NCBI RefSeq assembly: GCF_000420385.1
Contig: NZ_ATUV01000001.1
Span: 434,001 to 498,000 of the forward strand
Reading direction: 5' to 3'
DNA length: 64,000 bases
DNA from: Hippea alviniae EP5-r
GTDB lineage: Bacteria > Campylobacterota_A > Desulfurellia > Desulfurellales > Hippeaceae
The notes beneath the pieces are model-generated. The model made no database searches, had not been told where the DNA came from, and saw only the letters and a program-made list of their open reading frames with translations. The translations under genes were made by a program, and so were the position numbers. Every line of letters begins with the position of its first letter. Positions within the stretch are counted from its first letter, which is position 1. Shown piece by piece: positions 1 through 64,000 of this stretch.

Positions 1-413
1 GTGTATGTCTCTTTTGGCTTTATTCCTCTGAATTTAAAGTAATTGTAGGCAAATCTTCCTATTAATACAAGGTTTACATCTTTACCTTGCAGTTTGTTTT
101 TTATGAAGTGCTCAGTCTCTTTTAGCACATTGTGGTTAAATGCTCCGCACAACCCCCTATCGGATGTAATTACGATTATATCAACGCTTTTTACATCTCT
201 GAAAAGGAGCATTTTGTTATCTTGATGCGATGTTGAGCTTACCAACGATGCTATCATCTGCTCCAGTTTTGTTATATATGGCTTGAAAATAAGGGCAGCT
301 TCTTGTGTTTTTCTTAGTTTTGCAGCAGCAACCATCTTCATTGCTTTGGTTATCTGCTGCGTCTTTTGAATACTGGTTATCTTTCTTTTAATATCTCGCA
401 TGCTTACAGCCAT
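1..413 (-). CDS. atpG: ATP synthase gamma subunit, 3' part beyond window
   Basis: Gamma subunit is the central rotor stalk of the F1 part of the F-type ATP synthase, turning inside the alpha/beta ring. The reading frame starts with ATG at 413-411 and stays open to the window edge, giving the first 137 residues. The N-terminus carries the family signature (MRDIKRKITSIQKTQQITKAM, then MVAAAKLR), and further on an ITSDRGLCGAFN block, both diagnostic for gamma. It follows atpA by 20 bases, the usual order. The C-terminal half lies outside the window, so completeness cannot be judged. Confidence 0.95.
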   Translation of the reverse strand, partial: MAVSMRDIKRKITSIQKTQQITKAMKMVAAAKLRKTQEAALIFKPYITKLEQMIASLVSSTSHQDNKMLLFRDVKSVDIIVITSDRGLCGAFNHNVLKETEHFIKNKLQGKDVNLVLIGRFAYNYFKFRGIKPKETY

Positions 414-433
414 GACTCAAGCCCCTTTGCTTT

Positions 434-1942
434 TTAAGGTTTAAAGACTTTTTTGAACTCTTCTAACGCTTTATCCATCTTACTCTTCAGCTCGTCGTCA
501 ATCTTTTTCTTCTCTTTTATCTCTGGGAGTATATCTGGGTATTTAGCTTCAACGAACTTGTAAAGCTCCTGCTCAAACTTCTGAACATGTTCAACAGCTA
601 TATCGTCAAGATATCCATTGTTTCCTGCATAGATTATCAATATCTGTTTTTCAACTGGCAATGGAGCAAATGGTGGCTGTTTTAGGATTTCTGTTAGCCT
701 TGCTCCTCTGTTTAACTGTTGCTGTGTTACCTTGTCAAGATCACTTCCGAACTGTGCAAATGCTGCAAGCTCCCTATACTGGGCTAAAGCAAGCCTGAGC
801 ATTCCTGCAACCTGTTTCATTGCTTTGATTTGGGCTGCACCACCAACCCTTGATACTGAGATACCAGCGTTAACAGCTGGTCTGATACCTGCATAGAATA
901 AGTCACTTTCAAGGTATATCTGACCATCTGTAATGGAGATAACATTTGTTGGGATGTATGCGGAGACATCGCCTGCCTGTGTTTCGATTATAGGTAATGC
1001 CGTTAAAGAACCCCCGCCCATCTCATCGGATAGTTTTGCGGCTCTTTCAAGCAGTCTTGAGTGCAGATAGAAAACATCGCCTGGGTATGCTTCTCTGCCT
1101 GGTGGCCTTCTTAGGAGCAGTGAAACCTGCCTGTAAGCCTGTGCGTGTTTTGTCAAGTCGTCGTATATAATTAATGCGTGCATACCGTTGTCTCTGAAGT
1201 ATTCGCCCATTGCAACGCCGGCATAAGGTGCAATATACTGAAGTGGTGCAGGGTCGGATGCCGTTGCTGCGACGATTGTTGTGTATTCCATTGCTCCTGC
1301 TTCTTCGAGCTGTTTCCATATCCTTGCGACTGTTGACCTTTTCTGTCCTATTGCGACGTAGATACAATAAACATCCGTATCTTTCTGGTTTATTATTGTA
1401 TCTAATGCAATCTGTGTTTTACCAATTTGCCTATCACCGATTATGAGCTCTCTTTGGCCTCTGCCGATAGGAATCATTGCATCGATTGCTTTAATTCCCG
1501 TCTGAAGCGGCTCTTTAACCGACTGTCTCTGGACGATACCTGGTGCTTTTATCTCGATTCTTCTGTAGTGTTCACTCTCGATAGGACCTTTACCATCTAT
1601 TGGTTCACCCAAAGCATTTACCACTCTTCCAACAAGTGCAGGACCTACTGGAACCTGGGAAATCCTTTTTGTTCTTTTTACCTTATCTCCTTCTTTGATG
1701 TCCTTATCATCACCAAGAACAACGACACCAACATTGTCTTCTTCTAAGTTTAGAGCCATTCCCATGACGCCGTTTTCAAACTGGACAAGCTCGTTTGCCA
1801 TAACCTTTGTCAAGCCATACACCCTTGCGATTCCATCGCCTACGCTTAAGACTGTTCCTGTTTCGCTTATATCGATAAATTCTTTGGCGTTTTCAATCTC
1901 TTTTTTTATGACTTCACTGACTTCGCTGGCTTTAATCTGCAT
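434..1942 (-). CDS. atpA: ATP synthase F1 alpha subunit
   Basis: Alpha subunit of the F1 headpiece, carrying the non-catalytic nucleotide sites at the interface with beta. The 502-residue length is normal. The P-loop reads GDRQIGKT at residues 169-176 (many alpha subunits have Thr where this has Ile). The segments [18 protein letters not shown] and [17 protein letters not shown] are typical of alpha rather than beta. ATG start, 16 bases after atpH. It belongs to the atpF'-atpF-atpH-atpA-atpG operon. Confidence 0.97.
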
Positions 1943-1958
1943 TTAACCACTCCTCCTT

Positions 1959-2498
1959 TTAAACTGAAAGTTTTAGTAATCTCTGTTCTAAGTTTGTTAA
2001 GTATGTTTTTAAGCTTCCGTCATATACGACATCTTTAACCTGAACAATTATGCCGCCGATTAAATCCTTATCCACTTCAAATTCAAACTCTATCTGCTTG
2101 TTGAGTTTTTTTGACAGTTGCTCTTTTAATTGTTCTTTTATCTCATCATCGAGTTCAACAGCGCTTTTGACGAATGCTTTTACCCTGTTCTGTTTGTCAT
2201 ACACGAGCTCTTCGAATAGTTCGATAATGTCGAAGATAAGTTTAAATCTTCCCTTTTTTGCAACATACTTTAGGAATTCAACAAGCAAATTGCCTTCAAC
2301 TATCCCTTCTATAACTTTTGCTTTACTTTCAAACGGGACAACATACGCAGCCAAATACTCAAAAAGTTTAGGATTCTCTTTTAAAATTTTAGAGAGTTCA
2401 TTTAATGTGCTTAGAACTTCGTTTTCGTCTGTGTTTTTCTCTTCACACAACTCAAGAAGAGCCCTTGCATATCTAACAGAAACCTTTTTATCTATCAT
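1959..2498 (-). CDS. atpH: ATP synthase delta subunit
   Basis: Delta (OSCP-type) subunit that ties the peripheral stalk to the top of the F1 alpha subunits. The protein is 179 residues, mostly helical and charged, with the family C-terminal block around DLIGGIIVQVKDVVYDGSL followed by a short helix. It overlaps the end of atpF by four bases (ATGA type), which suggests translational coupling of the stalk subunits. Identification rests on that C-terminal motif, size and position between atpF and atpA. Confidence 0.95.
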   Translation of the reverse strand: MIDKKVSVRYARALLELCEEKNTDENEVLSTLNELSKILKENPKLFEYLAAYVVPFESKAKVIEGIVEGNLLVEFLKYVAKKGRFKLIFDIIELFEELVYDKQNRVKAFVKSAVELDDEIKEQLKEQLSKKLNKQIEFEFEVDKDLIGGIIVQVKDVVYDGSLKTYLTNLEQRLLKLSV

Positions 2499-3052
2499 TG
2501 CTGCAGACTCCTTATAAACTTTTCATTGATTTTGGCATGCTCTTCGTTAGAAAGATTTTCGAACCTTTTTCTTAGGTTCTCTATAGCCTCTTTACTCATC
2601 TGTGTTAAGAGTTTAAGCTTTGCTTTGGACATTAATGATGTTTTTTCTTCTTCTATAGATGCCCTTATCCTTTCTATAGCTCTTTCAACTTCCTTGAGAA
2701 TTTGCTGTCTCTCGTTCTCTGCCATGGACTCAAATGTCTCAATAATGTTTTTAATCTCATCTTCAAGTGTTTTTAATTTTTTTTGAGTCTCTTCGAATAG
2801 TTTTTCTGCCTCTTCTTTTAATCTTTGAGCTTCTTCTAATTCTTCAACTATACTTTCTTTCCTGCTTTTAAAAAAGTTTGCGACAGGTTTTTTAAGTAAG
2901 TAAAACAATAAGCCGCAGAATACAACAAAATCAATAACTCTCCACATCATGTGTGGTTCTATGTTGCCTTCTTCCGCAGCATAGACCACCGAAGCAGATA
3001 TGCTCAAACCAATACTCAAACCAACTGTAAGAAACTTTGATAGTTTAACCAT
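2495..3052 (-). CDS. atpF: ATP synthase b subunit with signal-peptide-like N-terminus
   Basis: Peripheral stalk subunit b, membrane anchored. Residues 1-25 form a hydrophobic stretch ending in VVYAAEEG that looks like a cleavable signal peptide. A second hydrophobic helix (about 38-55, VIDFVVFCGLLFYLLKKP) is the normal b anchor and is followed by a long charged coiled coil to residue 185. Such a leader on b is known in several Gram-negative anaerobes; cleavage here is inference. Preceded by a separate b' gene, so the stalk is probably a b/b' heterodimer. Confidence 0.93.
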   Translation of the reverse strand: MVKLSKFLTVGLSIGLSISASVVYAAEEGNIEPHMMWRVIDFVVFCGLLFYLLKKPVANFFKSRKESIVEELEEAQRLKEEAEKLFEETQKKLKTLEDEIKNIIETFESMAENERQQILKEVERAIERIRASIEEEKTSLMSKAKLKLLTQMSKEAIENLRKRFENLSNEEHAKINEKFIRSLQQ

Positions 3053-3060
3053 ACCACCCC

Positions 3061-3477
3061 CTACCCTATGAGTTGTTTGTAAATTTTGTTTGCAAGCTCT
3101 ATACTGTAATCCTTCGATGATACAAGTTCCATCTCGATATTTTTATTGAGTTCTTCTTCGAATTTTCTTATCTCTTCCAATGCCTTCTTGTTTTCTTCAG
3201 ATATTTTCTCTTCTTTTTCTTTCAACGCTGCAGACACTTTGTTTGCATAGCTCTGTTTTGCTGTCTGTTCAGCTTCAAGGATTCTCTTTTTGTACTCTTC
3301 TTCATTTTTTGCTGCTTCTTCTTGATATTTTTTGGCCTTCTCGTTTAGCTCTTCGATTGTTGCAAATCTCTCTCTGATTTTTGCTAATAATGGTTTGTAT
3401 AGGATTATGTTGAGAAGGAACAGTAGCACCAAAAATGCACCCATCTGCATGAAAAGGGTGTGATTAATATTTATCAT
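3061..3477 (-). CDS. atpF': ATP synthase b' subunit
   Basis: Second, shorter peripheral stalk subunit: one N-terminal membrane helix (about 6-28) and then a coiled coil rich in Glu and Lys, 138 residues. It is the first gene of the ATP synthase operon. The frame can be opened six bases earlier at TTG, but the GGGAGG ribosome site lies only one base before that TTG and seven bases before the ATG at 3477-3475, so the ATG is chosen. A separate b' gene is typical of Campylobacterota, many deltaproteobacterial lines, photosynthetic bacteria and Aquificae. Confidence 0.9.
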   Translation of the reverse strand: MININHTLFMQMGAFLVLLFLLNIILYKPLLAKIRERFATIEELNEKAKKYQEEAAKNEEEYKKRILEAEQTAKQSYANKVSAALKEKEEKISEENKKALEEIRKFEEELNKNIEMELVSSKDYSIELANKIYKQLIG

Positions 3478-3520
3478 AGGCAAACCTCCCTAACCAGTGT
3501 GTCTCAAAAATTTTCGGGTA

Positions 3521-3549
3521 AAAATACCATAAGCTAAAACTTATGTCAA
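3521..3549 (-). promoter_or_regulatory. sigma70-type promoter of the ATP synthase operon
   Basis: On the minus strand a perfect TTGACA (3549-3544) is followed after exactly 17 bases by TATTTT (3526-3521), 44 bases before the atpF' ATG. The spacer holds a perfect inverted repeat CATAAG-CTAAAA-CTTATG (3528-3545) whose one arm overlaps the -35 box, a good place for a repressor. The promoter begins only three bases beyond the stop of the Usp-like gene, so it separates the ATP synthase genes from the preceding run. Confidence 0.65.
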
Positions 3550-3552
3550 CTG

Positions 3553-3996
3553 CTACTGCACTACAATCAGATTCGTTCTTTTTCTTATCTGGTCAAAAAA
3601 CGGCTCTATCTCTCCACCTACTAAGGATTTTTCTATTGGTCCTCTTTTATCTTTTGGTATTATTAGTATGTTTATATCATTTTCGTTTACGAATTTTAGT
3701 ATCTCTTCGGCTGTTTTTCCAGATAATTCTATTTTTTTTACATTTACGTTTGAATTGTGTTTTTTTATAGTTTCTGTTAGCATTCTTATGATTGCATCAC
3801 CTATGTTTTCAAGGCTTTTTTGTAATTCCTCTTTTAGATGCAGAATTCCTCCACCTGAGTAAAAGTCTATATCATTTACGAATAGTAAGTGTATTGTGTC
3901 TATGTTTTTATCCCTTGCTATTATAGCTGCTTCTTCTGCTGCTTTGTGCCCTACATCTGAACCTTTAGCTATCACGACAAGCTCATATTTGTTCAT
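3553..3996 (-). CDS. universal stress protein family-like protein
   Basis: 147-residue cytoplasmic protein with the alternating strand/helix pattern of the UspA fold: an N-terminal strand ELVVIAKGS, a middle strand IHLLFVND, and late strands INILIIPK and TNLIVVQ. The ATP-binding pattern of nucleotide-binding Usp proteins (G-x2-G-x9-G-S/T before the last strand) is not present; the region reads KDKRGPIEKSLVGGEIEP, so this may be the non-ATP-binding UspA type. It starts three bases after the transporter gene, with a GGAGG site, suggesting a paired transporter/regulator unit. Family assignment is by pattern only. Confidence 0.6.
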   Translation of the reverse strand: MNKYELVVIAKGSDVGHKAAEEAAIIARDKNIDTIHLLFVNDIDFYSGGGILHLKEELQKSLENIGDAIIRMLTETIKKHNSNVNVKKIELSGKTAEEILKFVNENDINILIIPKDKRGPIEKSLVGGEIEPFFDQIRKRTNLIVVQ

Positions 3997-3999
3997 TTT

Positions 4000-5679
4000 T
4001 TATCCTCCAAGTAATAACCAAATCATTCCTATCGTTACGGATATAACCGTTGCCGGGACTCCAACCTTTAGAAACTCTTTAAATGTTATTGGATAACCCG
4101 CTCTTTCTGATATTCCAGCGGTTACAACATTAGCACTTGCGCCTATTAATGTTCCGTTTCCACCAAGACATGCACCGAGTGCCAAAGCCCACCACAAAGT
4201 GTTGCCTGCATGTGGTATGGTTTCTGTTAAGTATGCCACAACAGGCAGCATTGTTGCTGTAAATGGTATGTTGTCAACTATAGCTGAGGCTATAGCACTC
4301 ACCCATATGATTAAAATTATGGCAAGAACTAAACTGTTTCCTGCTAAATCTTTTACCCATGTTGCTACCATCATTATAACCCCAGTTTGAACGCTTGCTT
4401 CAACAATTATGAACAGCATCATGAAGAATACCAAAGTAGCCCATTCTACTTCATGCTCCATCATTTCGACTATGTCAACACCACTAAAAACTAAAATCAT
4501 AGACGCACCTATCATGGCCGCAATCGATGGTTCCATGTGCAAAAATCCATGAGTTACGAATAAGGCTATGACGAATCCTAATATGAATAAACAGTAATTG
4601 AGTAATTTTTTATCTGTAATTTTGTATTCTCTTTTTAGCTTTTCAAGTAACTCGTTAACATTTTCTATTTTCCCTTTTTTGTATTCCTTTCCAAAGAAAA
4701 ATTTCATAACAAATATATTGACTATCAGAATTATGAATATTACATCTCCCAAGTTTATGAGAAATTGATTGAATGTTAAATTTGCAAACGAACCTATCAT
4801 AATGTTTGGTGGGTCACCTATTAAAGTCGCAGTTCCGCCCATGTTTGATGCTATAACTTCAGGTATAAGTAAACTCAATGGGTTTATATTTAACATCAGT
4901 GCTATCTCAATAGAGACAGGAGCTATTAAAAGCATCGTGGTTACATTATCTAAAAATGCGCTCACAACAGCAGTTACAAACATTAGTATTATAGATAGCT
5001 TGAACACATTTCCTTTGCTTAATGCATACGATTTGTATGCAAGCCATTGGAATACGCCTGTTTTTTTCATTACGCCAACAATTATCATCATGCTCATCAA
5101 AAGCAGTATAACATTGAAGTCTATGGCTCTTACAGCCTCTTCAAACGAAAGAACAAAAAAATTCTCGCTGAATGTTCCAAGTGTATAAGAGATAAACAGT
5201 AGAATACTTGCGCCAAGCAACGCTGCGACAGTCCTATGCATAACTTCAAAGGATATAAGAGCAAATGTCATTATTAGAACTGCCAAAGCTATCCAGAATG
5301 CGGGCGTTATTTCCCTGGGTATTGTTTCATTTACTGATGAGATGTAGATTATGCTGCCATCAGGCAGTTTAGATTTTAATATGTTCTCTATAGGTTTTTT
5401 TATAGTTTTGTATGTTGTTTTTTTGAATTCTATGACTACATCTTTTGGGTTTATTTCGTTTTTTATTTTTGTTTCTAAGAAATATGTTCCTTTGTTTGTT
5501 GTTTCGGTCGTTGCTATTGTTTTGTGATTATAAATAATGGATATTTCAACGCCTTCTACAGGTGTTCTGTGCTCGTTAAGGACTATGCCGCCAACCCTTA
5601 GTGTTGCAGAGTGTGCTTCAAAAAAAGGCATTAGGAAAATTATGGATATGAAAAGAAGCAATAAAAACTTTTTGGGCAT
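4000..5679 (-). CDS. ArsB/P-protein type ion transporter with N-terminal exported domain
   Basis: 559-residue membrane protein of the ion transporter superfamily (ArsB, NhaD, human P protein). Residues 1-24 are a signal peptide (ending FFEAHSA). Residues about 25-120 form a soluble beta-rich domain resembling carboxypeptidase-regulatory/transthyretin-like folds (VGGIVLNEHRTPVEGVEISI). From about 127 there are some 11-12 membrane segments. The re-entrant signature GTATLIGDPPN lies at 283-291 and its pseudo-repeat GGNGTLIGASANV near the C-terminus; DNVTTMLL and DNIPFTAT are the matching helix breaks. Substrate unknown (arsenite, Na+/H+ or a dicarboxylate are all possible). Directly abuts parB and precedes the Usp-like gene. 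Confidence 0.8.
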   Translation of the reverse strand: MPKKFLLLLFISIIFLMPFFEAHSATLRVGGIVLNEHRTPVEGVEISIIYNHKTIATTETTNKGTYFLETKIKNEINPKDVVIEFKKTTYKTIKKPIENILKSKLPDGSIIYISSVNETIPREITPAFWIALAVLIMTFALISFEVMHRTVAALLGASILLFISYTLGTFSENFFVLSFEEAVRAIDFNVILLLMSMMIIVGVMKKTGVFQWLAYKSYALSKGNVFKLSIILMFVTAVVSAFLDNVTTMLLIAPVSIEIALMLNINPLSLLIPEVIASNMGGTATLIGDPPNIMIGSFANLTFNQFLINLGDVIFIILIVNIFVMKFFFGKEYKKGKIENVNELLEKLKREYKITDKKLLNYCLFILGFVIALFVTHGFLHMEPSIAAMIGASMILVFSGVDIVEMMEHEVEWATLVFFMMLFIIVEASVQTGVIMMVATWVKDLAGNSLVLAIILIIWVSAIASAIVDNIPFTATMLPVVAYLTETIPHAGNTLWWALALGACLGGNGTLIGASANVVTAGISERAGYPITFKEFLKVGVPATVISVTIGMIWLLLGG

Positions 5680-6486
5680 TTAAAGCCTCCCAATAAATTC
5701 GTTTAATTTATCTATATTGTCAAACTTTATCTCAAGGGAGTATTTACCATCCCTTATCTTTATTTTTAGTGGAGTGTTTATTGCGTTTTTTAGTTTTTCT
5801 TCTAACTTTTTCAACTCTTCTATCTGCTGGTTTTGATAAACTTCTCTTTCTGCTTCTCTAACGGTTAATTTTTTATCCCTTATCTTTTTTGCAAGCTCTT
5901 TTTGGCTATTTTCATCTTTCAAAGCCAGAATTGCCCTTGCATGGCCTTGACTTATTTCACCCTTTTTGAGCATATTTAGAATCTCTTCTGGAAGTTTGAG
6001 TAGCCTTAGGCTGTTTGCTATGGTTGCCCTGTCTTTGCCAACCTTTCTTGCAACTTCTTCTTGTGTGTATCCGAAGTTTTCCATTAATCGCTTGTAAGCT
6101 AAAGCTTCTTCTACTGGATTTAAGTCTTTTCTCTGTATGTTTTCTATTAGGGCTATTTCTGCTGCTTCTTTATCTGTAAAGTTTTTTACGATTGCAGGTA
6201 TTGATGTGAGCCCTGCCCTTTTTGCGGCTATAAATCTTCTTTCACCCGCAACAATCTGGTATTTATCTTCCTTCTCTCTTACGATAATTGGTTGAATGAT
6301 ACCTTTTTCTTTTATTGATTCTGTTAGCTCTTCAATAGATTTATCGTCAAATGTTTCTCTTGGCTGATACGGGTTTTTCTCTATCAAGTCTATAGCTATG
6401 TTTATTATTCTCTCTTCGTTTTCTATGTTTTCTATCTCGCCAAATATGGCTTCAAGTCCTTTGCCAAGGCCACCTTTCTTAGGCAT
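5680..6486 (-). CDS. parB: chromosome partitioning protein ParB (Spo0J)
   Basis: DNA-binding CTPase that loads at parS sites near the origin and works with ParA to segregate the chromosome. 268 residues: N-terminal ParB/sulfiredoxin domain with NPYQPR at 38-43 and the CTP-binding GERR at 81-84, a central helix-turn-helix (about 120-180, KVGKDRATIANSLRLLKLP) followed by GHARAIL, and a C-terminal dimerisation segment. Overlaps parA by eight bases. I found no site that I would call parS with confidence in the window. Confidence 0.95.
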   Translation of the reverse strand: MPKKGGLGKGLEAIFGEIENIENEERIINIAIDLIEKNPYQPRETFDDKSIEELTESIKEKGIIQPIIVREKEDKYQIVAGERRFIAAKRAGLTSIPAIVKNFTDKEAAEIALIENIQRKDLNPVEEALAYKRLMENFGYTQEEVARKVGKDRATIANSLRLLKLPEEILNMLKKGEISQGHARAILALKDENSQKELAKKIRDKKLTVREAEREVYQNQQIEELKKLEEKLKNAINTPLKIKIRDGKYSLEIKFDNIDKLNEFIGRL

Positions 6487-7231
6487 ATTTTAGAACCTCT
6501 TTGGCTAAGGATAGATAGCTTTGACTTCCTGGGCATTTTATATCGTAAGTTATCGCACTTTTGCCAAAGCTTGGCGCTTCTGAGAGTCTTACATTTCTTG
6601 GGATAAGTGTTTTGAATATCTGTTTTGGAAAGTGTCTTTTGAGCTCCATCTCAACCTGTTTTGATAGATTGTTGCGTTTGTCGTGCATGGTTAGGAGTAT
6701 GCCTTCAAGCTTCAGCGATGGATTGAATGTGCGTTTTATAAGATTGATAGTGTGAAGTAGTTGAGCCAAACCTTCCATAGCAAAGTATTCACACTGAACA
6801 GGCACAAGCACAGAATCCGAAGCAACCAATGCATTTATCGTTAAAAAACCTAAAGATGGTGGACAGTCTATTAAAACATAATCAAACTTATCGTTTAGCT
6901 GTGTTTTTATGAGTTTTCTTAGAATTCTCTCTTTATCTTTTACATCTTTTAATTCGACTTCTGCACCGATTAACGACATGTTAGATGGTATAATAAACAG
7001 ATTTTCCATCTCTGTGGGTATTATGAGTGATTTGAGTGTTCTTTTGCCTATCAAGGCGTGGTAGATGCAGATGTCTTTCTCTGCTCCAAGTCCGCTTGTC
7101 GCATTTGCTTGTGGGTCTATGTCGATGATTAAAACCTTTTTGCCAAAAACAGCCAAAGATGCGCCAAGATTTATGGCTGTTGTGGTTTTACCCACACCGC
7201 CCTTCTGGTTAGTTATGGCGATTACCTTCAT
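6479..7231 (-). CDS. parA: chromosome partitioning ATPase ParA (Soj)
   Basis: Walker-type ATPase that positions ParB-bound origins. 250 residues with the deviant Walker A KGGVGKTT at 10-17, DIDPQANAT, and the Walker B strand YVLIDCPPSLG. The short N-terminus (no helix-turn-helix) marks a chromosomal type Ib/Soj protein rather than a plasmid type. It overlaps murG by four bases upstream and parB downstream. Confidence 0.95.
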   Translation of the reverse strand: MKVIAITNQKGGVGKTTTAINLGASLAVFGKKVLIIDIDPQANATSGLGAEKDICIYHALIGKRTLKSLIIPTEMENLFIIPSNMSLIGAEVELKDVKDKERILRKLIKTQLNDKFDYVLIDCPPSLGFLTINALVASDSVLVPVQCEYFAMEGLAQLLHTINLIKRTFNPSLKLEGILLTMHDKRNNLSKQVEMELKRHFPKQIFKTLIPRNVRLSEAPSFGKSAITYDIKCPGSQSYLSLAKEVLKYA

Positions 7232-8265
7232 AATCCTGATTCCAGTATCTTAAGCATTTTCTCGCAACTGTCCTTTTCGCACAACTTTTTAGCATTCTCA
7301 GACATCTGTTCAATTTTTTCTGCTGTCAAGAATGATATAAAAGAATAAATTTTTTTTCCACTCAAATCTTTATCCAAGATAATTTCTGCTGCATCGTTGT
7401 CTTTGAAGTATTTTGCGTTGTAATACTGGTGGTTATAAATAGCATAAGGATATGGAATTAGAAGGCTTCCTAACCCTGCACATGCTATCTCACTCAAAGT
7501 GCTTGCACCCGCTCTACAGATGATAAAATCTATTGATGAATAAAAAGATTCCATATCATCGATAAACTCAAACACCTGCCACGATTTTTTACTCTCTTTA
7601 TAGGCTTCTTTAACCCTTTTAAAGTCATCTTTGCCTGTTTGGTGCACAACATCTATGTTTAGTTCGTATTTTGAGAGTTCAATCATAGCATTGTTGATGC
7701 TTCTTGCGCCTCTACTGCCACCAATTACACCGATTGTTATCTTGTCTTTTGTCTCTCTTTTTGTTCCTTTAAATTTTATTCTTGTTGGATTTCCTACTGT
7801 AATTGCGTTTTTTAGGTATTGTGCTGTTATAGGAAAATTCACAAATGTTATATCAACAAGCCTGTTTAGTATCTTGTTTGTTTTGCCCGGTATTGAGTTT
7901 TGCTCAAGTATTGCTGTTTTTTTTCTTAACATAACAGCAGACAACATAACGGGCAGGCTTACATAGCCACCAAAACCAATACAAAAAATCGGCTCTATTA
8001 TTTTTATGAGTTTATATGAGGAGATAAAAGCTTTAGATGTAAATACTACTCCTTTAAGTTTCTCTTTGATATTTTTACCTGCTATACCCTTCGAAGAGAG
8101 AAGGTAATACTCAAATGGATATCTTTTTAAAATTTCTCTTTCTATTCCGTATTGTGAACCGATGATTATTGGTTTGAAACCCTTTTTCTTTATGTATTCT
8201 GCAAAGGTTAAAGCCGCAAAGAGATGACCGCCTGTTCCACCACCTGTTAAAACGACATTTTTCAT
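7228..8265 (-). CDS. murG: UDP-GlcNAc:undecaprenyl-PP-MurNAc-pentapeptide GlcNAc transferase
   Basis: Makes lipid II from lipid I at the cytoplasmic face of the inner membrane, the last intracellular step of peptidoglycan synthesis. 345 residues of GT28/GT-B fold: GGTGGH at 8-13, LEQNSIPGKTN in the first domain, and GGSRGARSIN opening the second, nucleotide-sugar domain, with CRAGASTLSE further on. Unusually it sits between recN and parA rather than in a dcw cluster. Start overlaps the recN stop by four bases. Confidence 0.95.
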   Translation of the reverse strand: MKNVVLTGGGTGGHLFAALTFAEYIKKKGFKPIIIGSQYGIEREILKRYPFEYYLLSSKGIAGKNIKEKLKGVVFTSKAFISSYKLIKIIEPIFCIGFGGYVSLPVMLSAVMLRKKTAILEQNSIPGKTNKILNRLVDITFVNFPITAQYLKNAITVGNPTRIKFKGTKRETKDKITIGVIGGSRGARSINNAMIELSKYELNIDVVHQTGKDDFKRVKEAYKESKKSWQVFEFIDDMESFYSSIDFIICRAGASTLSEIACAGLGSLLIPYPYAIYNHQYYNAKYFKDNDAAEIILDKDLSGKKIYSFISFLTAEKIEQMSENAKKLCEKDSCEKMLKILESGL

Positions 8266-9788
8266 TTTATCACGCTTTTTGTTCGGTTGTTTTCAAAGAT
8301 TTTGTTCACTGTGTATATTTTGTCTGCGAGCTCTTTAACTTCTAAGTTATGGGTTATAAGAATTATCTGTGAAGTGTTGGAGTAATCCTTTATGCTTTCA
8401 AGGACGCTTTTTAAAACTGTATTGCTTAAGCCCGTCTCTATCTCATCGAAAAACACCGTCTCATTTGTATTGGCGATAGAAGTTAGAGCCTTCTTTAGTG
8501 CAAGTATAAAGCGGGACTTCTCACCGCCAGATGCTACCTTTTCAAGTGGTTGAGCGTTTAGGTCTGGATTTGCAGTAAATTCGATTACTACTCTATCTTT
8601 GCCTGTTTGGTCAATGCTCTTCTCTTCAATATTTACCTTTACTATGCTTCTTTCAAGCTTGAGCTTTTTTAGCTCTTCTTTTATTTTTTCTTGAATTAAC
8701 AGCGCAGATTCAGCTCTTCTTCTTGTTAGTTCTTCTGCTTCTTTTTTTAATTTATCAAACAGTCTGTTTATCTTGTCTTCTGTTGTGTTTAATTTATTCT
8801 CTAACTTTGCCTTTTTCTTAAGGAGTTTTTTTAACTCTTCTCTTTTTTTTATTATCTGGTTTATATTTAAACCAAATTGCCTTTGCAGTTTTTCAAGTTC
8901 AAATAGTCTTCTGTTTATCTTGTCAATCTCTTCCTGCTCAAATGTCTTGTTTAATATCTCGTAAAATTCGTCCCTTGTAAGGTTTATCTTGTCTAATGCT
9001 TCACTTATTAGATTTAAACTTTCAAGTTTCACTCCTTTTTCGTTTAATTTTTCAAGCTTTGCTAAAAGTGAGCTTAGGATTGACTCAACGCTATTTTCTC
9101 CTTCAAACAGCACAGATATGCCAAAGGAAGCTGTCTCTTTTGATAAAGCATTCGTTTTTGCCTGTTTTGATAGGTTTAACAGTTCTTCGTATTCGTCTCT
9201 TTGTGGATTTGTTTTCTCTATTGCTTCAAGCAGTATCTCTGGATGCTCTTGATTTATCCTGTTAATCTCGTCTTGAATATTCTCTTTTTCCTTTTTTAAA
9301 GCTTCAAACTCTCTATAGCTCTTTTTGAAGTTTTCTAAAATCTTTTTATCAACCAGCCTATCCAATATCTCAAGGAGCATTCTATTTGAAAACAACTCAA
9401 ACCTGTAATCCTGCGATACCAAATCTATCAATATGTTTTTTATCTCTGGCAAGATTTTCTGATTTATCGGCTCGTGGTTTATATACGATTTTGCCTTACC
9501 CTTCTTTATTATTTTTGTTATCACTATCTCATCGTCTGTTATGCCAAACTCTTCAAGTTCCTTCTTTTGTTTGTTGTTTAACTCAAACAGAAGGCTAATC
9601 TTTGAAGCAGAAGAGAAATTGCCAATAAAGCTTGTGTCTGTTTTTGAAGAGAACAGACTTTCTATGGTTTTTAAGATTAGTGATTTTCCACTTCCAGACT
9701 CACCAACAATGGCGGTTATCTTCTCATCAGGCTCAATTATTGCCTTCTCTATGGTTAAAAAGTTTTCTATCTCTATTCTCTTTAGCAC
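8262..9788 (-). CDS. recN: DNA repair ATPase RecN
   Basis: SMC-like protein of double-strand break repair. 508 residues, somewhat shorter than the usual 550. Walker A GESGSGKS at 29-36, a central coiled coil rich in Lys/Glu (about 150-370), and the ABC-type signature ASGGEKSRFILALK followed by Walker B TVFFDEIETGLS near the C-terminus. The start is GTG (9788-9786), overlapping the nadK end by seven bases; the motif LKRIEIENF right after it supports this start. The shortening appears to be in the coiled coil, but I could not align it. Confidence 0.92.
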   Translation of the reverse strand: MLKRIEIENFLTIEKAIIEPDEKITAIVGESGSGKSLILKTIESLFSSKTDTSFIGNFSSASKISLLFELNNKQKKELEEFGITDDEIVITKIIKKGKAKSYINHEPINQKILPEIKNILIDLVSQDYRFELFSNRMLLEILDRLVDKKILENFKKSYREFEALKKEKENIQDEINRINQEHPEILLEAIEKTNPQRDEYEELLNLSKQAKTNALSKETASFGISVLFEGENSVESILSSLLAKLEKLNEKGVKLESLNLISEALDKINLTRDEFYEILNKTFEQEEIDKINRRLFELEKLQRQFGLNINQIIKKREELKKLLKKKAKLENKLNTTEDKINRLFDKLKKEAEELTRRRAESALLIQEKIKEELKKLKLERSIVKVNIEEKSIDQTGKDRVVIEFTANPDLNAQPLEKVASGGEKSRFILALKKALTSIANTNETVFFDEIETGLSNTVLKSVLESIKDYSNTSQIILITHNLEVKELADKIYTVNKIFENNRTKSVIK

Positions 9789-10678
9789 TTTAGGGTTCTT
9801 ACTTTTCTCTCTTCCCAGTTTAGCTTTGTTCTTAAGACATCAAAATAGTTTTTATCTTTCAGTGTCAATATCTTTATCTTTCTTGTTGATTTTTCTATGT
9901 TTATTCTGTGTTGTGGCGATATCTCATAACCTATCTGACCATCAAGTGTTGCAATGACATCTTCTATCTCTTCATCAATTGATACGGTTAATTTTGAGTT
10001 TTCTGGAACAACTAATGGTCTGTTTGAAAGTGTATGTGGACATATAGGAGTTATAATAATGCAATCCATTGTTGGATAAACAATAGGACCACCAGCTGCA
10101 AGATTGTAAGCTGTTGAGCCTGATGGAGTGGAGATTATTAAGCCGTCTGCATGATATACGGCAACATGGTAATCTTTGTCGTTTATTTTAGCATTTACTC
10201 TGATGGGTACTATTCTTGCCAACGCACCTTTGCTTACTACGGCATCGTTGAATACGGTTTTTTTGCATATCGTTTTATCACTATTTGTTATTTCAACATC
10301 CAACATCATTCTCTCTTCTATTTGATAGTTATTTTTTATAAAAATCTCATTTAGGACTTCATATATCCTTGATAAAGGCACTTCGGTTAAAAATCCCATT
10401 CTGCCTAAATTTACTCCTAATATGGGTATCTCTTTTTTTGATTCGTTTACGCTTCTTGCGGCAGATATGAATGTTCCATCGCCGCCAAGCACAACAATTA
10501 AATCAACAAATGATGCTAATTTGTCCCTTTCTATTCCAACCTTACCTATGGAGTTTGCTGCTTCTTTGCCTAAGATAACTTCTATGTTTAGCTTTGAGAA
10601 ATAATCCAAAAGCTCCTTTATGATTATGTTAATATTCTCGACCTTCGTTTTTGCTATTATTCCTATTTTTTTAAACAT
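9782..10678 (-). CDS. nadK: NAD kinase
   Basis: Phosphorylates NAD+ to NADP+. 298 residues with GGDGTF at 65-70, NDAVVSKG in the middle and the SGSTAYNLAAGGPIVYP active-site block, all diagnostic. The gene starts immediately after livF (no spacing) and overlaps recN. Pairing of nadK with recN is common in many bacteria; the attachment to the liv genes in front is specific to this run. Confidence 0.95.
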   Translation of the reverse strand: MFKKIGIIAKTKVENINIIIKELLDYFSKLNIEVILGKEAANSIGKVGIERDKLASFVDLIVVLGGDGTFISAARSVNESKKEIPILGVNLGRMGFLTEVPLSRIYEVLNEIFIKNNYQIEERMMLDVEITNSDKTICKKTVFNDAVVSKGALARIVPIRVNAKINDKDYHVAVYHADGLIISTPSGSTAYNLAAGGPIVYPTMDCIIITPICPHTLSNRPLVVPENSKLTVSIDEEIEDVIATLDGQIGYEISPQHRINIEKSTRKIKILTLKDKNYFDVLRTKLNWEERKVRTLKC

Positions 10679-11392
10679 TTAACCTCCAAAGTAAGCCTGT
10701 TTTAATCTGAAGCCGTCTTTAAACTCTTTTGATTTGCCTTTGTCTGTTATCTTTCCGTTTTTTAGTATATACACTTCGTCGGCGGCATCAATAGTCTTGT
10801 TTACATTCTGCTCAACTATGAGAATAGAGAGTCCATTTTTTTTGATAAATGATATTATCTCAAACACCGTTTTTACGAGTTTTGGAGATAGTCCAGCGGT
10901 TGGTTCGTCGAGTATTATAAGTTCTGGCTCTCTAAGTAGTGCTTGGGCTAAGGATAGCATCTGCTGTTCTCCACCACTCAACAGTCCCGCCTTCTGTTTT
11001 ATCTTTGTTTTTATATTTGGAAAATGCTCAAATAGTGCTTCCAATTTGTCGTTGAAATAGGTAAATCCTTTGGTTTTTATCTGGTTGTATCCTGCAATCA
11101 TAAGGTTGTCTTTAACTGTTAGCTCTTTTATAACAGTCCTTTTATCCGGCAGATAAGATATGCCTAAGTTTGCTATCTTATGAGTTTTTAGATTTGTTAT
11201 CTCTATGTTTTTGAAGAATACTCTTCCTTTGGATTTTTTTACCCTGTTCATAATAGCGTTGAGAAGTGTCGTTTTTCCTGCTCCATTTGAGCCTATCACT
11301 GCCACAATCTCGTTTGCTTTTATCTCTAAGTTTATCTCTTTTAGAGCTATAGCTTCGCCATATTTTACGACTAAATTTTCAACTTTTAACAT
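10679..11392 (-). CDS. livF: branched-chain amino acid ABC transporter ATPase LivF
   Basis: One of the two ATPases of a Liv-type importer. 237 residues; Walker A GSNGAGKTT at 34-42, signature LSGGEQQMLSLAQALL, Walker B LIILDEPTAGLSP, H-loop region LIVEQNVNK, the last being typical of LivF. Directly follows livG (zero spacing). No periplasmic binding protein gene is present in this cluster, so the amino acid specificity cannot be read from context. Confidence 0.93.
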   Translation of the reverse strand: MLKVENLVVKYGEAIALKEINLEIKANEIVAVIGSNGAGKTTLLNAIMNRVKKSKGRVFFKNIEITNLKTHKIANLGISYLPDKRTVIKELTVKDNLMIAGYNQIKTKGFTYFNDKLEALFEHFPNIKTKIKQKAGLLSGGEQQMLSLAQALLREPELIILDEPTAGLSPKLVKTVFEIISFIKKNGLSILIVEQNVNKTIDAADEVYILKNGKITDKGKSKEFKDGFRLKQAYFGG

Positions 11393-12151
11393 CTAATCAC
11401 CAAGATACGCTCTCATTACTCTCTCATCGTTTAAAACTTCGCTTGGCAGACCTTCGGCTATCTTCTTGCCGCTATCCATTACGACTATTGAGTGTGAGCA
11501 GTTGGATACAAACTCTATATCATGCTCTATGAGTAAGATTGAAACACCTTTTTCCCAGATTCTAAATATTGCTTTGAGAAGGTTGTCTGTCTCTTTTTCG
11601 TTTAGGCCTGCGGCAGGCTCATCCAAAAGCAATAGTTTAGGGCTGCTCACCATAGCCCTTGCAAGCTCAACCAATCTTTTGACACCGAAAGGGATTTCGT
11701 TAGAATATTTGTAAGCAAACTCTTCTATCTTTAAAAAACTCAGCACTTTGAAAGCTTCTTTTAATTTCTGTTTTTCTGTTGGTTTTGACGGTTTGAACAT
11801 CATCTCAAACAATCCAGTTCTTTTTTTAAAATCCATACCTATTGCCACATTTTCTAAAACTGTTAACTCTTCTGATAGCTGGATATTCTGAAATGTGCGT
11901 GCTATTCCGAGTTTCACAAGCTCATACGGTTTTTTTGAGAGTATGTCCGAACCTAAAAACTCAACGCTTCCGTTGTCTGCTTTGTATAGTCCAGTTATTA
12001 TGTTAAAGAGCGTCGTTTTTCCTGCTCCATTTGGGCCTATCAGTGCCTTTATCTGTTTCTCTTTTACGGTGAAACTTACATTCTCGACGGCTTTTATGCC
12101 GCCAAACGATTTACTTATACTCTTTATGTTTAGAATAGGCGTTTTTTCCAT
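11393..12151 (-). CDS. livG: branched-chain amino acid ABC transporter ATPase LivG
   Basis: Partner ATPase of LivF. The frame is open to 12226, but the ATG at 12151-12149 is chosen: it is preceded by AGGTGG with nine bases spacing, and the resulting start MEKTPILNIKSISKSFGG fits the family, while the extra 25 residues upstream (rich in Arg, Cys and Tyr) fit nothing. This gives 252 residues and a 22-base overlap with livM. Walker A GPNGAGKTT at 39-47, LLLDEPAAGLNEKE for Walker B, and the LivG-type C-terminal LLIEHDIEFV. Confidence 0.92.
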   Translation of the reverse strand: MEKTPILNIKSISKSFGGIKAVENVSFTVKEKQIKALIGPNGAGKTTLFNIITGLYKADNGSVEFLGSDILSKKPYELVKLGIARTFQNIQLSEELTVLENVAIGMDFKKRTGLFEMMFKPSKPTEKQKLKEAFKVLSFLKIEEFAYKYSNEIPFGVKRLVELARAMVSSPKLLLLDEPAAGLNEKETDNLLKAIFRIWEKGVSILLIEHDIEFVSNCSHSIVVMDSGKKIAEGLPSEVLNDERVMRAYLGD

Positions 12152-13056
12152 TTGATTATGCCACCTATACCTTCGGGTAAAAACATCACCATAACAACAA
12201 GCAGAATGCCGTTTACTATAGGCCAAAACTCTTGCAAGCTTAAAAGAATATTAGGCAAAACGGTAAGTATCACACTCATAATCATAGGCCCTATAACCGT
12301 TCCCATACCGCCAACAAACACCATAACGACATAATCTATGGATTTTAAAAGGCTAAAAGAAGCAGGAGATATAAAGCCTAAATAGAAAGCAAACAAACCA
12401 CCTGCAAGCGATGCCAATGTTGCACTTATCGTGAAAACAACTATCTTTAGCATGTGTGCATTTATACCAAATGATACAGCCGCAGGCTCTTTCTCTTTTA
12501 TAAGTCTTAGGGATCTTCCGAAACTTGAGTTTGTGATATTAACAATTATAAATGTTATAACTGAGACGATTAACCATACGAGAAAATAAAACTTTTTGTC
12601 GGAATCAAATACAAAATTTCCTATGCTTAACATAGGCATTCCAGAGAGCCCTTGATGACCGCCTGTTAGAGAAGTGAGATTGTTCAGAAGTATATAGACG
12701 ATCTCTCCTATTGCCAGTGTTGCCATAGCAAGATAGTGTCCTTTTAATTTCATTGTTGGATATGCTATTATGCTTGCCAGTAGGCTTGTGATTAAAACGG
12801 CGATAAGTATTGCAAGCCATGGATTGATATTTAGCTTTATTGATAAAAGGCTTGATATGTAGGCTCCCATTGCCACAAATCCTGCATGACCAAGCGATAC
12901 CTGACCTGCAAAACCCATAAGCAGGTCAAGTCCCAAAATAACTATAACGCTTAATGCTGCTATCGAGAGCATATTTAGAATGAAGGGATTTTTTATAAGT
13001 ATGCCAATTGCAAACATTAAAACAAAAAATGATATGTAAGCAATGTTTTTTGGCAT
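12130..13056 (-). CDS. livM: branched-chain amino acid ABC transporter permease LivM
   Basis: Inner-membrane permease, 308 residues with about eight to nine hydrophobic segments. The family motif is visible in LLMGFAGQVSLGHAGFVAMGAY (too long to be chance) near residues 45-66 and in the cytoplasmic EAA-like loop GRSLRLIKEKEPAAVSFGIN. Starts one base after livH. It forms the heteromeric channel with LivH and is energised by LivF and LivG. Confidence 0.93.
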   Translation of the reverse strand: MPKNIAYISFFVLMFAIGILIKNPFILNMLSIAALSVIVILGLDLLMGFAGQVSLGHAGFVAMGAYISSLLSIKLNINPWLAILIAVLITSLLASIIAYPTMKLKGHYLAMATLAIGEIVYILLNNLTSLTGGHQGLSGMPMLSIGNFVFDSDKKFYFLVWLIVSVITFIIVNITNSSFGRSLRLIKEKEPAAVSFGINAHMLKIVVFTISATLASLAGGLFAFYLGFISPASFSLLKSIDYVVMVFVGGMGTVIGPMIMSVILTVLPNILLSLQEFWPIVNGILLVVMVMFLPEGIGGIIKWKKRLF

Positions 13057-13057
13057 G

Positions 13058-13930
13058 CTATACCCTTTCTACATCTTTTGAGCCCAGCAGCCCTTGTGGC
13101 ATAAGGAAAAGTGTAAGAATCATGATGGAGAAAGCGACAATATCTCTGTATGATGACGATATATAACCACTCGATAGGGATTCTGCAACTCCTATTAGTA
13201 ATCCGCCGAGTAAGGCTCCTATGTTGTTGCCAAAACCGCCTACAACACTTGCCGCAAATCCCTTAAGTCCTATGGATAGACCCATATCGTATTTGGCAAA
13301 TAGGATTGGTGCCATTATAGAGCCACCTATTGCACCTATGACGCCGCTTACAAAAAACGAGAGTGCCTGTATTTTTGATGAGTCTATTCCAAACACTTCA
13401 CATGCAACTCTATTTTCAGATATGGCTATTGCTATTTTTCCCTGGAGTGTTTTTGAGAAAAACAGAAATAGAAGTGTGGCTAAAATAAGCGTTGTGAAGA
13501 TGATTATTAGGTATTGAGATGAGAAGCTCAAACCCAGCACTGTTATGCTTTCAAAAGGTAAGAACTGCCTTACTGGGTGAGCATTCTTACCGAAGGTTAT
13601 CATGGATGTTCCTCTTATTGTCATTGCTATTCCTATGGTTAAAATGATAAGAGTTAACTCATTTTTTGACTTTGTGTTCTTTATAAAAATAGAGAATATG
13701 AGATAACCCAATATGCCGACTGAGAGTATTGATATGAGAAAAGAGATGACGATTGGTATATGTATGCTTAAGAGATAAAACTCAAGCATCGCTCCAAGCA
13801 TCACAAACTCTCCCTGAGCAAAATTCACTATCTTAGTGCTTGCATATATAATGTTAAAACCTATAGCTACCAGTGAGTATATAAGACCTGTTATTATGCC
13901 GTTTATCGTGTATTGAATAAAGGCTTCTAT
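13058..13930 (-). CDS. livH: branched-chain amino acid ABC transporter permease LivH, apparent ATA start
   Basis: Second Liv permease. Family members begin with about 40 residues before the conserved [12 protein letters not shown] block. Translating upstream of the GTG at 13828 gives a good LivH N-terminus ([19 protein letters not shown], then [12 protein letters not shown]) back to an in-frame TAA at 13936-13934. No ATG, GTG or TTG exists in that stretch. A GGGAGG ribosome site (13943-13938) lies seven bases before ATA at 13930-13928, which also overlaps the TAG of the preceding gene as ATAG. I therefore place the start at ATA, giving 290 residues (E. coli LivH has 308). ATT at 13918 is a weaker alternative. 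Confidence 0.85.
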
Positions 13931-14472
13931 TGGTTAGCCTCCCATCGTTCCGCTTCTTGTTTAAATAGATTACTCGTTAGCTCATCTATGTTGCAAAAAT
14001 GTATCTCTTGCAAGTTTTTTGCGTTCTTTAAAAATTCAATGGCTGTTGTGAAGATTATATGTGCTGCTCTCTCTTTTGGAAAACCAAAAATACCAGAGCT
14101 TATAGCAGGTAGAGAGATACTCTTTATACCTTTCTCTTCTGCTATTTTCAAAGCACTTAAAACGGCGTTTTTTAGCTTGTTGTCTTCATCGCCTTCGCCC
14201 CAAACAGGACCGACAGCGTGAATCACATACTTTGCCTTTAGTTTGCCTGCTGTTGTTATAGCTGCAGAGCCAGTTGGAACATAACCTATCTTATCGCTCT
14301 CTTCCTGTATTATTCTGCCGCCTTTTCTTACAATGGCACCAGCAACACCACCACCATGTTTTAGATGAGAATTTGCAGCATTAACTATAGCTTCTGTCTC
14401 TTCTTCTGTAATATCGCCAAGGATAATTTTTGAAATTTTCTCGTCTATTTTTAGTTCTTTTAAAATTTTCAT
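13927..14472 (-). CDS. macro domain protein (ADP-ribose / O-acetyl-ADP-ribose hydrolase type)
   Basis: Single macro domain of 181 residues. The ADP-ribose pocket motifs are clear: [19 protein letters not shown] near residues 19-37, HGGGVAGAI just after, and [13 protein letters not shown] for the diphosphate loop. Proteins of this type (MacroD/YmdB-like) remove ADP-ribose from proteins or hydrolyse O-acetyl-ADP-ribose. It stands between the glycosyltransferases and livH, with its stop overlapping the livH start. A sirtuin, which produces O-acetyl-ADP-ribose, is encoded in a different operon of this window (27419-28135). Function in this context is unknown. Confidence 0.9.
13938..13943 (-). promoter_or_regulatory. 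ribosome binding site deciding the livH start
   Basis: GGGAGG on the minus strand, seven bases before ATA (13930-13928). It is the only good Shine-Dalgarno site near the N-terminus of LivH and is too far (over 100 bases) from the first canonical start codon, GTG at 13828, to serve it. Confidence 0.6.
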
Positions 14473-14483
14473 TGATTTATCTC

Positions 14484-15425
14484 CTATTTTTTAAAAAATT
14501 TTCTAAATTTTCTTAGGTGTCCCCCATTAAGCGCTTTTGCTATAGGAGTTGGCAAGAATGTTATAATATATCTTGATAGAGTTTTAAAATTTTTGTTGTC
14601 TATTTCTAATGATTTTTTTAAGTATTCTCTGGCTATTTTTCTGTTTCCTGAATGTATTAAAGCTGCTCCATATTTCATATAAACCTTAGACATAGTTTGT
14701 TTTAATACATCCTCTATCTCTTTTTTTTTAGTATTGGATAAAGAGTTGTAAAAATTTTCTATTACTATGCAATTGTGTTTTCTTGTTTTTATGGGTATTT
14801 CCTCATTACATATATCTATCCTTTTGTAGACTAAAGGTTTTTCTATATATGCAAATTTTCCAATCTTCATTACTTTTAACCACAAATCCCAATCTTCTGT
14901 GACTTCTAATGATTCATCAAACCCACCTACTCTTTCAACTATCTTTTTCTTTATGACAACCGTACTTGGGTCTATAAAGCTTCCTCTTACTATCCATTTT
15001 AAATCGACAATTTGCGGGGTTTTGCCTTCTTTATAACCTATAACCTTTTTGCCTGATGGATAGAGTTTAAAGTAGTTTGTAAATACTCCTATTACATCAC
15101 CCTTTTTTATTCTGTTTACGCAGATTTCCAAAAACTTCTTGTCCCATATATCATCATCATCCAAAAATGCTATTAATGGATATTTAGCTTTTTCAATTGC
15201 TATATTTCTTGCACAACATCTGCCACAGTTTTCGTGGTAAATATACACGGTTTCAGGAAAATACTTTTTTACAAGCTCTCCGCTTCCATCTGATGAACCA
15301 TCATCCGATACGATTACTTCGTAAGGTTTGTATGTTTGATTAAAGGCACTTTCTACTGCTTGTAATAGCAAATTCTTTCTATTGAATGTTGGTATTATTA
15401 TGCTTACGCCTTCGTTCTTATCCAT
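14484..15425 (-). CDS. family 2 glycosyltransferase
   Basis: 313-residue GT-A glycosyltransferase: N-terminal [12 protein letters not shown] and [12 protein letters not shown] for nucleotide-sugar binding, and FLDDDDIWD as the metal-binding DxD block, followed by EDWDLW, typical of GT2. The C-terminal 100 residues are helical with a TPR-like feel ([24 protein letters not shown]-type pattern). Probably transfers a sugar to an envelope polysaccharide or lipid carrier; sugar unknown. Its start overlaps the GT4 gene by eight bases. Confidence 0.88.
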
Positions 15426-16527
15426 AGATACTTTTCTCTATCTTCTCAACTATTCTCTCTAAACTTAAATTTTCTTCGACAAATTTTCTCCCATTCAAAG
15501 TAAGTTTTTCTCTAAGTTCTTTGTTTTTCCATAGTTCTCTTATCGCTTTAGATATACTATCCGAATCTATGTCTGTTATCAAGAGATGTTCTCCTGAGAT
15601 TGCTATCTCTCCTATTCCTGTCTCCTTTGTGGCTATGGTTGGTATTCCGCATGCCATTGATTCTATAACAACATTGTCAAACCCGCCTTTTTGAGATGGT
15701 ATAACGCATACATCGAACAGTGAATATATTTCTTTTGTTGCTTCTATAGCACCCAAAAAGATTGCTCTATCTTTTATATTTAGCTCTTCTGTCATTTGAA
15801 TAAGCTTATCCTTTAATTTTCCGTCTCCGACCAAAACAAGCTTTGCATCTATCTTACTTTTTGCAAACGCTTCGATTAGAACATCTGCGCCTTTTGGATT
15901 ATAAAACCTAACAACCGAACCCACAATAAAACAGTCTTTGAGATTAAATTTTTCCCTTATTTTAGCTTTTTCTGTTAAACTTAAAGGTCTAAACTGCTCT
16001 ATATTAATGGGATTATAAATTACATCTATTTTCTCCTTTGCGTTTGGCAAAACCCTGATTATGTTTTTTTTGACCTTTTCGGAGTTTGCAATATAAGACT
16101 TGCTCTTCTTTACAAAATACTCCATAAATACTCGCCTGTGCCACTTTCTCTCCCATTTCCAGACTGTGCTTCCAATAAAAGTTATAACTGGTGTATCTAT
16201 GCCAAGCAGAGCCATCTTTGTTGTATAGTCAGCTAAGAACTCAAATGTTATCACGGTGTCAGGTTTTAAACTCTTGAGTAGTTTTCTTAGCTTTAAGAAG
16301 ACATCAATTCTGAATGATTTGAGTGCTTTATTGTGCTCTTCTGTTAAGCTTATGGCATTGATTCCGTCGATTTCTGCCTGTTTTATAGATGATTCGTCTG
16401 CTTTCATAATTGAGATAATTGTTATTTTGTTGCCGCGCTTTTTTAATCCTTTTGCTATTCTATATGCCCTTCTTTCTGGTCCGCCAAAAAAACCAAAGGC
16501 ATCTAAAACAAAAACTATATGCTTCAT
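15418..16527 (-). CDS. family 4 glycosyltransferase
   Basis: 369-residue GT-B retaining glycosyltransferase. The N-terminus FVLDAFGFFGGPERRAYRI is the usual acceptor-side loop; the C-terminal domain has GSVVRFYNPKGADVLIEAF, LVGDGKLKDKL, and the E-x7-E type donor site in VIESMACGIPTIATKETG. Likely acts on the same cell-surface glycan as the neighbouring GT2 and deacetylase. Four-base overlap with the deacetylase gene. Confidence 0.9.
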   Translation of the reverse strand: MKHIVFVLDAFGFFGGPERRAYRIAKGLKKRGNKITIISIMKADESSIKQAEIDGINAISLTEEHNKALKSFRIDVFLKLRKLLKSLKPDTVITFEFLADYTTKMALLGIDTPVITFIGSTVWKWERKWHRRVFMEYFVKKSKSYIANSEKVKKNIIRVLPNAKEKIDVIYNPINIEQFRPLSLTEKAKIREKFNLKDCFIVGSVVRFYNPKGADVLIEAFAKSKIDAKLVLVGDGKLKDKLIQMTEELNIKDRAIFLGAIEATKEIYSLFDVCVIPSQKGGFDNVVIESMACGIPTIATKETGIGEIAISGEHLLITDIDSDSISKAIRELWKNKELREKLTLNGRKFVEENLSLERIVEKIEKSIYG

Positions 16528-17465
16528 TTGTGCATAGCTGCGTATATTTTTGCGGTTAAGTAATATTTGTTTGACAGAAGTTTCCTTATAAAGGCTTTTT
16601 TACTTTTTGGTGCGTGTATTCTTCCTATTAGACAGAAATCGTCTTTAAAAAAGGCCTTTTTCTGGGTCGTAAAACAGAATTCAAAGCCCAATTTTTTTGC
16701 TATTTCTAAGGATTCACTGCTAAATTCACCCCACGGCCAGCTAAGGAATGGTGTGTCAAAGCCGAGATGTTTTTTGATTAACTCTTTTGATGTTTTTAAG
16801 TCTTCTTCAACCCTTTTTAGGTAATCTTCTTCCTTTTCCCATTTGCCTTCAAAAAATCTTCTTGTTGCAAGATAGCTTTTCATTGGGTATATAGGGTCTT
16901 TGATTTTGGGCTTTTTACCCAAAGCGAACTCATAACTCCAATGAACCTTTGAATCTGTTTGAAATTCTCCTATTTTTTTGTCAGAGCTGAATATCCTTAC
17001 ATGATTGTGCGAATGAGAGCCTATCTCAAAAATACCACTCTCTTTCATGAGTTTTAATTCATCCCAGCTTAAAAACTCCGATAAATCGCCTTCGTATAAG
17101 GATTTTTTTAAAGCATTCTCTTCTTTAGCAGGTATGAATAGATTATTTGTATAGTCTTCTGTTGTTTTATTTATTCCACCACTTCTAACCTTTGAAGTTA
17201 TTATAAATATTAGGGCTTTTGCTGAAAATTCCTTTAAGATTTGGTATGCATAAACAAAATTGTCCAAGAAACCATCATCGAATGTTAACAATACACTGCT
17301 TTTTTTAAGTTTTTTTCCTTTCTTTAAGTCGTATAAAACTTCAGGGTCTGCAATATCGAAATGCTTTTTTAAAAAAGACAGCTGCCATCTGAAGGTGTTC
17401 ACATCTATATCATAGCCTTCAAACGGCAGTATCCTGTGGTAATAAAGAACAATTAATGGTTTCAA
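16524..17465 (-). CDS. polysaccharide deacetylase family protein (NodB fold)
   Basis: 313-residue carbohydrate esterase 4 type protein. Catalytic TFDDGF motif near residues 60-65, metal-binding histidines in GSHSHNHVR, and a late SWPWGEFS that supplies the substrate groove; the spacing is that of xylan/chitin/PNAG-type deacetylases. No signal peptide, so it may act in the cytoplasm on a lipid-linked sugar. The start is TTG at 17465, overlapping the previous stop as TTGA. Placed between an exported protein and two glycosyltransferases, it suggests a small envelope-glycan module. Confidence 0.85.
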   Translation of the reverse strand: MKPLIVLYYHRILPFEGYDIDVNTFRWQLSFLKKHFDIADPEVLYDLKKGKKLKKSSVLLTFDDGFLDNFVYAYQILKEFSAKALIFIITSKVRSGGINKTTEDYTNNLFIPAKEENALKKSLYEGDLSEFLSWDELKLMKESGIFEIGSHSHNHVRIFSSDKKIGEFQTDSKVHWSYEFALGKKPKIKDPIYPMKSYLATRRFFEGKWEKEEDYLKRVEEDLKTSKELIKKHLGFDTPFLSWPWGEFSSESLEIAKKLGFEFCFTTQKKAFFKDDFCLIGRIHAPKSKKAFIRKLLSNKYYLTAKIYAAMHK

Positions 17466-19348
17466 TACTCTATTCTTGCTGCTGTTAGTCTGTCTGTTTC
17501 GTAAATTCCCCTTATGAATCTGTCAAAGAAGCCCGTTGGAACACCTATGACAGAAAGTACATAATCGCCATCCTTTGCACAGCCAACAATTCTTCCACTT
17601 ACATCGCCAGATGACCAGATAAACTTTAGCTTTCCATTAACAAGCTCAAACAGTTTCAAGTTGTATGCGTTGTAGTGCTGTTTGGCTATAGTTATATGGT
17701 TTGACATATAGTTTCTCAAACCAAGCAGATAAATTTTGCCATTTTCTTTCTGTATTCTTATTGCTTTTGGTATTTCCACACTTGCTTTTCTGTATAGCTC
17801 TTCAACGGGCTCTTCGTTGTTCTCTATGTCAACAGGGTATCTTTGGATAAGTCTTTCTCCTTGGCCAAAACCATACGATGTTGTTTGGACGACTTTACCC
17901 AAAGCTGTGTTATACACTTCAAGCTGCTTGAATTTGTTTATAAACACTATATCGTTCTTAACTTTGAAGAACTCGTAGAAGCTGTCTGGTTGTATAGGAA
18001 GCTTGAGTTCTGATACAGGCTTGAATGTGTTTAAGCTGAGTTCGTATATAGGCCCATAAAATGGCTTTGATACGCTTGCCTTTTGGGCTATGAGAATAGG
18101 ATGGTTGCTGAACTTGTTATAGAATCTTATGTGGTATGGTAAATCTTCAACAATGGGCACAAACCGTTTATCTTTTATATATCCCACAGCCGATGAGAGT
18201 GCTCCATATCTGTTGAAGTTGCTTATAGCTATAAGTGTTTTTCCGTTTATCTTTGCGGAGTCTATGTTTATGATGTTGTATCCGTAAGATAGGTCGTAAA
18301 GTTTTTCAAAACTATCCCACTGAAATCTATAAACTTCGATTTTTGAGCCCTGAGTTATAACAACTTTACTTGAATTATCGCTGTCAAATAGGCCGTAATA
18401 GAATGCCGTTGTTCCATATCCAATCGGTTTATAGAATACAACTTTGTATGTAGAAGAAGACATCTGAAGGCCTGTGTAAGGGCTATACAATCCAAACCTG
18501 TTTAAAATAGATTCCCAGAATGTTAGCTTCGGCCTTAATCTTAGGTTTGAAGCAACTAAGTTTTCCGGTGGTATGGTTTGTATTGGTTGTGAATTTAGAA
18601 CAAGTTGGGTCTCTTTGTCTATTGCTAAGGAATTTGCCAGCATTACATTGCCGCTGTAACCATTATAGAGCTTAAACTTTAAATCCTTATCCCTTATCGT
18701 TGAAACGGTTATTATAAGGTCTGCACTTAAAACATTTGCTAATCTCTTTATCGCCGTTTTTTCATAAAGTGAGTTTATTCTGTTGTTAACGATTGCTATT
18801 TGAACCCTATCTTCGCCTATAACGAAAAACCTATTGGTCTGTTCAAGCTTTGACTTTAGTGTTTTGTATATGTATGGATTTCTTGTTATTATGGCAACTG
18901 TATAAGATGCCTTTCCTGAAGTGAAGTAATCTCCAACTTTTGGTTTGCCTATTATCTCCTTTTCGCCGTTTGGTATTATGCCAAGCCCTATTAGATACTT
19001 CTTCTCTCTTTCTACGCCTTGTGTTATTACAGCTATTGCTTTATGCTCAAATGTTTTTACAACATTTGCATATGCTATCCCTTCCTTTAGCTGGACAGGT
19101 TTATCTGAATTTAACGGCACGAAACTGCCCAAGTTTCTGTATATGTAAACGAAATAATTTCTGCTTAATCCATCGAGTTCACCTTTGTTTAGCTCAACCT
19201 TGTTCCCATTTACCGCTATTACCTTGCCATTTACAATGTGAAGTTTTGACATTATCTGTTCTGTCAGATTATCAAATACATCCGCTTTTGATGTTTGAGA
19301 AAACCCAAATACAAAAATTACAATCAGGATAGATAAAAATTTTTTCAT
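17462..19348 (-). CDS. exported protein of unknown function, possible FlgT-like domain and beta-propeller
   Basis: 628 residues with a clear signal peptide (MKKFLSILIVIFVFGFSQTSKA). Residues about 38-140 (NGKVIAVNGNKVELNKGELDGL, split here by rule into shorter view: GKVIAVNGNKVELNKGELDG) resemble the C-terminal domain of FlgT and related envelope proteins. Residues about 145-235 look like a TolB-N/FlgO-type alpha/beta segment (VAIITRNPYIYKTL, ADLIITVSTIRD). From about 285 the sequence is a series of beta repeats (GYGTTAFYYGLFDSD, YGYNIINIDSAKI) like FG-GAP/VCBS propellers. I do not recognise the protein as a whole. It probably sits in the periplasm or outer membrane, and is coupled by overlaps to valS and the deacetylase. 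Confidence 0.6.
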   Translation of the reverse strand: MKKFLSILIVIFVFGFSQTSKADVFDNLTEQIMSKLHIVNGKVIAVNGNKVELNKGELDGLSRNYFVYIYRNLGSFVPLNSDKPVQLKEGIAYANVVKTFEHKAIAVITQGVEREKKYLIGLGIIPNGEKEIIGKPKVGDYFTSGKASYTVAIITRNPYIYKTLKSKLEQTNRFFVIGEDRVQIAIVNNRINSLYEKTAIKRLANVLSADLIITVSTIRDKDLKFKLYNGYSGNVMLANSLAIDKETQLVLNSQPIQTIPPENLVASNLRLRPKLTFWESILNRFGLYSPYTGLQMSSSTYKVVFYKPIGYGTTAFYYGLFDSDNSSKVVITQGSKIEVYRFQWDSFEKLYDLSYGYNIINIDSAKINGKTLIAISNFNRYGALSSAVGYIKDKRFVPIVEDLPYHIRFYNKFSNHPILIAQKASVSKPFYGPIYELSLNTFKPVSELKLPIQPDSFYEFFKVKNDIVFINKFKQLEVYNTALGKVVQTTSYGFGQGERLIQRYPVDIENNEEPVEELYRKASVEIPKAIRIQKENGKIYLLGLRNYMSNHITIAKQHYNAYNLKLFELVNGKLKFIWSSGDVSGRIVGCAKDGDYVLSVIGVPTGFFDRFIRGIYETDRLTAARIEY

Positions 19349-21966
19349 CTTTTTATTCCTTTTAACTGTTCTATTCTGGCCTTTGTTTTCTTATAAACCG
19401 TCGTTATCTCTTCAAGCTCTGCTTTCTTCTCTTCAATTAGCTCTTTTGGTGCTTTTTCTAAAAATGCCTGATTTGTTAGCTTGTTATTTAAAAATGATAG
19501 CGATTTCTCCTGTTTTTTCAACAGCTTTTCCAATCTTGCTATCTCTTTTTCTATATCTATGTTGCCTTCCACGGGTAAGTATATATCTCCATAGATTGTT
19601 GATTGAACAATGCACTCTTCTTCTATTTTGTCTGTGATTACCAGGTTTTCAACACCAGCCAAGGCATAAATGTAATTCTTGAAATTTACGATAATTGATT
19701 GCACCTGTTCATTGGCTGTTTTTATGTAAACCTTTATCTTTTTGGCAGGCGGTATGTTATTTTCGCTTCTTAGGTTTCTTATAGACCTTATCGTATCAAG
19801 CACTATATCCATTGATGACTCTATCTCTTCAGAAATTAAAGACTCCTTAAACTCTGGATATGGTGCAATCATTATCGATTCGCCCGTTTTGTTTGGTAAT
19901 TTCTGCCAAAGTTCTTCGGTTATGAACGGTGTAAATGGGTGCAAAAGCCTTAGAGTTGTCTCAAATACTTCAAGCAATGTGTATTTTATAGAGTATGAGA
20001 ACTCATCGTTCAAATGGACTTTGCTCATCTCTATGTAATAGTCGCAAAACTCGTGCCATAAGAATTGATATATGGCACTTGCTGCTTCGTTGAATTTGTA
20101 TTCTTTAAAGCTACCTTCAACCTTTTTGATTGTTTTTGCGAGTCTTGATTTAATCCAAATGGAAGCTGGTGAGAGTTTCTTTGGTTTCTCTTTGAATTCC
20201 TGACCTTCGGTGTTGAGTTTTATGTATCTAAAGGCGTTCCAGATTTTGTTCATGAAACGCTTGTATCCTTCGATTTTGTCTTCGGATAGCTTTATATCCC
20301 TGCCCTGGGCGGCTAATATTGCAAGTGTAAACCTTAGAGAGTCTGCTCCGTATTTTTCGACAACTTCCAACGGATCTATAACATTACCCTTTGTTTTACT
20401 CATCTTTTGGCCATATTGGTCTCTTACGAGCGCATGTATATAGACATCTCTAAATGGCACATCCTTTTTGAAGTGCAAACCCATCATCATCATACGGGCA
20501 ACCCAGAAGAAGATAATATCAAAGCCAGTAACCAATAGACTCGTTGGGTAAAATCTCTTTAGATCTTCTGTTTCTTCAGGCCAACCCAGTGTTGACATAG
20601 GCCATAAGGCAGACGAGAACCATGTATCTAGAACATCTTCTTCTTGAACGAGATTTGAGCTTCCGCAATGCTCACAAACCTTTGGCTCTTCTTCTGATAC
20701 CGTGTATTTGCCGCACTCTTCGCATTTATAGACGGGTATTCTATGACCCCACCAGAGCTGCCTTGATATACACCAATCCTTTATATTATACATCCACTCA
20801 AAGTATGTTTTCTCCCAGTTTTTGGGTATAAAACGGGTTTTTCCTTCTTCAACGGCTTTTATAGCAGGCTCTGCCAACGGTTTTGTCCTTACAAACCACT
20901 GCTCAGACACATAGGGCTCAATTGTTGTATGGCATCTATAACATGTGCCTACGGCGTGTTTATGTTCTGCCGCATTCTTTATGAATCCTTTGCTTTCAAG
21001 CTCTGCTACAAGCTTTGACCTGCACTCGAATCTATCAAGGCCCTTGTAATGCAGAGCTTCTTCTGTCATTTTGCCGTAATCGTCGATTGCAACGACTATT
21101 GGTAAATTATGCCTTCTTCCCACTTCAAAGTCGTTTGGGTCATGTGCCGGTGTTATCTTTACAACGCCTGTTCCAAATTCCATGTCAACATACTCATCGG
21201 CTATTACAGGAATGGCTTTATTCTTGATTGGTAGTATAACATTCTTTCCTATTATGTTTTTGTATCTCTCGTCGTTTGGATTTACGGCAACTGCAGTATC
21301 TCCAAACATAGTCTCTGGTCTTGTCGTTGCGACAATTACACCACCACTTCCATCTTCAAACGGATACTCGATATAGTAAAGTTTGCCTGTCTCTTCCCTG
21401 TATTCAACTTCCAAATCGCTTAAGGCTGTGTGGCATCTTGGACACCAGTTTATAATGTATTTATCCTTGTAAATCAGCCCTTCTTTGTAAAGCTGAACAA
21501 ACACCTTTCTTACAGCTTTTGAGAGCTGTTCATCCATCGTAAAACGCAGTCTTGACCAGTCGCAGCTCAAACCCAATCTTTTTATCTGTTCAACTATTCT
21601 GTTGCCGTATTTCTCTTTCCACTCCCAAACCTTCTCAACAAACTTCTCTCTGCCCAAATCTTCCTTTTTTATACCCTTAGATGCTAAATCCTTCTCGACC
21701 ATGTTCTGGGTTGCTATGCCTGCATGGTCAGTTCCTGGCACCCATAGGACATTGTATCCCTTCATACGCTTGTATCTGACCATAATGTCCTGCAGTGTGC
21801 CATTTAGGGCGTGTCCTATATGAAGAGCACCCGTGACATTTGGCGGCGGTATAACTATACTAAAATTCTCTTTATCTTCTTTTTCTGTTGGTTTGAAATA
21901 GCCGTTTTCTTCCCAAAATTTATACCATTTTGTCTCAAAAGCCGGTGAATACTTTGTCTCTTCCAT
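19345..21966 (-). CDS. valS: valyl-tRNA synthetase
   Basis: Charges tRNA-Val and edits mischarged Thr. 873 residues, a normal length. Class I signatures: GALHIGHALN at 46-55 (HIGH 49-52), the KMSKTKGN loop, TTRPETMFGDTAV in the editing domain, zinc-type CxxC pairs around CEECGKYTV and CEHCGSS, and the C-terminal coiled coil (about 805-870). Starts 14 bases after iorB. Confidence 0.97.
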   Translation of the reverse strand: MEETKYSPAFETKWYKFWEENGYFKPTEKEDKENFSIVIPPPNVTGALHIGHALNGTLQDIMVRYKRMKGYNVLWVPGTDHAGIATQNMVEKDLASKGIKKEDLGREKFVEKVWEWKEKYGNRIVEQIKRLGLSCDWSRLRFTMDEQLSKAVRKVFVQLYKEGLIYKDKYIINWCPRCHTALSDLEVEYREETGKLYYIEYPFEDGSGGVIVATTRPETMFGDTAVAVNPNDERYKNIIGKNVILPIKNKAIPVIADEYVDMEFGTGVVKITPAHDPNDFEVGRRHNLPIVVAIDDYGKMTEEALHYKGLDRFECRSKLVAELESKGFIKNAAEHKHAVGTCYRCHTTIEPYVSEQWFVRTKPLAEPAIKAVEEGKTRFIPKNWEKTYFEWMYNIKDWCISRQLWWGHRIPVYKCEECGKYTVSEEEPKVCEHCGSSNLVQEEDVLDTWFSSALWPMSTLGWPEETEDLKRFYPTSLLVTGFDIIFFWVARMMMMGLHFKKDVPFRDVYIHALVRDQYGQKMSKTKGNVIDPLEVVEKYGADSLRFTLAILAAQGRDIKLSEDKIEGYKRFMNKIWNAFRYIKLNTEGQEFKEKPKKLSPASIWIKSRLAKTIKKVEGSFKEYKFNEAASAIYQFLWHEFCDYYIEMSKVHLNDEFSYSIKYTLLEVFETTLRLLHPFTPFITEELWQKLPNKTGESIMIAPYPEFKESLISEEIESSMDIVLDTIRSIRNLRSENNIPPAKKIKVYIKTANEQVQSIIVNFKNYIYALAGVENLVITDKIEEECIVQSTIYGDIYLPVEGNIDIEKEIARLEKLLKKQEKSLSFLNNKLTNQAFLEKAPKELIEEKKAELEEITTVYKKTKARIEQLKGIKR

Positions 21967-21980
21967 TCTTTCACCCCTTT

Positions 21981-22559
21981 TTATGCGTATTCTTTTGCAA
22001 GATTTACACCATAGCTAAAAGCAGTGGCATTAACTGTTCTGAGTTTTTCTGGCAACACATCATCTATGGCTTCAAAGAAGTATTTCTCGTCAATTGGCAA
22101 AAATTTAGATAAAACGCCAAGCATAATTGTATTTGTCAATCTTGGATTACCCAGCTTTTTTGCATCTTCTGAGAATTTTCTCTTTATTAATTTTTCCACA
22201 GTTAAGCTCTGTATCATCTCATCAATCTTGTTTTCATCTATTGTTTGGCCTATAATTGGGACGATTCTATCGTTTGCTATTACTTTTGATGCAGGATTTA
22301 GGTATTCAACCCAGCGAAGAAGTTCAACCTTTTCTGTTGCAAACATAAATTGAACGCTGCCCTTTTTGTCTGTTGGTGAATACACTTTATCTCCAAATCT
22401 TACCGATGCCGAGACTGAGCCACCTCTTTGACTCATGCCGTGAATCTCGCTCTTTTTCACATCAAAACCGGCAAGCATACAAGCCTGAGCAACTATATTA
22501 GAAGCTGTGATTATGCCATCTCCACCTACACCGACAAATAGAACGCTTGTTATGTTCAT
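21981..22559 (-). CDS. iorB: indolepyruvate ferredoxin oxidoreductase, beta subunit
   Basis: 192-residue gamma-type subunit of the 2-oxoacid:ferredoxin oxidoreductase family: VGVGGDGIITASNIVAQA at the N-terminus and SEIHGMSQRGGSVSASVRFG are diagnostic. With IorA it oxidatively decarboxylates aryl pyruvates from aromatic amino acid breakdown to aryl-acetyl-CoA, reducing ferredoxin. Overlaps the iorA stop by four bases, as expected for tightly paired subunits. Confidence 0.93.
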   Translation of the reverse strand: MNITSVLFVGVGGDGIITASNIVAQACMLAGFDVKKSEIHGMSQRGGSVSASVRFGDKVYSPTDKKGSVQFMFATEKVELLRWVEYLNPASKVIANDRIVPIIGQTIDENKIDEMIQSLTVEKLIKRKFSEDAKKLGNPRLTNTIMLGVLSKFLPIDEKYFFEAIDDVLPEKLRTVNATAFSYGVNLAKEYA

Positions 22560-24325
22560 TTCTCCTCCTTAGGCACGATAGCACCTTCTATAGGACATAC
22601 ATGTTTGCACACTTCACAACCTGTACACAACACTTCATCTATTATCGCCTTCTTGTTTTTAAAATCTATGGCAGGACATGCTATGCGCAGACATCTTTTG
22701 CAGCCCGTGCATTTGTCTGCAACAACCGTAAGCGGCTTATCTTTTATCTTTTTGGGAGCTAAAACACACGGCCTTGTTGGTATAATTACACTCAAGCCAT
22801 CGTGGTTTATCTCTCTTTCAATGAGTTCTTTTGTCGTCTTGTAATCATACTGGTCAACTTCGAACACCCTTTCTATGCCAAGGGATTTTGCCAACTCTTT
22901 TATCTTTATTGGCTGGAAATCTTCACCTTTCAATGTAAATCCTGTCGATGGGTCTGGCTGACCACCTGTCATAGCTGTTATTCTATTGTCGAGTATGATA
23001 ACCGTCATATTTGCTTTGTTTACATGCGCATCTATGAGTGGTTGAATGCCTGTATGGAAGAATGTTGAATCTCCTATTACCGCAACGACCTTCTCTTTGC
23101 TTTGAGCTTTTGCTATACCAACAGCCATTGATATGCTTGCACCCATACAGACGGTTGTATGCATGGCGGCTAATGGTGGTAAGGCTCCAAGCGTATAGCA
23201 TCCTATATCGCCTGTTATGAATATGTTTCTTATCGAGTGCAGTATGTCAAATATTGGTCTGTGTGGGCATCCAGGACACAAAGCAGGTGGTCTTTTTGGC
23301 AGTTCAAACGCATTGAACACCTTTGTCGTTTTGTCTTTGAGTATGCCGGCCTTGTGCAGGCCTTCTTCGACTATATCAAGATTAAACTCACCATCAACAG
23401 GAAAATATTTTTTTCCTTCTATGTTTATGCCTGCTATTTTTAGCTCTTCTTCCATAAACGGCTCTAACTCTTCAACGACTAAAACCTTATCGAACTGTTT
23501 TACAAACTCTCTTATCTTGTTTATGGGCATAGGATAGCTAAAGCCAACCTTGAAGATGTGAGCATCTGGCAGTATCTCTTTTACATAATTGTAAGCCATA
23601 CTGGAGGTTATTATGCCTATGTTGTTTGAGCCGCTTTCTATTTTGTTTAGTGGCGTCTCTTCTGAGAACTTTTTTAACTCTTCAAGTCTGTTTATTACAA
23701 CCTTGTGCCTTTGTATGGCATTTGACGGTATCATTACATATTTTCTAAAATCCTTTTTTAGTTCTAACTCTTGCTCGTTGTCCAATGTTCTTGGGTCAAA
23801 CTGAACCATGCCGAGTGAGTGTGATACTCGTGTTGTGCTTCTGAAGATTACCGGTGTATCAAACTTTTCGCTAACGATAAAAGCATACTGCATAAAACCC
23901 ATCGCTTCGAACGGGTCTGATGGCTCTATCAATGGAACTTTGGCGAATTTTGCATATCTTCTTGAATCCTGCTCGTTTTGTGATGAGTGCATGCCTGGGT
24001 CATCGGCCACAACAACAACAAACCCGGCATTCACGCCTGTGTAAGACGATGTCATAAGCGGGTCTGCAGCGACATTTAAACCCACGTGTTTCATCGTTGC
24101 AAAGCTTCTTACACCAGCCAAAGAAGCGCCCAAAGCCGCTTCAAATCCCGCCTTTTCATTTGGAGCCCATTGAGCCGTAACGGTTGGATAGTTTTTGAAA
24201 TGCTCAAGTATTTCGCTTGATGGTGTTCCAGGATAACCGCTTCCGAAACGGGCATTACCTTTATATGCACCTATTGAGATTGCCTGATTTCCACTAACTA
24301 TCTTTTTTACCAGTTTAAAACTCAC
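22556..24325 (-). CDS. iorA: indolepyruvate ferredoxin oxidoreductase, alpha subunit
   Basis: 589-residue catalytic subunit. N-terminal pyrimidine-binding half begins GNARFGSGYPGTPSSE; the thiamine-diphosphate half has CPGCPHRPIFD, GDIGCYTLG and GDSTFFHTGIQPLIDA. At the C-terminus two ferredoxin-type clusters are visible, CTGCKRCLRIACP and CTGCEVCKHVCP. The first has the four-residue gap before the last cysteine that is usual in IorA. Start is GTG at 24325 with GGAG nine bases upstream. Indicates amino-acid fermentation or reverse carboxylation in an anaerobe. Confidence 0.95.
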   Translation of the reverse strand: MSFKLVKKIVSGNQAISIGAYKGNARFGSGYPGTPSSEILEHFKNYPTVTAQWAPNEKAGFEAALGASLAGVRSFATMKHVGLNVAADPLMTSSYTGVNAGFVVVVADDPGMHSSQNEQDSRRYAKFAKVPLIEPSDPFEAMGFMQYAFIVSEKFDTPVIFRSTTRVSHSLGMVQFDPRTLDNEQELELKKDFRKYVMIPSNAIQRHKVVINRLEELKKFSEETPLNKIESGSNNIGIITSSMAYNYVKEILPDAHIFKVGFSYPMPINKIREFVKQFDKVLVVEELEPFMEEELKIAGINIEGKKYFPVDGEFNLDIVEEGLHKAGILKDKTTKVFNAFELPKRPPALCPGCPHRPIFDILHSIRNIFITGDIGCYTLGALPPLAAMHTTVCMGASISMAVGIAKAQSKEKVVAVIGDSTFFHTGIQPLIDAHVNKANMTVIILDNRITAMTGGQPDPSTGFTLKGEDFQPIKIKELAKSLGIERVFEVDQYDYKTTKELIEREINHDGLSVIIPTRPCVLAPKKIKDKPLTVVADKCTGCKRCLRIACPAIDFKNKKAIIDEVLCTGCEVCKHVCPIEGAIVPKEEK

Positions 24326-24338
24326 CTTTGCACTCTCC

Positions 24339-24698
24339 TTAGAATGCTATTTTTATTACTGTTTTCACATTGCCGCGTGGCGTGAAGTCGCCAATTACTT
24401 CAAGATGCTTAGGTTTTAGTGTCTCTTTTAATGCGTTAAAAATCTCGTTTGTCGCATCTTCGTGTGATATATATCTATCTCTGTATTTGTTTAAAAACAG
24501 TTTTAGGGATTTTAGTTCGATTACATACTTATCTGGCACATATTTTATTTTTATAGTGGCAAAATCGGGATATCCGCTTCTTGGACATTTGCATGTAAAC
24601 TCGGGAAACTCTATGCTTACTTCATAATCATTTTCTGGGTGTTTATTCTCCCATACTTCAAGTTTAGCTTCTTCTATTGCTTTTTCTCCATACTTCAT
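24339..24698 (-). CDS. queF: NADPH-dependent 7-cyano-7-deazaguanine reductase (type I QueF)
   Basis: Reduces preQ0 to preQ1 in queuosine biosynthesis. The frame opens at 24737, but the ATG at 24698-24696 is chosen because of the GGGGGTGG site just upstream, giving 119 residues, short-form (type I) size. The catalytic cysteine is the second one in [15 protein letters not shown]; the substrate-binding [14 protein letters not shown] and HEDATNEIF blocks follow. First gene of the 20-gene minus-strand run. Confidence 0.92.
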
Positions 24699-24788
24699 TT
24701 GCCACCCCCTGTAAAAAACTAACCCTATTTTTAGCATAAAGAGACGATGATTACAAGATTATAAAGATAAAAAGGCATGTTGGATTAA

Positions 24789-24812
24789 AATTCTTGATAT
24801 AATTCTTGATAT
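24789..24812 (+). repeat. exact tandem duplication of 12 bases in the metF promoter
   Basis: AATTCTTGATAT occurs twice head to tail (24789-24800 and 24801-24812). Each copy supplies the left part of an extended -10 (TGATATAAT from the first copy, TGATATTTT from the second). Confidence 0.8.
24795..24803 (+). promoter_or_regulatory. extended -10 promoter element for metF
   Basis: TGATATAAT gives a consensus extended -10 (TGnTATAAT). No convincing -35 lies 16-18 bases upstream, which is acceptable for extended -10 promoters. Predicted start of transcription would be near 24810, about 65 bases before the metF start. Confidence 0.4.
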
Positions 24813-24876
24813 TTTTATTTTTTTCTTCTAAACTTTCCTGGCTTAATTTAGAAGCTTTAAAAGTGGAGGGCGACTG

Positions 24877-25734
24877 TTGAAAATTTCTGAGATTTTGAAG
24901 CACAAAAAACCGACAATATCGTTTGAATTTTTCCCGCCAAAAAAGATAGAAAACGAAGGTATTCTGTTTAAGACGGTTGAAATTTTAAAGGATTACAATC
25001 CAGACTTTGTCTCAATAACATACGGAGCTGGTGGTTCAACGAGAGAAAAAACGGTTGAATGGACACTGAAACTAAAGAGAAACTACAACTTGAATGTTAT
25101 GATGCATTTAACCTGCATCTCGTCAACGAAGGATGAAATAGATAAAATTATCGAAACGCTGCAAAATGCCAATATCGATAATATACTGGCATTAAGAGGC
25201 GACATACCAGAAAATGGCAAGCTCAACGGCGAGTTCAAGTATGCCTATCAACTTGTTAAATATTTGAAGAGTAAAGGTGATTTCTCCATTGGTGTTGCAG
25301 GTTACCCTGAAGGTCATCCCGAAGCCGAATCATTAAAGAAAGACACAGAGTATTTGAAAAGCAAAATAGAAGCAGGTGGTGAATTCATAATAACACAGCT
25401 GTTTTTTGAAAACAGGTATTTCTTTGACTTTGTTGATAGGATTAGAAAAGCCGGTATTACCGTTCCTGTAATTGCAGGAATAATGCCTATTTTAAATCTC
25501 TCTCAAGTTGAAAGATTTACAAAGATGTGTGCAGCTGGTGTGCCTGAAGGATTAATTGAGTCTATGCAGAACAAAAGCAAAGAAGGTATGTTTAAAATTG
25601 GCGTTGAGTATGCGACAAAACAGTGCGAAGAGCTTTTGCAAAACGGTGTCGATGGTTTGCACTTTTACACACTCAACAAATACAACGCAACAAAAGAGAT
25701 TCTAAATAACCTAAAAAGCAAAGGGCTTCTTTAA
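24877..25734 (+). CDS. metF: 5,10-methylenetetrahydrofolate reductase
   Basis: FAD enzyme reducing methylene-THF to methyl-THF for methionine synthesis or the methyl branch of the Wood-Ljungdahl pathway. 285 residues, the normal bacterial size: SFEFFPPKK near residue 15, FVSITYGAGGSTREKT, LALRGDIPENGKL, GVAGYPEGHPEA and FIITQLFFENRYFFDF are all family blocks. The start is TTG (24877-24879) with GGAGGG six bases upstream; no ATG lies nearby in frame. Stands alone on the plus strand. Confidence 0.96.
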   Translation: MKISEILKHKKPTISFEFFPPKKIENEGILFKTVEILKDYNPDFVSITYGAGGSTREKTVEWTLKLKRNYNLNVMMHLTCISSTKDEIDKIIETLQNANIDNILALRGDIPENGKLNGEFKYAYQLVKYLKSKGDFSIGVAGYPEGHPEAESLKKDTEYLKSKIEAGGEFIITQLFFENRYFFDFVDRIRKAGITVPVIAGIMPILNLSQVERFTKMCAAGVPEGLIESMQNKSKEGMFKIGVEYATKQCEELLQNGVDGLHFYTLNKYNATKEILNNLKSKGLL

Positions 25735-25743
25735 AGAAGCCCT
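25722..25743. terminator. bidirectional terminator between metF and glnS
   Basis: A perfect 22-base palindrome with arms AGGGCTTCTTT / AAAGAAGCCCT. It contains the metF stop (25732-25734) and touches the glnS stop (25742-25744), so both converging genes end inside the hairpin. The following T-tracts are modest on both sides (ATTTATCC on plus, TTTGCTTTTTAG on minus). Confidence 0.75.
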
Positions 25744-27409
25744 ATTTATCCTTTGCCTGAATTTTAGCCCATGTGTCTTTGAGTGTTACAATTCTATTAA
25801 ATATAAGCTTATCTTCCGTTGAATCTTTATCAACGGCAAAATAACCCTTTCTTAAAAACTGAAACCTATCGCCAACCTTTGCATCTTGTAGTGAAGGCTC
25901 AGCTTTACAACCATTCAAAACAGTCAAAGAGTTTGGGTTGATATTCTTTAAAAAGTCGTCGTCTTCTTCTGGGTCTTCTTTTGTAAATAGGTGCTCATAC
26001 AGTCTTACTTCAACATCAAGACAATGCTTTGCACTAACCCAATGAAGGGTTCCTTTTACCTTTCTTCCGTCGTTTGTCCATCCACCTTTAGAGTCTGGAT
26101 CATAGGTGCAAATAAGTTCAACGATATTGCCATTTTCGTCTTTTTTGACATCTTTGCAGGTTATGTAGTATGCATGTTTAAGCCTGACTTCCTTGCCCGG
26201 TGCAAGCCTAAAGAATTTCTTTGGCGGATTTTCCATAAAATCGTCTCTTTCTATGTAAATCTCTCTGCAAAACGGTATCTTTCTTGTGCCTGCGTTTTTA
26301 TCTTCCGGGTTGTTCTCTGCATTAAACCATTCAACTTTATCTTCTGGATAGTTCTCTATTACAACCTTGATAGGGTCAAGAACAACCATCACCCTGTTTG
26401 CCGTTTTGTTTAAATCTTCCCTTACGCAGTGTTCAAGCAGAGCATAATCGACAACAGAGTCTGTCCTTGAAACGCCTGTTCTTTCAACAAAATCTCTTAT
26501 TGCAGCGGGTGTGTATCCCCTTCTTCTTAAGCCCGCAATTGTGGGCATTCGTGGGTCGTCCCAACCGTTGACATAACCTTCTTTAACGAGAATTGTCAAT
26601 TTTCTTTTGCTTAAAACGGTATAGGTAAGGTTCAGTCTTCCAAACTCTATCTGTTTGGGTTTATATATACCAAGCTGATCTAAGAACCACTCATACAAGA
26701 TTCTATGGTCTGCAAACTCAAGCGTGCATAGAGAGTGTGTTATTAGTTCTATTGAATCTTCAAGACAGTGAGCCCAGTCGTATGTTGGATAGATATACCA
26801 CTTCTCACCCTGCCTATAGTGAGGCTTTTTGATAATTCTATACATTACAGGGTCGCGCATGTTCAAGTTAGGATGAGCCATATCTATTTTCGCCCTTAAG
26901 GTCTTTGAGCCTTCTTCAAACTCGCCCTTTCTCATTCTCTCAAACAGGTTTAGATTTTCTTCTATTGTTCTATTTCTGTAAGGGCTCTCCTTGCCGGGTT
27001 CTGTCAATGTCCCACGATACTCTCTTATCTGGTCTGGTGTTAAATCGCACACATACGCTTTGCCCTTCTTTATTAATTGAACGGCATACTCATACATCTG
27101 CTCAAAATAATCAGATGCAAAATAGAGCCTATCTTCCCAATCAAAGCCCAACCACTTTACATCTTCCTGCGCAGCTTTAACAAACTCTTCGCCTTCTTTT
27201 AAAGGGTTCGTATCGTCAAATCTGAGATTACATTTTCCACGATATTTCTCTGCTATACCAAAGTTTAAACAGATGGACTTTGCATGTCCTATGTGCAGAT
27301 ACCCATTGGGTTCAGGTGGAAAACGAGTATGAACCCTTCCGTTGTATGTGTTCTCTTCAAGGTCTCTCTCTATTATCTCTTCTATAAAGTTTGCTGGTTT
27401 ATCGGGCAT
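25742..27409 (-). CDS. glnS: glutaminyl-tRNA synthetase
   Basis: Charges tRNA-Gln directly. 555 residues; [14 protein letters not shown] with HIGH at 39-42 (the GlnRS form), VLSKRKL for the KMSKS loop, and a two-domain beta-barrel C-terminal half ([11 protein letters not shown]). Presence of GlnRS in this lineage does not exclude the GatCAB route elsewhere. It is the last gene of the gntR-hyuAB-dctPQM-sirtuin run, nine bases after the sirtuin, and ends in the shared palindrome. Confidence 0.96.
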
Positions 27410-27418
27410 TTTTACACC

Positions 27419-28135
27419 TCAATCAATCAGTTTTGGCAAAATCTCTTCTGCTTTGCCTTGTAAAAATATGTCTGTTATCTCGTATGTATAGTTGGAAGGA
27501 TTTGGGTTAACTTCAATTATAAGAGCTTTACTTCTTTTGGCTATATAAGGAATCTGGCTTGCTGGCATTATCTCACCAGTTGTGCCTATAACAAGCATAC
27601 AATCGCAGGTTTTAGCAAGTTCTATTGATTTATCAAACGCATCTTTTGGAATAGGCTCTTTGAAAAAAACAAAATCTGGTTTTAAAATACCGCCACAGGC
27701 TTTGCATGTTGGTATCTCTGATTCGAAATCAACTTCATCCCTTTTAAACTTCTCACCACAGCTCATACAGACAAGCGTCTCTGCTGTTCCGTGAAACTCA
27801 ACAACATCCTTTGAGCCTGCAGCCTGATGGAGATTATCTATATTTTGGGTGATAACAGGACAGCCAAGCTTTGCAAGAGCAATATGGCCAGGATTGGGTT
27901 TAATATCTTTTAACAGAAACGAGTAAAATATCTCTTTTATCAGTTTCCAGCTCTCTTTTGTATTGTTTAAAAAGAAATCTATATCCAACATTGATGGGTC
28001 ATACTTGCTCCACAATCCGTCAGGACCACGAAATGGCGGTATTCCACTTGCAACGGATATACCAGCACCTGTAAAAGCCACGAGCCTTTTGCTTTTTTTT
28101 ATCTTTTCTTTTGCTTTCTCAATAAGCTCGTTCAT
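27419..28135 (-). CDS. cobB: SIR2-family NAD-dependent protein deacylase (sirtuin)
   Basis: 238 residues. NAD site GAGISVASGIPPFRGPDGLW (23-42), TQNIDNLH (97-104), catalytic His115 in EFHGTAE, and a zinc ribbon with Cys123, Cys126, Cys144 and Cys147. The Tyr-x-x-Arg pair that marks class III desuccinylases is not evident in the 60-80 region, so simple deacetylase activity is more likely. Placed four bases after dctM inside a transport/catabolic operon, where it might control the acyl-lysine state of the operon's enzymes; that is inference. Confidence 0.92.
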   Translation of the reverse strand: MNELIEKAKEKIKKSKRLVAFTGAGISVASGIPPFRGPDGLWSKYDPSMLDIDFFLNNTKESWKLIKEIFYSFLLKDIKPNPGHIALAKLGCPVITQNIDNLHQAAGSKDVVEFHGTAETLVCMSCGEKFKRDEVDFESEIPTCKACGGILKPDFVFFKEPIPKDAFDKSIELAKTCDCMLVIGTTGEIMPASQIPYIAKRSKALIIEVNPNPSNYTYEITDIFLQGKAEEILPKLID

Positions 28136-28139
28136 ATTT

Positions 28140-29474
28140 TTATTTTATCATATGAGACGGCAGAAAGTAAACAATTTGCGGAAATAGAGCAAGTAAAACA
28201 ACAACAAAAATCATAATAAGAAAGAAAGGAAAACTGTATTTTATAATATTGCCAACTTTCTCGTCTGATATACCTTGAATAACAAACAGAGAAAATCCAA
28301 CAGGTGGGGTGATTTGGGCAAGCTCAACCATTATAACCAAAAAAATACCAAACCATAGCGGTTCAAAGCCAGCATTTTGCATTATAGGTAATATAATTGG
28401 CGTTGTCATAACAACCATCGATACGCCATCCAATATAGCACCAAGCACAAGATACATAAAACCAACAATGGCAAGTAAAGCATAAGGGCTTAGGTTAGAC
28501 TGAGCTACATATAAGCTTAATGAACGGGTTATGCCACAAAATCCTGCAACTTGGGACAGAAATGCAGCGCCCATCATTATAAAAGCTATCATTATGGTTG
28601 TTTTTATGGTATTTTTCATAGACAAAACAAAGTTCTTCCATGTTAGGTTTTTGAAAAATAGAGCTATGAGTAAAGCTCCCAAAACACCTAAGGCTGCAGC
28701 TTCCGTTGGTGTTGCAAAACCCATATATATACTTCCAAGAACAAGTAAAATCAGAACAAAAACAGGTGATATGTCTTTTATTGAATTTAGCTTATCCTTC
28801 AAAGTAAAGTTTTCACTATCTTTTGGGACTATGTCGGGTTTTATCAAAGCCGCTATTATTATATAGGCAGAGTATAAACCGCCAAGAAGCAAGCCGGGTA
28901 TTATTCCTGCTATAAACAGTTTACCGATAGACACATTGGACATTACACCGTAAATTATCATTATTAAACTTGGCGGAATCAAAAAACCTAAGGTTCCAGC
29001 TCCTGCCAAAGAACCGACTGATAAGCTTTTCGAATATCCTCTTTTGCTTAACTCATTTAATGTTATTTTTCCAACCGTTGCTGTTGTTGCTGCTGATGAA
29101 CCAGAAACAGCCGCAAACATAGAGCATGCAACTACATTTAGATGTAATAATTTACCGGGAATTTTGGAAAACCAAGGTAATAAACCATTAAACAGTTTGT
29201 TTGATATGTCTGTGTGATACAGTATCTCTCCCATGAACACGAATAAAGGCAGTGCAACCAAAGACCAAGAGTCAAGACTGTTCCATGATGAGTTTGCTAT
29301 TAAACCGCCAATTTTTGACCAGATTGAGATTGTTGGTGGAAGCGTAAAATCATAAAGAAGCATTGTTGCAACACCAGTGGCAAATAGAGAAAAACCTATC
29401 CATAAACCGGATAGGAGAAAAGAAAAAAGAACAATCACCATTGCTATAAGAAGGATTAAAGGGTCTGATATCAT
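28140..29474 (-). CDS. dctM: TRAP transporter large permease subunit
   Basis: 444-residue membrane protein of the DctM family, about 12 hydrophobic segments. Typical blocks: VALPLFVFMGEIL near 75, ATVGKITLNELSKRGYSKSL, GTLGFLIPPSLIMIIYG, and AITPPVG-like AQITPPVGFSLFVIQG. Forms the ion-coupled channel with DctQ and receives substrate from DctP. Four-base overlap with dctQ. Confidence 0.94.
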   Translation of the reverse strand: MISDPLILLIAMVIVLFSFLLSGLWIGFSLFATGVATMLLYDFTLPPTISIWSKIGGLIANSSWNSLDSWSLVALPLFVFMGEILYHTDISNKLFNGLLPWFSKIPGKLLHLNVVACSMFAAVSGSSAATTATVGKITLNELSKRGYSKSLSVGSLAGAGTLGFLIPPSLIMIIYGVMSNVSIGKLFIAGIIPGLLLGGLYSAYIIIAALIKPDIVPKDSENFTLKDKLNSIKDISPVFVLILLVLGSIYMGFATPTEAAALGVLGALLIALFFKNLTWKNFVLSMKNTIKTTIMIAFIMMGAAFLSQVAGFCGITRSLSLYVAQSNLSPYALLAIVGFMYLVLGAILDGVSMVVMTTPIILPIMQNAGFEPLWFGIFLVIMVELAQITPPVGFSLFVIQGISDEKVGNIIKYSFPFFLIMIFVVVLLALFPQIVYFLPSHMIK

Positions 29475-29953
29475 TTTTTTACAACCTTCAATAGTTCAGA
29501 CAATAGTTGCAACCACAATATGGCAAATCCTATTGGCATACATAGTTGTGGTATCCAAATGAGAGTTTGGGCAACTGTATCTGCTCTCATCTGATAGATG
29601 TAAGCTTGCTTTACCATAACAACAGAATAGTAAAGCATAAAACCGCTCAGCAGAAACGCAATTACTATTCTAAGAACATCGAATAAAAATTGAATCTTTT
29701 TGGGTAAATGAGATGTTAAAACATTTATTCTTATATGGCCATTTTCTTTTAGTGTGTATCCTAATCCAAACATAACAAAACCAGCAAACATGTAAGCTGA
29801 GTATTCGTCTGTTATCATTATGGATTTTCCCAAAGTTCCCATCAGGGCTATGTTTGACACTATAAGAACGATTATGATTACAAGTAAAATACTCGAAAGA
29901 TAGGCTCCCGCATCGGAGAGCCTATCTATTAATCTTATTATCTTTTCTCTCAT
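29471..29953 (-). CDS. dctQ: TRAP transporter small permease subunit
   Basis: 160 residues with four membrane helices. The frame extends to 29998, but the ATG at 29953-29951 overlaps the dctP stop as ATGA, so that start is preferred; the alternative adds 15 polar residues with no support. Helix 2 to 3 contains the FAGFVMFGLGYTLKENGHIRIN motif typical of DctQ (shown in part: GLGYTLKENGHIRIN). Confidence 0.9.
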   Translation of the reverse strand: MREKIIRLIDRLSDAGAYLSSILLVIIIVLIVSNIALMGTLGKSIMITDEYSAYMFAGFVMFGLGYTLKENGHIRINVLTSHLPKKIQFLFDVLRIVIAFLLSGFMLYYSVVMVKQAYIYQMRADTVAQTLIWIPQLCMPIGFAILWLQLLSELLKVVKK

Positions 29954-30936
29954 CTGTTGATGAATTTTTCTATGATTGATTTCTCTTCTGGCGTGCATTT
30001 CTTCAAGAATGCTTCAATCAAATGCATTGCGGCTTTATCCATTTCTTTGCTGAACTTTTCATTTGGATGTTCGACTATCATCCCGTGTTCTTTTATGATT
30101 TTTAAATCTTCACTATTTATCTTTTCAGAATAAGCCCACTGATATTTCTCTGTCTCTCTTGCAGCCCTAAGTATAGCTTCTTTCTGTGTTTTATCGAGAG
30201 CATTCCAATAATCAAGATTTATTGTGACCATATTCAAAGGATAGGCGTAATTGATAGCTGTAAAGTATTTCAGAACTTCCCAAAACTTACCATTCTTAGT
30301 TGACTCAGCAGAAGTCAGAACACCATTTATAAGATTTGTTCTTAAAGCTGAATAGACTTCTCCCCATGGCATAGAGACGGCATTTGCTCCAAGAAGTCTT
30401 AAAAACTCAGCTCCATTTCTATCGTATGTTCTTATCTTTATACCTTTTAAATCTTTGGCATCTTTTATCTCTTTTTTGGTTACAAGGCCGCTTGGTGGCC
30501 ATGGTGCGGCATACAGAAACTTTTGGTTCCACTTAAGAGCTGCCTTTTTGTATAAAGGTTTAAACTCTTGATAAAGTTTCCAGGCTTCTTTGTAAGATTT
30601 AACCAATCGTGGAAGGGAACTTACGCCAAAAACATGCTCACTGCCCGACACAACACCCATTAGAATGTCAGACATAGGAACTTGACCATCCCTTACAACC
30701 CTTAGAAGCTCTGGGCCTTTAAATCCCAAGCTTCCGCCAGGATAAACAGTAATAATGACCGTTCCATGACTGTACTTCTTAACCAATTTCGCAAAATGCA
30801 TAGCACCAAGCGTGTGGATACTTGTTGGCCCATAGATGCAGTTTAGGTTCATCTTAACAACCTTTGCATTGGCAGTAACACCATATAGAATGAGCAGAGC
30901 AAAGAAGATGAATAAGACCCTCCCTAAGCGTTTCAT
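29950..30936 (-). CDS. dctP: TRAP transporter periplasmic substrate-binding protein
   Basis: 328 residues with a signal peptide (residues 1-24, ending VTANA). The family fold is evident from HFAKLVKKYSHGTVIITVYPGG, KGIKIRTYDRNGAEFLRLLGA, whose Arg normally salt-bridges a carboxylate of the ligand, and PWGEVYSALRTNLINGV. Ligand probably a carboxylate compound processed by the HyuA/HyuB enzyme encoded just before it. GGAGG ribosome site, 16-base gap to hyuB. Confidence 0.93.
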   Translation of the reverse strand: MKRLGRVLFIFFALLILYGVTANAKVVKMNLNCIYGPTSIHTLGAMHFAKLVKKYSHGTVIITVYPGGSLGFKGPELLRVVRDGQVPMSDILMGVVSGSEHVFGVSSLPRLVKSYKEAWKLYQEFKPLYKKAALKWNQKFLYAAPWPPSGLVTKKEIKDAKDLKGIKIRTYDRNGAEFLRLLGANAVSMPWGEVYSALRTNLINGVLTSAESTKNGKFWEVLKYFTAINYAYPLNMVTINLDYWNALDKTQKEAILRAARETEKYQWAYSEKINSEDLKIIKEHGMIVEHPNEKFSKEMDKAAMHLIEAFLKKCTPEEKSIIEKFINR

Positions 30937-30952
30937 AACAAACCTCCTTGGG

Positions 30953-32527
30953 TTAAGTTTTTTTCACTTTATAATACCCGCCGCCGCCGGGTGTTTCTAT
31001 TCTCACAATGTCGCCCTTTTTGAGTTTTGCTGAAAATTTTGGTGGCATCTCTCGTTCGGAAGATTGGGAGATGATGACATTTCTGCCCTTCTTGCCACTT
31101 CCACCACCTGCAAGTCCATAAGGTGCAAGTTTTCTTCTCTCTGATAAGACTGTAATTTCTGCATCGTCTAATAGCTCTATCTCTTTTATTAATCCATTGC
31201 CGCCTAAGAATTTTCCCACTCCGCCTGAGTTTTCTCTTATTGAGTATCTCTTGACTAAAAATGGATAAGAGTATTCAAGCGCTTCAATCGGTGTATTGAG
31301 CGTATTTGTCATGTGAGAGTGTATGGCACTTTCTCCGTGTGAGTATGGCGTTGCTCCCATACCGCCACCTAAGGTTTCATAATAGGCAAATGGCTCGTTG
31401 GTTTTGGAGTTTATACCACCTATCGCTATATTGTTCATTGTTCCCTGACTGGCAGCAGGAATTTTATCGGGTATGGCAATCGAAAGAGCACCTAAAATCA
31501 CATCAACAATTCTCTGAGATGTCTCCACATTACCACCTGCCACAGCCGCAGGAAAGGTAGCATCGACAATTGTTCCTTTCTTTGTAATGAGTTTTATTGG
31601 CCTTAAAATACCGGTATTTGTTGGTATCTCTTCTTTAATTAGCGATCTGAATACATAAAGAACAGCAGAAAGCGTTATAGCATATACTGCATTTATGCTG
31701 CCATCGACTTGCCTGTCTGATTTTGAGAAGTCTAAGATTGCTTCATCTCCTTTAATCGTAAGGTCAAGATGAATTTTTATGTTCTCTTTGCTAATACCAT
31801 CATCATCAAGATAATCCGTAAAACTATAAACTCCATCGGGTATATCGTTTATCGTTTTTCTCATAATCCTTTCCGAGTAATTCATAAGCTCTTTTGAATA
31901 AAACCTAACCGTCTCAAGCGAGTACTTCTCTATCATCTCTTTCAATCGCTTTATGCCAGTCATATTTGCCATTATTTGTGCCTTAAAATCACCTTCTCTT
32001 TCATAAGGTGTTCTTACATTGTTAAGAAGGAGTTTAAAGACATTTTCGTTAATCTTTCCTTCTTCAACGATTTTCAATGGTGGTATAATAATACCTTCTT
32101 GAAATATGTTTGTTGAAAGTGGCATAGAGCCTGAGCTCATACCACCTACATCTGCATGATGAGCTCTGTTTGCAACAAAAAATACAGGTTTGTCTATTCC
32201 ATCGACGAATACACCGGCAACTATTGTTATATCTGGCAGGTGTGTCCCACCCTTAAACGGGTCATTAAGCACAACCATATCGCCTTCTTTGAACTCGAAA
32301 TCCTTTATAGCTTCCTTAACTGACATAGGCATTGAGCCAAGATGCACGGGAATGTGAGCAGCTTGGGCTATCATATCGCCGTTTGAATCGAATACGGCAC
32401 AGGAGAAGTCTCTTCTCTCTTTAATGTTGGGAGAAAATGCCGTCCTGTTTAATGATACACCCATCTCTTCAGATACACTTGAGAGTTTATTTTTAAACAC
32501 TTCAAGCAGAATAGGATTAACATCCAT
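30953..32527 (-). CDS. hyuB: hydantoinase B / oxoprolinase family subunit
   Basis: 524-residue partner of HyuA in the ATP-dependent hydantoinase/5-oxoprolinase/acetone carboxylase superfamily. Typical blocks: the N-terminal start NPILLEVFKNKLSSVSEEMG, DMVVLNDPFKGGTHLPDIT, FVANRAHHADVGGMSSGSMP and NSGGVGKFLGGNGLI. The HHADVGG segment is the probable metal site. No third small subunit, as in acetone carboxylase, is present, which favours N-methylhydantoinase or 5-oxoprolinase activity. Confidence 0.9.
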   Translation of the reverse strand: MDVNPILLEVFKNKLSSVSEEMGVSLNRTAFSPNIKERRDFSCAVFDSNGDMIAQAAHIPVHLGSMPMSVKEAIKDFEFKEGDMVVLNDPFKGGTHLPDITIVAGVFVDGIDKPVFFVANRAHHADVGGMSSGSMPLSTNIFQEGIIIPPLKIVEEGKINENVFKLLLNNVRTPYEREGDFKAQIMANMTGIKRLKEMIEKYSLETVRFYSKELMNYSERIMRKTINDIPDGVYSFTDYLDDDGISKENIKIHLDLTIKGDEAILDFSKSDRQVDGSINAVYAITLSAVLYVFRSLIKEEIPTNTGILRPIKLITKKGTIVDATFPAAVAGGNVETSQRIVDVILGALSIAIPDKIPAASQGTMNNIAIGGINSKTNEPFAYYETLGGGMGATPYSHGESAIHSHMTNTLNTPIEALEYSYPFLVKRYSIRENSGGVGKFLGGNGLIKEIELLDDAEITVLSERRKLAPYGLAGGGSGKKGRNVIISQSSEREMPPKFSAKLKKGDIVRIETPGGGGYYKVKKT

Positions 32528-32530
32528 TTT

Positions 32531-34507
32531 TTACTCTCCTGTCTCTATGATTAGATTGCCAAACTCATCCACAGTCGCAACACTGCCAGACGGCAGGACA
32601 ATTGTTGATGAGTATTCAACTATAATTGCAGGGCCTTCAACTATGTTTCCCGCAAGCAACTTGTTTCTATCAACAACAGTAGTCCTATAAAATTGCCTGT
32701 TGAACATTGCATCTCTATAACCCAAAATTGCATCTTCGTTCTGTTCTCTTTCTGTCTTTGGTATTCTTTCAAATGTTGGTTTGTCGGGTGAGCCTACGGC
32801 TCTTAAGCGAATATTGACTATCTCGACAGTTTTGGCTTCATCAGAATACCCATAGCTTCGTCTGTGCATCTGATGGAATAGCTCAAGGTAATCTTCTTTG
32901 AAGTCAACGGTAATTTCGTATGATTGCCCTAAGTATCTCATATCTAAGAAGCGCTGAAGTTTGATGTTTTTGATATCTATGCCTTCTTTTAGAAGGTCTT
33001 GAACACCTTTCTCTTCTAACGGTTCAAATAGCTCTTTTAGGTTTTCGAAGGTTGTTTGGTTATCTTTTAGCATTACAGTTTGAGAGTAATCCTTGACTAT
33101 ATCTGCAAGAAGCATTCCTATAGCCGAGAGAATACCCGGGTTGTTTGGAACAAAAACCTTTGGTATATGCAATAGTCTTGCTAAGAATACCGCATGCATA
33201 CCGCCTGCGCCACCGAAACTAAACAGAACGAACTCTCTTGGGTCGTATCCCCTATCAACGGATATAACCCTTATTGCCTTCTCCATCGATGTGTTAGCGA
33301 CTGTAAGTATGCCTTCTGCAAGTTCAAACTCGTCCATGCCGATACTTTTTGCCATTGCCTTGAAATAACCATCAAGCCTTTCCCTGTCGAGCTTCATATT
33401 GCCGCCTAAGAAAAAATCTGGTATCAATCTCCCTAAATACAGATTTGCATCGGTTACCGTTATTTTCTCTCCCTTTCCATAACAAATAGGTCCTGGGTCA
33501 GCTCCGGCGCTTTCAGGCCCAACCTTTAAAGAGCCACCTGCATCTATGTATGCGATTGAACCACCGCCAGCTCCTACGGTATGTATGTCTATCATTGGCA
33601 CTTTAACAGGAAAACCTGCAATTTCAGACTCGTATGTTAAAGGCAATCTCTCATCAATCAGAGAGACATCGGTTGATGTCCCACCCATATCAAATGTTAT
33701 AAGCTTGGTATAGCCAGCCATCTTGCCGATTTCGAAGGCGCCAACCGCTCCACCTGCAGGGCCTGAGAGTATTGTTCTGACTGACTCTTCCATTGCCGTT
33801 GTTGCAGATATGCTTCCACCGTTTGACTGCATTATTCTAAGCTCGTTGTTGCCTATCTCATCCACAATGTTGGTTATATATCTTTTCATCTTCGGTGAAA
33901 CATAAGCGTTTATGATTGTCGTTGATGCTCTCTCGTATTCTCTAAACTCCGATAGGATTTGATGCGATAAGGATACAGGCAATCCCAATCTTGATATAGC
34001 CTTTTTCACTTTTAACTCATGTTGTGGGTTTAAGAAAGAAAAAAGAAAACAGACGGCAACGGCTTCTGCCTTTGCATCTTCTATCTTTTTAACCAATGCT
34101 TCAAGCTCTCCATCGTCTATTTGCTGAATTATCTCACCATCTTTATTTACTCTGCATGATAATCCAAACCTTAACTCTTTTGGAACGAGCATCTCGTCGC
34201 GCTTATAGAATAAGTCATACAGCCTTTTTCTGTTTTGCCTGCCTATCTCGATTATATCTTCGAAGCCCTTATTCGTTATGAAAGCCGTATATGCACCCTT
34301 TCTCTCAAGCAGAGCATTTGTTGCAACGGTTGAGCCGTGAATAACTTTAAACTTTCCCTTCTTTGCAACATGCGATATACCTTCAAGGACAGCTTCTGCG
34401 GGATTGTGTGGCGTGGATAAAACTTTATAGACTCCCCATTTTCCGTCGTCAGTCTTAAATATGAAGTCCGTAAATGTTCCACCAGTGTCAACGCCTATTA
34501 TTTCCAT
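32531..34507 (-). CDS. hyuA: hydantoinase A / oxoprolinase family ATPase subunit
   Basis: 658-residue ASKHA-type ATPase subunit. GVDTGGTFTDFIF at residues 4-16 (phosphate 1 loop), HGSTVATNALLERKGA, LSGPAGGAVGAFEIGK, ITFDMGGTSTDVSLID and SFGGAGGMHA form the nucleotide site typical of HyuA. With HyuB it would open a five-membered cyclic amide using ATP. Abuts the GntR regulator gene with no gap. Confidence 0.93.
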   Translation of the reverse strand: MEIIGVDTGGTFTDFIFKTDDGKWGVYKVLSTPHNPAEAVLEGISHVAKKGKFKVIHGSTVATNALLERKGAYTAFITNKGFEDIIEIGRQNRKRLYDLFYKRDEMLVPKELRFGLSCRVNKDGEIIQQIDDGELEALVKKIEDAKAEAVAVCFLFSFLNPQHELKVKKAISRLGLPVSLSHQILSEFREYERASTTIINAYVSPKMKRYITNIVDEIGNNELRIMQSNGGSISATTAMEESVRTILSGPAGGAVGAFEIGKMAGYTKLITFDMGGTSTDVSLIDERLPLTYESEIAGFPVKVPMIDIHTVGAGGGSIAYIDAGGSLKVGPESAGADPGPICYGKGEKITVTDANLYLGRLIPDFFLGGNMKLDRERLDGYFKAMAKSIGMDEFELAEGILTVANTSMEKAIRVISVDRGYDPREFVLFSFGGAGGMHAVFLARLLHIPKVFVPNNPGILSAIGMLLADIVKDYSQTVMLKDNQTTFENLKELFEPLEEKGVQDLLKEGIDIKNIKLQRFLDMRYLGQSYEITVDFKEDYLELFHQMHRRSYGYSDEAKTVEIVNIRLRAVGSPDKPTFERIPKTEREQNEDAILGYRDAMFNRQFYRTTVVDRNKLLAGNIVEGPAIIVEYSSTIVLPSGSVATVDEFGNLIIETGE

Positions 34508-35449
34508 TTATACTGCCTCCAGCTTTTCAAGATAGCACTCTATTATTCTCATTCCTTCTTCATCGTCGAATCTGTTGCGCTTTATGACTGTTCTTACGCC
34601 CTTTAAAAGGAACTCTTCGCTCTCTATAATCCAATCGTATCCAACAACAACATCGGCAAAACTCAATAGATGTCTATTTGAAAATATCTCATCCTGTGTA
34701 TAGATGTATATTCTGTATCTTCTCCTTAGAATGTCTCTATAGATGCTGTTTGCATTCTCTTTGTCTAATTTGCTTGCAGCTATATAAAATATCCTGCTGC
34801 CAAAAGGCAGGTTGTTAATCTCTGAAAACCCTTCAAGCGGATGTTTTGCCTTTATAGGTATGACTTTTATGCTTTCATAAGACAACGACTCAAGTTGCAT
34901 ATAACAGAAAAATGGAACGACTATGATTTTGTTCTTTAATATCCTGTTTTTTAGCTCTGTTTTTAATGTTTCGAAGGGTTTAAATATAACACGCCTGTTT
35001 ATCTTTTTTTCTATCTCTCTTTTTGCAAATATGGCAACATTCTCATCCTTTTCAGTATAGATAACATTGGAAAAATCATCTTCTATCTTTGATAAAACAT
35101 CATAGACAAGTGCCATTATATCTTCTTTTGAGAAACCGTTTTTTAGGAGTGTATCAACAAAACCCTTAAACGACTCTTTGACTGTTATGTAAGATGAGAC
35201 TTGCTCTTTTGCGAATTTTGTCGTTGCTCTTGTGCCGCCCTTTTTGTTGCTTATAAGATAACCCTTTTTTGCAAGTTCTTTTTCAACCTTTTTAACTGTA
35301 AGCTCACTTACTCCATTGTCTTCTGCAATTTGACGAGCTGTGGGAAACTTTTTGTTTGGGTTTTCTATTGACTCTGTTATTAACCTTAATTTAATTATTT
35401 CGTGTTTTATAAAGAGATTGTCAATCTCTATGCCTTTCTTTTCTTTCAT
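34508..35449 (-). CDS. GntR-type transcriptional regulator
   Basis: 313 residues. The N-terminal winged helix-turn-helix (about 8-85) has the GntR pattern: FPTARQIAEDNGVSELTVKK, then VEKELAKKGYLISNKKGGTRA for the wing. The remaining 230 residues form an alpha/beta domain that I do not recognise as FCD or UTRA (pieces NVAIFAKREIEKKI, IIVVPFFCYMQL, ADVVVGYDWII); it looks like a periplasmic-binding-like sensor fold. Probably controls the hydantoinase/TRAP operon it leads, and might bind the imported compound. No Shine-Dalgarno before its ATG; see promoter entry. Confidence 0.82.
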   Translation of the reverse strand: MKEKKGIEIDNLFIKHEIIKLRLITESIENPNKKFPTARQIAEDNGVSELTVKKVEKELAKKGYLISNKKGGTRATTKFAKEQVSSYITVKESFKGFVDTLLKNGFSKEDIMALVYDVLSKIEDDFSNVIYTEKDENVAIFAKREIEKKINRRVIFKPFETLKTELKNRILKNKIIVVPFFCYMQLESLSYESIKVIPIKAKHPLEGFSEINNLPFGSRIFYIAASKLDKENANSIYRDILRRRYRIYIYTQDEIFSNRHLLSFADVVVGYDWIIESEEFLLKGVRTVIKRNRFDDEEGMRIIECYLEKLEAV

Positions 35450-35458
35450 CTTAACTCT

Positions 35459-35486
35459 ATTTTAATCTTAAGCTATTTTATGTCAA
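35459..35486 (-). promoter_or_regulatory. promoter of the gntR-hyuAB-dctPQM-sirtuin-glnS operon
   Basis: Minus strand TTGACA (35486-35481), 16-base spacer, TAAAAT (35464-35459). The ATG of the regulator begins at 35449, so transcription should start within about three bases of it, giving a leaderless or near-leaderless message. TTAAGAT occurs twice around the -10 (35471-35465 and 35454-35448). Confidence 0.6.
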
Positions 35487-35509
35487 GAAAAAAATAACAG
35501 TGAGTTTCC

Positions 35510-35528
35510 TTTTAGTTGCTTTTTAGTT
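35510..35528. repeat. 11-base-period direct repeat in divergent promoter region
   Basis: TTTTAGTT is repeated at 35510-35517 and 35521-35528 with a GCT spacer, a period of 11 bases, i.e. one helical turn. It lies just upstream of the gntR -35 box, where an activator could bind. Confidence 0.6.
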
Positions 35529-35543
35529 ATGCTTAAATAGATT

Positions 35544-35564
35544 AAGTGATAATTTTTATCATTT
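35544..35564. promoter_or_regulatory. candidate operator palindrome between gntR and the diguanylate cyclase gene
   Basis: TGATAA-TTT-TTATCA is a perfect inverted repeat (35547-35561) and extends with one mismatch to nine-base arms (AAGTGATAA / TTATCATTT with spacer, ending about 35564). AT-rich palindromes of this size are typical binding sites of GntR-family dimers. Assignment to this regulator is inference from its place in the divergent region. Confidence 0.4.
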
Positions 35565-35614
35565 GATACCATAAAAGTTCATCCTTTTATACTTTATTTA
35601 ATTGGTTTTTTGGA

Positions 35615-35620
35615 TATAAT
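35615..35620 (+). promoter_or_regulatory. -10 box of the diguanylate cyclase operon
   Basis: A consensus TATAAT lies 10 bases before the ATG at 35631, with only a weak -35 (TTTATT at 35593-35598, 16-base spacing). Predicted transcription start is about 3-4 bases before the ATG, again leaving no room for a ribosome site. Confidence 0.45.
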
Positions 35621-35630
35621 CATTTTTACG

Positions 35631-37409
35631 ATGTTTGAAAAGCTAAAAAGAAAGTCATTTAAGTTCAAGATAATGATGACATACATATTAGGGCTAATTA
35701 TCATCGGTGTGTCGGGATATGGTTATTTCATAGCGTCACAGGTAAGAAATTTAAATAATCAGGTTAAAGAGCAACGAGAAGAGTTGATAAAACAATACAA
35801 GTTTATGGCAAGAACAGCAGTTGCAGTTGCAGAGAACATGATAAATGTAATGCAAAATTTAGCCTTGGAAGGAAAGCTAAGTAAAGAACAGCTAAAAAGA
35901 ATGGCTCTTGAAAATCTCAATACGATAAAGTATGCTCCCGCGGGCTATGTCTGGTGTATAAAAGAAGATGGAACTGTACTTCTTGACCCGCCAAAGCCCG
36001 AAATAACAGGAAAAAATATCTTTAAGCTGAAATCTGCACCATATACAACTTTAGCAAAGCTTATAGAAAATTTCAGGATTCAGAACGGTGATTTTATAGA
36101 ATATGATTGGTATTATCCCGGCATAGACTCAAGAACATTTAAAAAAATTTCGTTTGTTAAAGATATACCGTCGGTTCATTGGATTATAGGTAGCGGATTT
36201 TACCTTAAAGATATAGAAGATAGAGTAAATCTATTTAAAGAGAAACAGATGCGCGAGCTTATAAAGAGCATTCTATTGAGTCTTATACCAGGTATAGCGT
36301 CTTCTTTGGTTTCTCTTCTTATCATGTATATGCTTGTTTTAAAGATGATAAAGTCTGTTGAAGATGTAGCGGATATAGCAGGAAGACTTATAGAGGACGA
36401 AGCAAGTGTAAATATGAAACTACCTGTTATAACTGATGGAGCTATAGGCAAGCTGATTCACAATACAAATCAGTATATAGAGCATCTTACGAAAATGATA
36501 AAGTTCAAAGAAGACCTTGAATTGACAGAAACGGAAGAAGAGATATTTCAACTTATAGGAGAGTTTATGGAAAGAGAGTTTAATGTTACTAAATATAGGA
36601 TATATAGTGTTAAGGACGATAAGCTGCGTTTAGTTAGAGAGAAAGGTGAACTTCAGTGTCAATGGCACGATAAGTGTATGAAAGCCGCAAAAAAAGGCAT
36701 AATAATGGAGGAAGTCTGTACCGAAAATGAAAATTACATCTGTTATCCAATTATGTCTTCACAGGAGCTAATGGGTGTTATAGAGCTCACCTTGAAGAAA
36801 GAGAATTTAAAGGTTATAAAGAAAACTCTGAATAAGTTTATCCAAAGTTCTGGGCACAACATCAACATAAAAAGATTGACAAAAACATTGAGGGAGCTTT
36901 CTCTTAAAGACAAACTCACAGATTTATACAACAGAAGATTTTTGGAAGAGACGATTCAGGCTATAACATCTGCTGCAGAAAGGCAGAACATAAAGATAGG
37001 CATAGTGATGATAGACATAGATGATTTCAAAAAGGTAAACGACACATATGGACACTCGGCAGGAGATGAAGCACTAAAAACGGTTGCAGACATCTTGAAG
37101 GCTCACTTTAGGAGAAAATCCGATTTAATTGTCAGGTATGGCGGTGAAGAGTTTCTCGTAATTGTTCAGGATGTTGAAGAGAATAGGCTTGTTGAGATGC
37201 TTAAGGAGTTTAAAGATGAAGTTTCAACAACATTAATAAAATCCAACGGTTCAACCATGAAGCTTACCGTCAGTGTGGGATATTCAATCTTTCCTGTTGA
37301 TACAAGGGATATAAAGGAAGCTATAGAGTTTGCAGATAAGGCTCTTTACAAAGCAAAAGCATCGGGCAAGAATAAGATAGTGAGATTTAAAGGGGGAAAA
37401 GATGCATAA
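35631..37409 (+). CDS. membrane diguanylate cyclase with Cache, Cys-rich GAF-like and GGDEF domains
   Basis: 592 residues from ATG 35631; an upstream TTG (35610) is rejected because it overlaps the TATAAT box. Order: membrane helix about 13-36; extracytoplasmic Cache-type domain about 40-200 (GYVWCIKEDGTVLLDPPKPE, then HWIIGSGFYLKDIE); second helix about 213-238; a linker; a GAF-like region 300-395 with four cysteines (Cys343, 349, 363, 371); and a GGDEF domain with GGEEF at 504-508 and an intact inhibitory site RKSD at 495-498. It should make cyclic di-GMP in response to an external ligand, and perhaps to redox or metal state. Overlaps the dehydrogenase gene by eight bases. Confidence 0.9.
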   Translation: MFEKLKRKSFKFKIMMTYILGLIIIGVSGYGYFIASQVRNLNNQVKEQREELIKQYKFMARTAVAVAENMINVMQNLALEGKLSKEQLKRMALENLNTIKYAPAGYVWCIKEDGTVLLDPPKPEITGKNIFKLKSAPYTTLAKLIENFRIQNGDFIEYDWYYPGIDSRTFKKISFVKDIPSVHWIIGSGFYLKDIEDRVNLFKEKQMRELIKSILLSLIPGIASSLVSLLIMYMLVLKMIKSVEDVADIAGRLIEDEASVNMKLPVITDGAIGKLIHNTNQYIEHLTKMIKFKEDLELTETEEEIFQLIGEFMEREFNVTKYRIYSVKDDKLRLVREKGELQCQWHDKCMKAAKKGIIMEEVCTENENYICYPIMSSQELMGVIELTLKKENLKVIKKTLNKFIQSSGHNINIKRLTKTLRELSLKDKLTDLYNRRFLEETIQAITSAAERQNIKIGIVMIDIDDFKKVNDTYGHSAGDEALKTVADILKAHFRRKSDLIVRYGGEEFLVIVQDVEENRLVEMLKEFKDEVSTTLIKSNGSTMKLTVSVGYSIFPVDTRDIKEAIEFADKALYKAKASGKNKIVRFKGGKDA

Positions 37410-38172
37410 AATAGCCTTAATAACGGGAGCTTCCAGTGGCATAGGCAAGGCAACAGCCGAGATACTTGCAAAAAATGGATACAATGTGATTATCTCTGCA
37501 CGAAGATTGGAAAGACTTATTGAGATTCAAAAACAGCTTGAAGAGAAGTATAAGGTTGAAGTTTTGCCTTTGAAACTTGATGTGAGAGATAGAGACGCTG
37601 TTGAAGACTATTTAAGCAATCTGCCCGATGGATGGAAAGAGATAGATGTTTTGGTGAACAACGCAGGATTAAGTAAAGGACTTGAGAAGCTTCAAGATGG
37701 CAAGATTGACAATTGGGAAGTTATGATAGATACAAACATAAAAGGTCTGCTCTATATAACACGGGCAATACTGCCGTCAATGATAAAAAGAAACAGCGGA
37801 ACGATAGTTAACATATCATCAATTGCAGGCCATGAGACATATCCCGGTGGCAATGTGTATTGTGCAACAAAATCAGCTGTTCTGCATTTATCAAAGGCTC
37901 TAAGAATGGATTTGGTTGGAACAAACATAAGGGTTGTATCAATCGACCCGGGCATGGTTGAGACAGAGTTCAGTATCGTTAGATTTGATGGCGATAAAGA
38001 GAGAGCTGCAAAGGTTTATGAAGGTATAACGCCGTTAACTGCTGAAGATGTAGCAGAAGCTGTCTGGTTTGCTATCTCAAGACCGCCACATGTGACGGTT
38101 GAAGATATGGTTCTTATGCCAACACAACAAGCAAGCGTGCTTCTTACGGTTAAAAACTATAAGAAGTTTTAA
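37402..38172 (+). CDS. short-chain dehydrogenase/reductase
   Basis: 256 residues, classical SDR: cofactor loop TGASSGIGKATAE at about 8-20, NNAGLSKG, catalytic Ser in NISSIAG and YCATKSA (Tyr/Lys). The sequence ARRLERL after strand 2 suggests NADP preference, and overall similarity is to the YdfG-type 3-hydroxy acid/serine dehydrogenases. Substrate unknown. GGGGG ribosome site inside the end of the cyclase gene; the stop overlaps the next start as TAATG. Confidence 0.9.
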   Translation: MHKIALITGASSGIGKATAEILAKNGYNVIISARRLERLIEIQKQLEEKYKVEVLPLKLDVRDRDAVEDYLSNLPDGWKEIDVLVNNAGLSKGLEKLQDGKIDNWEVMIDTNIKGLLYITRAILPSMIKRNSGTIVNISSIAGHETYPGGNVYCATKSAVLHLSKALRMDLVGTNIRVVSIDPGMVETEFSIVRFDGDKERAAKVYEGITPLTAEDVAEAVWFAISRPPHVTVEDMVLMPTQQASVLLTVKNYKKF

Positions 38173-38912
38173 TGGATTTAAAAGACAGAATCCTGCATTT
38201 GCTTGACAAATATACGGATAACAAAGGAAGGATAGATTGCACAAAAGCTATAGCTGTAGCAAAAAGGTTGAAAATAGAGCCTTCATTTGTTGGAAAAGTT
38301 GCTTCTGAGTTTGGCATCAGAATAAAGAATTGTGAATTAGGTCAATTTGGCGACAAAAGAATAGACTCTTTTGATAAAAAGACTTATGAAGCGCTAACTG
38401 TTCTTGCAGATAATAACAGAATAAAATGCGAAGATTGTTGGAAGGTGGCAAATAGATTTGGTATGGTTAAAGTTAGGTCTTCAATAAAAAACAGCAATTT
38501 AGAAGTTATCCACTGTCAGCTTAACTGTTTTAAAAACAAAGAAAGGCCAAGGTTGAAAGCTGAAGTAGAGCTGTTTTTGAAAAGTAAAGCAACAAAGGAT
38601 AAAATAAACGACAAAGCCTTCGAAATTCTCAAAGCAGTAATAGAATTAAAAAATCTAAAAGATACTTCTTGCAGACTCGGTGTCGATGAAGAAGTTATAA
38701 TAGAGACAATAGAAAAGATAAATAAAGTGTTCAACGCTGTTTGTGTAAAGATAGAAAAGGATGGAAGAGTGACTGTTTATCCTTTGGCTGGAGAGATTCT
38801 GAGTAAATTTGAGAAATTAAAAAAAGACATTGAAAACTTTTCTAAGAAAAGATTTGTTGAGATATTCTACGGCGACAGAAAATACAAAGACATAGACAAA
38901 TATTACAGTTAA
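38172..38912 (+). CDS. unrecognised protein with a duplicated Cys-containing module, possible DNA-binding regulator
   Basis: 246 residues, soluble, Lys-rich. Residues about 18-60 (GRIDCTKAIAVAKRL, GIRIKNCELGQFG) and 82-122 (NRIKCEDCWKVANRF, LEVIHCQLNCFK) are clearly two copies of one module: RI-x-C, then V-A-x-R, ending in I-x-x-C-x-L-x-x-F. Each module has helix-turn-helix-like spacing plus conserved cysteines, which might bind metal. Residues 125-246 are helical with no motif that I know. It overlaps the dehydrogenase by one base and precedes the formate dehydrogenase promoter by few bases, so a regulator of that operon is possible. Function is not established. Confidence 0.65.
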   Translation: MDLKDRILHLLDKYTDNKGRIDCTKAIAVAKRLKIEPSFVGKVASEFGIRIKNCELGQFGDKRIDSFDKKTYEALTVLADNNRIKCEDCWKVANRFGMVKVRSSIKNSNLEVIHCQLNCFKNKERPRLKAEVELFLKSKATKDKINDKAFEILKAVIELKNLKDTSCRLGVDEEVIIETIEKINKVFNAVCVKIEKDGRVTVYPLAGEILSKFEKLKKDIENFSKKRFVEIFYGDRKYKDIDKYYS

Positions 38913-38928
38913 AGTTCGCTTAAAATAC

Positions 38929-38957
38929 TTGACATAAGTTAGAAATATAATTACAAT
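38929..38957 (+). promoter_or_regulatory. sigma70-type promoter of the formate dehydrogenase operon
   Basis: TTGACA (38929-38934), 17 bases, TACAAT (38952-38957). A perfect TATAAT also lies at 38946-38951, but only 11 bases from the -35, so the TACAAT pair is preferred. Start of transcription would be near 38964, with a leader of about 27 bases carrying the GGAG site at 38981-38984. Confidence 0.6.
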
Positions 38958-38990
38958 TTTGCAAAGTTAGAATCAAAAATGGAGAAAGCA

Positions 38991-41681
38991 ATGCAGACAG
39001 AGACAGTAAAGGTAAACATAGACGGAAAAGTTTTAGAAGCAAAAAAAGGGACAAATCTTTTAAATCTCTTAAAATCAAATGGTTTTGACATACCTACGCT
39101 CTGCTATCATGAGAAACTCTCAAGAACAGGAGCCTGCAGGCTCTGTCTTGTAAAGGTTGATGGCAAACTAACAACATCCTGCACATACGAGATAGAAAAC
39201 GACATTAATGTAATAACAGAAGATGATGAAATAAGTTTTTTAAGAAAGGGTGTATTTGAGCTGTTGGAGTCTGAGATAAACGCAGATTGTGAAAACTGTC
39301 CGTTGGATGGCGTATGCGAGATTCAAAAACTTGGTGAGCGATTCGGTGTAAAATTGTCGCCAAAAGATGAAATATACGAAAAAGATGACTCGTCTGTTGT
39401 ATTAAGATACGACCCAAATAAGTGCGTAAAATGTTTTAGGTGTATAAAGGCTTGCGATGAGATTCAAGGTAAAGGAGTTTTAAACTTTGCTTACAGGGGC
39501 TCTCAATTAAGGGTTGTTGCTGGCATAGGCAGATGGGAGACAAGTGAGTGCGATGGATGTGGTGAATGTGTTCAAGCTTGCCCAACAGCCGCTTTAATGG
39601 AAAAGAGTCTCATCAATTATGGCAAAATCCTGCCTTTTGAAAAGCATAAAACAACCTGTATATACTGCGGTGTAGGATGTCAGATTGAGTTATGGGTTAA
39701 GGATAATAAGATAGTAAAGGTTGAAGGTGCCAACGAAATACCAAACAACGGTTCCTTATGCGTAAAGGGTAGATTCGGGATTGATGGAGTATTAAAAGAA
39801 GATAGATTAAAGAAACCTTTAATAAAAAAAGACGGAAGGTTTGTTGAAGTTGAGTGGGATGAAGCATTGGATTATGTTGCAGAAAGACTGATTAAAATAA
39901 AGAAAGAATACGGTGCAGATGCTATATGTGGCCTTTCGTCTGCAAAGTGCACGAACGAAGAGAATTACATATTCCAAAAATTTATGAGAGCAGCTGTAGG
40001 AACGAACAATATAGACCACTGCGCAAGATTGTGTCATGCATCAACCGTTGCAGGGCTCATGATGGCGTTTGGCAGCGGCGCAATGACTAACTCTATTGCC
40101 GAGCTTGAGCATGCAGATGTTATACTTGTAACTGGCTCAAACACAACGGAAGCCCATCCTGTAATCTCAACATTTATAAAAAGAGCTGTGAAGTTCAACA
40201 AAGCAAAGCTCATAGTTGTCGACCCAAGAAAGATAGATTTAACAAGGTATGCCACCATACACCTGCAGCAGAGAAACGGAACAGATGTGGCCTGGCTAAA
40301 CGGCATGATGAATGTAATTATCAACGAAGGATTGGAAGATAAGGAGTTTATAAGAACAAGAACGGAAGGATATGAAGAGTTCAAAAAGGTAATAGAAGAG
40401 TATACACCTGAAAGGGTTGAAAAGATAACAGGCATAAAAAAGGAAGATTTAATAGAAGCTGCAAGACTGTTTGGAAAAGCCAAAAATGCTTCTATTGTTT
40501 TTGCAATGGGAATAACTCAGCATACAACAGGCACGGACAATGTGCTTTCTATTGCCAATCTCTCTATGCTAACTGGCAATGTGGGAAAGGCTTTTGCTGG
40601 TGTCAATCCGCTTAGGGGACAGAACAATGTCCAGGGTGCTGGAGATATGGGCGCTCTTCCCAATGTGTATCCCGGCTATCAAAAAGTTGACTCACCGGAT
40701 ACCATAGAAAAGTTTGAGAAGGCGTGGAATACAAATCTACCAAACAAAGTTGGTTTGACAATCCTTGAAATGATAAACGGCATCTTGAATGGCAAAATAA
40801 AGGCTATGTTTGTTATGGGAGAAAATCCGGCTCTTTCTGACCCGAATCTCAATCATGTAAGAGAAGCCTTGAATGAAGTGGAATTTCTTGTTGTTGAAGA
40901 TATATATCTGTCTGAAACGGCAGAGTTTGCAGATGTTGTTTTACCTGCCTGCTCTTTCTTGGAAAAGGATGGAACATTTACCAATACAGAAAGAAGAATT
41001 CTACCTATAAAGAAGGTGTTTGAGCCTATTGGTGAGTCAAAACCTGACTGGCAGATAATATGCGAGCTGTCTTCAAGAATGGGCTATGATATGCATTACA
41101 ACGATGTTTCTGAAATAATGGATGAGATAGCCACTCTAACACCAATATACGCTGGCTTTAGCTACGATAGATTAAACGAAAAATTACAGTGGCCTATTCC
41201 AACAAAAGAGCATAAGGGCACTCAATTCTTACATAAAGATAAATTCACAAGGGGACTTGGTAAGTTCCACCCTGTCGATTATATAGACCCTGCAGAGTTG
41301 CCCGATGATGAGTATCCATTTATCCTATCCACAGGAAGAATACTCTATCATTACCATACAGGAACCATAAGCAGAAGGTCAGACTATTTAACAGAATACA
41401 TAAATGAACCCTATGTTGAGATAAATCCTTACGATGCAGAGAAGTGCGGTTTGAAAAATGGTGATATGGTAAGGATATCCACAAGAAGAGGCTCAATTGT
41501 CCTAAAAGCCTTATTTAGTGAAAGGGTGGTTGTAGGAAGTGTATTTATACCGTTTCACTTCAAGGAAGCAGCGGCAAATGTTTTGACAAACGATGCTTTA
41601 GACCCGATAGCCAAAATCCCAGAGTTTAAAGTTGCAGCTGCGAAATGCAAAATAGAGAAGGTGAAGAACAATGAAGCTTGA
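38991..41681 (+). CDS. fdhA: NAD(P)-type formate dehydrogenase catalytic subunit, Cys form
   Basis: Oxidises formate to CO2 at a Mo/W bis-MGD centre. 896 residues from ATG 38991, chosen because GGAG lies six bases upstream; an ATG 12 bases earlier lacks a site. Domains: N-terminal 2Fe-2S (Cys38, 49, 52, 64), NuoG-like region with CENCPLDGVC, two ferredoxin clusters (CVKCFRCIKAC, CDGCGECVQAC), CIYCGVGC for the 4Fe-4S next to the active site, then the catalytic Cys348-His349 in RLCHASTVAG in place of selenocysteine, and the C-terminal molybdopterin domain. The His normally found before the CENC cluster is absent. Confidence 0.93.
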   Translation: MQTETVKVNIDGKVLEAKKGTNLLNLLKSNGFDIPTLCYHEKLSRTGACRLCLVKVDGKLTTSCTYEIENDINVITEDDEISFLRKGVFELLESEINADCENCPLDGVCEIQKLGERFGVKLSPKDEIYEKDDSSVVLRYDPNKCVKCFRCIKACDEIQGKGVLNFAYRGSQLRVVAGIGRWETSECDGCGECVQACPTAALMEKSLINYGKILPFEKHKTTCIYCGVGCQIELWVKDNKIVKVEGANEIPNNGSLCVKGRFGIDGVLKEDRLKKPLIKKDGRFVEVEWDEALDYVAERLIKIKKEYGADAICGLSSAKCTNEENYIFQKFMRAAVGTNNIDHCARLCHASTVAGLMMAFGSGAMTNSIAELEHADVILVTGSNTTEAHPVISTFIKRAVKFNKAKLIVVDPRKIDLTRYATIHLQQRNGTDVAWLNGMMNVIINEGLEDKEFIRTRTEGYEEFKKVIEEYTPERVEKITGIKKEDLIEAARLFGKAKNASIVFAMGITQHTTGTDNVLSIANLSMLTGNVGKAFAGVNPLRGQNNVQGAGDMGALPNVYPGYQKVDSPDTIEKFEKAWNTNLPNKVGLTILEMINGILNGKIKAMFVMGENPALSDPNLNHVREALNEVEFLVVEDIYLSETAEFADVVLPACSFLEKDGTFTNTERRILPIKKVFEPIGESKPDWQIICELSSRMGYDMHYNDVSEIMDEIATLTPIYAGFSYDRLNEKLQWPIPTKEHKGTQFLHKDKFTRGLGKFHPVDYIDPAELPDDEYPFILSTGRILYHYHTGTISRRSDYLTEYINEPYVEINPYDAEKCGLKNGDMVRISTRRGSIVLKALFSERVVVGSVFIPFHFKEAAANVLTNDALDPIAKIPEFKVAAAKCKIEKVKNNEA

Positions 41682-42132
41682 AGAGATTTTAAAAAAACAT
41701 GAGTATAAAAGGGATAGATTGCTTGAGATAATTCACGACATGGATGATGAGAACATAAATTATCATGATTTAGAAAACCTTAAAATACTATCAAAACGCC
41801 TAAAAACAACGATTGCCGATATTTATGGCACTATAACATTCTACGGAATGATAAGGGATGAGAAAAGGACAAGGTTTGAGATAAATTTCTGCTCTTCAAC
41901 TGTGTGTCATATAAAAAAGGCTAAAGATTTGATTCTGTTTGTTGAGAAACTGCTTAATTGTGATGAGAATGGGATAAGCAGTGATGGGCTATTCAAGATA
42001 AACAGGGTTGAGTGCTTGGGCTTGTGTAATATAGCTCCAGCTATGACTATAAACGGCAAGGTGTATGGCAATCTAACAAAGGAGAAGATTGAAAATATAA
42101 TAAGGGAATTAAAAAATGAGAGCAATAGTTAG
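41671..42132 (+). CDS. NuoE-like 2Fe-2S subunit of formate dehydrogenase
   Basis: 153-residue thioredoxin-fold protein. The cluster cysteines are in CSSTVC (C-x4-C) and, about 40 residues later, CLGLC (C-x3-C), the usual NuoE/HoxE arrangement. Passes electrons between the FMN subunit and the catalytic subunit. Overlaps fdhA by 11 bases and the next gene by 17, so the three subunits are translated as a unit. Confidence 0.92.
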   Translation: MKLEEILKKHEYKRDRLLEIIHDMDDENINYHDLENLKILSKRLKTTIADIYGTITFYGMIRDEKRTRFEINFCSSTVCHIKKAKDLILFVEKLLNCDENGISSDGLFKINRVECLGLCNIAPAMTINGKVYGNLTKEKIENIIRELKNESNS

Positions 42133-43327
42133 TAAAAGCGTTAAAAAGCCAATCATTATTACAAAAGAAGAGATATCCATAGAGCAGTATGTAAAAAATG
42201 GCGGATATAAAGCATTAGAAAAAGCCCTAACAAAGAGTTCTAAGGAGATAGTGGAAGAGATAAAGAAATCAGGATTGAAAGGGCGTGGTGGTGCAGCATT
42301 CCCAACGGGTATAAAGTGGGAAGTTGTAGCAAATAGCATCTCTAAGACCAAATTCGTTGTATGTAATGCAGATGAAGGAGAACCCGGAACATTCAAGGAT
42401 AGATGGATAATGGAAAATAGGCCGCATCTAATAATAGAAGCAATGGCAATATGTGGCTATGCAACGGGCTCATCAAAAGGTTACATATACATTCGTGGAG
42501 AGTATGAAAACTCTATCGAGACAATGAAAAGAGCCGTGCATGAAGCTTATAACAATGGCTTCTTAGGAAATAGAATATTAAACAGCAATTTCTCTTTTGA
42601 CATAGAGATAAGAAAGGGTGCTGGCTCGTATGTATGCGGCGAAGAGACGGCTCTTCTTGAATCTATAGAAGGCAAAAGGGCTCATCCACGCTTCAAGCCA
42701 CCGTTTCCGGGCGTTAAAGGTCTGTTTAGCTATCCTACTGTTGTCAACAATGTTGAGACATTTGCCAATGTGCCGTTTATAATAGCCAACGGACATAAAG
42801 CCTTTACAACCTATGGAACAAAAAACTCATTCGGGACGAAGCTGTTTTCTGTTTCTGGTTCTGTTAAAAATCCTTCCTTGATTGAAGCAAACCTTGGCAT
42901 TACACTGAACGAGCTATTTAAAGAGATAGGCGGTGTTGATGGTGAGTTTCAAGCAGCTTTAGTTGGTGGAGCAGCGGGCAGCTTTGTCTTCTCAGATGAG
43001 TTAAACCTGCCTTTAAGCTATGAGACATTAAAAGAGAAGGGAAAAACCTTAGGCTCAGGCTCAATACTTGTTTTGAACAGAGATGACAATATTAAGTTGC
43101 TTGTAAGAAATGTTCTTGAGTTTTTTAGGCACGAGTCGTGCGGCAAGTGTATCCCTTGTAGAAATGGATACCCAAAAATACTCTCACTCTTTGACTCTTA
43201 CATAGAAGGAGATACCAACTCAAAGATTGAGCTTTTAAATCTTGCAAACCTAATGTTCAAGACATCGCTTTGTGCATTAGGGCAATCAGCTAAGGGTGTG
43301 CTTGATAGTTATTTCTCTCGGTATTAG
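42116..43327 (+). CDS. NuoF-like FMN/NAD-binding subunit of formate dehydrogenase
   Basis: 403 residues. FMN/NAD region: GLKGRGGAAFPTGIKWE, NADEGEPGTFKDRWIME and GAGSYVCGEETALLESIEG; the C-terminal 4Fe-4S ligands are in HESCGKCIPCRNG with a later Cys near SLCALGQSA. It lacks the extra N-terminal thioredoxin and C-terminal ferredoxin domains seen in some hydrogenase homologues. Delivers electrons to NAD(P)+, or takes part in bifurcation if ferredoxin is also used. Its 3' end overlaps the convergent clcA by 38 bases. Confidence 0.94.
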   Translation: MRAIVSKSVKKPIIITKEEISIEQYVKNGGYKALEKALTKSSKEIVEEIKKSGLKGRGGAAFPTGIKWEVVANSISKTKFVVCNADEGEPGTFKDRWIMENRPHLIIEAMAICGYATGSSKGYIYIRGEYENSIETMKRAVHEAYNNGFLGNRILNSNFSFDIEIRKGAGSYVCGEETALLESIEGKRAHPRFKPPFPGVKGLFSYPTVVNNVETFANVPFIIANGHKAFTTYGTKNSFGTKLFSVSGSVKNPSLIEANLGITLNELFKEIGGVDGEFQAALVGGAAGSFVFSDELNLPLSYETLKEKGKTLGSGSILVLNRDDNIKLLVRNVLEFFRHESCGKCIPCRNGYPKILSLFDSYIEGDTNSKIELLNLANLMFKTSLCALGQSAKGVLDSYFSRY

Positions 43328-44990
43328 AGCTTAGAGAGTCTTTAAAATACAGAAACGATGCAAACTTAAGAAAGCTGTTTACATTGAGCATTCCTAAGTA
43401 TCTTTTGTCTTTGGGGTTGTTCACAACAGGGATAAAATCAACATCTATTTTAGATAAAAACTCAAACACATCCAGGCCGTTGGAGTTGAGCATCAAAAAG
43501 CTTGGATTGTGAGTCATAACATCAACAACACGCATATTGGGATTGCCAAACTCACCAATCAGACGAATATCTCTAAACGATAAAACACCGACGAGTTTAT
43601 CATCTTCAACAACAGCAAAATAGCTTGATGATGACTTCATTAGGATAAACATTACATCCTTTAGCACATCTTCTTTTTTTAACGCAGGGATATCTGAGTC
43701 TATAAAATTTGTTATTCTCATCTTCTTAAGTTCGTTAACATATCTTTCATTTGTTATATCAAAGCCCTTCTGCATCACCGAACGGGCATAGTGAATCTTC
43801 TCTTCAAACAGATGAGAGAAATACATTGTCATAACAGAACCCATAATCAAAGGCAGAATCATGTGATAGTTTTGGGCAAGTTCAACGACAATGAGTGTTG
43901 ACCTAAAAGGTGCCGACGAGATGCTTGCCGTAATTGATGCTGTGCCTATTAGAGCTACGCTTAACGGGTCAACAGACGGTATGAACTGGTGCAAAAAACC
44001 GCCAATAGCATATCCCATAAACGCACCGCCAAATATAGATGGAGCGAATATGCCGCCAAACATACCGCTTGCAAATGTTATAGCTAAAGCAATAAGTTTC
44101 ACAAGTCCCAATACAAAGGCTTGTCTGTATGAGAAGTCAAAAAAGAACAGCATGCTAACTTGCTTATATCCCAACGATGCAGCAGAGGGAAACAGAAACA
44201 GTAAAACACCAACCAGAAATCCACCAATCAGCGCCTTTGAGAACCAAGACATGTCTAATTTTTTAAATATATCGGTGGATAATCTAAACACGGCTTCAAA
44301 AGCATAAACAACAGCAGCAAATAGAAAACTAAACAGCGGCACAAGAAACAATAGCGCAAGGTTGTATGATAATTTTGGCACAAAAAATGCCGGATAGTTG
44401 CCTAAAAAATACCGAGATATAGCCGTGCCAATAGCAGAAGAGATAGACAGCGGTATAATAACATCAAAACTCAGTCTGCCCAAAATTATCTCAAGTCCAA
44501 AAATAATGGCAGCTATCGGTGCGTTGAATGTTGCAGCTAAAGCAGAAGATACGCCACAGCTAACAAGCAGTGGAATATTGGCACCTTCAATTCTTACAAA
44601 GTTCAAGAACAGTGAAGTTAAAGAGCCACCAAGCTTTGCTATCGGCCCTTCCCTTCCAACAGGCAAGCCAAATCCTATGTTTACCGCAGTTAAAACAACA
44701 CTGCCTATGCCCTTTTTGTAATCTAACCTACCCTTCTTAAGAACGATAGAGCGAGCAACAGAGTCTATTGTTGGATTAACCGAGCCTTCCATGACAGTGT
44801 TTATGATAAATGCAGAGATTACAAACAGAATTGGTATAATAACGATATAAGCTTCGTTTGTTTTGGATGCTGGGATAAGAGCAAAGGCGTATTTCGAGCC
44901 TTTTATAAGCTCTCTCATTAAGATGGCAGATAAGCCACCAATTATGCCTATTGCAGAAGGGAGTATAAAAAGTCTAAAAAAGTTCTTCAT
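43290..44990 (-). CDS. clcA: ClC-type chloride channel/transporter with two CBS domains
   Basis: 566 residues. ClC core about 1-400 with gating glutamate in GREGP, and GGIFAPS as the third filter motif. The first filter motif, normally GSGIP, reads GSVNP here, so anion selectivity may differ. Residues about 430-560 are a CBS pair (DVMFILMKSSSSYFAVVED, VVDVMTHNPSF) that could bind adenine nucleotides. Last gene of the 12-gene minus-strand run. It overlaps the upstream small membrane protein by four bases and the convergent NuoF-like gene by 38. Confidence 0.9.
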   Translation of the reverse strand: MKNFFRLFILPSAIGIIGGLSAILMRELIKGSKYAFALIPASKTNEAYIVIIPILFVISAFIINTVMEGSVNPTIDSVARSIVLKKGRLDYKKGIGSVVLTAVNIGFGLPVGREGPIAKLGGSLTSLFLNFVRIEGANIPLLVSCGVSSALAATFNAPIAAIIFGLEIILGRLSFDVIIPLSISSAIGTAISRYFLGNYPAFFVPKLSYNLALLFLVPLFSFLFAAVVYAFEAVFRLSTDIFKKLDMSWFSKALIGGFLVGVLLFLFPSAASLGYKQVSMLFFFDFSYRQAFVLGLVKLIALAITFASGMFGGIFAPSIFGGAFMGYAIGGFLHQFIPSVDPLSVALIGTASITASISSAPFRSTLIVVELAQNYHMILPLIMGSVMTMYFSHLFEEKIHYARSVMQKGFDITNERYVNELKKMRITNFIDSDIPALKKEDVLKDVMFILMKSSSSYFAVVEDDKLVGVLSFRDIRLIGEFGNPNMRVVDVMTHNPSFLMLNSNGLDVFEFLSKIDVDFIPVVNNPKDKRYLGMLNVNSFLKFASFLYFKDSLSSNTERNNYQAHP

Positions 44991-45241
44991 TTACTCTTTA
45001 CAAGTTTTAGCTTTAAAGCAAGACCACCTGCAAACTGACCGGCAAAATAGGCAGATACCATTATCGGAAATGTATATAGAGCAAAGCCCAATCCACTCAA
45101 TAAGCGAAGGGCTATAATAAACGGTATTGGAGCATGGACAAAAACAAACCAGTTTCTTGAAAACTTCTCGCTTTTTGCCCTTAAGTATCCAAACGGCAAA
45201 TTCAACAGAAACACAAAGAGTGCAACTTCAAACAGCGTCAT
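44987..45241 (-). CDS. small membrane protein of unknown function
   Basis: 84 residues with two hydrophobic helices (about 3-18 and 31-70, the latter probably two segments) separated by a basic loop (RAKSEKFSRNW). The family is unknown to me, though its look, with a PFGYLRAKSEKFSRNWF segment, suggests a conserved short inner-membrane protein. ATG start overlapping the lipoprotein stop by four bases and its own stop overlapping clcA. Confidence 0.7.
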   Translation of the reverse strand: MTLFEVALFVFLLNLPFGYLRAKSEKFSRNWFVFVHAPIPFIIALRLLSGLGFALYTFPIMVSAYFAGQFAGGLALKLKLVKSK

Positions 45242-45735
45242 GGCTTTGACTCCTTTAAAAGCATTTTTATCTTAGAGAGTCCGATTCTCAATCTTTTTGA
45301 CTTATCAACAAGCACAAAATCAACAGGTAGGTTGGTATTGTTTATCTTTTTGCATCTCAAGACAACAACATTGCCGTTTCTTTTGCTGCACAGCTCTGTA
45401 AAGTTTTTGGTGATGTAGATTATCAAGCTCTTATACTGATTCAAATCTATATCGCCTATTTTTAGATTTTTATACTCTCTTCCTGTTTGATAGTCCTTAA
45501 CCAAAACCGTATCACCACTCACATAAATCCCGGCAACAGAAAAGCCTAAGCTGTTTATCACATCGAGCCTAAGGTTTGAGCCGTTTAGACTAAAAAAGCC
45601 TTCAAATGTTCTACCTTCAAAGTTGGCATCGAATGTTCCATTTATCAGATACTCTTTTTCTGGCAACGGTTTGAATATCGTGCATGCACTAAGCAAAATT
45701 AACAAAGAAATTGCCCACAGCCTTTTTAATCTCAT
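45238..45735 (-). CDS. outer-membrane lipoprotein, LolB-like
   Basis: 165 residues. Lipoprotein signal peptide with lipobox LLSAC (acylated Cys18). The mature part is rich in beta strands (INGTFDANFEGRTFEGFFSLNG, written in part as FEGRTFEGFFSLNG; LRLDVINSLGFSVAGIYV), as in LolB or other YceB/DUF4292-type lipid-binding lipoproteins. Its start lies 47 bases inside the end of dinG. LolB function is a guess by pattern. Confidence 0.6.
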   Translation of the reverse strand: MRLKRLWAISLLILLSACTIFKPLPEKEYLINGTFDANFEGRTFEGFFSLNGSNLRLDVINSLGFSVAGIYVSGDTVLVKDYQTGREYKNLKIGDIDLNQYKSLIIYITKNFTELCSKRNGNVVVLRCKKINNTNLPVDFVLVDKSKRLRIGLSKIKMLLKESKP

Positions 45736-47905
45736 CTCTTTTTATCCTTTCCTGTTTTATATATTCAACAGACTCAACAAACCACCTGCCATAGAGCTTC
45801 TTTGTAATCCTGCTGTCAAGCACAACAATTATACCCTTATCGTTTTCATCCCTTATCAAGCGCCCTATACCCTGTTTAAACTTTAGAACGGCCTTTGGAA
45901 GAGAGTATTCAAAAAAGGCGTTTCTGCCTTCACTCTTCAGTAGTTCAAATCGAGCCTTCTCAATGGGTGTTGTTGGCACTTCAAAGGGCAACCTCACAAT
46001 TACGAGAACGGATAACTCTTCTCCTTTCACATCAACACCTTCCCAAAAGCTACTGGTTGCAAACAAGAAACCTTTGCCTTCTTTAAATTTATTTAAAAGC
46101 TCAAAATTATCAAGTTCTCCTTGCCTTAATGCTTTAAAACCATTATTCTTCAATCTATCTTTCGCATACTCATAGACATCGTTTAACATCTTATACGATG
46201 TAAATAGAACCAAAGCTCCCTTGTTGCCTTCTAAAGAAGACGAGATATCAACAATCACATCGGCGGCAGTTTTTGAAAATCTTTTATCTTCAATGTCTGG
46301 CATATCTTCAACTATAAACACTCTGCAGTTTTTTTGATAATCGAACGATGTTTTTGCTATGAAGCCTTCTGCTTTTTCAATTCCAATACTTTTTTTAAAG
46401 AAATCAAATGTGTTATTAATCGTCAGAGTTGCAGAGACAAACAAGACAGAAGAGAGTTCGCTATATACAAACTCGTTTAGAGCTTTATCTATGTAAATCG
46501 GTGTGATGTTGAAGTGAAGCGACTGTTTGAAACGCTTTATCCAGAAAATATTTAACCCTTCATCTTCAACTCTTAAAAACTCTCCCAAAAGGTCTCTGTT
46601 TTCTGAAAGTGCCACATAGACAGATTTTATGTCGATAGACTCATTATCATTTAAGCTCTCTATAATGGTTTTGAGCTCTATTAAGAAACCATCTAAAATA
46701 TCCAGTATCTGGGATAATGGTTTTTTAAACCTTTCTAAGCTCTTCTTATCTATTCTAACTTCATTTTCAACCCTGCCTGAAATCTCTTTGAAGAGTTCTT
46801 CAAGACTCTTTCTTGTGTGCTGGGTTTTTCTCTTTATTGACTCGTTGTCTAAATCCGCAAGAAGGCCACTCTCTTTTCTTTTTCTTTTCAAATAGAGCAT
46901 GTTTAGAAGTGCATTTATCTCGCTACTGCTTGAAGTTTTCGTGTAATAGTTCGTTGCATTTTTCTCTATGTTGTGAGCTTCATCAAATATCAGGGCATCA
47001 AACTCTGGCAGTATCTCAGCACTTCTCATTATTGAGTGAGAAAAGACAATGTGATGATTGGCAACGATTATGTCTGCTTCTGCCAATTTCCTTCTTGCCC
47101 TGTAAAAGAAACAGCCGCTTCTATAGTATGGGCAGTTTCTGTGAGCACAGGATACGCTTGAGCTTGCAAGAACAGACCAGCCTTCTTCTGTTAAGTTTCT
47201 CTTTTTTGAAAAGAACTCGTTTTTTGAACCTTCGTCGGCATAAGAGAGAAACTCTCTTAACTCTTTGTAAGCATCCGTCTCAAACAGAAATATACTGCCT
47301 GAATTTATGGTGTTCTCTGCTTTTCTTTTACATAGATAGTTGTTTCTTCCAAGTGCTATCTCAACCTTAAAATCTATAAATTTCTGAAGAAATGGGATAT
47401 CCTTTAGAATAAGTTGCCTTTGTAAGTTTATTGTATTTGTTGATATTACAACCCTTTTTCTGTTCTCTTTTGCAAACAGAACGGCAGGGACAAGGTATGA
47501 TAAGCTTTTGCCTGTGCCTGTTGGAGCTTCTATCATACCCATTCTGCCGTCTTTTAATAAATTATAAACAAAATGTGCTATTTTTAGCTGCTCTTCTCTC
47601 TTCTTGAAACCCTTACTTTTGTATATCTTCTCAAATATCTCATCAATTGTTGAGCTTCTGTTTGGTTTGCCAATAATTTCAAGATTAAAAGATGAGTCAA
47701 CAAATATCACCCAATCCAACTTTTCCAAATTATCAGCTACTGTTTCCAATGCATAGTATTTATTCTCATCAAAGATGAGTATATCTCCTTCAATCTCTGT
47801 TGCCCTCCCTGTTATATCAACCGTATTGTTGTCTATGATTATTTTAAAAAATGATGGTATATCTGAAGATTCGAGTATCTTTCTGGAGTGTTTGGTTAAT
47901 TCCAT
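45689..47905 (-). CDS. dinG: DinG/XPD-type 5'-3' DNA helicase
   Basis: 738 residues, superfamily 2 helicase with an iron-sulfur domain. Walker A EAPTGTGKS at 126-134, DEAHNIEKN for motif II, four candidate cluster cysteines (LCKRKAEN, then SCAHRNCPYYRSGC), SATLTINN for motif III, and the late GIGRLIRDENDKG motif VI. No N-terminal exonuclease domain. Likely resolves R-loops or G4/damaged forks. One-base overlap with purF. Confidence 0.92.
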   Translation of the reverse strand: MELTKHSRKILESSDIPSFFKIIIDNNTVDITGRATEIEGDILIFDENKYYALETVADNLEKLDWVIFVDSSFNLEIIGKPNRSSTIDEIFEKIYKSKGFKKREEQLKIAHFVYNLLKDGRMGMIEAPTGTGKSLSYLVPAVLFAKENRKRVVISTNTINLQRQLILKDIPFLQKFIDFKVEIALGRNNYLCKRKAENTINSGSIFLFETDAYKELREFLSYADEGSKNEFFSKKRNLTEEGWSVLASSSVSCAHRNCPYYRSGCFFYRARRKLAEADIIVANHHIVFSHSIMRSAEILPEFDALIFDEAHNIEKNATNYYTKTSSSSEINALLNMLYLKRKRKESGLLADLDNESIKRKTQHTRKSLEELFKEISGRVENEVRIDKKSLERFKKPLSQILDILDGFLIELKTIIESLNDNESIDIKSVYVALSENRDLLGEFLRVEDEGLNIFWIKRFKQSLHFNITPIYIDKALNEFVYSELSSVLFVSATLTINNTFDFFKKSIGIEKAEGFIAKTSFDYQKNCRVFIVEDMPDIEDKRFSKTAADVIVDISSSLEGNKGALVLFTSYKMLNDVYEYAKDRLKNNGFKALRQGELDNFELLNKFKEGKGFLFATSSFWEGVDVKGEELSVLVIVRLPFEVPTTPIEKARFELLKSEGRNAFFEYSLPKAVLKFKQGIGRLIRDENDKGIIVVLDSRITKKLYGRWFVESVEYIKQERIKRDEIKKAVGNFFVNFA

Positions 47906-49245
47906 TACCTCTCGAACTCAATAGGATAATCTCCGCTAAAACAGGCAAAACAAAATCCTTCTTCTCCCATGATGCTTTTTAAACCTTCCAAAGATAGATA
48001 GGCAACAGAATCGGCTGTTGAGTATTTTCTTATCTCTTCGATTGTGTGTGATGATGCTATGAGCTCTTTCTTTGTTGGTGTATCTATACCGTAAAAACAG
48101 GGCGAGATGACGGGTGGAGATGCTATTCTTAAATGCACTTCCTTTGCACCTGCATTTCTTATCATTTTTACTATTCTTCGGCTTGTTGTTCCTCTCACGA
48201 TTGAGTCATCAACAACAACAACCCTTTTGCCGTCAAGAACATCTTTAGCTGGGTTTAGCTTTAGCCTTACTCCGAAGTTTCTAATTGATTGTGCAGGTTC
48301 TATAAATGTTCTTCCAACATAGTGGTTTCTGATGAGTCCAAAATCAAACTCAAGACCACTCTGTTTGGCAAACCCTAAGGCTGCAGGAACGCCAGAGTCT
48401 GGTGTTGGTATAACGATATCTGCATCAACAGGAGACTCAATCGCCAAAACTTCGCCCATCTTCTTTCTTATCGAATAGACATACCTATTCCACAAAAGTG
48501 AATCAGGTCTTGCAAAGTATATGTATTCAAATACACATTTATGCTCTTTCTGTTTTTCAAACGGCCTGTAAGAGTGAATACCATCCCTATTTGCAACAAC
48601 AATCTCTCCCGGTTCAACATCCCTAATATACTCTGCACCTATTAAATCAAACGCACATGTCTCGCTTGCAAAGATTACGGCATCATCCAGCTTTCCCATA
48701 ACAAGTGGCCTAAAGCCCCACGGATCTCTTACGGCGTATAACTCATCTTCTCTCATTATAACCAAGCTGAAAGCACCCTTTATCATCGATAATGCTTCAA
48801 CAAGTCTTTCAAAGAAACTCGTCTTACTGCTGCGGGCTATTAAGTGAATAATGACTTCGGTGTCCGAGTTTGAGTTGAATATGGCACCTTCACTCACCAA
48901 TCTGCGTTTTATACCATTTGCATTGACTAAATTGCCGTTGTGGGCTATTGCTATATCGCCAAGGTCAAAATGGGCATTTAAGGGCTGAACATTGGCTATA
49001 GACTCATCTCCAAAGGTTGAATATCTGTTGTGCCCTATGGCTATTCTGCCTTTAAGAGACGATATAACGCCCTTTTTGTTGAATATCTCGTTTACAAGTC
49101 CCTTGCCTTTGTGGACATAGAATGTGTCTCCGTCTGTTGATACAATGCCGGCGGCCTCCTGCCCTCTGTGTTGAAGAGCATGAAGGCCTAAATAGACATA
49201 ATTTGCTGCTTCACTCTTGTTAAAGATACCAACAATGCCACACAT
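47905..49245 (-). CDS. purF: amidophosphoribosyltransferase, 4Fe-4S type
   Basis: First committed step of purine synthesis. 446 residues. The glutaminase nucleophile Cys2 follows the initiator directly (MCGIVGIF), with no propeptide as in Bacillus. PRPP loop [16 protein letters not shown]. The four cysteines of the Bacillus-type 4Fe-4S cluster are all present: in HKCVFEY, SPCFYG and CFACF at the C-terminus (Cys432 and Cys435), so this is an oxygen-labile form. One-base overlaps on both sides. Confidence 0.96.
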
Positions 49246-50048
49246 TAGCTCAACCCTAACACATCCTGCATAGAGTATAAGCCGGGAACTTTATCAATTA
49301 CCCACTTTGCAGCACGCAGAGCACCACGAGCAAATGTATCACGAGAGCTTGCTTTATGTGTAAGTTCAAGTCTCTCTCCTAAACCTGCGAAGATAACCGT
49401 ATGGTCTCCGACGACATCACCACCGCGCAGACTCATTACGCCTATCTCTTTGGGCTTTCTTTCTCCTATCAATCCCTTTCTGCCGTAAACTGCAACATCT
49501 TCAAGCTTTTCGCCCAAGCCTTCTGCTGCAAACTCAGCTAACTTCAAGGCTGTTCCACTTGGTGCATCTGCTTTAAATCTGTGATGCATCTCGACTATCT
49601 CTATGTCGTAATCTTCGCCGAGCTTCTCTGCCACATCTTTAACGAGCTTAAACAGAATATTTACACCAAGACTCATATTTGGAGAAAGCACAATTGGGAT
49701 GATGGCGGCAAACTTCTTTATCTCTTCTATCTGGTTGTGGTTTAAGCCCGTTGTTCCAATAACGATAGGTTTTTTGTTATCCGCTGCAACTCTTACATGC
49801 GAAAGTGTGGCAGAAGGTGTTGTGAAGTCTATCACAACTTCGCCATCTTCTATAACCTTAGACAAGTCATCTCCTATAGCTATACCATTTGCAGAAGAGC
49901 CGCTCAAAATGCCTGCATCCTGCCCAATACTTGAAGAGCCCTTTACTTCAATAGCTCCAACAAGCTGCAGCTCTTTGTCTTCATCAATCAATGCACATAT
50001 CCTTCTTCCCATCTTACCAGCTGCACCGCACACTATTGTCCTTATCAT
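49245..50048 (-). CDS. dapB: 4-hydroxy-tetrahydrodipicolinate reductase
   Basis: Second dedicated step of the diaminopimelate/lysine route. 267 residues: N-terminal GAAGKMGR nucleotide site, [21 protein letters not shown], and the substrate loop [13 protein letters not shown]. Follows dapA by nine bases and overlaps purF. Confidence 0.97.
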
Positions 50049-50057
50049 CTCTCCCCC

Positions 50058-50936
50058 CTAAATAAGATTCATATCCTTCAAGACTGCCTTTAATTTTTCC
50101 TTGTTTGCATCAGACATCTTGCACAGCGGCAGTCTAAACTCTTCTTCTATCAATCCCATGAGATACAGTGCAGTTTTTACAGGTATCGGGTTTGTCTCAT
50201 AGAACATAGCTTTATGAAGTTTATACAGTTTGTGATGAAGCTCTTTTGCTTCTTCAAGCTTACCTTCAACAAATGCATCATACTGTCTTGCTACTAAGTC
50301 TGGAACAACATTTGCACTTACGGATATTACACCTGTGCCGCCTATAGACATCATCGGCAGGGTCAAGAAGTCATCACCACTGATAACAGAGAAGCCTTCC
50401 TTTGCACCTTCTATGATTTCGCTAACCTGATTTAAAGAACCACTTGCTTCCTTTATGCCAACGATATTATCAACTTCAGACAGTCTTATAACCGTATCTG
50501 GCAGTATGTTAACGGATGTTCTGCCGGGCACATTGTAAAGGACAAGTGGAACACTGATGGCTTCTGCTATTGTCTTGTAATGTTGATACAGACCTTCTTG
50601 GGTTGGTTTGTTATAATATGGAGCAACAGAGAGAATTGCATCAGCACCAGCAGAGATGGCTATTTTTGCAAGCTCTATAACCTTTTTTGTATTGTTTGTT
50701 CCTGCACCTGCCAAAACGGGAATCTTGCCTTTACACTCATCAACGGCAACGCCTATGGTTTTCTCATACTCTTCTAAATCCATAGTTGCTGCTTCTCCCG
50801 TTGTGCCACAGGGAACAAGGCAGTCTATTCCTGCATCTATCTGTCTTTTGATAAGATTTCTAAATGCATCTTCGTCGAGCCTTCCCCCTTTGAATGGCGT
50901 TACAATCGCCGTCATAGCACCTTTTAGCTCAAACAT
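50058..50936 (-). CDS. dapA: 4-hydroxy-tetrahydrodipicolinate synthase
   Basis: Condenses pyruvate with aspartate semialdehyde. 292 residues from ATG 50936, chosen because of the GGGGGG site a few bases before it; the frame opens eight codons earlier without support. Blocks: AMTAIVTPFKGG, CGTTGEAATMD, YYNKPTQEGLYQHY, YNVPGRTSVN and the Schiff-base lysine in GIKEASG. Confidence 0.97.
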   Translation of the reverse strand: MFELKGAMTAIVTPFKGGRLDEDAFRNLIKRQIDAGIDCLVPCGTTGEAATMDLEEYEKTIGVAVDECKGKIPVLAGAGTNNTKKVIELAKIAISAGADAILSVAPYYNKPTQEGLYQHYKTIAEAISVPLVLYNVPGRTSVNILPDTVIRLSEVDNIVGIKEASGSLNQVSEIIEGAKEGFSVISGDDFLTLPMMSIGGTGVISVSANVVPDLVARQYDAFVEGKLEEAKELHHKLYKLHKAMFYETNPIPVKTALYLMGLIEEEFRLPLCKMSDANKEKLKAVLKDMNLI

Positions 50937-50947
50937 AACACCCCCCT

Positions 50948-51781
50948 TTAATAGTTCCACGCTTCTTCTATCATTGTGCCTATGTATGTAAGCAAAGCTT
51001 CTCCTTCTAAATAAACTTTCTTTATACCTGAATCATCAACATATACATAAATCTTCAATGTTTTTCCGCCCTTTGTTAGAACATCAACGGGCGATTCACA
51101 CTTGCCCTGCAAAACGGATATTACTGCAGCTGCTGTTGCACCTGTGCCGCAGGCTAAGGTTTCGTCTTCAACGCCACGCTCGTATGTTCTGAGCTTTATG
51201 GTGTTTTCGTCAATAATCTCAGCAAAATTTACATTTGTTCCTTCGGGTTTGAAGTAATCATGATACCTTGTTTTTGCACCAATCTCTTTAACATCAATCA
51301 CATCAACATTATCAACAAAATATACAACATGTGGCACACCTGTATTTATGAAGCTTGCAGGCATTCCTATACCTTCAAGCTCAATCTCAGCTTTATAATC
51401 CTTTGGATTTGTAAGCTGAACCCTTACTGTATTTAGACCTGTAATCTGGGCTTCTATTACACCAGCCAATGTTGAAAACTTCATGTTCAGTGGAGCTATA
51501 CTGTTTAGATATGCAAACCTTGCTGCACACCTTGAACCGTTGCCACACATCTCAACTTCACTTCCATCGCTGTTGAAGAATCTCCATCTGAAGTCATACA
51601 CATCATCTTTTTCTATCAGGATTAAGCCATCTGCTCCAACGGATAATCCCCTTTTGCACACCTTTTGAACAAACTCTTCAAGCGGTATATCAACTAAACT
51701 CTCAACAATCTTGTCCCTGTTATTTATGATGATAAAATCATTTCCGCTGCCGTTCATCTTAAAGAATGGAATCTTTTTCAT
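50948..51781 (-). CDS. dapF: diaminopimelate epimerase
   Basis: Converts LL- to meso-diaminopimelate. 277 residues. The two catalytic cysteines lie in EMCGNGSRC (Cys79) and in LACGTGATAA. Overlaps lysA by four bases. No aminotransferase (dapL) or succinylase genes are in view, so the middle of the pathway is encoded elsewhere. Confidence 0.97.
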   Translation of the reverse strand: MKKIPFFKMNGSGNDFIIINNRDKIVESLVDIPLEEFVQKVCKRGLSVGADGLILIEKDDVYDFRWRFFNSDGSEVEMCGNGSRCAARFAYLNSIAPLNMKFSTLAGVIEAQITGLNTVRVQLTNPKDYKAEIELEGIGMPASFINTGVPHVVYFVDNVDVIDVKEIGAKTRYHDYFKPEGTNVNFAEIIDENTIKLRTYERGVEDETLACGTGATAAAVISVLQGKCESPVDVLTKGGKTLKIYVYVDDSGIKKVYLEGEALLTYIGTMIEEAWNY

Positions 51782-53019
51782 ATCGTCTCTCCCTTTATCA
51801 AATCTTCCAATGTTTCTCTTTCTCTCACAACCCTGAAACTATCACCATCAACCAGCACTTCTGCCGGTCTTGGACGAGAGTTATAGTTGCTTGCCATCGT
51901 GAATCCATAAGCTCCAGCACTGAATACAGCTATGTATTCACCATTTGGCACATCTTCTATTTTATAGTCCCTGCCAAAGAAATCGCCTGTTTCACAGATT
52001 GGCCCAACAATATCACAGACAATCTCTTCTCTGTTCTGTTTCTCAACGGGTGCTATCTTGTGATAAGCGTTGTATAAAGACGGCCTTAAAAGATCATTCA
52101 TACCAGCATCAACTATTAAGAACTTCTTATCGCCGTTTGTTTTATGATAAATCACTTCCGATACGAGTATGCCGCCATTACCAACAAGGAATCTGCCAGG
52201 TTCAAAAACAAGCTTGATATTAAAATCTTTAAATGCTTCTTCAACCTGCTTTGCATAATCGTCTATTGATGGTTCTTTATCTTCTTCTTCGTTATAGACT
52301 ATTCCAACACCGCCGCCGACATCAACAACCTTGAATTCAATACCTTTATCTGAAAGCGCTCTCATCAGCTCTGCTATTTTCAAGGAAGCATCATAAATCG
52401 GCTTTGTATCAAGCAACTGACTGCCTATGTGAAACTGAATGCCGTAAATCTCTATGTTCGGGAGTTCCTTTGCTTTCAAATACAAATCAAACGCTTCGTT
52501 ATGTGGCACACCAAATTTATTTTTTTTCAAACCCGTTGATATGTAAGGATGCGTCTTTGGGTCAACATCGGGATTAACCCTTAGAGATATCCTTGCCTTC
52601 TTTGATAGCTTTTGAGCAACTCTATTTACAGCTTCAAGCTCATCTTCTGATTCGACATTTATCATCATTATATCGTTTTCTATTGCGTATTCTATCTCAT
52701 CATCACGCTTCGCAACGCCGCTGAATACGATTTTCTTGGCATCAACACCAGCCTTTAATGCCCTAAACAACTCGCCCTTTGAGACAATATCCGCACCAGC
52801 TCCAAGCTTTGCAAAAACATTTATAACAGCCAAGTTGCTGTTTGCCTTGACGGCAAATGAGATGGTATGCTCTCTCTTGAATGCCTTGTCAAACTTGTTG
52901 AACTGCTCAACAAAATGTGCCTTCGAATAGATATAAACAGGCGTTCCAACTTCTTTGACAATCTCCTTCACCTTAACATCTTCTGCGTATAGTTGACCAT
53001 CTTTATAATGGAAGTCCAT
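51778..53019 (-). CDS. lysA: diaminopimelate decarboxylase
   Basis: Last step of lysine synthesis. 413 residues, PLP-dependent fold III; the PLP lysine is Lys58 in FAVKAN. Glycine-rich phosphate loop DVGGGVGI, FEPGRFLVG, and late ICETGDFFGRD with the catalytic Cys. Starts 19 bases after the LutB-LutA fusion gene. Confidence 0.97.
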   Translation of the reverse strand: MDFHYKDGQLYAEDVKVKEIVKEVGTPVYIYSKAHFVEQFNKFDKAFKREHTISFAVKANSNLAVINVFAKLGAGADIVSKGELFRALKAGVDAKKIVFSGVAKRDDEIEYAIENDIMMINVESEDELEAVNRVAQKLSKKARISLRVNPDVDPKTHPYISTGLKKNKFGVPHNEAFDLYLKAKELPNIEIYGIQFHIGSQLLDTKPIYDASLKIAELMRALSDKGIEFKVVDVGGGVGIVYNEEEDKEPSIDDYAKQVEEAFKDFNIKLVFEPGRFLVGNGGILVSEVIYHKTNGDKKFLIVDAGMNDLLRPSLYNAYHKIAPVEKQNREEIVCDIVGPICETGDFFGRDYKIEDVPNGEYIAVFSAGAYGFTMASNYNSRPRPAEVLVDGDSFRVVRERETLEDLIKGETI

Positions 53020-53038
53020 CTAATCCCCCTTGCAATTT

Positions 53039-55084
53039 TTATAGTATTCTATTCAAATAACTAACAAAATGCAATACTTCCCTTCTGATGCCTTTAACCT
53101 TTAGCCCACCTGATATCTGCATAATACAGCCCGGACATGCCGTTATCAAAACCTGCAGGTTGGCTTTTTTAATAGATTCAATCTTCTCTTCGAGCAATCT
53201 TTTTGAGATATGCGGATGCATCATTGAATAGCTGCCTGCAAAACCGCAACACCTGTCGTTGTTTTCTATCTCAACATAGTTTGGCTCATGGCTTTTTAGG
53301 AAATCGTCAAGTATTGTTGATTTTTCAAGCCCCCTTTTTAAATGACAAGGATGATGATACCCTAATACCGCACCCAATCTTGAAGTCTTTACATGTTTGC
53401 TGTTTATCATCTGGATAAAATAAGAAGATGCACACTCAACCTTATGCGACAGCTCTAAAGCCCTTGGGTTTTCTGTTAAAATTTTGTAATCCCGCTCTAT
53501 CATGTGCGCACAGTGTGGGTCTAAAAAGAGAATTTTGTCGCAATCAAGCGACAACAGATAATCTATGTTTATCCTTGCCGCCTTCTGGGCTGATTTCTTC
53601 TCGCCATTATACCATGCAGGTGCACCGCAGCATGCACTCTGTTTTATCACTGTTAGTTCGATACCCAATTTTTTGGCAACTTCTAAAGCATCTTTTCCAA
53701 TATTGGAATAGATAAAGTTAACAGAGCAACCTGCAAATAGACAAATCTTTGATTTTTTGGTTTTAACAGAGACATCAAACGAGCTTGTAATGGGTGGCAA
53801 AGCTCTAAAGTTCAAGCCCAAAGCTTCATCAATCTTTTTTATGCCTGTTTTGAGTCCGTTTTTGAAGGCAAAATGTGAGATATAAGCTCCAATCCTTAAA
53901 ACTTCATATCTGTTCTCAAGGTGTTTTATTATTAAACCTTTGATTCCCGGTGTGTCTTTGGTTAATTCTGCTTTGATTGAGAGTATTAGCTTTTGAAGGT
54001 TTATTTTTGATGAGCATATCTCATCGCATGCCATACAGCCTATGCACATGTTCGCATAATCCCTTAAGCCTTCTGTCTCACCAACCATATAGCTAAGTAA
54101 GATACCTATAGGCCCTGCATAGGATTTACCCTTGAATAGCTTGCCGCTTACCGTTGTATAGACTGGGCAGGCATTCTGGCATGCACCACATCTGATGCAG
54201 TATAAAATCTCTTTGTAAAACTCGTTGTTTTTAATTGAGCTTCTGCCGTTATCAAGCAGTATGACATAGAATTTACCGTAAGGCTTTCTTAATATGTCGA
54301 TATAGCTTGTCGTTATCTGAGCTGTTGCAGCCTTGGGCAAAAGCTCAATAATCTTAAATGCCTCTCTGTCTGTTTCAACGATTTTGTCGATACCAACAAA
54401 GCAGATAACTGTATCCTGTCTTATTACATTCTGTATGTTTCCTTCATTGCTTAGGATAAAGAAGCTGCCGCTTTCTGCACTTACAACATTTGCTCCAATG
54501 ATACCGCAGTCTGCCTTAGAGAATGTCTCTTTTATCTTCTCTTTTGAGAAGTCAACCATCACCTTTGCATCGTTAGGCAGATTCTCGTTGAATACGCTGT
54601 TTAAAAGCTGGTTGATTTTCTCTTTTGACATGTGAATTGCAGGTGCTGTCATGTGTGTTGGCGGTTCGTTGTTTATCTGGACAAGCCACTCGCCCAAATC
54701 CGTTTCATACACTTCAAAGCCATTTTCAGCCAAAAATTCATTCAGATGCAGCTCTTCTGTTGTTAGTGATTTTGATTTTACAATGCTTTTTATCTGGTTC
54801 TCTTTGAGTATGCTTTCAACGATTGAGAGCGCTTCCTGTTTATCCTTTGCGACAAAGACGGCATCACTATTGGCTTTTATCTTTTCAATAAAGTTTTTTA
54901 GATTCTCACTTAGTTTTTCTATGTTTCTCTCTTTAATGGACCTTACCTTATTTTTTAGCTCTTCTATGTCAAAGAGTTTTTCTATCTTTTCTCTTTTTGA
55001 GAAGTAATTTTCCCTTAACCTTAAAAGTGCGGTTTGAAGAAAGCTATCTTCTGAAAACTCCTTTTCTCTTTCTTCTAATGTCAC
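53039..55084 (-). CDS. LutB-LutA fusion: LUD-domain iron-sulfur protein with CCG domains
   Basis: 681 residues. LUD domain about 60-280 (GIIGANVVSAESGSFFIL), two 4Fe-4S motifs (Cys296 onward CIRCGACQNACP, and CIGCMACDEIC near 347), then a glycolate-oxidase-type pair of CCG domains (FAGCSVNF...CCGAPAW near 455-495, and HHPCHLKRG...RCCGFAGS near 590-650). In most bacteria LutB (LUD plus Fe-S) and LutA (CCG) are separate subunits of an L-lactate dehydrogenase; here they are joined. No LutC or lactate permease is adjacent. Start GTG at 55084, 41 bases inside the previous gene. Confidence 0.88.
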   Translation of the reverse strand: MTLEEREKEFSEDSFLQTALLRLRENYFSKREKIEKLFDIEELKNKVRSIKERNIEKLSENLKNFIEKIKANSDAVFVAKDKQEALSIVESILKENQIKSIVKSKSLTTEELHLNEFLAENGFEVYETDLGEWLVQINNEPPTHMTAPAIHMSKEKINQLLNSVFNENLPNDAKVMVDFSKEKIKETFSKADCGIIGANVVSAESGSFFILSNEGNIQNVIRQDTVICFVGIDKIVETDREAFKIIELLPKAATAQITTSYIDILRKPYGKFYVILLDNGRSSIKNNEFYKEILYCIRCGACQNACPVYTTVSGKLFKGKSYAGPIGILLSYMVGETEGLRDYANMCIGCMACDEICSSKINLQKLILSIKAELTKDTPGIKGLIIKHLENRYEVLRIGAYISHFAFKNGLKTGIKKIDEALGLNFRALPPITSSFDVSVKTKKSKICLFAGCSVNFIYSNIGKDALEVAKKLGIELTVIKQSACCGAPAWYNGEKKSAQKAARINIDYLLSLDCDKILFLDPHCAHMIERDYKILTENPRALELSHKVECASSYFIQMINSKHVKTSRLGAVLGYHHPCHLKRGLEKSTILDDFLKSHEPNYVEIENNDRCCGFAGSYSMMHPHISKRLLEEKIESIKKANLQVLITACPGCIMQISGGLKVKGIRREVLHFVSYLNRIL

Positions 55085-55250
55085 GCTCTTTCAACCCCCT
55101 TTTCTTTAGCTCTTTTGAGAATCTCCATCTGACAAACAAAACAGCAGCAACAAGCCCAAATGTGAATACTCCCAATATTATTTCATCAATCAGACTCACA
55201 TGTGGCTGATAGCCTTTTCTTATGACTTCGGCCGCAAATGTTAAATTCAT
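55044..55250 (-). CDS. small single-helix membrane protein
   Basis: 68 residues: short N-terminal segment, one membrane helix about 24-43 (IILGVFTFGLVAAVLFVRW) and a strongly basic tail (Arg/Lys-rich, KKRGLKERDIRRKRKG). Overlaps the fusion gene by 41 bases and the lipoprotein by four. Its position right before the lactate-oxidation protein suggests a membrane anchor or electron-transfer partner, which is inference. Confidence 0.65.
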   Translation of the reverse strand: MNLTFAAEVIRKGYQPHVSLIDEIILGVFTFGLVAAVLFVRWRFSKELKKRGLKERDIRRKRKGVFRR

Positions 55251-55783
55251 GGAAACTCCCAGTAATAGGGTATGTTCAATGGCTCTAAAGAAAACCTGAC
55301 CTTTTTTATACTCATCTTAAAATTGAATGTCTTTATTTCACTCTCTAATCTCGTATCGATAAGCGAAGCATAAACAAAGAATATCTTGTCAAGGTATCTG
55401 TAAGAGCCAACAATTATATAATCGTAATCCTTAGGGAAATAGCTTATAGATAAATCTTTTGGATTAAACCAGTCTGGAGATTGTAGATACTCTGCGTATG
55501 CCAAACAGTGTTTGTTTAATGCCTTTGTTAATTGATAAGCCAAAAATCTGCCGTTTCCGTTAGCCTGAGACTCCTTGTATTTTATAAAATCAACAACTGC
55601 CACCTTGCCCTTTTGAACAAAAGGACAGATTTGACTTGCCATCTTGTTAATCAACTCAACGGTTTTTGTTATATTCTTCAGTTGATTCTGGGCATCAACA
55701 TCTTCACCCACATAAAATGGCTGAGTGTTGACACAGGATGTCAAGAATAGGGCTATAAGAACAGAGATAATAACAACTCTCAT
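55247..55783 (-). CDS. FlgO-like lipoprotein
   Basis: 178 residues with a lipoprotein signal (lipobox LTSC, Cys17). The mature part has the FlgO-domain look: VAVVDFIKYK, then GRFLAYQLTKALN, and later YDYIIVGSYRYLDKIFFVYASLID. FlgO-type proteins are outer-membrane lipoproteins, and many occur outside flagellar loci. No Shine-Dalgarno is present: a -10-like TATTTT ends seven bases before the ATG. Confidence 0.7.
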   Translation of the reverse strand: MRVVIISVLIALFLTSCVNTQPFYVGEDVDAQNQLKNITKTVELINKMASQICPFVQKGKVAVVDFIKYKESQANGNGRFLAYQLTKALNKHCLAYAEYLQSPDWFNPKDLSISYFPKDYDYIIVGSYRYLDKIFFVYASLIDTRLESEIKTFNFKMSIKKVRFSLEPLNIPYYWEFP

Positions 55784-55790
55784 GCTTTAA

Positions 55791-55820
55791 AAAATACAAT
55801 TAAATACACTTTGCAGTCAA
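55791..55820 (-). promoter_or_regulatory. promoter of the lipoprotein-lutBA-lys/dap-purF run
   Basis: Minus strand TTGACT (55820-55815), 18-base spacer, TATTTT (55796-55791), only seven bases before the ATG at 55783. If used, the message begins at or next to the start codon. Confidence 0.45.
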
Positions 55821-55841
55821 GAAGTTTGCTTTTTATTAAAC

Positions 55842-55870
55842 TTGAAGTTAGATTGTTAATAATATAGGAT
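55842..55870 (+). promoter_or_regulatory. candidate promoter of the DUF4197-cbiDEFGH operon
   Basis: TTGAAG (55842-55847), 17 bases, TAGGAT (55865-55870), followed by a leader with GGAG (55884-55887) and ATG at 55894. The -10 is only four of six to consensus. Back-to-back with the minus-strand promoter. I see no cobalamin riboswitch in this short (110-base) space. Confidence 0.4.
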
Positions 55871-55893
55871 AAAAATAAACGAAGGAGTCAGTT

Positions 55894-56640
55894 ATGAGAG
55901 TTGCTGTAATTGGCGTTGTTATTGTGCTGTTTCTATCCTTCAGTGCCAATGCTGGATGGATGGAAGAGCAGCTTAAAAACTTTGGTGTTGTTGTCGAGCA
56001 ACAGAATCAAGAAAAAGATTTCAATCTAACAAATGAAGATGCGGTTAATAGTTTAAAAGAAGCGCTGATAGTTAGCGTAAGTGATGTTATAGGTAAACTT
56101 GGCAGGCTTAATGGATTTTATAAAGACCCTAAGGTTCACATACCGCTGCCTGAGAAGATAAAGCAGCTTAAAGATTTGCTTGAGATGGTTGGACTTGAAG
56201 AAGATTTAAATAAACTTGAACTTCAGATGAACAGGGCAGCAGAAAAGGCAACGCCAAAAGCAAAAAGGATATTCATAAAAGCCATTAGAGAGATGAGCGT
56301 TCAGGATGCAAAAGGTATACTAAAAGGGCCAGACGATGCGGCAACTCAATACTTCAAAAGAAAGATGACACCAGAACTAAAAGATGCCTTTAGACCAATA
56401 GTAAAAAGAACCCTGTATAAGGTTGGAGCCATTAGAACATACGATGAAATGTTTGAAGGAATTAGTGAGTTTTTACCATTTACCAAAAGCAGGGGATTTA
56501 ACTTTATAGATTATGTTTTAAACAAAACCATCGACGGCATTTTCTATTACATGGCAGAAGAAGAGAAACAGATAAGAAAAAATCCTGCAAAAAGAACAAC
56601 AGAGCTTTTAAAAAAGGTTTTTGGCTTTTACGATAAGTGA
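55894..56640 (+). CDS. exported DUF4197-family protein
   Basis: 248 residues with a signal peptide (first 20 residues, ending SANA). The helical mature part has the DUF4197 hallmarks: LKEALIVSVSDVIGKLGRLNGFYKD (shown here as SVSDVIGKLGRLNGFYKD), VHIPLPEKIKQL, MNRAAEKATPKAK and GPDDAATQYFKRKM. Function of this family is unknown. Its TGA overlaps the GTG start of cbiD as GTGA, linking it to the cobalamin genes. Confidence 0.82.
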   Translation: MRVAVIGVVIVLFLSFSANAGWMEEQLKNFGVVVEQQNQEKDFNLTNEDAVNSLKEALIVSVSDVIGKLGRLNGFYKDPKVHIPLPEKIKQLKDLLEMVGLEEDLNKLELQMNRAAEKATPKAKRIFIKAIREMSVQDAKGILKGPDDAATQYFKRKMTPELKDAFRPIVKRTLYKVGAIRTYDEMFEGISEFLPFTKSRGFNFIDYVLNKTIDGIFYYMAEEEKQIRKNPAKRTTELLKKVFGFYDK

Positions 56641-57608
56641 GAGAAGGTTTTACAACGGGAACGGCTGCAACTGCTGCTGCTATAGGAGCTTTAATTCTCA
56701 AAAAAACAGGCAAAAAGATAAAAAGCGTAAAAGTTTCTCTTCCTATGGGCGATACTATTGACATTCCCGTCTCGTTTACAGATGAGAAGTGTGTTGTTGT
56801 TAAGGATGCAGGAGATGACCCTGATATTACAAACGGCATAGAGATAATAGCAAAGGCAGAAGTTCTAAAAGGCAAGAAGGGTGTTGAAGTTAAGGCGGGT
56901 AAAGGCATAGGAATAGTAAAAAAGAAGGGTCTTCAGGTTGAAGTAGGAAAACCTGCAATAAATCCTGTGCCTATGAGAATGATAAAATCAAATGTGGAGA
57001 AGTTTCTTGAAGATAATGAGTTTGCCGTAATAACGATTGAAGTTCCAAAGGGTGAAGAGATAGCAAAAAACACATTTAACGAAAGGCTCGGTATAGTTGG
57101 TGGTATATCAATATTGGGAACAACAGGCATTGTAAAGCCAATGAGTCTTGATGCTTTAATAGCTTCGATAAAGTGTGAGATTGATGTTATTTTAGCTGAA
57201 GGCAAAAAATACTTTTTTCTTGTTCCCGGTAAAATTGGAGAAAGACACATAAAAAGCGTAAAAGGAGATATCCCTGTTGTTCAGGTTAGCAATTACTTTA
57301 AAGACATATTTGACTATCTTGCCAATAAAGGAATTAAAAGGTTTGGTATAGCAGGTCATCCAGGAAAGATTGCAAAAATATCTATGGGCTATTACAATAC
57401 CCACTCCAAACACTCACCACAAGCTAATGGATTTGTGTGCAATCTATTGGGATTGAAGAAAAATTTTAATACAATAGAAGAGATTTGTAAGGTTTACAGA
57501 CTGGATAAAGTAGCTTCTGCTGTTAAGGATAGAATAAAAAAAGACTATGGATTTGATGTTGATGTAATTCTGTTCGATATGGAAGGGAATATTGTCGGAG
57601 AAGCATAA
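56637..57608 (+). CDS. cbiD: cobalt-precorrin-5B C1-methyltransferase
   Basis: SAM-dependent C1 methylation in the anaerobic corrin pathway. 323 residues. N-terminal REGFTTGTAATAAAIGAL and later GTTGIVKPMS and FGIAGHPGKIAKI are CbiD blocks. GTG start overlapping the previous stop by four bases. First of five corrin-ring genes on the plus strand. Confidence 0.95.
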   Translation: MREGFTTGTAATAAAIGALILKKTGKKIKSVKVSLPMGDTIDIPVSFTDEKCVVVKDAGDDPDITNGIEIIAKAEVLKGKKGVEVKAGKGIGIVKKKGLQVEVGKPAINPVPMRMIKSNVEKFLEDNEFAVITIEVPKGEEIAKNTFNERLGIVGGISILGTTGIVKPMSLDALIASIKCEIDVILAEGKKYFFLVPGKIGERHIKSVKGDIPVVQVSNYFKDIFDYLANKGIKRFGIAGHPGKIAKISMGYYNTHSKHSPQANGFVCNLLGLKKNFNTIEEICKVYRLDKVASAVKDRIKKDYGFDVDVILFDMEGNIVGEA

Positions 57609-58197
57609 GAATATCTGGATTATATCTGCAGGATTGGGAAGCAAGGATTTTCTTACATACAGAGCTGTAAAGACAGCATCAGATATGGATATACTTGCGG
57701 GAGATAGAAGGTTTGAATCACTCTTTGAACATAAAAACTATGTTGTTCTAAACAGGTTTTTTGAAGATGTTGACAGAATAGCTCAAGACACAAGTTCAAA
57801 AATAGGTTTTGTTGTGTCTGGAGATGCCAGCTTTTTCTCTTTGGCAAAGTATATTTATGAGAAATATTCAGAAAGGATTGTTGAAGTTGTGCCCGGCGTA
57901 TCAAGTTTTCAGATGGCTTTCTCAAGACTCTTTGAAACATACGAAGATGTAAAGTTTGTCTCTTTTCATAAAGAGTTAAAAGAAAACTTTAAGCTTGGAC
58001 GGAAAACATTTATATTGTGCGGCAAGAATAAACCATCAGAGATTCTCTATTATTTAGATAACAAAATAGCAGATTACGATAAATTTGTATGTTATAATCT
58101 TGGACTGAAGGATGAGAAAATAGTAAAGGTTGAAGGCGACTATAATGTGCCAGATAGCGGATTGGCAGTTATAGTTTTGATTAAGAGAGATGGGTAA
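57592..58197 (+). CDS. cbiE: cobalt-precorrin-7 C5-methyltransferase
   Basis: 201-residue tetrapyrrole methylase with SAGLGSKDFLTYRAV at the start and VVSGDASFFSLAKYI as the GD-type loop, plus EVVPGVSSFQMAFSRL, which fits CbiE. The start is TTG (57592) inside cbiD. In many bacteria CbiE is fused to or followed by CbiT (C15 methylation and decarboxylation); neither is seen here. Confidence 0.85.
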   Translation: MSEKHKNIWIISAGLGSKDFLTYRAVKTASDMDILAGDRRFESLFEHKNYVVLNRFFEDVDRIAQDTSSKIGFVVSGDASFFSLAKYIYEKYSERIVEVVPGVSSFQMAFSRLFETYEDVKFVSFHKELKENFKLGRKTFILCGKNKPSEILYYLDNKIADYDKFVCYNLGLKDEKIVKVEGDYNVPDSGLAVIVLIKRDG

Positions 58198-58963
58198 GGT
58201 TTACTTTATTGGTGCAGGGCCTGGAGATATAGAGCTTTTAACTATAAAGGCCGTTAAGATACTAAAAAGAAGCGATGTTGTTATATATGCAGGGAGTCTT
58301 GTTAATGGAGATATCCTTTCTTTTACAAAAAAAGATGCCAAGGTTTTTGACTCATCGTCTATGACGCTTAAGGAGATAATAAACACAATGATAGATGCTT
58401 GCAAAAATGGGTATGATGTTGCAAGGCTTCACTCAGGAGACCCATCCATATACGGAGCAATAGCAGAGCAGATGAAAGAACTTGAGAAGTTTAACATTGA
58501 ATATGAGATAATACCCGGCATAACATCGCTGTTTGCAGCGGCATCTAAGTTAAAGGTTCAGCTAACTGCACCAGAAATTTCCCAAACCGTTGTCATAACA
58601 CGCCTTGAAGGAAGAACAAAAATGCCCGAAGATGAGAGTATCGATAAAATACTCTCTCACGGTGGAACATTCTGCTTTTATTTATCTGTTGATAAGCTAA
58701 AAGAAATAGTGGATGCCTGTCTAAGGGCGGGTTTTGACAAAGATACGCCTGTTGCTGTCTGTTATAGGATTGGGTGGAAGGATGAGAAAATAGTAAAAGG
58801 CAACCTGAAAGATATAACTAAGAAGGCATCAGGCATAAATAGGCAGGCTCTTGTGATTGTAGGCAAGGTTCTAAATAGAGATATTTCAAACTATTCAAAA
58901 CTTTATGATGAGAACTTCTCTCATGGATACAGAAAAAATAGCAATAATATCGATAAACAATAA
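58190..58963 (+). CDS. cbiF: cobalt-precorrin-4 C11-methyltransferase
   Basis: 257 residues. VYFIGAGPGDIELLTIKAV, YAGSLVNGDIL, ARLHSGDPSIYGAI and the late ALVIVGKVL are typical of CobM/CbiF. Overlaps cbiE by eight bases and cbiG by about 40. Confidence 0.93.
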   Translation: MGKVYFIGAGPGDIELLTIKAVKILKRSDVVIYAGSLVNGDILSFTKKDAKVFDSSSMTLKEIINTMIDACKNGYDVARLHSGDPSIYGAIAEQMKELEKFNIEYEIIPGITSLFAAASKLKVQLTAPEISQTVVITRLEGRTKMPEDESIDKILSHGGTFCFYLSVDKLKEIVDACLRAGFDKDTPVAVCYRIGWKDEKIVKGNLKDITKKASGINRQALVIVGKVLNRDISNYSKLYDENFSHGYRKNSNNIDKQ

Positions 58964-59705
58964 CTCTTTCTCTATAGCTTTAAGGATATCCAAATCCCTT
59001 AAAAATTGCGACCTGTATGTCAAAAACGGCATTACGGCAAATAAAGATGTGTATATCTTTGATGATTTGAGAGCTGTTTTTGAAGATGTATTTAAAAGGT
59101 ATAAAAAAATAATAGGTGTTATGGCTTTGGGTATAGCAACAAGGATGATATCGGGTTTGCCTGAAGATAAAAGAAAAGACCCTGCTATCGTGGTTGTTGA
59201 TAGTGCTGGAAGATTTGCGATTAGCCTGCTTTCTGGACATGAAGGTGGAGCAAATGAGTTGGCTTTGGATGTCTGCTCATCGATAGGAGCTCAACCTGTT
59301 ATAACAACGGCAACAGAATCATCTAAGAGATATGTTATAGGAGTTGGCTCAAGAAAGGAACTAAAGAGTGAAAATATCGAAGCTGCTATACAAGAAGCAT
59401 GCAGAATGTGTAATATAACACCATCTCATATTAGGCTTGCTGCGACATGTTGGCATAAGAAGGACGATAAAGCATTAAAAGAAGCTTTAGATAATCTTGG
59501 ACTTAAAACCGTGTTTCTGCCAAAGTTTAGGTACTCAAGTGATGTCTATTGTGTTGATGAGACAGCCGCAAAGAAGCATTTAGGCATAAAAAGTGTGGCT
59601 GAGATGTCTGCTTTGATTGCATCTTTTAATCCAGAGTTTGTCTTAAGAAAGAGAGATTTTGACGGTGTGAGTATAGCGATAGTAAGAGAGAATCTAAATG
59701 GGTAA
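58923..59705 (+). CDS. cbiG: cobalt-precorrin-5A hydrolase
   Basis: Opens the delta-lactone of cobalt-precorrin-5A. About 260 residues. GLPEDKRKDPAIVVVDSAGRFAISLLSGHEGG (shown in part: VVVDSAGRFAISLLSGHEGG) is the key N-terminal block, and VIGVGSRKEL opens the C-terminal domain. Shorter than many CbiG proteins (about 350), with a reduced middle segment. Possible starts are ATG 58905, 58908 and 58923; none has a good ribosome site, so the start is uncertain. Confidence 0.87.
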   Translation: MDTEKIAIISINNNSFSIALRISKSLKNCDLYVKNGITANKDVYIFDDLRAVFEDVFKRYKKIIGVMALGIATRMISGLPEDKRKDPAIVVVDSAGRFAISLLSGHEGGANELALDVCSSIGAQPVITTATESSKRYVIGVGSRKELKSENIEAAIQEACRMCNITPSHIRLAATCWHKKDDKALKEALDNLGLKTVFLPKFRYSSDVYCVDETAAKKHLGIKSVAEMSALIASFNPEFVLRKRDFDGVSIAIVRENLNG

Positions 59706-60414
59706 AATTTTCGTTGTGGGTCTTGGCTTAGGTGAAGAAAATATGAGCTTTGGCGCCAAAAAAGCTATAGAAATCTCAGATGCCGTATGTGGATATGAGA
59801 GTTATATAAACAAGATAGAAAATATGCTTAAGGATAAGATAGTTTTTAGAAACGGCATGGGTGGTGAAGTTGAAAGGGTAAAGAAAGCCATTTCTTTAGC
59901 AAAAAAGGGTCTAACTGTTAGTGTTGTAAGTTCGGGAGACTCATCTGTCTATGGCATGGCTTCTCTTGTATATGAGCTTTCGGATATCGAAAATATAGAG
60001 ATAGTGCCTGGCATTACGGCTGCAATATCTGTAAGTGCAAGATTGGGTGCGCCTATATGTGAAGACTTTGTGGCTTTGTCTTTATCCGATTTGCTTACAC
60101 CATGGGAGTTGATAAAAAAGAGAATTGATGCGGTAAATTATGGCGATTTTGTGTGTGCTATTTACAATCCAAAAAGCAAAAAAAGAACAAAACAGATAGA
60201 GTATGCCCTAAACAGGTTTCGTTTAAGAGGCAATCTCATCTGCGGAGCAGTTAAGCAGTGCTGTAGTAATCACGAAGAGATAAAGATTATGAGAATAGAT
60301 GAGTTTGATTACGATTTTGTCGATATGAGAACAACCATTATTGTTGGAAATACTAAGACATACATAAAAAATGGCAAAATGATAACACCACGTGGATATG
60401 ATATTAATCGCTAA
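59698..60414 (+). CDS. cbiH: cobalt-precorrin-3 C17-methyltransferase
   Basis: 238 residues. FVVGLGLGEENMSFGAKKAI, VCGYESYINKI, VSSGDSSVYGMASLV and VPGITAAISVSARLGAPICED are CbiH/CobJ features, as is LSDLLTPWELI. Its last 11 bases overlap the convergent cbiJ. Confidence 0.93.
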   Translation: MGKIFVVGLGLGEENMSFGAKKAIEISDAVCGYESYINKIENMLKDKIVFRNGMGGEVERVKKAISLAKKGLTVSVVSSGDSSVYGMASLVYELSDIENIEIVPGITAAISVSARLGAPICEDFVALSLSDLLTPWELIKKRIDAVNYGDFVCAIYNPKSKKRTKQIEYALNRFRLRGNLICGAVKQCCSNHEEIKIMRIDEFDYDFVDMRTTIIVGNTKTYIKNGKMITPRGYDINR

Positions 60415-61090
60415 AGAAGTCAGGCTGCAGTATTAAAATGTAAATATTTTTGTCTTTAGCTGCTTCTATCTTGTTGTTTAGCCCACCTTCTCTTCCACTG
60501 TTTTTGGTTACTATACAGTCTATATCGAACTCTTCTATTATTGCGATGTTGAAATTCTTAGAGAACAAGCCTTCCATGGCTATTATGTTCTTAGGGTTTA
60601 TCCCGAGATTTCTTAGGTGTTTTATGGAGTTTTCATAGGGGAGAATACGAAAGATAGAATTATCAAAAAACTCTTTAAACATATCAATACGCTTTGAACC
60701 TATGGTAAAAAAAATCCTTTTGCAGTTGCACCTTAAAAAATCAAAGATGTCTTCCTTAGATGAAAAAAAGAGAGCTTTTTTGTATGTTGTTGACGCTTCA
60801 AGTTTTCTTTTTCTCTCTTTGTATTCTATTTTCATTTTTAAGGCAACCCTTTTTGCAGTCTGGCTTATTTTAAAAGCAAATGGATGCGTTGCATCTATTA
60901 TTTTTGTTATCTTTTTCTTTTTTATAAACTCTGCAAGGCTCTCTTCATCGAAATTTGCCTTTATTGTGTTTGGAAACACCCTTTTGAATGACTCATACCC
61001 ATAATCTGTTGCAACAGATATGATAAAATTTTCTTTTAACTTCTTTGCTATCTCTTTGCTTTCGGTTGTGCCTGCAAGTAAAAGTATCAT
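60404..61090 (-). CDS. cbiJ: cobalt-precorrin-6A reductase
   Basis: 228 residues. N-terminal ILLLAGTTESKEIAKKL, then IIDATHPFAFKISQTA, RILPYENSIKH and a late DCIVTKNSGREGGLNNKI, all typical of CbiJ/CobK. Last gene of the minus-strand cobalamin operon; four-base overlap with cbiC. Confidence 0.93.
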   Translation of the reverse strand: MILLLAGTTESKEIAKKLKENFIISVATDYGYESFKRVFPNTIKANFDEESLAEFIKKKKITKIIDATHPFAFKISQTAKRVALKMKIEYKERKRKLEASTTYKKALFFSSKEDIFDFLRCNCKRIFFTIGSKRIDMFKEFFDNSIFRILPYENSIKHLRNLGINPKNIIAMEGLFSKNFNIAIIEEFDIDCIVTKNSGREGGLNNKIEAAKDKNIYILILQPDFFSD

Positions 61091-61689
61091 AGCTTTAAAA
61101 TTGCCCTAAAAGCTGCAGCAGCCCATGGACTTCCACCCTTTGTCGAGAGATTTGTTATATATTCAAGGTCTGTTTCTGTAAGTCTCTTTTTAGACTCATA
61201 CGCATCCACAAAACCAACAGGAAAAGCAATTATAAAGCTCTCCTTCAGTTTGCCTTCATCGTGAAGCTCTATGATTTTAAGAAGAGCTGTGGGTGAGTTG
61301 CCTATAACAAAGAGTATCTTATCAAACATATCATTGGCGACTTCAATCGAAACTTCAGCCCTTGTTCTGTTTTCTCTTTCTGCTCTCTCGATTATGTCTC
61401 TGTTGTGAACGAAGCTATAAAGCTTTAGATTAAATTTATCTGCCAACGATTCTGTTATGCCGCTTACAACCATATTTACATCACACACAACGCTCCATCT
61501 TTCTTTTATTGATTTTTCTGCCATCTCTATAGCGTTTTTTGAGAAAACTATCTCTTTGGCAATCTCTATATCTCCGCTTGCATGTATAACTCTTTTTACT
61601 ATCTCTTTCTGTTTGTCTGTAAAACCGTCTAAACGAGCCTTCTTCTCTATAATCTCGAAGCTTCTTTTTTCTATTGATAGACCCTTCAT
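61087..61689 (-). CDS. cbiC: cobalt-precorrin-8 methylmutase
   Basis: Moves the C11 methyl to C12 to give cobyrinate. 200 residues. VKRVIHASGDIEIAKEIVFS contains the catalytic His, and VGNSPTALLKIIEL plus FPVGFVDAYESKKRL complete the family pattern. Four-base overlaps on both sides. Confidence 0.94.
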   Translation of the reverse strand: MKGLSIEKRSFEIIEKKARLDGFTDKQKEIVKRVIHASGDIEIAKEIVFSKNAIEMAEKSIKERWSVVCDVNMVVSGITESLADKFNLKLYSFVHNRDIIERAERENRTRAEVSIEVANDMFDKILFVIGNSPTALLKIIELHDEGKLKESFIIAFPVGFVDAYESKKRLTETDLEYITNLSTKGGSPWAAAAFRAILKL

Positions 61690-62363
61690 CTTCTTAAAAC
61701 AGCAAGGGAGAGATAGGCTTCGTTGATTTTGTCTGTTTTATTCAAATCGACTATCTCTTCTTTTTCCAAAAACAGATTCTTTCCAAGCCAAGCGTCCTTT
61801 GGCTTTACCATCTCAACAATCTCAAGAAGCTCATCAATTCTATTGTTAACCTTCATTATAACGACAGTATCGAAATATTCAAAGAGTTTAACAATATGCC
61901 CAACACCCTTTTTCATCTCAACAACGGCAAAGCTCTCATCTTTCAAAGAAAGCGGAATTTTTATCCTATCTGCAAAAGCTACAAATGAAGGTATGCCTGG
62001 TATTATCTCAAAATAAATCCCTAAATCTTTTAATCTTTCTGATAGATAGTTGAATGTGCTATAGATTGATACATCGCCTATTGTCGTATAACTTACCGTT
62101 TTTCCTTCGTTTAGCAGCTTTTCTATCATGAGAGCTTGAGAGTCGTAAGCTCTTTTAAGTTCATCCTTGTCGTTTGTTGTTGGAAAAGAGAAAAATTGAA
62201 TCTTATCTTTATCGACAAAGTCTTTTATCACATTAAAAGCCACGCTTCTTGAAGACTTCTTAGACTTTGGAACTATTACTATATCGCTCTTTCTGAGCTT
62301 CTCTAAAGCTTCAAGTGTTAAAAATTCTGGCTTTCCTACTCCTACACCTATTACATAGAGCAT
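61686..62363 (-). CDS. cbiL: cobalt-precorrin-2 C20-methyltransferase
   Basis: 225 residues from ATG 62363, chosen because GGAAGG lies eight bases upstream (the GTG three codons earlier is too close to it). VIGVGVGKPEFLTLEALEKL and TIGDVSIYSTFNYLSERL, EIIPGIPSFVAFADRI are the CbiL/CobI pattern. Overlaps cobA by about 50 bases. Confidence 0.92.
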   Translation of the reverse strand: MLYVIGVGVGKPEFLTLEALEKLRKSDIVIVPKSKKSSRSVAFNVIKDFVDKDKIQFFSFPTTNDKDELKRAYDSQALMIEKLLNEGKTVSYTTIGDVSIYSTFNYLSERLKDLGIYFEIIPGIPSFVAFADRIKIPLSLKDESFAVVEMKKGVGHIVKLFEYFDTVVIMKVNNRIDELLEIVEMVKPKDAWLGKNLFLEKEEIVDLNKTDKINEAYLSLAVLRR

Positions 62364-63075
62364 CAAAAACACCTTCCCTTCTTAGGATTTCTCCTATAAC
62401 AATAATCGCAGGTGGCTTTATTAGGCTTATACACTCTTTGTTCTTCAGCTCAAAACAGATTATTTTTTCGTTTTCAAAACCCAAACTTTCACCCGCACAT
62501 ACAGGTGTATTTTTGTCCATTCCGCATTCCAAAAGTTTTTCTGCTATCTTTTCAAAATTCAGCACACCCATATAGATAACTATCGTCATATTCAATCTCA
62601 CAATAGCTTCAAAATCGTAATAGTTCTCTATATCTGTATCTGCACTGTGTCCTGTTATAAATATAACGCCTTTTGATATATTTCTTGCCGTTAGCGGAGT
62701 TTTTAGAATTGAAGAGAATAGAGAAGCTGTTGTGATGCCGGGTATTATCTCTATTTCTGCATTGAGCCTTTCTGCTGTTTCTATCTCTTCTATAACTCTG
62801 CTGAAAAAAGCCGTATCACCACCTTTCAATCTTCCAACTGTTAAACCTTTCCTTAGGCTATCTTCGATAAGCGAATTTATTAAAGACTGGTCTGTGTGAT
62901 GAGCTTTAGCCCTTTTGCCAACATATATATTCTTTCCTTTTGAGAATGAGAGTATCTTTTTGTCTATAAGGTCATCATATAACACTATATCGCACACCTT
63001 TAAAGCTTCTATGGATTTTAGGCTGAGCAGTTCATAGTTTGATGGTGCAGATATTATAAAAAGCTTGCCCTTCAT
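62311..63075 (-). CDS. cobA: uroporphyrinogen-III C-methyltransferase
   Basis: Makes precorrin-2, the entry to cobalamin and siroheme. 254 residues from ATG 63075, which overlaps the btuF stop as ATGA; an ATG six codons earlier lacks a ribosome site. Blocks: LLSLKSIEALKVCDIVLYDDL (part: EALKVCDIVLYDDL), VGRLKGGDTAFFSR, EIIPGITTASLFSS and PLTARNISKGVIFITGH. The last 14 residues (Cys/Arg-rich) run over the start of cbiL. Confidence 0.92.
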   Translation of the reverse strand: MKGKLFIISAPSNYELLSLKSIEALKVCDIVLYDDLIDKKILSFSKGKNIYVGKRAKAHHTDQSLINSLIEDSLRKGLTVGRLKGGDTAFFSRVIEEIETAERLNAEIEIIPGITTASLFSSILKTPLTARNISKGVIFITGHSADTDIENYYDFEAIVRLNMTIVIYMGVLNFEKIAEKLLECGMDKNTPVCAGESLGFENEKIICFELKNKECISLIKPPAIIVIGEILRREGVFDALCNRCRSRKARIFNT

Positions 63076-63869
63076 TTTCTGTTTTTGCTCCATTCGTAAA
63101 ATAGGTTATTTAGATATACAACACTATCGAATGATACCGTATTGCTCCTTAAGAATTTTGACTCATCAACCTTCACTATAAGCATGCTTGTATCTTTAAA
63201 GATAGCTCTTTTGTTTGGCGGTGTTGGATTCTTATTCATAGGCCCAACTTCGTATATATAAATATCAGGCTTTTTTAGGAGAATGTTCTCTTGCAGGGTT
63301 CTCACAAACATTCTGTTTTTGTTTATTATGTTTATTCCACCTGCAGTCTGAATGATATCGTTTACTATGCATTTTTTGCCCGCAACAAGATACGGCGTTT
63401 GCATAATTTCAAATACAACCTTAGGTTTGTGTTTTATTGGTTTTAGTTGTTTTATCTTATCAAGGAGATTTTTTGTGAGTTCTTCAGCCTTCTTTCCCCT
63501 ATTAAACATTTTACCTATGAGTTTTATCTCTTTTATTATTCCTTTTAAGGTATGTGGGTTATATATCAAAATTTTTACGCCCTTTAATTTTGATGCGTCA
63601 AATTCAGTTTTTCTTCGAGCAACTATCAAGTCTGGCTTAAGGGAGATTAATATCTCTGTATTCACACTCAAGTGCGTGCCTACGATTTTAGCGTTTTTGA
63701 ATAATTTAACATTCTTGGTTTTCCCAACAACAACATTGTCAAGGTTCAACTTATGAAATATATCTGCTACATCTGGAGCAAGCAGAACAACCCTTTTGTA
63801 TGCAAAGGAGAGATTAAAAGAAAATAAAACGATTAGAGCAGCTAATACTGTTGATTTCGTAAGCTTCAT
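63072..63869 (-). CDS. btuF: periplasmic cobalamin/corrinoid (or metal chelate) binding protein
   Basis: 265 residues with a signal peptide (about 1-23, ending LSFAYK). Type III binding-protein fold: APDVADIFHKLNLDNVVVG, TEILISLKPDLIVAR, the long linking helix, and VFEIMQTPYLVAGKKCIVNDI, then AGGINII. Similar proteins bind vitamin B12, heme or Fe-siderophores. The neighbouring cobalamin genes favour B12. AGGAGG site five bases before the ATG. Confidence 0.85.
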   Translation of the reverse strand: MKLTKSTVLAALIVLFSFNLSFAYKRVVLLAPDVADIFHKLNLDNVVVGKTKNVKLFKNAKIVGTHLSVNTEILISLKPDLIVARRKTEFDASKLKGVKILIYNPHTLKGIIKEIKLIGKMFNRGKKAEELTKNLLDKIKQLKPIKHKPKVVFEIMQTPYLVAGKKCIVNDIIQTAGGINIINKNRMFVRTLQENILLKKPDIYIYEVGPMNKNPTPPNKRAIFKDTSMLIVKVDESKFLRSNTVSFDSVVYLNNLFYEWSKNRK

Positions 63870-64000
63870 CTATTACCTCCTTAGTTATTTTGTTTGGGCT
63901 ATCATCAAATATTATCCTGCCGTCTTTTAAAATTATTACTCTATCAAAATAAGCTAAAGCTAAATTAATATCGTGAACAGAAGATATTATAGTTTTTCTT
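63814..64000 (-). CDS. btuD: ABC transporter ATPase (BtuD type), C-terminal end only
   Basis: The final 62 codons of an ATPase gene running in from beyond the window end. It reads KTIISSVHDINLALAYFDRV (H-loop), VIILKDGRIIFDDSP and stops at TAA 63816-63814, 56 bases inside btuF. It pairs with btuF as part of a cobalamin or chelate importer; the permease gene must lie further out. Confidence 0.85.
   Translation of the reverse strand, partial: RKTIISSVHDINLALAYFDRVIILKDGRIIFDDSPNKITKEVIDEAYEINSISCSNRFIFF

Follow-up and report, generated by a model that had tools for sequence, protein, structure and literature searches.

A protein with tandem cysteine modules and a degenerate ModE-type winged helix, encoded in front of a formate dehydrogenase gene in Hippea alviniae

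In Hippea alviniae EP5-r, a gene for a protein of 246 residues (38172..38912, + strand; positions are those of the window, the whole stretch of 64,000 nucleotides analysed) lies between genes for a Cache-GGDEF protein (35610..37409, +) and a short-chain dehydrogenase (SDR; 37402..38172, +) on its 5' side and, on its 3' side, a formate dehydrogenase alpha-type gene (fdhA; 38979..41681, +; named by eye) with that of a NuoE-type 2Fe-2S subunit (41671..42132, +; PF01257). Its frame is open and its start ATG overlaps the stop of the SDR gene. What kind of protein is this, and does it have to do with the formate dehydrogenase next to it? The initial annotation, made from the letters, had noticed a duplicated module with repeated cysteines and had read it as a DNA-binding element tied to the genes on both sides. 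We confirm that observation, and its interpretation is partly supported.

On the single sequence, the repeat was weakly significant: 36 of 5000 shuffles scored as high, and the two copies were out of register in the best local alignment. When profiles were compared with hhalign, copy 1 matched copy 2 at 96.6% with six rows each (E 6.4e-10) and at 97.6% in a 39-row alignment (E 3.5e-12), and both copies were matched by a profile of the module (14 rows, the two copies among them). In an AlphaFold model of the N-terminal half (pLDDT 93.4, pTM 0.80), both have the same order of predicted elements, helix-strand-helix-helix-strand. Thus the duplication stands, and the suspected likeness to a helix-turn-helix is borne out in the predicted structure. 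The unit is longer than the 40 residues first assumed, about 55, including a helix ahead of the RI-x-C motif. Module 1 occupies residues 3-59 (38178..38348, +; helix, RIDC, helix, helix, strand, CELGQF) and module 2 residues 64-120 (38361..38531, +; RIKC to CQLNCF). A third module, at the element with Cys167 and Cys191, was rejected: 407 of 2000 shuffles reached its score, and the element aligns with the winged helix described below.

The repetition of the cysteines holds in full for copy 2, which has all three of the motif (Cys86, Cys115 and Cys119), but only in part for copy 1, which has two (Cys23 and Cys54) and Gln58 in the third place. These five are cysteine in 39/39 rows of the alignment (A9, comprising 39 of the 47 available rows); Cys89 is not conserved (1/39), and the third-cysteine place of copy 1 is taken by Q (25 rows) or V (14). 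Each modelled module has its first motif cysteine after strand 1 and its second after strand 2. If these strands pair, such positions would bring the two cysteines near each other.

The module seems to be uncatalogued in Pfam and NCBIfam as scanned, where no model was found for it. The window protein as a single query against Pfam, NCBIfam and PDB gave no meaningful family, and DUF16 and other weak single-sequence matches were dismissed. Two stand-alone modules (loci L006 and L007, in our own numbering) scored 24.5 and 19.6 bits against DUF7645 (PF24655), below its gathering cut-off of 27, and the window protein did not match it. Foldseek with the module model returned nothing at E ≤ 0.001 (best 0.74), and the best PDB sequence for the module profile, at E 0.11, was a designed protein. 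First among the matches listed for module 1 was the N-terminal helical domain of NuoE/FdsG/HydC (Z 6.3, 53 aligned, rmsd 2.7), with homeodomain rows within 1 of it (Z 5.8). Profile comparison with NuoE gave probabilities of 16-27%; the scores of three of the four module profiles exceeded 30 of 30 shuffles, whereas that of module 2 by itself did not. The literature search, in which subscription papers lay mostly outside the search, gave no description of the module and no occurrence of the string CQLGCF. The passages available from PMC11237541, PMC7011364, PMC2700814, PMC10102598, PMC7759655 and PMC4585668 do not describe it either.

The initial annotation had placed DNA binding in the modules. 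The evident DNA-binding domain is instead C-terminal, at residues 127-233 (38550..38870, +), and was recognised by its fold as well as by a profile built from 22 intact relatives (E 2.9e-9). In the full-length model (pLDDT 88.4, pTM 0.55) it keeps a ModE-type fold: ModE chains fill the top four rows of the fold listing (2ijl, Z 11.7, 109 aligned, rmsd 3.9; 1o7l, Z 11.5, 96 aligned, rmsd 2.0), and LysR-type domains come next, at Z 10.7 and below. TIGR00637, the sequence model of ModE, does not match the window protein, and the Pfam and NCBIfam scans found no molybdate-binding (MOP-type) domain in it. Taken together, profiles and predicted models show an N-terminal half made of two uncatalogued cysteine modules and a C-terminal half made of a ModE-type winged helix.

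Where does such a protein belong? Four other genomes of the host's own family (f1) hold five relatives with 38-43% identity to the window protein, which also aligns with 20 Campylobacterota rows at 23-30% identity (alignment A8), over its full length and with both modules and the winged helix included. By sequence it is a homologue of Campylobacterota ModE (Cj1507c type), one that neither the model of ModE proper nor the search for molybdate domains recognises. The relatives tie the whole protein to the Cj1507c lineage, and it is therefore not an orphan; the statement that it has no named family holds for the module and fails for the protein. Two of the five relatives (L004 and L005) have a C-terminal ModE-type winged helix (TIGR00637, E 2.7e-19 and 5.8e-20, below the curated cut-off), and their genes overlap that of a WtpA tungstate-binding protein (TIGR03730, E 2.8e-88, scanned for L004), after which comes an ABC ATPase gene (by eye). 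The other three (L002, L003 and L009) lie behind genes that, judged by eye, encode two subunits, FdnH and FdnI, of a membrane formate dehydrogenase, with large-subunit matches upstream.

Two peptide patterns run across named genomes gave 49 loci, the five family relatives among them, from Campylobacterota (Epsilonproteobacteria) and Desulfurellaceae by title. In 33 the halves are fused, in 15 the two modules share one ORF and ModE has another, and one locus is cut by a contig end. The split loci (L077-L081, L083-L085, L088-L093 and L095) belong to Arcobacter, Poseidonibacter, Sulfurimonas and genomes allied to them. In L077 the ModE ORF follows in the same frame after one stop. In each of the other 14 it shares 17 bases (11 in L081) with the module gene, is read in the +1 frame and has an ATG of its own (GTG in L080), mostly behind an AGGA- or AGGG-like stretch (by eye). 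Because of this start codon, the halves in the overlapping loci are separate units, and a programmed frameshift between them is not favoured. Many of the 49 loci are short; within them tblastn (E ≤ 1e-8) found FdhD in 42, an FdnH-like subunit in 35 (in L071 a 37% match on the other strand) and WtpA in 11. The window FdhA was matched in 32/49 at the same threshold, and not all of these matches need be formate dehydrogenases.

In Campylobacter jejuni strain 414 (L060) the gene stands directly after fdhD, and cj1507c (modE) and cj1508c (fdhD) adjoin in C. jejuni according to the passages available from PMC11237541. From homology and from the place beside fdhD, rather than from a record of Cj1507c, we infer that L058 and L060 encode this protein. 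The same passages report that deletion of C. jejuni modE (cj1507c) abolished formate dehydrogenase activity, that the defect was complemented, and that the authors infer functions of ModE beyond repression. As given in part of PMC7011364 (from Taveirne 2009), C. jejuni ModE takes part in repressing modABC and the transport system for tungsten; it lacks a metal-binding domain but has a site for protein-protein binding.

Is the window protein then a working ModE-type transcription regulator, whose modules would sense Mo/W or redox and whose winged helix would bind DNA, possibly at the fdhA promoter? In favour of this are the predicted ModE fold, the reported repression of both transport operons by the C. 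jejuni homologue (PMC7011364, as far as available), and a promoter-like site adjoining the gene, a sigma-70-like TTGACA-17-TACAAT 5' of fdhA (38929..38957, +; consensus match only). However, such sites are no commoner than chance would have them, with 13 found against 12.7 expected in 35400-39100. The 66-base gap before fdhA also holds a repeated AAGTTAGAA alongside the TTGACA-17-TACAAT sequence (38929-38978). Also against a regulator, besides the lack of a TIGR00637 match, is the collapse of identity in the winged helix. Against the 20 Campylobacterota rows, the modules of the window copy have a mean identity of 34.9% and its winged helix one of 19.2%, compared with 39.0% and 40.7% for the two WtpA-linked relatives. 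The three other formate-dehydrogenase-linked relatives have decayed likewise (35.9% and 21.4%).

The recognition-helix region of the window copy, residues 172-187 (38685..38732, +), has a net charge of -3, as opposed to -1 to 0 in these three relatives and +2 to +4 in the 22 intact rows, and its conserved basic residues are lost. Alignment thus shows a copy that has kept the five module cysteines and has a recognition helix without its conserved basic residues. The helix charge speaks against Mo/W-dependent DNA binding by the window copy, and an acidic helix makes binding to 38913-38990 appear doubtful. As the winged-helix fold is confidently predicted and matched by the profile of intact relatives, the window copy could still bind DNA. 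In a tree, which itself warns of long branches, the window protein and the three formate-dehydrogenase-linked relatives form one clade (100/99). The window protein is 40-42% identical to them in the wing and last helix (189-236) and 21-26% in the helix-turn-helix (146-188). On this balance, we consider it unlikely that the protein works as a ModE-type regulator.

The position of the gene bears on its supposed ties to both sides. The tie to the diguanylate cyclase proved to be positional. The SDR gene was matched in 15/16 genomes of the family, and among its 11 loci elsewhere a GGDEF gene lies 5' in six, whereas the module gene follows the SDR gene in 0/11. The Cache-GGDEF and SDR genes (35610-38172 in the window) form a pair in those several family genomes (L144-L146, L148, L151 and L152), also without the module gene. 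Two SDR loci (L147 and L153) have no GGDEF gene within 1.5 and 0.9 kb, and in three (L149, L150 and L154) the flank is too short to judge. The tie to fdhA is not conserved for the type found in the window, although formate dehydrogenase genes do accompany the lineage in general. Orthologues of this type in two family genomes (G002 and G014) have different genes upstream and no module gene adjoining, which lends no support to the idea that this fdhA type needs the gene. Two genomes, G002 and G005 (88% and 81% complete), have no module match anywhere.

A match to FdhD (PF02634) was found in 0/16 genomes of the host's family (G000-G015), whether the module gene is present or not. Several of them have formate dehydrogenase genes despite no FdhD match. 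WtpA is encoded elsewhere in the host genome, with MoaD-like and MoeB-like genes near (by eye); neither the module nor ModE was found in the 7 kb around it. In another genome of the family (G007), the 6.5 kb around WtpA (L187) hold an ORF for a ModE-like winged helix without modules (profile E 6e-12). Among viral contigs, no close relative of the window protein was confirmed.

A profile search for the module, as the initial annotation had suggested, found it outside this lineage as well. With the 14-row profile at E ≤ 0.001, 43 genomes of a non-random sample of 386 were matched, namely 8/25 within the phylum (survey grouping) and 35/361 outside it, a Campylobacter-like genome (G210) being counted among the latter. 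In 27 of the 35 outside carriers the best frame has 56-91 residues, and the short frames that were read mostly end at or just after CQLGCF. We examined 37 neighbourhoods, 34 outside the phylum and 3 inside. A MobB-like P-loop protein adjoins the module or is fused to it in 11 (on the other strand in L104), and leave-one-out profiling found each of the 11 again (E 8e-10 to 9e-31). Seven of them were scanned against PF03205: three matched at E < 0.01 (L096, L044 and L029; best E 3.4e-7; L029 below the cut-off), and L110, L113 (a fragment), L104 and L128 did not. Those that match NCBIfam mobB do so below its cut-off.

A ModE winged helix adjoins the module in L124 and L126 (TIGR00637, 1.6e-21 and 2.1e-19), and in L128 the gene order is a MobA-FdhD fusion, the module, and a MobB-like-ModE fusion. 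Overall, a ModE match lies within 2 kb of the module in five of the 16 carriers that have one (fused in one of the five), FdhD within 10 kb on the same contig in 5 of the 21 carriers that have FdhD, and a PF00384 match within 6 kb in at least 8/35. FdhD occurs in 21/35 carriers as opposed to 67/326 other genomes (odds ratio 5.8, Fisher p 2e-6, a value inflated by genome relatedness) and in 17 of the 24 carrier families. The hydrogenase large subunit PF00374, taken as a control, is not enriched (15/35 against 151/326, counted by eye; short matches may be complex I). PF00384 is found in 33/35 carriers and is a common family (11/14 control genomes). FdhD is missing from 14 of the 35 carriers and a PF00384 match from two.

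These partners are not universal, and it must be taken into account that 23 of the 37 neighbourhoods have neither a MobB-like neighbour nor ModE within 2 kb. Judged by eye, RsmI-like, MoxR-like ATPase and aminotransferase genes are among those found there, as is a MetF-like fusion. In five genomes, from four families (L116, L117, L121, L129 and L130), a stand-alone module comes immediately behind an RsmI-like methyltransferase gene (by eye), and in L109, L114 and L118 one adjoins a MoxR-like ATPase gene (by eye). In L040, and in the same gene in L111, a MetF-like protein (by eye) carries a module fused at its C-terminus. The modules might have no connection with the Mo/W cofactor itself and serve several regulators and enzymes as a switch of redox or metal type (Fe-S, Zn). 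The invariance of the cysteines would suit a switch, and so would the stand-alone modules beside genes without an evident Mo/W role and the MetF-like fusion. However, the recurrent partners with assigned families are MobB-like, MobA, FdhD and ModE proteins, and FdhD is enriched in the carriers, so that we hold a switch of this general kind to be rather improbable. That the protein is a decaying paralogue with no present function, as its long branch (1.4) and the lack of a match in six of the nine genomes of the genus (its own included) might suggest, is highly improbable given an open frame, five retained cysteines and modules still 49-53% identical to those of the three formate-dehydrogenase-linked relatives (71-75% among themselves).

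We therefore favour, at about an even chance, a window protein that takes part in Mo/W-cofactor handling for formate dehydrogenase through its modules and does not act as a classical repressor. The function kept in it would lie in the modules, which would bind a metal, the cofactor or its sulfur via Cys23/Cys54 and Cys86/Cys115/Cys119 and hand it on or report it. The cofactor concerned would be the Mo/W-bis-MGD of formate dehydrogenase, and the step its supply, sensing or maturation. Sensing and maturation cannot be told apart by fusion or neighbourhood. A long C-terminal helix serves pairing in ModE and LysR proteins, and that of the window protein would keep it dimeric. In the intact relatives, the modules would signal the state of the cofactor or metal to the winged helix of ModE, replacing the metal-binding domain reportedly absent from C. 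jejuni ModE. Read most simply, the modules would act in cofactor handling and also report to a winged helix where a working one is attached, and in the window copy only the cofactor-handling role seems to be kept. The window-type fdhA orthologues without an adjoining module gene (G002 and G014) and the lack of FdhD in the host's family count against this reading, and so do the two family genomes with no module match (G002 and G005), the carriers in which FdhD or PF00384 is missing and the 23 neighbourhoods with neither MobB-like protein nor ModE near.

A wider proposal, to which we give somewhat less than an even chance, is that the module, with its C...CxLGC-F motif, is an unrecognised and widespread part of the Mo/W-bis-MGD pathway, occurring by itself, together with a P-loop partner of MobB-like type or in combination with a ModE winged helix, and that the window protein, once a repressor, has lost DNA binding and serves cofactor maturation only. 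If true, it would explain why formate dehydrogenase is lost without C. jejuni ModE, a protein known as a repressor. That published puzzle, the need for modE in formate dehydrogenase activity, would gain a concrete candidate in the two cysteine modules, and the species with separate module and ModE genes make the idea directly testable. This type of formate dehydrogenase is of interest for reducing CO2, and knowledge of how its Mo/W cofactor is loaded is incomplete. What seems new here is a decayed DNA-binding domain in a known kind of protein, ModE of the Cj1507c lineage, together with the module itself, which appears in no library scanned. A small domain that lacks a library entry, occurs outside the phylum in 35 of the 361 genomes sampled there and is linked to FdhD and MobB-like proteins would also deserve a name.

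Among known systems, the helical domain at the N-terminus of NuoE, FdsG and HydC comes up for module 1 at a middling Z, but the window protein lacks the [2Fe-2S] thioredoxin-like domain after its modules. MobB (PF03205) enters the comparison through the MobB-like P-loop proteins, the commonest partner found for the module (11/37), and the likeness belongs to the partner and not to the module. E. coli ModE (1b9m, 1o7l) has the fold of its DNA-binding domain in common with the window protein (Z 11.5 for 1o7l, over 96 aligned residues at rmsd 2.0). E. coli ModE carries molybdate-binding domains, whereas by the scans the window protein is without them and has the cysteine modules at the other end instead. 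C. jejuni ModE (Cj1507c), the reported repressor, has a basic recognition helix (L058), unlike the window copy with its acidic helix and no FdhD in its family; yet at both of its loci (L058 and L060) it has the same two modules, the same five cysteines and the same ModE winged helix.
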